A stretch of DNA of 26,519 bases from a virus (IMGVR_UViG_3300044621_001275:1-26519), one strand, 5' to 3'; positions 1-26,519 are shown, counted from the first letter of the stretch. Made by a program: numbers and translations. The notes: generated from the sequence alone by a model not told the origin.

Positions 1-70
1 TGTCAGCGCCCGGCCCACCCCCCCCCCGCCCGCCGGCGGGGGGGGGGCGGGGGGGGGGGGGGGGGGGGAG
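1..70. other. Low-complexity C/G homopolymer end of the window
   Basis: Runs of C are followed by long runs of G with almost no A or T, forming a near self-complementary C-rich/G-rich pair. Nothing else in this AT-rich window looks like it. It may be a poly-G sequencing or assembly artefact at a contig end, or a genuine GC-rich terminus. No coding potential is visible. Confidence 0.8.
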
Positions 71-75
71 CAGAT

Positions 76-100
76 AGCGTGCCAAGGTGGTTGGCACGCT
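76..100. repeat. 10-bp inverted repeat (hairpin) with GGTGG loop
   Basis: AGCGTGCCAA and TTGGCACGCT are exact reverse complements separated by five bases. The hairpin lies downstream of the last leftward gene (stop at 122-124) and could end its transcription, but neither side has a T tract, so a simple intrinsic terminator is not supported. The string GGTTGGCACGC recurs at 1122-1132 beyond the other end of the leftward block. Confidence 0.7.
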
Positions 101-121
101 TCTTGCTGCACTATTGTATTA

Positions 122-307
122 CTATCTCTGCATATCATACAACTTGTTTAACAATTCGTTATTTCTAACAATAGCTTCTTGCCAATACAACTGGCTAGTA
201 GTGTCATTCGTTTTTTCGCAATTTTTAACAATTTCGTCCATCTTATCTATCTTATCCATAAGAGCGATACGAAGGGTGGCGAGTTCGTTGTTATTGAAGT
301 CTTTCAT
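122..307 (-). CDS. Small helical protein, unknown function (61 aa)
   Basis: The 61-residue product is predicted to be almost entirely alpha-helical and charged, with no membrane segment or signal peptide. I do not recognise a family. It is a likely paralogue of the 67-aa product at 364-567: both have an LR-x2-L pattern near the N-terminus, a Cys-Glu/Asn step mid-protein, then a Y/L-WQ motif and a terminal LL/IL-N-x-x-Y. The start at 307 is preceded by the AATACAATAACA leader shared with its neighbour and has no Shine-Dalgarno sequence. It is the last gene of the leftward block. The shared family pattern and recurrent spacing argue that it is a real gene despite its size. Confidence 0.6.
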   Translation of the reverse strand: MKDFNNNELATLRIALMDKIDKMDEIVKNCEKTNDTTSQLYWQEAIVRNNELLNKLYDMQR

Positions 308-326
308 GTTATTGTATTGTTATTGT

Positions 327-350
327 AAGGGCTGTACTAGTACAGCCCTT
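327..350. promoter_or_regulatory. 24-bp perfect palindrome between two leftward genes
   Basis: AAGGGCTGTACT is followed immediately by its exact reverse complement, centred between 338 and 339. It lies in the gap between the 67-aa and 61-aa genes and is flanked by AATACAATAA copies. It could be an operator for a dimeric regulator, or an RNA hairpin with a CUAG loop that modulates read-through. It lacks the T tract of an intrinsic terminator. Confidence 0.6.
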
Positions 351-363
351 ATTGTATTACCTT

Positions 364-567
364 TTATTCAAGAGTTACAGTGTAACAAGAATTCAATATG
401 TTTTGCATTGCGGTAACTTCATTCAAATCGGTTTGCCAGAGTTTTGCAGTACCGGGCAGATTAATGTCATTGCACTGATCAATGCGCTTTTGTAGTTCTG
501 TGATACGTAGTTCTAGACCTTGACGCAACTGAATGATTTGATTGATAGAGAGAGATTGTTTTGACAT
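364..567 (-). CDS. Small helical protein, unknown function (67 aa)
   Basis: The 67-residue product has a Ser/Gln-rich N-terminus and then two predicted helices, without membrane segments. It resembles the 61-aa neighbour: the segments LRQGLELRITELQKRI and LRIALMDKIDKMDEI align, as do LWQTDLNEV and YWQEAIVRN. The pair probably arose by tandem duplication. The ATG at 567 follows the AATACAATAACA leader. No function can be assigned. A short, possibly coiled-coil, self-associating or regulatory protein is the most that can be said. Confidence 0.6.
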   Translation of the reverse strand: MSKQSLSINQIIQLRQGLELRITELQKRIDQCNDINLPGTAKLWQTDLNEVTAMQNILNSCYTVTLE

Positions 568-599
568 ATTGTTATTGTATTAAAGTTGTTGTTATTGTA

Positions 600-746
600 T
601 TAGAACGACATTGGGATTTCGTCGTTATTGTTTTCTTCGTTGCGCGCATCGAACCATGCGTTGGCTTCGATGATTTCTTCGAAGCTCAGGGTGATCATGT
701 CGCTCAGGTTGCTCTCTGCGCTGATTTTGGCGAATTCGTTTGTCAT
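600..746 (-). CDS. Short acidic protein, unknown function (48 aa)
   Basis: A complete 48-codon frame runs from the ATG at 746 to the TAA at 600-602. The product starts MTNEFAKISAESNLSDM and ends with an Asn/Asp/Glu-rich tail before MSF. Its start has a good ribosome-binding site: AAGGT eight bases upstream on the minus strand, unlike most rightward genes here. Codons are rich in C and G (GCC, ATC, AGC, GAA), as in the 801-1052 gene. It fills the gap between two other leftward genes in the same orientation. No family is recognised; the acidic, polar composition suggests a small soluble regulatory or inhibitor-like protein, but that is only a guess. Confidence 0.6.
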   Translation of the reverse strand: MTNEFAKISAESNLSDMITLSFEEIIEANAWFDARNEENNNDEIPMSF

Positions 747-800
747 GGTGTTACCTTAGTCTAGTTGGCGTTTTCTGTCTACTTTTTTTTCACTTTTTTT

Positions 801-1052
801 TCAGACCTCGACCATCATGCCTCGGTTGTTTCGGAAGGTTGTTCCGCTATCGCTCCGTTTTGCAAGCGGGGCGAAGTCAAGGACTTTTGTCGTCTCGGTT
901 GTCATGTTCGCCATTGCTTCGCTTTCGGTCTTGCCAGAAGCCACACGGACTTCGCCATTCGCCAATCGGTACGTCACCGAGACCAGAACCACGCTCTTGA
1001 ACTTGCTGATCTTCAGGACCGTCATTTCGTTTTTCATGTACATACAATGCAC
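801..1052 (-). CDS. Small protein, unknown function (up to 83 aa)
   Basis: The frame is read leftward and ends with TGA at 801-803. The start is uncertain: in-frame ATGs lie at 1052, 1043, 1037 and 1025. The last gives a 74-aa product beginning MTVLKISKF and has an A/G-rich stretch upstream, so it may be the real one. The core VVLVSVTYRLANGEVRVASG suggests two beta strands joined by a turn, followed by TESEAMANM, which looks like a helix. No family is recognised. Codon use is more G/C-rich than in the rightward genes. Two near-identical T-run motifs (783-801 and 1084-1103 on the + strand) flank the gene. Confidence 0.55.
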   Translation of the reverse strand: MHCMYMKNEMTVLKISKFKSVVLVSVTYRLANGEVRVASGKTESEAMANMTTETTKVLDFAPLAKRSDSGTTFRNNRGMMVEV

Positions 1053-1121
1053 GAAATTTTGCAGGTCGTCAATTTTTATCTGCTTTTTTTCTCACTTTTT
1101 TTTGATGGCCTGGCCGCAGTA

Positions 1122-1162
1122 GGTTGGCACGCGTTATGCTCCCAGCATTTGCCATGCCAACC
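1122..1162. repeat. Composite inverted repeat with nested hairpin
   Basis: The outer arms GGTTGGCA (1122-1129) and TGCCAACC (1155-1162) are exact reverse complements. Between them ATGCT and AGCAT (1136-1148) form a second stem around CCC. The outer left arm belongs to the 11-base string GGTTGGCACGC also found in the hairpin at 76-100. C7 and then T7 follow on the + strand, so it could act as a rightward terminator, though the C run is unusual. A protein-binding site is equally possible. Confidence 0.6.
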
Positions 1163-1219
1163 CCCCCGTTTTTTTAAAAAAAAAGTTCTTGACTTTTGTG
1201 TGATATAGGCGGGGGGAGG

Positions 1220-1375
1220 TTATTCTCAATCTCTCAAACCCCAAATTCTTAAACATTATATTTCTTAACATAAATAACCATCATATTATATCTATCTATT
1301 ATATCTCCTTCTTCTTATCTCAACAACAACACAATCCATACCCTCCCCCCTTTTCCTATAAAAAAACATAAAAAC
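1220..1375 (+). other. 156-base tract with no G on the + strand
   Basis: From just after the G-rich run ending at 1219 to the base before the G at 1376, no G occurs on the + strand, while C, A and T are all common. Only about six Gs occur from 1220 up to the endonuclease VII start. Transcribed rightward it would give an unstructured G-less leader. Confidence 0.85.
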
Positions 1376-1381
1376 GCTATA

Positions 1382-1458
1382 TTTCTATAAACAAAAAACA
1401 AAAAAAATACGAACCCATGTTTTCTATAAACAAAAAATAAAAAAACCCATGTTTTCTA
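1382..1458 (+). repeat. Degenerate direct repeats before the rightward operon
   Basis: TTTCTATAAACAAAAAA starts both the unit at 1382-1419 and the unit at 1421-1451. Each unit runs through an A-rich spacer to ACCCATG. A third partial unit, TTTCTA, begins at 1453, and a looser copy may lie at about 1352-1376. The array ends just before the AT-rich TATGATATAATATAATAA that precedes the ATG at 1479. It may be a regulator-binding array or a promoter duplication. Confidence 0.6.
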
Positions 1459-1478
1459 CGTATGATATAATATAATAA

Positions 1479-1835
1479 ATGTCTATCAAGATCTGTCGCA
1501 AATGTAAAAAAGAAAAAGACATAATTGAATTCCCTTTTTTCTCTACGAACGATGCTGGCCGCAAAAACACATGCAGATCGTGTAATAATGAACTCAGTAA
1601 TTTGCGCCGAAACCTACGCGCCCAGAACCGCCCACCTATTGCTGGGCCATGTCCCATCTGCAAAAGCCACACAACAACTTGGATATTAGATCATTGTCAT
1701 TTTGACGATACATTTCGCGGGTATATATGCAACAGTTGTAATTTAGGCATTGGGCGATTCAATGATGATATATCTATTCTCTATAACGCTATAGAATACC
1801 TGAACACGCAAAATAATATACAATACCATATATGA
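1479..1835 (+). CDS. Recombination endonuclease VII-like HNH nuclease
   Basis: The 118-aa product matches the phage endonuclease VII family (T4 gp49 type), which cleaves Holliday junctions and other branched DNA so that the genome can be packaged. The core has the zinc-binding pairs C58/C61 and C84/C87 around the His-Cys-type active site LDHCH (D71, H72). It ends with FRGYICNSCNLGIGRFNDD, the usual signature, with N88 at the expected catalytic place. An extra pair of Cys doublets (C6/C9, C32/C35) forms a second likely zinc site at the N-terminus. It is the first gene of the rightward block. Its stop overlaps the next start by four bases (ATGA). There is no clear Shine-Dalgarno sequence; AATATAATAA precedes the ATG. 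Confidence 0.88.
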   Translation: MSIKICRKCKKEKDIIEFPFFSTNDAGRKNTCRSCNNELSNLRRNLRAQNRPPIAGPCPICKSHTTTWILDHCHFDDTFRGYICNSCNLGIGRFNDDISILYNAIEYLNTQNNIQYHI

Positions 1836-2647
1836 GAATATTGATTACTGGTGGCAGCGGCTTTATCGGCACCCATTTAATAAAAAAACTATCTAATGAC
1901 GGACATGACATTTATAATCTGGACAAAATTAGCAGCCCCGCACTCCCGCCCGACAAACAAAAGATAATAGATATACTAGATATCGACGTTAACGATGCTT
2001 TCTTCGACAATATAGACACTATCATTCATCTAGCTGGTATGGTGAGTGTACCGAAATCATTTGAAGATCCAATAAATAGCTTTGGCAATAATGCATTCTG
2101 TACTGTAAAATTATTATCAGCCGCCCACCTTCATAAGATTAAGAAATTTGTCTTCGCTTCTAGCGCAGCGGTGTACGGCAGTAAAGAAGGTACGGTGAGT
2201 GAAACTGATGCCGCCGAACCTAACAGTCCATACGGATTAGATAAGTTAGCCTCCGAAAAATACATACAAATGTATTGCCAACAATGGGGTATCGATTATT
2301 TAATATTTCGCTTCTTCAATGTGTATGGTGAAGGACAGAATCCGCAATACGCTGGAGTAATAACGGCATTTAATGTCGCCGCTCAGAAAAAAGAGCCGCT
2401 GATCGTTTATGGAGATGGTGAACAGACTAGGGATTTCGTCAGTGTTAACGATGTGTGCAGTTATATTTCTAAACTAATCATTACTATGGTTAAGAATGAG
2501 ATATTTAACATTGGAACCGGCAAATCTGTTTCTATAAACTCACTTGCAAAACAATTCGGTAGTCATATAATACACAAAGAAGCGAAGAAAGAAGTTCGTC
2601 ACTCATGCGCTGACGTTAAAAAGTTATTTTCTATTTTAAATGTATAA
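1832..2647 (+). CDS. NAD-dependent epimerase/dehydratase (extended SDR)
   Basis: This is a nucleotide-sugar-modifying enzyme of the extended short-chain dehydrogenase family, closest in style to UDP-glucose 4-epimerases and dTDP-glucose 4,6-dehydratases. The Rossmann motif GGSGFIG is at residues 7-13. SSAAVYG is present, and the catalytic YGLDK (Y134, K138) follows SP. RFFNVYGEGQNP and GDGEQTRDFVSVNDV are typical substrate-side motifs. At 271 aa it is about 30-50 residues shorter than the family and stops just after EVRHSCADVKKLF, so the C-terminal substrate cap is trimmed. The exact sugar cannot be read from the sequence. It overlaps its upstream neighbour by 4 bases and its downstream neighbour by 8, implying coupled translation. 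It presumably supplies a sugar donor to the glycosyltransferases that follow. Its codons are more G/C-rich than theirs. Confidence 0.88.
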   Translation: MRILITGGSGFIGTHLIKKLSNDGHDIYNLDKISSPALPPDKQKIIDILDIDVNDAFFDNIDTIIHLAGMVSVPKSFEDPINSFGNNAFCTVKLLSAAHLHKIKKFVFASSAAVYGSKEGTVSETDAAEPNSPYGLDKLASEKYIQMYCQQWGIDYLIFRFFNVYGEGQNPQYAGVITAFNVAAQKKEPLIVYGDGEQTRDFVSVNDVCSYISKLIITMVKNEIFNIGTGKSVSINSLAKQFGSHIIHKEAKKEVRHSCADVKKLFSILNV

Positions 2648-4010
2648 AACACTTATTTTTTCTTATTATGTTGACGCCAACGAAGAAAGAGACAAAGAAT
2701 TAATTCATTGTTTTGAAAAAAATTTAAAAATTGGATTTGATTGTATTGTTGTATTTTCAGAAGTCGATATAGATATATTGTATAAGAAAATAGATAATAA
2801 CGCATTAGAGAATTTTAATGGTCGTATGCTTTTTAAAGAAGTGAAACGACGGCCAACTTACAATGATTTTTTTGAAGCTTCTAAATTAAGCGCGTTCGAC
2901 AAAGAGAAAGAAAAATTATTTTTTATCACTAATTCTGATATCTATTTTGAAGATCTTTATAAAGTGGAAGACTTCTATCGCCCAATCGATGATAAACAAA
3001 ATACTATTTTAGCGTTATCTCGTTGGGATGTGCAAAAAGACGGTTCAAGTAAATATGTAGATAGAATAGACAGTCAAGACGCTTGGATATTTTATAATTC
3101 AATAGTTTTTTCTTTAAAAGAAGATTTTACTATGGGCGTACCTGGTTGTGATAATAGATTGGCTCATGAATTACGCTTTAATAATTATAATATCTTAAAT
3201 GCAAGTGATACAATAAGAGTATATCATTATCATTTAAGTAATATTAGACGATATGTCGATAATAATGAAGTACATGAAGCTTTTATAAACAATGAATCTA
3301 AAAGAATAAGCGGCCCGTACTATTTATTTTCACAGTACGAGAAGCTGTTAAAAGATAAAGAAAAAAAGAAAGTAATATCTTTCTCTTTATATGAAAATAA
3401 TCCTAAGTACTGTGTAGGCGCAATCAAAAACGCAAAATTAGCTAAACACATTTATCCAGATTGGGTTTGTCGTTTTTATGTATCTAAAAATATAGATTCA
3501 TATTATGTTAATGAATTAAGTAACATGGATAATACAGAAATAGTTATCGTTAATGAATTTGAAAATAATAACGCTATGTTTTGGAGGTTTTTACCGATAT
3601 GTGATACTTCGGTAGACGTCATGATTTCTAGAGATTGTGATTCTAGATTATGTATGCGAGAAAAATATGCTGTAGATGATTGGATATCATCTGGTAACGG
3701 TTTCCATATAATGAGAGACCATCCATATCATCATTTTAAAATAATGGGAGGAATGTTTGGAGTTAAAAACGGTTGTTTACCTAATTTTGCAAAGCTGCTA
3801 AATGATTATAAAAATGACAATACTTATAATAATGATCATTTTTTTTTACAAGACGTAATCTATCCAATAATAAAAGAAAATTATACTATACACGATGTAT
3901 TTGCTAGAGACAAACCTTTTCCGACATTAAGATCATCAAATAAAAAATTTGTTGGGGAAATTTATGATGAAAACGATAATCGACATCCCGATCATTACAA
4001 ACTTATTTGA
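2640..4010 (+). CDS. Two-domain glycosyltransferase-like protein
   Basis: The 456-aa product appears to hold two GT-A-like halves. Residues 1 to about 235 contain FFITNSDIYFEDL (N98-S99-D100), resembling the metal- and nucleotide-binding stretch of family-A transferases, followed by an SxQDAWIF segment. Residues from about 243 to the end begin VISFSLYENNPKYC and continue through MFWRFLP to ISRDCDSRL, whose D332-C-D334 is a good DxD motif. FHIMRDHPYHH and IMGGMFGVK follow. I recall this second half as a conserved family of putative glycosyltransferases, but donor and acceptor are unknown. No membrane segment or signal peptide is visible, so it should act in the cytoplasm. The start overlaps the epimerase gene by eight bases. 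Strong A/T bias (many Asn, Lys, Ile, Tyr) sets it apart from the gene before it. Confidence 0.7.
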   Translation: MYKTLIFSYYVDANEERDKELIHCFEKNLKIGFDCIVVFSEVDIDILYKKIDNNALENFNGRMLFKEVKRRPTYNDFFEASKLSAFDKEKEKLFFITNSDIYFEDLYKVEDFYRPIDDKQNTILALSRWDVQKDGSSKYVDRIDSQDAWIFYNSIVFSLKEDFTMGVPGCDNRLAHELRFNNYNILNASDTIRVYHYHLSNIRRYVDNNEVHEAFINNESKRISGPYYLFSQYEKLLKDKEKKKVISFSLYENNPKYCVGAIKNAKLAKHIYPDWVCRFYVSKNIDSYYVNELSNMDNTEIVIVNEFENNNAMFWRFLPICDTSVDVMISRDCDSRLCMREKYAVDDWISSGNGFHIMRDHPYHHFKIMGGMFGVKNGCLPNFAKLLNDYKNDNTYNNDHFFLQDVIYPIIKENYTIHDVFARDKPFPTLRSSNKKFVGEIYDENDNRHPDHYKLI

Positions 4011-4052
4011 TAATTTTCTTTATATTTTAAAAATTCAATATAAAATAATACA

Positions 4053-4670
4053 ATGATATCTAGAGAACAATTAACAACTATTTTTGAACAAAACAAACTA
4101 TTAGGAACAGGCGTAGAAGTCGGATCTTTTGAAGGGGGTTATGCGAATGAAATTTTAAAACAATGGTCAGGCAAACTTTATCTTATCGATGTGTGGAGAC
4201 CACTAGACGTTAAAGATTATGAAGACTGTTCTAATCAAAACAATTATAAAACAATTATTAACAAATGTTTAGATAATATTTCTGGACACGAAGATAGATG
4301 TTTCATGATTAGAAGCGATAGCGTTAATGGTGCTGAACTGTTTAATGACGAATCATTAGATTTTATCTATATCGATGCGAATCATAAATACGAATTCGTT
4401 AAACAAGATATGGAAACATGGTTTCCAAAATTAAGAAACGGCGGTATCTTTGCTGGACATGATTATTTAAAAATGGATTGGTATGCTGATGGAAATTACG
4501 CGCAAAATAATAAAGACAAGCACATTTGGACACAAACTTCTAGCGGTAACTTTGATAATTACGCGGGACTGTTTGGTGTGAATCCAGCAGTCGATGAATT
4601 TTGTAAAAAATATGGATATAAATTTGATTTAACTAACGAATGGTTTGGCTCTTGGTATTTTACTAAATAA
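4053..4670 (+). CDS. Class I SAM-dependent methyltransferase
   Basis: The 205-aa product has the SAM-binding motif I at residues 21-29 (VEVGSFEGG), an acidic end of strand 2 in LYLIDVW, and the post-core DFIYIDANHKYEFVKQDMETW block. The latter is typical of the methyltransferase group found beside glycosyltransferases (Methyltransf_24-like). NGGIFAGHDY follows. The likely reaction is O-methylation of a sugar or polar side chain. The sequence gives no direct substrate evidence. It sits 42 bases after the two-domain glycosyltransferase and one base before the four-domain protein. The leader ATATAAAATAATACA before its ATG contains no Shine-Dalgarno sequence. Confidence 0.8.
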   Translation: MISREQLTTIFEQNKLLGTGVEVGSFEGGYANEILKQWSGKLYLIDVWRPLDVKDYEDCSNQNNYKTIINKCLDNISGHEDRCFMIRSDSVNGAELFNDESLDFIYIDANHKYEFVKQDMETWFPKLRNGGIFAGHDYLKMDWYADGNYAQNNKDKHIWTQTSSGNFDNYAGLFGVNPAVDEFCKKYGYKFDLTNEWFGSWYFTK

Positions 4671-4671
4671 T

Positions 4672-7600
4672 ATGAATTATTTTATAACACATAGTGATAA
4701 AAATTATGTCGAAGTAGCTGAAAAATTATTTAAAAGTTTAGAATCGCATTCTAATTATAAAATCTTATATTACACGGTAAATTTCAAATATAAGAACACC
4801 TTCTCTAATGTAATTCCAGTCTATTACAAAACCGATTTTAAACAAACTTCCGATTTCACAGAAGAAAGGGGTATTAATAATAATTCTGAATTAGTAAGAG
4901 CAAATCTTTTATTTTTAAAATCAAAAATATGTAATGAATCGTTAAAAAATCAAAATCATAATTTTTGTTATGTGGATGCTGATTGTATAGCTATTGAAAA
5001 TTGCGATGAAATTTTTGACAATGTAGATAAAATAACTTCATATCCATTGTTGGGAGAAAATTGTCATCAGTATATGATTTACAACGGAAAAGGAGATCCT
5101 TTCTTACCTGATGGAACTCTTGATTTAAATTTGTGTTTAGAAGAGCCGTTATTAAAAAAATTAAACATTCCAATTAGCAAAAGAAGCTCTTTGTATAGAC
5201 AAAGTAATATTTTACTGTTCAATAAGAAATGCTCAAACGTTATAAACGAATGGGAAAAAATTTGTTATAATTCTGTAGTAACATCTGAATGGAATAAATA
5301 CGCTTGTTTTAATGATGAGACTGTATTGAATTGTATATTATGGAGAGATAATATGAATGATCATTTATCCCAAATTTCAATAAATATTCCAGCTAAAAAT
5401 GATGATGGTAACTTTGTTGAGCCTAAAAAATTAAATGATTTTATAAATGCTTATAAAAACCCAAAAGATAATGATATTTATTGTGGAACTTTTTGTAAAA
5501 TCCCTAGTAAGGATAAAATAAATAATATAAAATTTCTACATGGAAGAGTTTCTGAGGATCAATTTGAATATATTAATAAAATTTTAACGAATCAAAACAC
5601 AATGCAACAAAATAAAAAATCAAAGTACGTTTATTTAATACATAGTACAAGTCTTGGTGATACAATTGCTAGTACTCCGGTTTTAAGAAAACTGTATAAT
5701 AGTTATGGATGTAAAATAGATGTAGTAACTTATCATTCTGAAATTTTTAAAAAAAATCCATACGTAAATAATGTTTTTGAATTTTCTTCTTTTGATTTAA
5801 CTCAAACAGCTTATAAAGAAAAATTTGAGTCGTTTTTTGGAGTTGGTGGTATTAAAAATAATCTAGGCGTAGAAAAAAAACATAATACAATAGATATTCG
5901 TCAATTTCATGCTATTGATTTAGGCTTTATGTTAAATAACGATGAAATGCAATACGATTTCATATCGGATGATTATATAAATATAGATGATTTGCCCGAA
6001 AAGTATGTCTGTATTCATGCGGCTAATACTTGGCCATCTAGAACGTATTCTGATGAAAAATTTACACAATTAATTGATGATTTAAATAAAAATAATATTC
6101 CTGTCGTATTGGTAGGTAAAAATTCTATTGAACATGGGTTTTATATAGTAGATAAGAAAACAAAAAAAATAACAATTAAAAACGGATTAGACTTAACAAA
6201 CAAATTAAATCTATCTCAGTGTTGGCACGTTATTAATAAATCAATATGTTTTATCACTATGGATTCTGGCCTTCTTCATTTAGCTGGAACCACCGATACT
6301 AATATAATTCAACTTGGATCTTCAATAAATAATAAATTAAGAGCGCCTTATCGTAATGGTTCTCAAGATTATAAATATAAATATATAAGTGGTACATGCG
6401 GCATCTTCTGCGCATCAGATATAAAATATGGAGTTAAAGAATGGGGTACTATCCAAGGCATCCCTCCATTGATAAATTGTTTAGAAAATAAAAATACTTT
6501 TGAGTGTCATCCAAATCCATTGGATGTGTATAATTACATTATTAATAATTTTGCCAATTCATTCGATTCAAAAATCGATTTATACTATTTAGATAAAAAT
6601 AATTGCAATAATATCACTATTCATTATCGATCTAAAAATTGTAATGTGCATAATTGTAATATTAAAGTCTTAGATATTCAAACAAAAACTATTCTTTATG
6701 AATGTTTTATGGATATAAAAGAAGGTGAAAATTATTGGACTAATCTAGGATATATTTCATACATAATAACAAATGATATTCGCGTCGTATTTACTGATGA
6801 AGACACTATAATTTTTAATGAAATATATAAAATACATGAACAAGACAGAAAAACTCCAGTTAGTCATTTGAGTTTTAATTATGATTTACATTCTTGCAAT
6901 TTATATGAAATATATATTTACAAAGAATATGAATATCAAGATATTAAACTAGAAAAAAATGATGTTGTAGTAGATATTGGATCTAATCTATCGACTTTTA
7001 TATGTTACGCTTTAGAAAATAAAGCTAGTAAAGTTTATTCTTGCGAACCAACATCTTATTGTTTAAGCGTTATTAATAAATATTTTAAAGATAATGATAA
7101 AGTCGTTATAAATGATTGTGCGATATCCGATAAAAATGGTTATACTTTTATTGACATTCTAAAAGAAGGTTCGGGAGCGAATAAGATATCAACAGTAGAC
7201 GCTAATGATAAAAATGCTTATCAAGGATGCCATAAAGAAAAAGTAAAAACTCAAACTTTCAAGTCGTTTTTAAAAAACAACAAGATAGAAAAAATTGACT
7301 TTTTAAAAGTTGACTGCGAGGGCGGAGAAATTTTTATTTTTGTTGATGAAAATAAGGATTTCTTTAAAAACAAAGTTCATAAAATTGCTATGGAATACCA
7401 TAATGAACAAAAAGATGATATTATTGCATATCTTAAATCTTTAAATTATGAAGTTTTTGAAAAAATTCACAATAATAATGACTTTATCCTTGGGGCTATT
7501 TATGCAAAAAATAAAAATTTTAATAAACAGCCTGTAACTTTATTTTTAGCTCCTCATCTTTCAACTGGTGGATCGCCAGCTTATTTAAAATGGTTGATCG

Positions 7601-8505
7601 AAGAAAATATTAAGAACAATATTAAACCCGTAGTCATTGAATATTGTAATTACGGATCTTACGAAGTTCAGAAAAAACAAATTATAGATTTAGTAGGCAA
7701 AGATAATTTTCACACTTTTGGAAATCATTGGGATTTAGATTTAGAATATAAAATTAAATCTTTAGATCTTATAAAATTAATTGATAGTATTAATCCTTCA
7801 GTCATCCATTTAAACGAAATTTCTGAAGCTTTTAGTTTAAAAAATATAACTCAATTGTTATTTGATTATCTGTACTCTAAAGACAGATCTTTTAAGATTG
7901 TTGAAACGTCGCATACTTCTGATTTTAACTTCGCTAATAAAAAATATTTACCAGATAGATTTGATTTTTGTACTCCATACCATTTAGAAAAAACCAAACA
8001 CTTAAATGTAGAAAAAAATATTGTTGAAATGACTATACCAAATAAGCTTAGACCAAACAGATCAGAAAAACTAAAAAAATTAGGTTTATCGGAAAATTAT
8101 TTTCATGTTTTAAACGTCGGACTATTCACAAAAGATAAAAATCAAAAATATTTATTTGAATTAGCTGAAAGACTTCAAGATAAAAAGATCATGTTTCATT
8201 TCGTTGGTAACACATGTTATTATAATGATTGTGGAATAACGGACGCCCAAAAGAATTTAAAAAATAATATATTATGGGAAGAACGTGACGATGTTGACTC
8301 ATTCATGTCTTGTATGGATTTATTCGCTTTTCCATCTTTAAAAGAATTGAATCCGATATCAATTAAAGAAGCATTAAGTTGGAACATGCCGTGTTATATA
8401 AATCGTCTTGAAACTTATGGTGCAAAATACGATAATCATCCGTTAATAAACTACATCGAAAACGATAATTTATTTAATCTATTAAATAATATACCTTATG
8501 TATAA
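4672..8505 (+). CDS. Four-domain glycosyltransferase/methyltransferase fusion (1277 aa)
   Basis: Four catalytic domains are readable in order. (1) Residues 1 to about 310: a GT-A-like domain with DAD at 102-104 in CYVDADCIA. (2) About 319-640: a GT9/heptosyltransferase-like GT-B domain opening with HSTSLGDT and carrying TMDSGLLHLAG near 530, followed by several Cys residues. (3) About 750-945: an FkbM-type methyltransferase with VVVDIGSN (764-772) and KVDCEGGE around 881. (4) About 955-1277: a GT4-like GT-B domain with LAPHLSTGG, NVGLFTKDKNQ and the EX7E pair in KELNPISIKEAL. A beta-rich linker lies at about 650-750. I chose the ATG at 4672, one base after the preceding stop; an ATG 27 bases upstream lies inside that gene. 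Fusing transfer and methylation steps suggests assembly of a defined methylated glycan by one polypeptide. It overlaps the next gene by eight bases. Confidence 0.85.
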   Translation: MNYFITHSDKNYVEVAEKLFKSLESHSNYKILYYTVNFKYKNTFSNVIPVYYKTDFKQTSDFTEERGINNNSELVRANLLFLKSKICNESLKNQNHNFCYVDADCIAIENCDEIFDNVDKITSYPLLGENCHQYMIYNGKGDPFLPDGTLDLNLCLEEPLLKKLNIPISKRSSLYRQSNILLFNKKCSNVINEWEKICYNSVVTSEWNKYACFNDETVLNCILWRDNMNDHLSQISINIPAKNDDGNFVEPKKLNDFINAYKNPKDNDIYCGTFCKIPSKDKINNIKFLHGRVSEDQFEYINKILTNQNTMQQNKKSKYVYLIHSTSLGDTIASTPVLRKLYNSYGCKIDVVTYHSEIFKKNPYVNNVFEFSSFDLTQTAYKEKFESFFGVGGIKNNLGVEKKHNTIDIRQFHAIDLGFMLNNDEMQYDFISDDYINIDDLPEKYVCIHAANTWPSRTYSDEKFTQLIDDLNKNNIPVVLVGKNSIEHGFYIVDKKTKKITIKNGLDLTNKLNLSQCWHVINKSICFITMDSGLLHLAGTTDTNIIQLGSSINNKLRAPYRNGSQDYKYKYISGTCGIFCASDIKYGVKEWGTIQGIPPLINCLENKNTFECHPNPLDVYNYIINNFANSFDSKIDLYYLDKNNCNNITIHYRSKNCNVHNCNIKVLDIQTKTILYECFMDIKEGENYWTNLGYISYIITNDIRVVFTDEDTIIFNEIYKIHEQDRKTPVSHLSFNYDLHSCNLYEIYIYKEYEYQDIKLEKNDVVVDIGSNLSTFICYALENKASKVYSCEPTSYCLSVINKYFKDNDKVVINDCAISDKNGYTFIDILKEGSGANKISTVDANDKNAYQGCHKEKVKTQTFKSFLKNNKIEKIDFLKVDCEGGEIFIFVDENKDFFKNKVHKIAMEYHNEQKDDIIAYLKSLNYEVFEKIHNNNDFILGAIYAKNKNFNKQPVTLFLAPHLSTGGSPAYLKWLIEENIKNNIKPVVIEYCNYGSYEVQKKQIIDLVGKDNFHTFGNHWDLDLEYKIKSLDLIKLIDSINPSVIHLNEISEAFSLKNITQLLFDYLYSKDRSFKIVETSHTSDFNFANKKYLPDRFDFCTPYHLEKTKHLNVEKNIVEMTIPNKLRPNRSEKLKKLGLSENYFHVLNVGLFTKDKNQKYLFELAERLQDKKIMFHFVGNTCYYNDCGITDAQKNLKNNILWEERDDVDSFMSCMDLFAFPSLKELNPISIKEALSWNMPCYINRLETYGAKYDNHPLINYIENDNLFNLLNNIPYV

Positions 8506-10573
8506 CCATAAATTTGGAATAGTAACGTCATTTTATAATTCAGAGAAATATGTTGATGAGGTTTTTGAATCCATATCGAATCAAACGTATAAAAATTGGA
8601 TTTATTTCGTTACTGATGATGAAAGCACTGACGGAACAAAAGAAAAAATACTTAAGTATTGCGATAATATTAAAGTATTTTATGTCGAACAAAAATTTAA
8701 GAAAGAAATGTTTTGGCAACCACAGCGTTTTGTAACTGAAGACTGCGATTACGTTATAACAATGGATTCAGATGATTATGTATTGCCTAAAGCTTTAGAG
8801 GTTTATAATAATGCTTTAAATAAATATAAGAATAATAATATAGTATTTATATCTTGCGATTCAGCTTGGATGAGTGAGGATTTCAATCATTTATTGAATT
8901 ATACATATGTATATCATAATAAATCTTATTATTTAAATGACAACGATGTAGAAAGAAATACGCGAGGCATTGATAGAGTCTCTCCAAATACTTTTGGAAG
9001 TTTTCGTGGGATAAAAAATATTAAAGATTTAGATTTTGGAGTGAATTCTTATAATGCCGCAGGTAATAACGATATATTGCATACTGGATTATTACAAAAT
9101 TTAGGAAATTCATTACTTGTTCAAAGAAATTTATATAAATATAGATATAGAACGTCAAGCATATCGCATAAGATGTTAGATGACACCGAATGGCATCATA
9201 CAACAGTTATAAGAGATATTTTAAAAGATGAAGTGAAAAATTTTGATTGTCGAGTGGTTAATATGCAATTTAAAAATCTTTATAACGATTTTGCCGCTTT
9301 ATTAATATGCGATGATTTAGGAAACATTAATTCTAATTATAGAATTAATTTAATAACTAAATTTATTAATAAAGATTTTGATCATTTAAAAAATATTTAC
9401 AAAGAACATTTTATTGATATAAATAATTTTATTGATGATTTTGATTTTTATGTTGTCAATTTAACTGATTACGATTTAAATGATCGTATGGAAATAAGTA
9501 AAATTTTTAATTATATAAAATCTAAAAATTATTATAAAATAGTTGTTTATAATCACGATAAAAGAACATCGTTGGAGATAGAGGTTGATCCTAGTTTATG
9601 CACTAATCAGATGAATAAAATAGTTTCAGAAAATCTTTTAGAATATTTTTGGACGACATATTATAGAAAGTATTCTTGTTTAAGTAGTAATCAAAATTAT
9701 ATTGTTGCTGATAATTCTATAAATATTATAAATGAATCTGGAAGTTTAGGTGATAGTATAGCGTGGATTCCAATTGTGAATGAATTCGCTATTCAAAAAA
9801 GATCAAAAGTTAATTTATACACACCAAATAAAGAGCTATTTATAAACGAATATCCAATGATTAATTTTTATGATTATTGTGAAAAACCTTCTGATGATAA
9901 GAAAGGTGTTTATAAAATAGGCTGTTTTAATGAAAACGATTGGAAACCTTACTCTTTACAAGAAATTGCGAGCAATATTTTAGGAATCAAATATGAAGAA
10001 AAAAAATGCAAATTAAATTTTGATAAAACAAAAAAATCTAATTTTAATAAAAAATACGTTTGTATAGCGACTCAATCTACCGCCCAGTGCAAATATTGGA
10101 ATAATAAGGAAGGATGGACTAAAGTTGTAAGTTATTTAAATTCACTTGGTTACGATGTGGTATGCATCGATAAACATTATAGTTATGGGGCGAAAGGCAT
10201 AATGAATATTATTCCTGAAAACGTCATAAATAAAACTGGAGATTTACCGCTGGAAGATAGAATAAATGATTTATATCATTGTGAATTTTTTATAGGTTTA
10301 GGATCTGGCTTGTCATGGTTAGCGTGGGCTTGCGAAAAACCTGTTATAATGATTTCTGGATTTTCAGATCCTAAGTCTGAATTTTATACGCCATATCGAG
10401 TTCATAATAAAAATGTTTGTAACAGTTGTTGGAGCGATTTGAATTGTACGTTCGATAGGTCGAATTGGCTTTGGTGTCCTAGAGACAAAGATTTTGAATG
10501 CTCACGCGAAATAACATTTGACATGGTAAAAGAAAAAATAGATCTTTGCATTCAAGATTTGTCAAAGAAATGA
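8498..10573 (+). CDS. Fusion of GT2 glycosyltransferase and TibC/BAHT-type heptosyltransferase
   Basis: Residues 1 to about 250 are a GT2 domain: FGIVTSFYNSEKYVDEVFES, the DDESTDGT loop, and the DxD-like MDSDD at 89-93. After a poorly conserved middle section, residues from about 410 to 691 match bacterial autotransporter O-heptosyltransferases (TibC-like). They carry ESGSLGDS at 413-420, YWNNKEGW, GLGSGLSWLAW at 600-610, and a C-terminal Cys cluster (C641, C644, C660, C668, plus C650) in VCNSC, WCPR and FEC. In TibC, cysteines of this region bind iron. That family transfers heptose to hydroxyl side chains of repetitive surface proteins. Sugar identity here is not inferable. It overlaps its upstream neighbour by 8 bases and its downstream neighbour by 4. 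Confidence 0.82.
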   Translation: MYNHKFGIVTSFYNSEKYVDEVFESISNQTYKNWIYFVTDDESTDGTKEKILKYCDNIKVFYVEQKFKKEMFWQPQRFVTEDCDYVITMDSDDYVLPKALEVYNNALNKYKNNNIVFISCDSAWMSEDFNHLLNYTYVYHNKSYYLNDNDVERNTRGIDRVSPNTFGSFRGIKNIKDLDFGVNSYNAAGNNDILHTGLLQNLGNSLLVQRNLYKYRYRTSSISHKMLDDTEWHHTTVIRDILKDEVKNFDCRVVNMQFKNLYNDFAALLICDDLGNINSNYRINLITKFINKDFDHLKNIYKEHFIDINNFIDDFDFYVVNLTDYDLNDRMEISKIFNYIKSKNYYKIVVYNHDKRTSLEIEVDPSLCTNQMNKIVSENLLEYFWTTYYRKYSCLSSNQNYIVADNSINIINESGSLGDSIAWIPIVNEFAIQKRSKVNLYTPNKELFINEYPMINFYDYCEKPSDDKKGVYKIGCFNENDWKPYSLQEIASNILGIKYEEKKCKLNFDKTKKSNFNKKYVCIATQSTAQCKYWNNKEGWTKVVSYLNSLGYDVVCIDKHYSYGAKGIMNIIPENVINKTGDLPLEDRINDLYHCEFFIGLGSGLSWLAWACEKPVIMISGFSDPKSEFYTPYRVHNKNVCNSCWSDLNCTFDRSNWLWCPRDKDFECSREITFDMVKEKIDLCIQDLSKK

Positions 10574-11394
10574 AAGTTAAAATAACTATAACCACTTCTT
10601 CTTTAGGAGATACCATTGGTGCTGTTGCTCAGGTAAATAAATATCAAAAATTAACAAACAACGAAGTAGGTCTTTATATAAATAATTCTTATATCTGTCT
10701 CTTTAAAGATTCTTATCCTAATATAAAATTTAATCCAATAAATTTTGAATATGAAAATCAAAAATTAATAAATTTTTATTTTGATCGTCCTTTGCAGAAA
10801 GGATTTTCTGATGATTTAGGAATGGAGTACGAAGAAATAAATACAAGAATAGATAATCATATTGGTGCGCGACCAATCAAGCAAAAATATATAACTATTT
10901 CCACTCATTCCACTCATCAAGGTCGTTATTGGAACAACGATAATGGATGGGATAATTTAATAAGATACCTTAAGTCTAAATATGATATTTCTACTGTCTG
11001 TATAGATAGGGATTACTCATTTGGAATAAAATTCTGTATGAATCCCATACCAAAAAAAGCAATTGATCGATCAGGTTTAAATTTAAAAGAATGCGTTAAT
11101 TATATTAATCATTCACAATTTCATGTAGGAACTTCTAATGGATTGTCTTGGTTGGCGCATGGAATTAATAAGCATGTAGTGTTAATATCAAACGTTACTA
11201 AACCTTGGTGTGAATTCACTACAAATGTAACAAGGATTCATGATGATTCTATCTGTAATGGCTGTTTAAATGAAGAACAATTTGACACAACGAATTGGTT
11301 GTGGTGTCCGAGGCAGAAGAATTTTGAATGTACCAAGAAAATTTCTTTTGAAAGTTTTAAATCTAAAATAGATAATTGCATAATTAATTTATGA
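10570..11394 (+). CDS. TibC/BAHT-type heptosyltransferase-like protein, stand-alone
   Basis: The 274-aa product is a second, single-domain copy of the C-terminal half of the preceding protein. Shared features are TSSLGDT (residues 9-15), HQGRYWNNDNGW, TSNGLSWLAHG, and a Cys cluster C229, C232, C246, C254 in ICNGC, LWCPR and FEC, with the same 7-residue last gap. It shows DSICNGC where the neighbour has NVCNSC. Lengths and gaps differ, so this is an old duplication and not a recent one. I chose the ATG at 10570, which overlaps the preceding stop as ATGA; an upstream ATG at 10546 is inside that gene. TibC-type enzymes act as large oligomers, so the two copies could form a mixed assembly. This is inference. 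Confidence 0.8.
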   Translation: MKVKITITTSSLGDTIGAVAQVNKYQKLTNNEVGLYINNSYICLFKDSYPNIKFNPINFEYENQKLINFYFDRPLQKGFSDDLGMEYEEINTRIDNHIGARPIKQKYITISTHSTHQGRYWNNDNGWDNLIRYLKSKYDISTVCIDRDYSFGIKFCMNPIPKKAIDRSGLNLKECVNYINHSQFHVGTSNGLSWLAHGINKHVVLISNVTKPWCEFTTNVTRIHDDSICNGCLNEEQFDTTNWLWCPRQKNFECTKKISFESFKSKIDNCIINL

Positions 11395-11768
11395 TAAATT
11401 TATTAGTAGATGAGGCTTATGCTTTTGATTATCTTAGTATCTTAGAAGTTAAAAAACAAAAATCTTCTATATCTAATGATGCTTGGACCAAATGCTATGC
11501 GTATTTACAAAATCAATTTGATAATGAAAAATGGTCGCACATGATGCGTTCAAAAGAATACGAAAGTATGATTAAAGCTAATGAATTAACATTTGATGCG
11601 GTTGATAAAGCTAAAAATAATGAAGTAACCGCACAACACGTTGATTATTGTAATTATCAAAGACATATAGCAAAACAAAATTTTCAAAAGAAGTTTTTTA
11701 CATCTGATTTGTCTGAGTTAAAGATAGGTTACGAAAAATATATTCATAATAATCACACTGATGTTTAA
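11391..11768 (+). CDS. Helical protein of unknown function in glycosylation cluster
   Basis: The 125-aa product is predicted to be mainly alpha-helical and rich in Lys, Asn and aromatic residues. No catalytic motif, signal peptide or membrane helix is visible, and I do not recognise a family. Its start overlaps the stop of the TibC-like gene (ATGA), so translation is probably coupled and a role with the glycosyltransferases is plausible. Its last 71 bases overlap the 3' end of the leftward GT4 gene, an unusual convergent arrangement for a compact phage genome. Confidence 0.75.
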   Translation: MINLLVDEAYAFDYLSILEVKKQKSSISNDAWTKCYAYLQNQFDNEKWSHMMRSKEYESMIKANELTFDAVDKAKNNEVTAQHVDYCNYQRHIAKQNFQKKFFTSDLSELKIGYEKYIHNNHTDV

Positions 11769-12762
11769 TTGTAAATCTTGAGTTAGCGTTTTTATAACAA
11801 TTTTCAGGATTGATGAACTTATCTATATTTTGAGTGGCATAAATCATATCGTTTGTAGTAGAACATCTTAATCCAGTTTCTCCTTGCAATACCGTTTCGG
11901 TAAAGCCGCCGAAATTTGTTGTAATGGTAGGCGTTCCTGAAAATTGAGCTTCAATAACTGTCCAATTGCATGGCTCCATAAATAACGAAGGAGCAAATAA
12001 AAATTTCGCATCGCTTAGTAAATTCATTCGTTCAATAGGACCAACGAATCCTGCAAATTTACAATGTTTAGTTTCTTTAAGATTCAAGATATTTGGCCCT
12101 GCGAATACGATATCTTGTCCAACATGATTGCAGATATCATAAGCAAGTTGTGCGCCTTTTTCTTCTATAACCCTGCCTAAAAATAATGCTGTATTTGATT
12201 TTTCTTTTTTGTATATGAAGTCGTCAGGATCAAAGCCGGGATAAACAACATATTCGCATCCTAATTCAACGTGTGTTTTAGAATGACCATGCATTTTATG
12301 CATTTGACTATATGTTTCAAACATCTTGATTGGCGCGAACATGCTATCATAACCTATACTTGGTTCTACTACTATAGCTTTGTCGTAAAAATGTTTAACA
12401 CATGATTCATGCGCGAACCCAAACCAGCATAATATAAATTCATTACTTGATTTTATTCTTTTGTTTAACTCTGTAACACAATTGTCATTAAACACATTAA
12501 CCGCTTTTGTATTGACGTTTTGATCAAAACCTTTAGTCTTCCAATCATTTAAGTTGCCATAGCTATTAATTAATATATCATTATTAGTAACATTAATATG
12601 TTCTGTGCAATTAACAATAGAGTTTTCGTGACCATAATGATAAACAGTATGACCCCTCTTAGTCATTTCGTCGCAAAACTTATAAACTTTTTGCACAAAA
12701 GCACATAATGAAACATCTTTTCTAGTAGGCGAGTAAGGAACGCTCAAACAGTGAAAAATCAT
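11698..12762 (-). CDS. GT4-family glycosyltransferase, leftward
   Basis: The 354-aa product is a GT-B retaining transferase. Its N-terminal half starts MIFHCLSVPYSP and includes KRGHTVYHYG. The C-terminal half has ALFLGRVIEEKGAQLA (donor-binding loop) and FAPSLFMEPCNWTVIEAQFSGTP, whose E-x7-E pair matches the GT4 motif, then TTNFGGFTETVLQGETG. Catalytic features look intact. Donor and acceptor are unknown. It is the only sizeable gene read leftward, sitting between the coupled rightward cassette and phoH. The 27-base divergent gap to phoH contains TATAAATA in its orientation. Opposite orientation and A/T-rich composition fit separate acquisition of a glycosylation gene. Confidence 0.85.
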   Translation of the reverse strand: MIFHCLSVPYSPTRKDVSLCAFVQKVYKFCDEMTKRGHTVYHYGHENSIVNCTEHINVTNNDILINSYGNLNDWKTKGFDQNVNTKAVNVFNDNCVTELNKRIKSSNEFILCWFGFAHESCVKHFYDKAIVVEPSIGYDSMFAPIKMFETYSQMHKMHGHSKTHVELGCEYVVYPGFDPDDFIYKKEKSNTALFLGRVIEEKGAQLAYDICNHVGQDIVFAGPNILNLKETKHCKFAGFVGPIERMNLLSDAKFLFAPSLFMEPCNWTVIEAQFSGTPTITTNFGGFTETVLQGETGLRCSTTNDMIYATQNIDKFINPENCYKNANSRFTIKHQCDYYEYIFRNLSLTQTNQM

Positions 12763-12789
12763 ATATAATAGTGTAAATTTATTTATAGT
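12763..12789. promoter_or_regulatory. 27-bp divergent gap with possible promoter elements
   Basis: This short gap separates the starts of the leftward GT4 gene and phoH. The minus strand carries TATAAATA (12780-12787), identical to the T4 late-promoter core, 17 bases before the GT4 ATG. The + strand carries GTGTAA (12771-12776), 19 bases before the phoH ATG. GTGTAA recurs 14-19 bases before several other starts that follow gaps. Both assignments rest on motif matching alone. Confidence 0.4.
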
Positions 12790-13539
12790 ATGTCAATCAA
12801 AAAGAAAAAAATTCAAAAAGAAAAACACGATCTGAACGACATTATCTCAAATAATAGTTTTAAATCGACTAAATTAACAATTAAGAATTTTAATTTAACG
12901 GATAAGCAAAAAAGTTTTACTCAAATAGCTTTTGATAAAAATACTAAAATTGTTTTTATTAATGGACCTGCCGGAAGTTCTAAAACATTTTTGGCTGTTT
13001 ATTGTGCATTGCATATGTTAAATATGAATTCAAAGTACGAGATCAAATACATTAGAACAATCGTCGAGTCTGGAGAAAGAGGCTTAGGTTCTTTGCCTGG
13101 AACTGTAGATGAAAAGTTTAATCCTTTTATGATACCACTGTATGATAAGTTGGATGAACTTATTCCCATGTCTCAATCAAAATATCTTGAAACTAGTGGT
13201 ATTATAGAGGCTTTGCCTGTGAACTTCTTAAGAGGTGCTACATGGAACGAGAAGATCATTATTGCAGACGAATCTCAGAACTATAGCAGCAAGGAGTTGA
13301 TTACTCTTCTCACTCGTATTGGCGAGAATACTAAAATGTTTATCTGCGGAGACGCTATGCAATCAGACATTGGAAACAAATCTGGTTTTATGAAAATTTA
13401 TGATTTGTTCAATAATAAAGACAGCGAAGAAAGAGGTATTTATTGTTTTGAATTTAATGAAGAAGATATTATGCGTAGTGAGATTCTTAAATACATCGTT
13501 CATTCTCTTAAGAGATTAGATAAAACAAACATTCATTGA
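12790..13539 (+). CDS. phoH: PhoH-like P-loop ATPase
   Basis: The 249-aa product belongs to the PhoH family, common in phage genomes and thought to be an ATPase with RNA- or helicase-related activity. The Walker A motif GPAGSSKT is at residues 59-66. The segment ESGERGLGSLPGTVDEKFNPFM and the Walker B IIIADESQN (D160, E161) follow in the order typical of the family. CGDAMQSDI resembles the sensor region. A Lys-rich N-terminal extension of about 35 residues precedes the core. It lies 10 bases before the zinc-ribbon gene. Its role in infection is unknown; nucleic-acid metabolism is likely. Confidence 0.9.
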   Translation: MSIKKKKIQKEKHDLNDIISNNSFKSTKLTIKNFNLTDKQKSFTQIAFDKNTKIVFINGPAGSSKTFLAVYCALHMLNMNSKYEIKYIRTIVESGERGLGSLPGTVDEKFNPFMIPLYDKLDELIPMSQSKYLETSGIIEALPVNFLRGATWNEKIIIADESQNYSSKELITLLTRIGENTKMFICGDAMQSDIGNKSGFMKIYDLFNNKDSEERGIYCFEFNEEDIMRSEILKYIVHSLKRLDKTNIH

Positions 13540-13549
13540 TATAATAACC

Positions 13550-13954
13550 ATGAGTAATATTTACTGTTCAAGTTGCGGAACAAAACATGCCCAAGGCTCT
13601 AAATTCTGTACTAACTGTGGGGTTTCTTTGGGAGGATTTGCAAACATCAGTAAACCGACTTTACAAAATTCACTACAATCGAGATCTACCTCTCGCAAAC
13701 AAAATACAGAAGTCGATGAAGATGGTATTCCCACTGTATTCGTTAGACCATCGAAGCTTTCATACGAAATAGAAAAACCAGCAGGTAATAAATATTTAGG
13801 AAAAGATTTATTTAACGCTCCTCCAGTCGATCCAAGTGAAAGAATAAATTCAAGACCGAATTCCAATTATAGAAAACTAAGTAAAGAAGAATTTTTAAGT
13901 CAGTCGTTGAAGGAGTGTAGTTCGCGCCCAATACAAGACATAGATGAATCGTAA
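13550..13954 (+). CDS. Zinc-ribbon protein of unknown function
   Basis: The first 24 residues form a short zinc ribbon: C6-x2-C9 and C20-x2-C23, in YCSSCGTKHAQGSKFCTNCG. The remaining 110 residues are Ser/Pro/Arg/Lys-rich and probably flexible. The fold suggests nucleic-acid or protein binding. Its position between phoH and the sigma-like gene hints at a transcription or RNA role, which is inference. It overlaps the next start by 11 bases. Confidence 0.75.
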   Translation: MSNIYCSSCGTKHAQGSKFCTNCGVSLGGFANISKPTLQNSLQSRSTSRKQNTEVDEDGIPTVFVRPSKLSYEIEKPAGNKYLGKDLFNAPPVDPSERINSRPNSNYRKLSKEEFLSQSLKECSSRPIQDIDES

Positions 13955-14657
13955 AAAGAAAAATTTTGAAGACATGTATGAGATTATTAACCAAGTAATC
14001 AAAAAGCGCAGAAACAAGTGGAAGTTAAAAGCGATTACTTGGTTTGATTTTGAAGATATAGAGCAAGTCATTAAACTTCATATATATAAAAAATGGCATC
14101 TGTGGGATCAATCGCGAGCGATTGAACCTTGGGTGAATCGTATAGTCACGAATCAAATTAGAAATATTATACGCAATAATTATACAAGTTTTGCGCGTCC
14201 TTGTTTGTCTTGTCCATTTAATCAAAATAAAGAAGGTGATTCTGGAATAGAAATGTCATGTGGTTTTACAACTAGCGGCAAACAATGTAATGAATGTCCA
14301 TTATACGCTAAATGGGAGAAAGTAAAAAAATCCGCTTACGATGTTAAGATGACCGTGAGTTTAGAGAATCATAAAAATTATTTTATGAATTGTGAATCAA
14401 GCATAAGTTATGATTATAAAAACGCTGAAAGTAAACTTCATGGTTTAATGAAAAACAATTTAGGAGATAAGCATTTCTTTATTTATAAAATGTTTTTTAT
14501 AGATAATCTTAGCGATGATCAAGTAGCCCAAGTGTTAAAGTTTAAAACAAGCGAAAAAGGAAGAAAAGCGGGTTACAAACAAATAAAAAATTTAAAAAAA
14601 ATGTTGTATGTGAAAGCTCAATTGTTATTAAAAGAAAACGATATATTCTCATCTTAA
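13944..14657 (+). CDS. Sigma-70-like factor with cysteine cluster
   Basis: The 237-aa product has the pattern of a reduced phage sigma factor. Residues about 30-80 (FEDIEQVIKLHIYKKWHLWDQS... EPWVNRIVTNQIRNIIRNNY) resemble region 2, which binds RNA polymerase and melts the -10 region. Residues about 185-225 (DNLSDDQVAQVL, GYKQIKNLKKML) resemble a region 4 helix-turn-helix. Between them is a Cys-rich insert (C87, C90, C106, C115, C118) that looks metal-binding and is not part of ordinary sigma factors. By analogy with T4 gp55 it could direct RNA polymerase to late promoters. The promoter motif it would use is not known. It is followed one base later by the next gene. Confidence 0.7.
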   Translation: MNRKKKNFEDMYEIINQVIKKRRNKWKLKAITWFDFEDIEQVIKLHIYKKWHLWDQSRAIEPWVNRIVTNQIRNIIRNNYTSFARPCLSCPFNQNKEGDSGIEMSCGFTTSGKQCNECPLYAKWEKVKKSAYDVKMTVSLENHKNYFMNCESSISYDYKNAESKLHGLMKNNLGDKHFFIYKMFFIDNLSDDQVAQVLKFKTSEKGRKAGYKQIKNLKKMLYVKAQLLLKENDIFSS

Positions 14658-14658
14658 T

Positions 14659-15729
14659 ATGTTAACGGACGAAAACAAAGCATTTATATTAAAAAAGATT
14701 AACGAAGGAATTCAAGATTACGTTGTTCTCGCTAATCTACTTTATAATCGTGAAGATTTAACGGGCAGGTCTAAAGAGGCAAAGTTAGTCAGAGACTTTC
14801 TTTTAACAACTGGATTTGTTAAAAAACAAGAAAAGCCAAAGCCCACACAAACAATAGAAATACTATCAAAAGAAAATTGTGAATTTATTGAACAAAACAT
14901 TAAAACAAGAATAACTCCTAGGCAAGTAACAGAGTTAATATTTCATGAAAAATTTCTGGGCCTTGAAAACTTTAATATTTTTATTACACCTGAGTATAGA
15001 GCCGTTCAAAAATACATAAAAGAAAAATATCCTGATTATCTTGTAGATAACGAATCTGGAGTTGGCGACAAATACTCTGTTCCTCGTTCAATCAGAACAG
15101 TAATCAATAAAGCGAATAAATGGTGCGGCCAAAACATTTCTGAAGAAAAATTATCTTTGCAACATAGAAAATGGATGGAAAAATTATTAAATTATTTATC
15201 AAGTCCAAGATTTGTTGGCAATTACGACTCATACAATAGCTCTATAGATAAAGAATTATTTGAAGCAGAATTCGTGCGCTCTGTTTGGGACAAGCCTGAC
15301 TTAACTGTCGATGAAATTAATTTGTATATTAATGTTTGCATGGACTATATCAATTTAAGACAGATTGATATTAAAAAGAATAAGATAAATGATATGTTCA
15401 ATGAGACGCAAGATCAGAAAGACTTCACAATGCGTCTAACTGAGGTTCTTAAGACGATCTCTGAAGAATACAATCAGTGCGCTGGGCGTATAGACAAGAG
15501 TATTCAAAAGCTCAATGGCGAACGGTCCAAGAGAGTAGAGCAAACGCATCAGAAGAACGCTTCTATACTTAACCTTGTAGAACTTTTCCAAGACGAGCAA
15601 GAACGCAAAATGATGATTCAAATTGCCGATATGCAAAAGCGCACTATTAAGGAGGAAGCTGATCGTTTAGAGAATATGTCTTCATGGAAAGCTAGAATTT
15701 TAGGAATTTCTAAAGAAGATGCAATATAA
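14659..15729 (+). CDS. Helical protein upstream of terminase; possible small terminase
   Basis: The 356-aa product is largely helical. The N-terminus seems to hold two related helical modules: residues about 1-52 (ENKAFILKKINEG... REDLTGRSKEAKLVRDFL) and about 70-127 (KENCEFIEQNIKT... ITPEYRAVQKYIKEKYP). These look like duplicated helix-turn-helix-type units. The C-terminal half, from about residue 215, is rich in Lys/Glu and is a probable coiled coil ending in ERKMMIQIADMQKR. DNA-binding repeats plus an oligomerising coiled coil, together with its place before the packaging genes, fit a terminase small subunit. I see no diagnostic motif and treat this as a hypothesis. Its stop overlaps the methyltransferase start by one base (TAATG). 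Confidence 0.6.
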   Translation: MLTDENKAFILKKINEGIQDYVVLANLLYNREDLTGRSKEAKLVRDFLLTTGFVKKQEKPKPTQTIEILSKENCEFIEQNIKTRITPRQVTELIFHEKFLGLENFNIFITPEYRAVQKYIKEKYPDYLVDNESGVGDKYSVPRSIRTVINKANKWCGQNISEEKLSLQHRKWMEKLLNYLSSPRFVGNYDSYNSSIDKELFEAEFVRSVWDKPDLTVDEINLYINVCMDYINLRQIDIKKNKINDMFNETQDQKDFTMRLTEVLKTISEEYNQCAGRIDKSIQKLNGERSKRVEQTHQKNASILNLVELFQDEQERKMMIQIADMQKRTIKEEADRLENMSSWKARILGISKEDAI

Positions 15730-16301
15730 TGAATTTTCATTTACCATTTAATGGCGATAGCTTTATAGCTAATAATTTTTTAAAACTTAAACAAAAATTC
15801 AATATAGAAAACATTATTGAAACTGGAACATATGAAGGTGGCACAGCTATTTTTTTAGCAAGAAATTTTAAAAATGTTTTTTCAATTGAATGTAATGAAG
15901 AAATTATTAAAAAAGCTAATGTTAATATCAAAAACGCTAACGTTAATGTCGATTTGATATTTGGAAAAAGTGAAGAAGTCCTTGAGTTTGTATTACCTAA
16001 AATAAATGATAAAACTATATTTTATTTAGATGCTCATTGGTATGGCCATTGTCCTTTAAAAAATGAATTAAATTTGATAAAGAAATTTAATTTAAAACCC
16101 GTTATCGCTATTCATGATTTTTATGTTCCTGGTAGTAAAAATTTAGGTTATGACATTTATAATAATCAATCATTTACTTACGAGTGGATTAAAGGAGATT
16201 TAGATTTAATTTATGAAAATAATTATAGTTATTTTTATAACAATGATATTGATAGCGAAGGCGCAAAACGTGGAATAATTTATATTTTTCCTAATAATTG
16301 A
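15729..16301 (+). CDS. SAM-dependent methyltransferase-like protein
   Basis: The 190-aa product begins with a class I methyltransferase motif I, IIETGTYEGGTA (about residues 29-40), followed by VFSIECNEE as the acidic end of the second strand. FYLDAHWYGHCP and AIHDFYVPG follow as in sugar-linked methyltransferases. Substrate is not evident. It is A/T-rich like the glycosylation genes but lies 3 kb downstream of them, between the helical gene and the ERCC4-type nuclease. It therefore looks like an inserted extra gene in the packaging module. The next gene starts one base after its stop. Confidence 0.78.
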   Translation: MNFHLPFNGDSFIANNFLKLKQKFNIENIIETGTYEGGTAIFLARNFKNVFSIECNEEIIKKANVNIKNANVNVDLIFGKSEEVLEFVLPKINDKTIFYLDAHWYGHCPLKNELNLIKKFNLKPVIAIHDFYVPGSKNLGYDIYNNQSFTYEWIKGDLDLIYENNYSYFYNNDIDSEGAKRGIIYIFPNN

Positions 16302-16302
16302 T

Positions 16303-17259
16303 ATGGAGTGTAAAATCTGTAATCAAATATTTAATAATGATAAGTCTTTTCATGCCCATTTAAAAAAGCATAACCTTTATCAAGCAGAGTATTATTGCAC
16401 GCATTATCCAAGAAGCTCTCTTTATTATCGCCAACAAATACCTTTTAAAAATAAGAAACAATATTTTGAAACCGAGTTTCTTGATTATACAGAGTTTTTG
16501 AAGTGGGAAGCCGCATCTAACGAAGAGACGGTCAAAACAAAATGTATTGAACTGCTAAAGAAGAGAATAGATGAAAAACAATATCATTTTGCGCCGTTTC
16601 ATAATGAAGTGATAACTCTTGATTTGCCGAGTTTAAATATTTATAAGAAGTATTTTAGTTCTTATACCAACGCATGTAAGCTATTAAATATTGAGCCTTT
16701 ATATAACAAAAATTTACCAGAAGCTTTTAATAAAATTGATGTATCTCATTTGCCGATACTGATTGATACCAGAGAACAAGATGCGTTGGAATTTCCTAAG
16801 TCTAAAATAGAAAAAATATTTGTAGGAGATTATCTAATCGCTGATAAAAAATATTTTACCAATACATTTGTTGATAGAAAAAGCGAATCTGATTTTCTAG
16901 GTACTATGGCTTCTGGAATAGAAAGATTTGAGAAAGAAGTGGTGAAAGCAGTTGAATTGAATTGTTATTTGTTCGTAGTTATTGAAAGCAGTATAAGTAG
17001 CATATTAATAAATCAGCGTAAATACAATAGAAAAACAAATTTAGAATACGTTTTTCATAACATGCGCTCTTTATGTCATAAATATCCGAGGCATATACAG
17101 TTTATATTTACTGGCAGCAGAAATAAATCTTTAGATATTATACCAAAATTATTATATCATGGTAAGTCAGTATGGCAGGTAGATATACAGTATTTTTTAG
17201 ATAATGAGCTGGGAAATTGGCAACCAAGTACCAAGGAAATCGCAGTTAATTTCCAATGA
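16303..17259 (+). CDS. C2H2 zinc finger plus ERCC4-type nuclease
   Basis: Residues 3-23 form a C2H2-like finger (CKIC ... HAHLKKH). After a spacer of about 130 residues, an ERCC4/XPF-Mus81-type nuclease domain begins. It has LIDTREQ (D155, R157, E158), VGDYLIA (D176), and FVDRKSESDF (D191, R192, K193), the expected metal-binding and catalytic pattern. RFEKEV and LFVVIESSI follow. Such nucleases cut branched or flapped DNA, which would suit replication-intermediate processing before packaging. Its position directly upstream of terL and overlap with it by 56 bases support a late role. No helicase domain is attached. Confidence 0.85.
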   Translation: MECKICNQIFNNDKSFHAHLKKHNLYQAEYYCTHYPRSSLYYRQQIPFKNKKQYFETEFLDYTEFLKWEAASNEETVKTKCIELLKKRIDEKQYHFAPFHNEVITLDLPSLNIYKKYFSSYTNACKLLNIEPLYNKNLPEAFNKIDVSHLPILIDTREQDALEFPKSKIEKIFVGDYLIADKKYFTNTFVDRKSESDFLGTMASGIERFEKEVVKAVELNCYLFVVIESSISSILINQRKYNRKTNLEYVFHNMRSLCHKYPRHIQFIFTGSRNKSLDIIPKLLYHGKSVWQVDIQYFLDNELGNWQPSTKEIAVNFQ

Positions 17260-19069
17260 GGAATTAGCGAAGATACCTGGATATATAGAAGAACGAGAAG
17301 CGAAGTTATTGTTTTATCAATTTCTTCGCAACAATACTACTTTTGCTACTGATTTAATAACTGGTGTCAAACTGTTTCCTTTTCAACACATGGCTATTAA
17401 AGGCATGTTGGAAAGTGATTATTTTTTAGGCGTGTGGTCGCGTGGTATGAGTAAGTCTTATACTACTGGCATTTATGCTGTCCTTGATGCTATATTAAAT
17501 CAAGGAGTTGAAACAGGTATATTATCCCGATCATTTCGTCAGTCAAAAATGATATTTAAAAAGATAGAAGACATCGCTGCTAAACCTGAAGCTTATCTTT
17601 TAAAACAATGTATTACAAAAATATCCAAGTCTAACGATGAATGGGTAATGGAGATTGGTAGAAGTCGTATTCGTGCGTTGCCATTGGGTGATGGCGAAAA
17701 GCTTCGTGGTTTTCGTTTTCATCGTATTATTATTGATGAGTTTTTATTGATGCCTGAACGTATTTATAACGAAGTTATTATTCCCTTCTTATCCGTCGTT
17801 CAAAATCCAACTCAAAGAGAAGAACTTTATAATCTTGAAACCCAATTGATTAATAAAGGAGAAATGACTGAAGAAGATAGGTATATCTGGCCTAACAATA
17901 AATTAATAGCATTATCTTCAGCGTCTTTTAAATTTGAATACTTGTATAAATTATACGAGCAGTATGAAAATCTAATATCTAATCCTAAAAACAAAGAAAA
18001 GACTAAGCGTTGTATTATGCAGTTCTCTTATGACTGCGCTCCAGTTCAGTTGTACGATCAAAATCTAATTAATCAAGCAAAATCGACAATGAGTGAGTCG
18101 CAGTTTTTGCGAGAGTTCGGCGCACAGTTTAGTGATGATAGTTCTGGCTATTTTAAAATATCTAAAATGGCGTTATGCACTGTTCCTGATGGTGAGCTTC
18201 CTGCTGTTGAGGTAGTTGGTAATCCAGAAGATGAATATATATTGGCGGTAGATCCTTCTTGGTCAGAAACTGAATCATCAGATGATTTTGCCATTCAAGT
18301 ATTAAAAATAGATAAAGAAAAACAAATTAATACTTTAATTCATTCTTATGCTCTTTCTGGATCTTCTTTAAAAGATCATATTAAATATTTCTTATATCTA
18401 TTGCAGAACTTTAATATTATAGCGATCTGCATGGACTATAACGGCGGCGTTCAGTTCATGAATTCTTGCAATGAAAGCGAATTATTTAAGGATGCTAAAA
18501 TAAATTTAAAATCAATGGTAACAGAATTTGAAAGACCTGAAGAATATGCTCAAAATTTATATTCTGCAAAAACCGAATACAACAGATCAGATTATAAATA
18601 CGTTTTCTTAAGAAAACCAACTTCAGGTTGGATACGATTAGCGAATGAAATGTTACAAGCTAATTTTGATCATCGCCGTACATATTTCGCTAGTAGAGCT
18701 ATTGATGATAATTTCAGAAGTCAAACTAAAAAGCGCATTGGTATTACAGATTTAAAATTCTCTAACGCTTTGGACACTGAAAAAGAAAATGAAGAAGCTA
18801 AAATGATTGATTTTGTAGAACATTTAACTGATATGATATTGTTAACTAAAACAGAATGCGCTCTCATACAAATAACAACATCTGCTCAAGGTATGCAGAA
18901 CTTTGATCTTCCAGCGAACCTTAAACGTAAGTCTGGACCAGATAAACCTAGAAAAGATAGTTACTCAGCATTAGTATTAGGTAATTGGTTGTGTAAGATT
19001 TATTTCGACATGAATAATACTCAAGTTGAAGATATGACTGAAACTTTTGAACCAATGTTTATAGCTTAA
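17204..19069 (+). CDS. terL: Large terminase subunit (packaging ATPase/nuclease)
   Basis: The 621-aa product is the motor that translocates DNA into the prohead and cuts it. The Walker A-like P-loop is WSRGMSKS (residues 78-85), a common terminase variant without the first glycine. Walker B is RIIIDEF (174-180; D178, E179). The C-terminal RNase H-like nuclease shows LAVDPSW (D350) and ICMDYNGG (D411), with VEHLTDMIL near the end. The chosen ATG at 17204 lies inside the preceding nuclease gene. No in-frame ATG occurs nearer the conserved core, and an ATG at 17256 in another frame closes after three codons. The 56-base overlap is therefore real or marks a non-ATG start. The portal gene follows after 47 bases. 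Confidence 0.92.
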   Translation: MSWEIGNQVPRKSQLISNEELAKIPGYIEEREAKLLFYQFLRNNTTFATDLITGVKLFPFQHMAIKGMLESDYFLGVWSRGMSKSYTTGIYAVLDAILNQGVETGILSRSFRQSKMIFKKIEDIAAKPEAYLLKQCITKISKSNDEWVMEIGRSRIRALPLGDGEKLRGFRFHRIIIDEFLLMPERIYNEVIIPFLSVVQNPTQREELYNLETQLINKGEMTEEDRYIWPNNKLIALSSASFKFEYLYKLYEQYENLISNPKNKEKTKRCIMQFSYDCAPVQLYDQNLINQAKSTMSESQFLREFGAQFSDDSSGYFKISKMALCTVPDGELPAVEVVGNPEDEYILAVDPSWSETESSDDFAIQVLKIDKEKQINTLIHSYALSGSSLKDHIKYFLYLLQNFNIIAICMDYNGGVQFMNSCNESELFKDAKINLKSMVTEFERPEEYAQNLYSAKTEYNRSDYKYVFLRKPTSGWIRLANEMLQANFDHRRTYFASRAIDDNFRSQTKKRIGITDLKFSNALDTEKENEEAKMIDFVEHLTDMILLTKTECALIQITTSAQGMQNFDLPANLKRKSGPDKPRKDSYSALVLGNWLCKIYFDMNNTQVEDMTETFEPMFIA

Positions 19070-19079
19070 AAGTTAAAAA

Positions 19080-19096
19080 GTCACTTTTAAAGTGAC
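19080..19096. promoter_or_regulatory. Hairpin between terL and portal gene
   Basis: GTCACTT and AAGTGAC pair around TTA. A long T tract is missing, so termination is doubtful. GTGTAA follows at 19100-19105, 17 bases before the portal ATG. The gap could be an operator plus a promoter. Confidence 0.5.
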
Positions 19097-19116
19097 AATG
19101 TGTAACTATTATTAAC

Positions 19117-21153
19117 ATGAGTCGCAAATATAATAAAAGATCAGATTATTGGGGCAAATTCTCTAAAGCTCAAGAAGGGCAGTCTGAGCCGCTTGACGCT
19201 ATGTTAAGAGATAATGTTTCTGAACCTTCTTTAGTTGGTGATCCATTCTATCAACAAGAGGCTAAAGCTTCTAGTTATGAAAGAAGTGGAGGAGGGGAAT
19301 CTACTAATTTACGCAGAAATTTGGCTTATGTAGGACCAAAAATTTATAAATATGGAAACATTAGAGAAGGAATGTTGCCGTTCGAAACTTCTATTAACGG
19401 ATATAATATTCGTGACGCTATAGAATTATGCCAGAAAGCTTATGCAAATATAGCTATTTTTAGAAATGCTGTTGATATTATGTCTGAATTTGCTAATGCT
19501 GAAATATATTTAGAAGGTGGAAGTCAAAAATCAAAAGACTTTTTCTCAAAATGGATGAAGTATACAAGGATGTGGAATGTTAAAGATCAATACTTCCGCG
19601 AGTATTATCGCAGTGGTAATGTTTTCTTTTATAAGATAAATGCTAAATTTAATATCGACGATTTTCAAAAAATTCTAGAAACATACGCTTCATATGATGG
19701 AGCGTCTTATAATACGGATATTAAATTGTATAATTATCCTACGCCATACGACGTAAAGAATTTAATTCCAGTTCAATACACACTTCTTAATCCATATTAT
19801 TTAACAACAAATCACACAAGTTCTTGGCATCAAATTGTTTATCAAAAAATACTTTCTGAATACGAATTAGAAAGACTTAGATCGCCTAAAAACGATCACG
19901 ATAAAGTTGTGTTTGATAGTTTAGACAACGATACAAAAGAAAAAATCAGATTGGGTCAATGGGCAAGAGATGGGCTTAAAATTCAATTGAATCCTACAGA
20001 TATTATTTATTCTTTTTATAAAAAGCAAGATTACGAACCTTTTGCCATACCTTTTGGTTTCGCCGTTCTTGATGATATCAATTTCAAGATGGAAATGAAA
20101 AAAATTGATCAAGCTATTTGCCGCACAATTGAGAATGTCATTCTATTGATAACTATGGGTAGCGAACCAGCTAAAGGAGGTATTAATCACAAGAATATAA
20201 AAGCGATGCAAAGTCTTTTGAGCAATCAATCTGTTGGTCGCGTTCTAGTTGCAGATTATACAACAAAAGCTGAGTTCATTATCCCAGATATGAATAAAGT
20301 TTTAGGATATGAGAAATATAAAGTAGTCAATGAAGATATCAAAGAAGGATTGCAGAACATTCTTATCGGTTCAGAAAAGTTCGCAAACACAACTGTAAAA
20401 GCTCAAGTATTTTTCGAAAGATTAAAGGAAGCTAGAAAAGCTTTCTTGAATGATTTTCTACAGCCTGAAATGGAATTGATTTTTCGCAACTTGGGATTTA
20501 AAGGTAAATGCCCTATCGCTAAGTTTGAAGAGGTATCTATTAAAGACGAGACTCAATTTAATCGCGTGGTCACGCGCATGATGGAACTAGGAATACTACC
20601 TCCAGAAGAAGGATTGAGAGTAATTGAAACTGGTATTTATCCAACTAAAGAAGAGCTAGGTACTGCTCAAGCCAAGTTTGTAGAAGAAAGAAAAAAGGGA
20701 TATTATAACCCAATTGTTGGCGGCGTTCCTGTTATCGCTCCTCCAACGCCTGAAGTTTCAGGAGTTAAACCCCCAATCAAAAAGACAACGACTCCAACTG
20801 AAAAAGGTCGTCCTGTCGGATCTAACGCTTCTGTTTATGCAAAAGATGCAATTGCTAAAGTCATGGACAAAACAAAAGATTTATATTCTATCGTAGAATT
20901 AGGTTTGAAAAAGAAATATTCTAAAAAATCTTTAAACGCCGAACAGAATAAATTAGCACAAGGTATTTCCGAAGCAATCATATTAGGATCTCAGTGTGAA
21001 TCTTGGACTTCTTTAGCTACAGAAGTTCTAAACGATCCAAATAAATTAGACAAGCTAAACATATTAAGTGAGATACAAACTACTGCTGGCGAACATGATT
21101 TAGACACATATGCAGCAGCACTTTTATATCACAGCACTAAGTATTCCGTGTAA
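19117..21153 (+). CDS. Portal protein
   Basis: The 678-aa product occupies the portal position between terL and the protease/scaffold. The portal forms the dodecameric vertex through which DNA passes. Residues about 110-170 (RDAIELCQKAYANIAIFRNAVDIMSEFANAE) and YFREYYRSGNVFFYK match the typical portal clip and wing layout. AIPFGFAVLDDINFKMEMKKID and the DIKEGLQNILIGSEKF region fit the stem and crown helices. The last 130 residues (Pro/Thr/Lys-rich from about residue 535, then helical) form an extension. The assignment rests on these patterns, length and synteny. The start is supported by a 47-base gap with an upstream hairpin. Confidence 0.85.
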   Translation: MSRKYNKRSDYWGKFSKAQEGQSEPLDAMLRDNVSEPSLVGDPFYQQEAKASSYERSGGGESTNLRRNLAYVGPKIYKYGNIREGMLPFETSINGYNIRDAIELCQKAYANIAIFRNAVDIMSEFANAEIYLEGGSQKSKDFFSKWMKYTRMWNVKDQYFREYYRSGNVFFYKINAKFNIDDFQKILETYASYDGASYNTDIKLYNYPTPYDVKNLIPVQYTLLNPYYLTTNHTSSWHQIVYQKILSEYELERLRSPKNDHDKVVFDSLDNDTKEKIRLGQWARDGLKIQLNPTDIIYSFYKKQDYEPFAIPFGFAVLDDINFKMEMKKIDQAICRTIENVILLITMGSEPAKGGINHKNIKAMQSLLSNQSVGRVLVADYTTKAEFIIPDMNKVLGYEKYKVVNEDIKEGLQNILIGSEKFANTTVKAQVFFERLKEARKAFLNDFLQPEMELIFRNLGFKGKCPIAKFEEVSIKDETQFNRVVTRMMELGILPPEEGLRVIETGIYPTKEELGTAQAKFVEERKKGYYNPIVGGVPVIAPPTPEVSGVKPPIKKTTTPTEKGRPVGSNASVYAKDAIAKVMDKTKDLYSIVELGLKKKYSKKSLNAEQNKLAQGISEAIILGSQCESWTSLATEVLNDPNKLDKLNILSEIQTTAGEHDLDTYAAALLYHSTKYSV

Positions 21154-21164
21154 AATGTAAATAT

Positions 21165-22757
21165 ATGTTCCTTTATAGAACTAAATTTGACAACATAGTT
21201 ACGGCTTCGTTAAATTTCGATAGCAATGTTTTGTTGTCGCAAGCTTCATTGGAACCGCTTAAGTCAATTATACCTTCTTCAGTTAATTTAGAAAAGAATG
21301 TTGATTTAGTTGGGGCTGCATTTAATGCGGCTCTTGTAAATCGTTTTAATAAAAATGGTGATGGTATTGATACGAATACAGCTATTGCGTTTAAAAATTA
21401 TTTCATTCATAAGCCAACAAATATTGAGCATAACAAAAAAAGAGTAGTTGGGCATATTGTTAATTCAGCGTTTTCTTCTTATGGAGAGAATAAAATATTA
21501 TCTGACGAAGATGTAAGAGGAAGTCTTAGTCCATTTAATATTGCTTTGGCTGCTGTAATTTATAAAACAGTTGATCGCGATTTCGCAGACGCATTAATGG
21601 ATTCTAACGATCCTGATTCCGCATTATATGAAAAAATTAGTGCAAGTTGGGAGATAGGATTTAATGAGTATTATATTGCAGTTGGAAGTTTAGATTTGAA
21701 GCAAGCGGAGATTATCACTAAAAAAGAACAAATAGATGAATTTAAGAAATATTTAAAAGGCTTTGATGGATCTGGATATATGAACGATGGAACTCCAGTA
21801 TATCGTTTGGTTACTGGACGTATTTATCCTTTAGGTATCGGATTCACAAGCAATCCTGCTGCTGATGTTAAAGGCGTAGTAATTGATGATGGAACATCTG
21901 CTATAGAAATTGAAAACGAAAAACAAGAAATAGAAACAGAAGAAGCTGAGTTTTATGAAGTCGATTCTGTAGAATTATTAAACTTTAACAATAAAATATT
22001 TTCACAAAAACAAAAACAACCTGTAAATATTACCAAAACAAAAATTATGGATTTAGAACAAATACTATCTGCATTAAAAACAGTTCTCGCTGAAAAGCAA
22101 GACACTGCCAAGTTTAGTGATGAAGCCGTAGCTTCTATTTCAGCCAAGATCGCTGAGAGCATTAAACTGAAGAGTGACGAAATGAAACTAGAGATGGAAA
22201 ATGCTGAAGTCGCTAAGGCTGAAGCTGTCGCTCAAGTTGAAAAATTCAAGAAAGATCTTGATGAGAACAACAAAAAACTTTCCGAGACTCTCGCTAAATT
22301 AGCAGAACTCGAAAACACAATTTCCGCTCAAGCTTCTCAAGAACTTTATAGTTCAAGAATGAGTTTCCTAGATACTGATTATGATCTTGATGAGATTGAT
22401 CGTCAGTTTCTAGCTAAAGAAGTATCTACTTTGGCAAACACAGAAGAGGCGTTTGCTTCTTATAAAGAAAAGCTCGCTGTTCTTTTTAGACACAAGAACA
22501 AAGCTTCAAAGCAAGATCAAGATAAATTTTTCCAAGAACGTCTGGAAGCCGAATTGGCCAAGAGAATGGGACAAGCAAAGACTCAACGAACTGAAGTTGT
22601 CGAAAAGACAGTTGAAGTTGAAACAGCTTTGGCTAACGCCAAACGCGAAGAGCCAGCTATACCCGCTCAGTCACTCGCTCCTTCAGAAGCAAAAGCTTCT
22701 TGGAAAGAAAGACTAGGTAAAGCTTTCAGCAAGGAAAACATAACAGTTAAATTTTAA
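21165..22757 (+). CDS. Prohead protease fused to scaffold protein
   Basis: The 530-aa product joins an N-terminal head-maturation protease-like domain to a scaffold-like tail. Residues 1 to about 245 contain FIHKPTNIEHNKKRVVGHI (candidate His), SASWEIGFNEYYI (candidate Ser) and IGFTSNPAADVKGV, in the order seen in S78-like prohead proteases. An acidic linker follows. From M295 the sequence is nearly continuous coiled coil rich in Ala, Glu, Lys and Gln, as in scaffold cores. An in-frame ATG at 22047 starts MDLEQILSALKTVL; codons become more G/C-ending after it. This could be an internal start giving scaffold alone, as lambda does with C and Nu3. The protease would cut the scaffold and capsid N-terminus during maturation. 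Confidence 0.75.
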   Translation: MFLYRTKFDNIVTASLNFDSNVLLSQASLEPLKSIIPSSVNLEKNVDLVGAAFNAALVNRFNKNGDGIDTNTAIAFKNYFIHKPTNIEHNKKRVVGHIVNSAFSSYGENKILSDEDVRGSLSPFNIALAAVIYKTVDRDFADALMDSNDPDSALYEKISASWEIGFNEYYIAVGSLDLKQAEIITKKEQIDEFKKYLKGFDGSGYMNDGTPVYRLVTGRIYPLGIGFTSNPAADVKGVVIDDGTSAIEIENEKQEIETEEAEFYEVDSVELLNFNNKIFSQKQKQPVNITKTKIMDLEQILSALKTVLAEKQDTAKFSDEAVASISAKIAESIKLKSDEMKLEMENAEVAKAEAVAQVEKFKKDLDENNKKLSETLAKLAELENTISAQASQELYSSRMSFLDTDYDLDEIDRQFLAKEVSTLANTEEAFASYKEKLAVLFRHKNKASKQDQDKFFQERLEAELAKRMGQAKTQRTEVVEKTVEVETALANAKREEPAIPAQSLAPSEAKASWKERLGKAFSKENITVKF

Positions 22758-22763
22758 AAATAT

Positions 22764-23441
22764 ATGTCACTAAGATTATATCCATTCAGACAGTATAGCG
22801 ACGTTGATGTTATCAACATGTTCGCGAGCGACACTGTTGATGCCACTCCATCTACAAATGGCAATGGTTCAGCAGGTGTTTTCGTCAAGGTATCCGCTGG
22901 TAACTTGGATCTCGATCCAATTCAATACACAGCTACCGATATTACAAATACACTTGGTAAAACAGATTATCCTTTCTTGGGCGCTGTTCAATACCCTGCT
23001 GTACCTTTGAAGTTTACAGCCGCCACTGCTGGTGAGCCAGTTCTAGGCATGACTCTCAATCAGACTCTAGCTACTGATGAAAATGGCGAAAGACTTCTTT
23101 ACAATCCAGTAAAGAGAGCAGAACTACAAGCCGTTCTTACTGGACAAGCTGTACCTGTAGCTACTCGCGGTATCTTCACACTAGCTGATACAGCTATTGA
23201 CTGGGTTGACGCTAACATGGTTGTTAATAGCCATCTTATCATTTCAGCTAACGCTGGTAAGGTTTCTGGCCTATTGGCTAGTGCTGTATCCCCAATCACT
23301 GGAACCACAAGTATCATTGGCCGTATTCTCGGCACTGGTCAACGTGTTTCTCAGAACGGTAAGAGTGATTATTTTGCCGGTACTACTACTGGTAAATATG
23401 CTCTTGTTCAATTCGATTGTAATTCCTCTTACGTTGTATAA
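22764..23441 (+). CDS. Probable capsid decoration/accessory head protein
   Basis: The 225-aa product lies between the protease/scaffold and the major capsid gene, a common slot for decoration proteins. It is beta-rich and Gly/Ala/Thr-rich, with few charges. The C-terminal half (VPVATRGIFTLADTAIDW, IGRILGTG, YALVQFD) resembles the small all-beta fold of DUF2190-type head decoration proteins. I do not see a definite family motif in the first 80 residues. Codons favour C-ending forms, as in the capsid gene, which suggests high expression. The only other reading I considered is a minor structural protein. Confidence 0.6.
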   Translation: MSLRLYPFRQYSDVDVINMFASDTVDATPSTNGNGSAGVFVKVSAGNLDLDPIQYTATDITNTLGKTDYPFLGAVQYPAVPLKFTAATAGEPVLGMTLNQTLATDENGERLLYNPVKRAELQAVLTGQAVPVATRGIFTLADTAIDWVDANMVVNSHLIISANAGKVSGLLASAVSPITGTTSIIGRILGTGQRVSQNGKSDYFAGTTTGKYALVQFDCNSSYVV

Positions 23442-23462
23442 TCCATTTAACTAATAAATAAT

Positions 23463-24638
23463 ATGAAAATCGTTTTAAAGAGAACAGACGAACAAGTTGA
23501 GCTAATTAAAGCTCTAGCCTCAAGAAACCGTGAAGTAGCCTTCGATGCTCAAGTAGCTTTGGCTGAATTCATTGGACCAGTTTTGGCTGAAGTTATTAAT
23601 AACGCCCCAACTATTTCTAATTTGTTCACAAGTCTTCAATTCAATTCTGAAGATAATCCCTCAATTCCTCTAGACCTCTATTATGATATCTTCGATGAAG
23701 ATTACATCAAGGTCTATAGTCAGAGTGTAGCTGGTGGTCTTCCTCAGAACGTAGTTCAACCTTTGGCTTCTGAGCTAAAGATTGCTACTTATCGTCTCGA
23801 TAGTGCAATCGCTTTCGATAAGAAGTACGCTGCCAAGAGCCGTTTGGACGTAGTTAGCAAGTCTTTCACTCGTATAGCTCAAGAAGTTATGCTCAAGCAA
23901 GAAAGAACTTCTGCTAACCTCGTAATGACTGCTCTAGCTCAAGCTTCTACTGGTAATGATTCTACTGCTGCTAATAACTATCACACCTTCCGTGCTGCTG
24001 CTGCTGGACGTTTTGTTCTTAACGACTTGAACAAGTTGTTCACTAAGATCAAGCGTATTAATGCTTCATTCGTTGGTGGCACTCCTTCTGGCGCTCGTAG
24101 AGGTCTAACCGATCTTATCGTTTCTCCAGAAATCATCGAAGAAATTCGTGGTATGGCTTATAACCCAATCAATACCAAGGCTTCTATAGCTGGTGCTGCC
24201 AGTACTTCTAATAGCGCTGGTAATGCTCCTATTACTGCTACCGATGAAATTCGTAACCAACTTTTCAATCAAGCTGGTCTACCTGAATTCTTCGGAGTTT
24301 CAATCATGGAAATTCTAGAGTTCGGTGTTGGTAAGAAGTTCACCACAATTTTCGATACAGTCGCTGGTTCTACAGCTTACGCTGACAACTATGCTGTAAA
24401 TGCAAATAGTGGAACTGCTCAGGCATTCCTCGCTACTGAACAGATCATAGTCGGTCTTGACAGAAGCCGTGATTCACTAATTCGCGCTGTAGCTGTTGAT
24501 GCTGACAGCGGTTCTGAGTTCAATCTAGTCGCTGATGACCAATATACTCTTCGTCAGGGTAAGATTGGTTATTATGGTTCTCTTGAAGAGGGTCGTATGG
24601 TTCTCGACAATCGCGCTTTGGTTGGATTGATTGTCTGA
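23463..24638 (+). CDS. Major capsid protein (HK97-like fold)
   Basis: The 391-aa product follows the scaffold and decoration genes and precedes a strong terminator. The N-terminal helix (ALASRNREVAFDAQVALAEFIGPVLAEV) and the long LDSAIAFDKKYAAKSRLDVVSKSF / EVMLKQERTSANLVMTAL helices fit the N-arm and spine of an HK97-fold capsid protein. GLTDLIVSPEIIEEIRGM and IIVGLDRSRDSLIRAV fit the A and P domains. It shows strong optimisation towards C-ending codons, as expected for the most abundant virion protein. The leader ATAAATAAT precedes its ATG. Confidence 0.82.
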   Translation: MKIVLKRTDEQVELIKALASRNREVAFDAQVALAEFIGPVLAEVINNAPTISNLFTSLQFNSEDNPSIPLDLYYDIFDEDYIKVYSQSVAGGLPQNVVQPLASELKIATYRLDSAIAFDKKYAAKSRLDVVSKSFTRIAQEVMLKQERTSANLVMTALAQASTGNDSTAANNYHTFRAAAAGRFVLNDLNKLFTKIKRINASFVGGTPSGARRGLTDLIVSPEIIEEIRGMAYNPINTKASIAGAASTSNSAGNAPITATDEIRNQLFNQAGLPEFFGVSIMEILEFGVGKKFTTIFDTVAGSTAYADNYAVNANSGTAQAFLATEQIIVGLDRSRDSLIRAVAVDADSGSEFNLVADDQYTLRQGKIGYYGSLEEGRMVLDNRALVGLIV

Positions 24639-24663
24639 TATATAGTAAGTCCGTCATAAATTG

Positions 24664-24693
24664 GGCGTTATCCGAAAGGGTAACGCCTTTTTT
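24664..24693 (+). terminator. Intrinsic terminator after the major capsid gene
   Basis: GGCGTTATCC pairs with GGGTAACGCC (one G-T pair) around a GAAA tetraloop, followed by six Ts. It ends the capsid transcript 26 bases after the stop codon. Confidence 0.92.
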
Positions 24694-24699
24694 ATTGAA

Positions 24700-24726
24700 T
24701 AATATATATTTTGTGTAATATAGTAT
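24700..24726 (+). promoter_or_regulatory. Candidate promoter after terminator
   Basis: This AT-rich stretch between the capsid terminator and the next ATG has AATATATA at 24700-24707 and then GTGTAATA at 24713-24720, 14 bases before the start. The same GTGTAA core recurs before other genes that begin after a gap. A promoter is needed here because transcription should stop at 24693. Confidence 0.35.
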
Positions 24727-25146
24727 ATGGCTAAAAAGTCAATTAAAAATACCCCGACAGATGCAAAAAAGCCTGAGCCTAAGAAGTCAGAGCTAGACAA
24801 TCTAACGCTTACAGATGGAAAAGCTCATCTCGATCCAGACATTGAAAAAGTTAAAAAGCTAGAAGAAATCCTTGGCATCAGAAAGATGAATCCATTTGGC
24901 ACATCTAATATTGATATCTTTAGAGAAAGACTAAATGAAATGGCTATTGTTGATTTGCAGCATATGTGCGAAAATATAGGCATATTTGCAAGCGGCTCAC
25001 GAATGCAAATTAAGGAAAAACTATTGCGCGAATTTAAGTCTACAAATAAAGGCAGTATTTCTATGTTGATTAATAATCCAGCATTAATTTTAGATCCTAA
25101 TAACCCAAAGCATCAAAAAACTTTAAAAATTCTTCGCGAGATATAA
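24727..25146 (+). CDS. SAP-like small protein after capsid gene
   Basis: The 139-aa product has a Lys/Pro-rich flexible N-terminus (about 40 residues). It then has a helical segment MAIVDLQHMCENIGIFASG followed by SRMQIKEKLLREF that resembles a SAP motif, a small DNA-binding helix pair of the type L-x2-L-C-x3-G-x3-S-G-x(n)-L. It is preceded by the capsid terminator and followed by the 68-aa gene after 21 bases. A head-associated or DNA-binding role is possible, but family identity is uncertain. Confidence 0.7.
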   Translation: MAKKSIKNTPTDAKKPEPKKSELDNLTLTDGKAHLDPDIEKVKKLEEILGIRKMNPFGTSNIDIFRERLNEMAIVDLQHMCENIGIFASGSRMQIKEKLLREFKSTNKGSISMLINNPALILDPNNPKHQKTLKILREI

Positions 25147-25167
25147 TATATAGTACCTTAATTAATT

Positions 25168-25374
25168 ATGGAACAGAATAATCAGAATCAAGTTAACCTA
25201 TCACAAGTAAGCGACATTCAACTAAAAGCTTTCGCTTATGATGAACTCGGTAAGATCGAAATGGCGCAAGCCAATCTTCGTCTTATTAATCAAGAACTAA
25301 CCACTCGCGCAAAGTCCGCTGCTGATGCATCAAGTAATGGTGTCGTCAATCCAGACTTGCCAGTGGTAAAGTAA
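25168..25374 (+). CDS. Small helical protein, unknown function (68 aa)
   Basis: The 68-aa product has one long predicted helix (SDIQLKAFAYDELGKIEMAQ... LINQELTTR), a likely coiled coil, and a flexible tail. No catalytic motif is seen. It is separated from the preceding gene by 21 bases and is followed by a strong intrinsic terminator. Codons are optimised, as in the capsid gene, suggesting abundant expression. Small proteins of this look occur among phage structural genes, but I do not recognise the family. Confidence 0.7.
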   Translation: MEQNNQNQVNLSQVSDIQLKAFAYDELGKIEMAQANLRLINQELTTRAKSAADASSNGVVNPDLPVVK

Positions 25375-25392
25375 GTTTACATAAACAACGCG

Positions 25393-25419
25393 AACCCAAG
25401 CGAAAGCTTGGGTTTTTTT
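25393..25419 (+). terminator. Intrinsic terminator after the 68-aa gene
   Basis: AACCCAAGC pairs with GCTTGGGTT around a GAAA tetraloop, followed by five further Ts. The architecture is the same as the terminator after the capsid gene. Confidence 0.92.
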
Positions 25420-25425
25420 GTCTCC

Positions 25426-25455
25426 AAATTTAATATAACGTGTAATAAATAACAA
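25426..25455 (+). promoter_or_regulatory. Candidate promoter before fibre-associated gene
   Basis: It has TTTAATATAAC then GTGTAATAAATAA (GTGTAA at 25440-25445), 16 bases before the ATG at 25456. The layout matches 24700-24726. A promoter is expected here because a terminator lies just upstream. Confidence 0.35.
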
Positions 25456-25785
25456 ATGGCGACACAGTTATCAATAATAAGAGGAGATACATTTCCCACG
25501 CAAACAATAACTGTTACTTCTGCTAATTTAGATTTCGCGAATATAACTTGTACAGGACAATTGCGTCCACATCCTGACGGTAATTTATTATATCAATTTG
25601 TGCCAACAACGGTATCAGGTGTAAACGGAACAGGCGTTGTGCAATTTAGCTTTCCGTCTTCAGTTACTAAAGGGTTTCCTCCTATTAATTTGTATGGTGA
25701 TTTGCATTTTTATTCTACTGGGATACTAGATTGTACTCTTTTTGAATTTAGATTAAATGTATTGCCTGATGTAACACAATTATAA
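25456..25785 (+). CDS. Beta-sandwich protein, possible fibre or receptor-binding accessory
   Basis: The 109-aa product begins ATQLSIIRGDTFPTQTI. The RGDTF stretch followed by strand-rich sequence (TCTGQLRPHPDG, GVVQFSFPS, LYGDLHFYST) resembles BppU-like or similar N-terminal beta-sandwich modules found in phage receptor-binding or fibre complexes. No membrane segment or signal peptide is visible. The next gene, a Gly/Ser/Thr-repeat protein, starts one base after its stop, so they are probably co-translated and physically related. The function is inferred from fold resemblance and context only. Confidence 0.7.
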   Translation: MATQLSIIRGDTFPTQTITVTSANLDFANITCTGQLRPHPDGNLLYQFVPTTVSGVNGTGVVQFSFPSSVTKGFPPINLYGDLHFYSTGILDCTLFEFRLNVLPDVTQL

Positions 25786-25786
25786 A

Positions 25787-26519
25787 ATGTCAAATATAGA
25801 TGTCAACGTTTCCTCTAATAATAATCAAATAAATGTAACTGTTGGAGGCGGATCTAATTCTACTGTTGTTGAAAGTAGTAATAAGAATACTATTTTAGTA
25901 GAGTCAGTTGCGCCAGCAGGATCAACTAGTAATATTGTTGAAAGAGGACCGGCTGGCACTTCAGGAACTAGCGGTACAGCAGGAACTTCTGGAACAAATG
26001 GTACTTCAGGAACTTCTGGAACTTCAGGATCTAGTGGGTCATCAGGATCATCAGGCACTAGCGGATCTTCAGGATCATCAGGCAGTAGCGGATCTTCAGG
26101 AAGTTCAGGCAGCAGTGGATCTTCAGGATCATCTGGTACTAGTGGATCTTCAGGAAGTTCAGGAAGTTCAGGCAGTTCAGGTAGTTCAGGAACTTCTGGA
26201 AGTTCAGGAACCAGTGGCTCTTCAGGAACAAGTAGTTCGTCTGGCACTTCTGGTAGTTCAGGTAGCTCAGGAAGTTCAGGAAGCAGTGGGTCTTCTGGAA
26301 GTTCAGGAACCAGTGGCTCTTCAGGAACAAGTAGTTCGTCTGGTACTTCTGGTAGTTCAGGTAGCTCAGGAAGTTCAGGAAGTTCAGGAAGTAGTGGGTC
26401 TTCTGGAAGTTCAGGAACCAGTGGCTCTTCAGGAACAAGTAGTTCGTCTGGTACTTCTGGTAGTTCAGGTAGCTCAGGAAGTTCAGGAAGTTCAGGAAGT
26501 AGTGGGTCTTCTGGAAGTT
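25787..26519 (+). CDS. Gly/Ser/Thr-repeat (collagen-like) fibre protein, 3'-truncated
   Basis: The reading frame opens with ATG at 25787 (MSNIDVNVSSNNNQINVTVG) and stays open to the window edge, giving at least 244 residues with no stop. After about 55 residues, ending with NIVERGPAG, the sequence becomes a run of three-residue units of the type G-T-S and G-S-S, with occasional GTSSSS. Every third residue is Gly, as in collagen, but Pro is absent from the repeat, so a different filament is likely. Ser and Thr make up about two thirds of the repeat and would give many O-glycosylation acceptors. At the DNA level it contains 99-108-base tandem units. Such repeats are common in phage tail or head fibres. 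The C-terminus is missing from the window. Confidence 0.82.
   Translation, partial: MSNIDVNVSSNNNQINVTVGGGSNSTVVESSNKNTILVESVAPAGSTSNIVERGPAGTSGTSGTAGTSGTNGTSGTSGTSGSSGSSGSSGTSGSSGSSGSSGSSGSSGSSGSSGSSGTSGSSGSSGSSGSSGSSGTSGSSGTSGSSGTSSSSGTSGSSGSSGSSGSSGSSGSSGTSGSSGTSSSSGTSGSSGSSGSSGSSGSSGSSGSSGTSGSSGTSSSSGTSGSSGSSGSSGSSGSSGSSGS
26198..26519 (+). repeat. Tandem DNA repeats of 99-108 bases within the fibre gene
   Basis: The string GGAAGTTCAGGAACCAGTGG recurs with spacings of 99 and 108 bases, and its first part recurs again 108 bases later at the right edge. Spacings are multiples of 9 bases, or three amino acids, and differ by one nine-base unit. This keeps the reading frame and allows length change by slippage or recombination. 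Confidence 0.8.

Follow-up and report, generated by a model that had tools for sequence, protein, structure and literature searches.

The window analysed here is the whole of a 26,519-nucleotide stretch of viral DNA (IMGVR_UViG_3300044621_001275:1-26519). An island of about 9 kb within it holds a single gene for a 1277-aa protein, whose frame runs from an ATG at 4672 to a stop ending at 8505 with zero internal stops. The frame starts one base past the stop of the methyltransferase gene at 4053-4670, and its end is overlapped by 8 bases by the 691-aa gene that follows. The features of the locus are:

1479-1835: small HNH-like gene, 118 aa, conserved, at the left island border (judged by eye from C-x2-C pairs and histidines)
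1832-2647, plus strand: nucleotide-sugar epimerase (PF01370, E 2e-56), with the left island border at about 2610 (homology break 2610-2613)
2640-4010, plus strand: 456-aa island protein with no Pfam family above cut-off and a relative in L003 at 72%
4053-4670, plus strand: Methyltransf_24 methyltransferase (PF13578, E 9e-15)
4672-8505, plus strand: 1277-aa fused protein A-B-C-D-E (open frame, 16 viral relatives, purifying selection in each catalytic module)
4672-5595, plus strand: module A, residues 1-308, GT-A glycosyltransferase fold with DxD (AlphaFold pLDDT 91; WbbM and LgtC; 30-row alignment)
5605-6591, plus strand: module B, residues 312-640, GT9 (heptosyltransferase family) with a four-cysteine motif (PF01075, E 5e-12; invariant columns)
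6592-6876, plus strand: module C, residues 641-735, beta-rich domain (model pLDDT 92)
6877-7506, plus strand: module D, residues 736-945, FkbM-type methyltransferase (PF05050, E 1e-13; TIGR01444, E 3e-18; fold)
7519-8502, plus strand: module E, residues 950-1277, GT4-type GT-B transferase with E-x7-E (PF00534, E 3e-10; invariant columns)
8498-10573, plus strand: 691-aa protein, GT2 plus TibC-type O-heptosyltransferase module F, the latter at about 9713-10570 (TIGR04414, 298 bits; PDB 4RAP, E 1e-64)
10567-11394, plus strand: 275-aa second TibC-type module (TIGR04414, 183 bits, below the 200-bit cut-off)
11391-11768, plus strand: 125-aa conserved protein at the right island border (homology resumes at 11391 or 11734)
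11698-12762, minus strand: convergent GT4-type transferase, conserved, in the right flank (PF00534, E 2e-14; used to fetch 80 loci)
25787-26519, plus strand: G-[ST]-S repeat protein, collagen-like and truncated where the window stops, the candidate acceptor (translation; composition)

A sequence-only reading had placed four catalytic domains for glycan building in the 1277-aa polypeptide, and this is borne out by Pfam for modules B, D and E, by a predicted GT-A fold for module A and by conserved active-site motifs. AlphaFold modelling, which that reading had proposed as a check, gives a GT-A fold for module A and a Rossmann methyltransferase fold for module D. No PDB entry matches the whole protein by sequence, and residues 1-301 match no Pfam family. 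The model of module A, built from 30 relatives (mean pLDDT 91), superposes on WbbM (PDB 6u4b) with a VIA Z of 16.3 over 230 residues at 4.3 A and on LgtC with a VIA Z of 16.0; GT6 enzymes and glycogenin score similarly, and with the GT8, GT6 and glycogenin rows tied the likeness is one of fold only. Its DxD aspartates, D102 and D104, are invariant in 30/30 relatives. In module B, Pfam GT9 matches residues 437-560 (PF01075, 46 bits against a cut-off of 22), and the best match to models of LPS heptosyltransferases I-III is TIGR02201 at 44.8 bits, below the NCBIfam equivalog cut-off of 170.2. The four-cysteine motif of this module, invariant across diverse relatives, may form a metal finger. Module C (95 aa), which shares its pLDDT 92 model with methyltransferase D, is beta-rich, with strands over its first 93 residues, and usually accompanies module D. 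FkbM matches residues 769-927 (PF05050, 52 bits against 22.7; TIGR01444, 66.8 bits against 37.7), and the D-x-G SAM-binding motif of module D is invariant. Lastly, the GT group 1/GT4 family matches residues 1130-1241 (PF00534, 40.3 bits against 26.4), and both E-x7-E glutamates of module E are invariant in 21 relatives. In alignments of 19 to 30 sequences, every module keeps its catalytic motifs with little or no variation.

Relatives of the 1277-aa protein occur on 16 further IMG/VR contigs, most of them near full length. Pairwise dN/dS between the window and its relative L003 is about 0.14 for module A (dN 0.070, dS 0.50), 0.13 for B, 0.19 for D and 0.12 for E, and these low values indicate that each catalytic module is selected as protein; module C evolves faster (0.42). 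The 16 viral relatives and the purifying selection in every module exclude an assembly join as the source of the long frame, the artefact that the sequence-only reading had raised against itself. A cellular origin of the whole fusion was considered and rejected, as the genome contigs searched yielded no full-length relative. The proposal that such a fusion is unusual in phages holds for annotated genomes, where a tblastn search of 50,697 phage records returned single-domain matches only, but not for the phage's own uncultured group, in which such fusions are common and reach 1891 aa.

To compare gene arrangements, we took the conserved convergent GT4 gene as an anchor and mapped the modules of 80 loci with HMMs built on those of the window. 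The 30 loci with both island borders show 18 module arrays (contig ends alone may set a few of these apart) and 20 kinds of multi-module frame, in which modules are fused, split, moved or missing. For instance, the window reads A-B-D-E then G-F, and L003 (3628-8430) reads A-A-B-D-E, with tandem A modules 46% identical to each other where the window has one. Other arrays are A-B-D-x-E-F in a single protein of 1891 aa (L085), A-B-E-F (L035), A-B then E-G-F-D (L064), B then E-G-x-D-F (L022) and E-D then A-x-F-D (L091). In the window the FkbM module separates B from E; in L064 it follows the TibC module, and in L022 it precedes it. It stands alone in L034, and L035-like phages have no fused copy of it. 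In frames that lack D between B and E, the start of the ECHP motif (B) and that of the APHLST motif (E) are separated by 26-31 residues, compared with 348 for the window. The fusion had also been taken to imply that sugar transfer and methylation follow one set order. This inference fails: module order varies, on fused or on separate genes, and reactions need not follow the order of the domains.

The island as a whole is also exchanged. Window DNA is 97.2% identical to that of L064 and L019 over 11391-15730 and 94-96% identical leftward up to 2613, whereas between 2613 and 11391 the alignment holds in patches only. The TibC module forms one shared patch (9719-10560, 91%); L064 has it within another fusion. 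L022 and L023 show the same flank and island pattern with different islands. Phages that are 94-97% identical on both flanks therefore carry unrelated islands, and the island is replaced as a block. Block replacement occurs at bacterial capsule or O-antigen loci, and the island swap resembles it.

A TibC-type module is present in 18/18 arrays. Module F scores 298 bits against TIGR04414, the autotransporter O-heptosyltransferase family (cut-off 200), and the second copy at 10567-11394 scores 183 bits, under that cut-off. The residues reported as functional in TibC are D110, K230 and the iron-finger cysteines 339, 342, 358 and 370 (PMC4358343). All have one-to-one counterparts in module F, and the aspartate and the four cysteines are invariant in 29 relatives. 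Module F thus resembles the TibC/AAH enzymes (TIGR04414, PDB 4RAP) along its catalytic part and retains their catalytic, sugar-binding and iron-finger residues. Unlike these enzymes, the phage modules are fused into multi-enzyme proteins, and the window copies lack the N-terminal beta-barrel, their matches to the TIGR04414 profile beginning at position 77 or 84; relatives L091, L097 and L004 keep the barrel (match from 13-28). No autotransporter gene was recognised within the window. The phage modules also fall in a separate clade tied to G-[ST]-[ST] repeats rather than to autotransporters: in a tree made by a quick method and rooted at midpoint, autotransporter-type TibC rows split from the phage modules and all repeat-linked genes with an SH-aLRT of 98.

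The repeat protein at the end of the window is 48% Ser, 27% Gly and 10% Thr. Of the group's contigs, 54 extend far enough downstream of the capsid gene to be judged; the structural operon there holds such repeats in 48 and lacks them in 6. Related contigs tend to end inside a G-[ST]-S repeat gene; assembly probably fails within the repeats, which would keep full-length repeat proteins out of view. TibC and the repeats are both near-universal in the phage group, so their co-variation within it is uninformative, and the two can be compared in 21 TibC-like loci from bacterial and archaeal genomes and bins; for 20 of these the whole genome was searched for (GGNWSNWSN)4. Nine of them, bacterial or MAG genomes of 1.7-6.1 Mb, have phage-like TibC (Gammaproteobacteria and relatives, a Flavobacteriales MAG, a Nitrosotalea bin and one other bin). 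Of their 104 (G-[ST]-[ST])4 matches genome-wide, 102 fall within the TibC locus, at distances of 0.17 to 7.5 kb from the TibC gene; one further match is on the same numbered contig, just beyond the fetched stretch. Near autotransporter-type TibC, repeats were found at 0/11 loci (Burkholderia, Paraburkholderia, Acetobacter, Anaerospora and rumen bins). One genome of this type, G019, has real repeats on another contig, and the remaining few pattern matches in such genomes are mostly non-Ser/Thr codons. In the cultured Microcystis phage Mel-JY01, 17/17 matches lie within 10 kb of the TibC-containing gene. The rule is not absolute: the 735-kb uncultured phage LR756501 (LR756501.1), with its extreme repeat load, has 7/1447 pattern matches near TibC, and phage LR756504 has TibC and zero repeats. 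A full-text literature search, covering few subscription journals, found no account of the TibC-repeat link, its sole match concerning Cronobacter autoaggregation, and the link appears to be new to the literature searched.

Two observations on annotation accompany this survey. The Mel-JY01 gene at 4750-8430 (locus L099, PP395634.1), annotated as methyltransferase FkbM only, has a TibC-type domain at residues 947-1226 and adjoins G-[ST]-S repeats. In bacterial bins, a TibC-like gene adjoins G-S-S repeat proteins (L126 at 6300-9250, L123, L129 and L127), and one such protein, 0.2 kb away in L126, begins with a lipobox-like sequence; the pair looks like an undescribed bacterial system for glycosylating a surface protein. 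The 308-kb Gammaproteobacteria contig L126 is probably chromosomal, and some short contigs of bins may be viral.

Based on these data, we propose, with a probability of about 0.58, that the 1277-aa protein is a soluble enzyme with several active sites in a phage protein-glycosylation pathway; this pathway would attach a methylated O-glycan to repeat proteins encoded by the phage itself, and the island would diversify that glycan. The TibC-type modules (8498-10573 and 10567-11394) would place the first sugar on Ser/Thr of the G-[ST]-S repeat protein in the cytoplasm; modules A (GT-A), B (GT9) and E (GT4) and the neighbouring GT2 would extend the glycan, and the FkbM and Methyltransf_24 enzymes would methylate hydroxyls. 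The fusion may hold the enzymes together at a fixed ratio, and island swapping together with module exchange inside frames could give near-identical phages different outer glycans. The acceptor, the donor sugars, the linkage order and the role of the glycan are what we infer. A protein acceptor is favoured by the TibC module in every array, by the repeats in structural operons and by the repeat linkage in unrelated genomes, and also by the lack of lipid-linked machinery in the contigs searched (below), by window glycosyltransferases in which no transmembrane-like segment was found, by nucleotide-sugar genes and by island replacement. The last but one include GDP-mannose dehydratase-like, GDP-fucose synthase-like, WecB and RmlB-like genes in relatives of 114 and 128 kb, which also carry nonulosonate synthase- and cytidylyltransferase-like genes and NodU-like carbamoyltransferases. 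Against the proposal we count the 6/54 contigs without repeats, LR756504 and LR756501, the missing beta-barrel and the want of a clear ADP-heptose pathway; in addition, the repeat gene of the window lies 14 kb away from the island rather than adjoining it. The relatives yielded for that pathway only a short cytidylyltransferase-like protein below cut-offs, and as this candidate scores best to glycerol-3-phosphate cytidylyltransferase, phage-encoded ADP-heptose synthesis was rejected.

The main rival is that the island remodels the host surface polysaccharide (LPS O-chain or capsule) during infection to block superinfection, which is how two reports interpret similar polymorphic clusters in cyanophages and pelagimyophages (PMC7824862, PMC7029224). 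LPS synthesis commonly uses GT9 and GT4 enzymes, and module B does match the LPS heptosyltransferase models, under their cut-offs. We nevertheless consider this explanation unlikely, since a protein transferase of TibC type sits in all arrays, its repeat linkage recurs in unrelated genomes, and no initiating polyprenyl-phosphate transferase, flippase or GtrA was found in seven contigs, among them those of 114 and 128 kb (PF02397, PF00953, PF01943 for the Wzx-type flippase and PF04138 for GtrA, 0/7 with control genomes positive, though the contigs may be incomplete).

If the sugars instead go to capsid, tail or fibre proteins of the virion and not to the repeat protein, there is a parallel in the glycosylated capsid and tail tube reported for mycobacteriophages (cited in PMC12619734). 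The TibC clade is, however, tied to repeat genes in the nine bacterial or MAG genomes, which need no such virion proteins, and we regard these acceptors as improbable. Glycosylation of modified DNA bases against restriction is a known role of phage glycosyltransferases (PMC12619734, citing Pyle 2024), but the module families here are those of glycan and protein enzymes, and a thymidylate-synthase-family gene, the source of hydroxymethyl bases, was found in 0/7 contigs where nine control genomes were positive; a DNA substrate is accordingly very hard to credit. The accompanying Tet/JBP search matched no control genome and is uninformative.

The proposed protein-glycosylation pathway has partial parallels elsewhere. 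Chlorovirus PBCV-1 A111/114R is likewise a viral multidomain transferase, with three glycosyltransferase domains, working outside host pathways (PMC7826918); it belongs to an algal virus, makes capsid-protein N-glycans and has no reshuffled arrays or TibC module. The bifunctional WbbM (PDB 6u4b) also joins two transferase domains in one chain and shares the GT-A-type fold of module A, yet it is a bacterial lipopolysaccharide enzyme with 13% identity over the aligned part, and fold likeness shows no function. The cyanophage and pelagimyophage clusters are variable too and contain transferases and nucleotide-sugar enzymes, whereas they are described as separate genes and read as host surface modification, and the excerpted texts mention neither fused arrays nor TibC modules (PMC7824862, PMC7029224). 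In Clostridioides difficile, SgtA glycosylates the collagen-like surface protein BclA3 in a spore system (PMC7157674). Multidomain viral transferases, virion glycosylation and glycosylated collagen-like proteins are therefore each already known from other systems.

We further suggest, tentatively and at somewhat less than even odds, that these phages vary their coat sugars much as bacteria vary capsules: a swappable island of reshufflable enzymes would set methylated O-glycans on G-[ST]-S virion fibres through a repeat-dedicated TibC clade found in phages and aquatic bacteria. If this is true, the Gly-Ser/Thr repeat proteins frequent in this phage group gain an assignable modification and an enzyme for it, and phages own a serotype-like locus for their own particles. 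The reshuffled modules are also a natural experiment on the evolution of glycosyltransferase assembly lines.

Several smaller observations concern the island and its carriers. A PLOD-type GT match in one island protein did not recur among the ten island proteins searched. One related locus (L105, 3267-4841) has a NodU-like carbamoyltransferase inside the island, and the 128-kb relative carries a second cluster (L100, 12260-20000) with nonulosonate, GDP-mannose dehydratase and GDP-fucose synthase-like genes. The putative HNH gene at 1479-1835, if it encodes a homing endonuclease, could promote island exchange. As for the host, the terminase has distant Bacillus and Microcystis phage matches only, and the closest match to NrdJ from the 128-kb relative is in Maribacter phage Panino (49.5%), a weak hint that the host may lie among the Bacteroidota.
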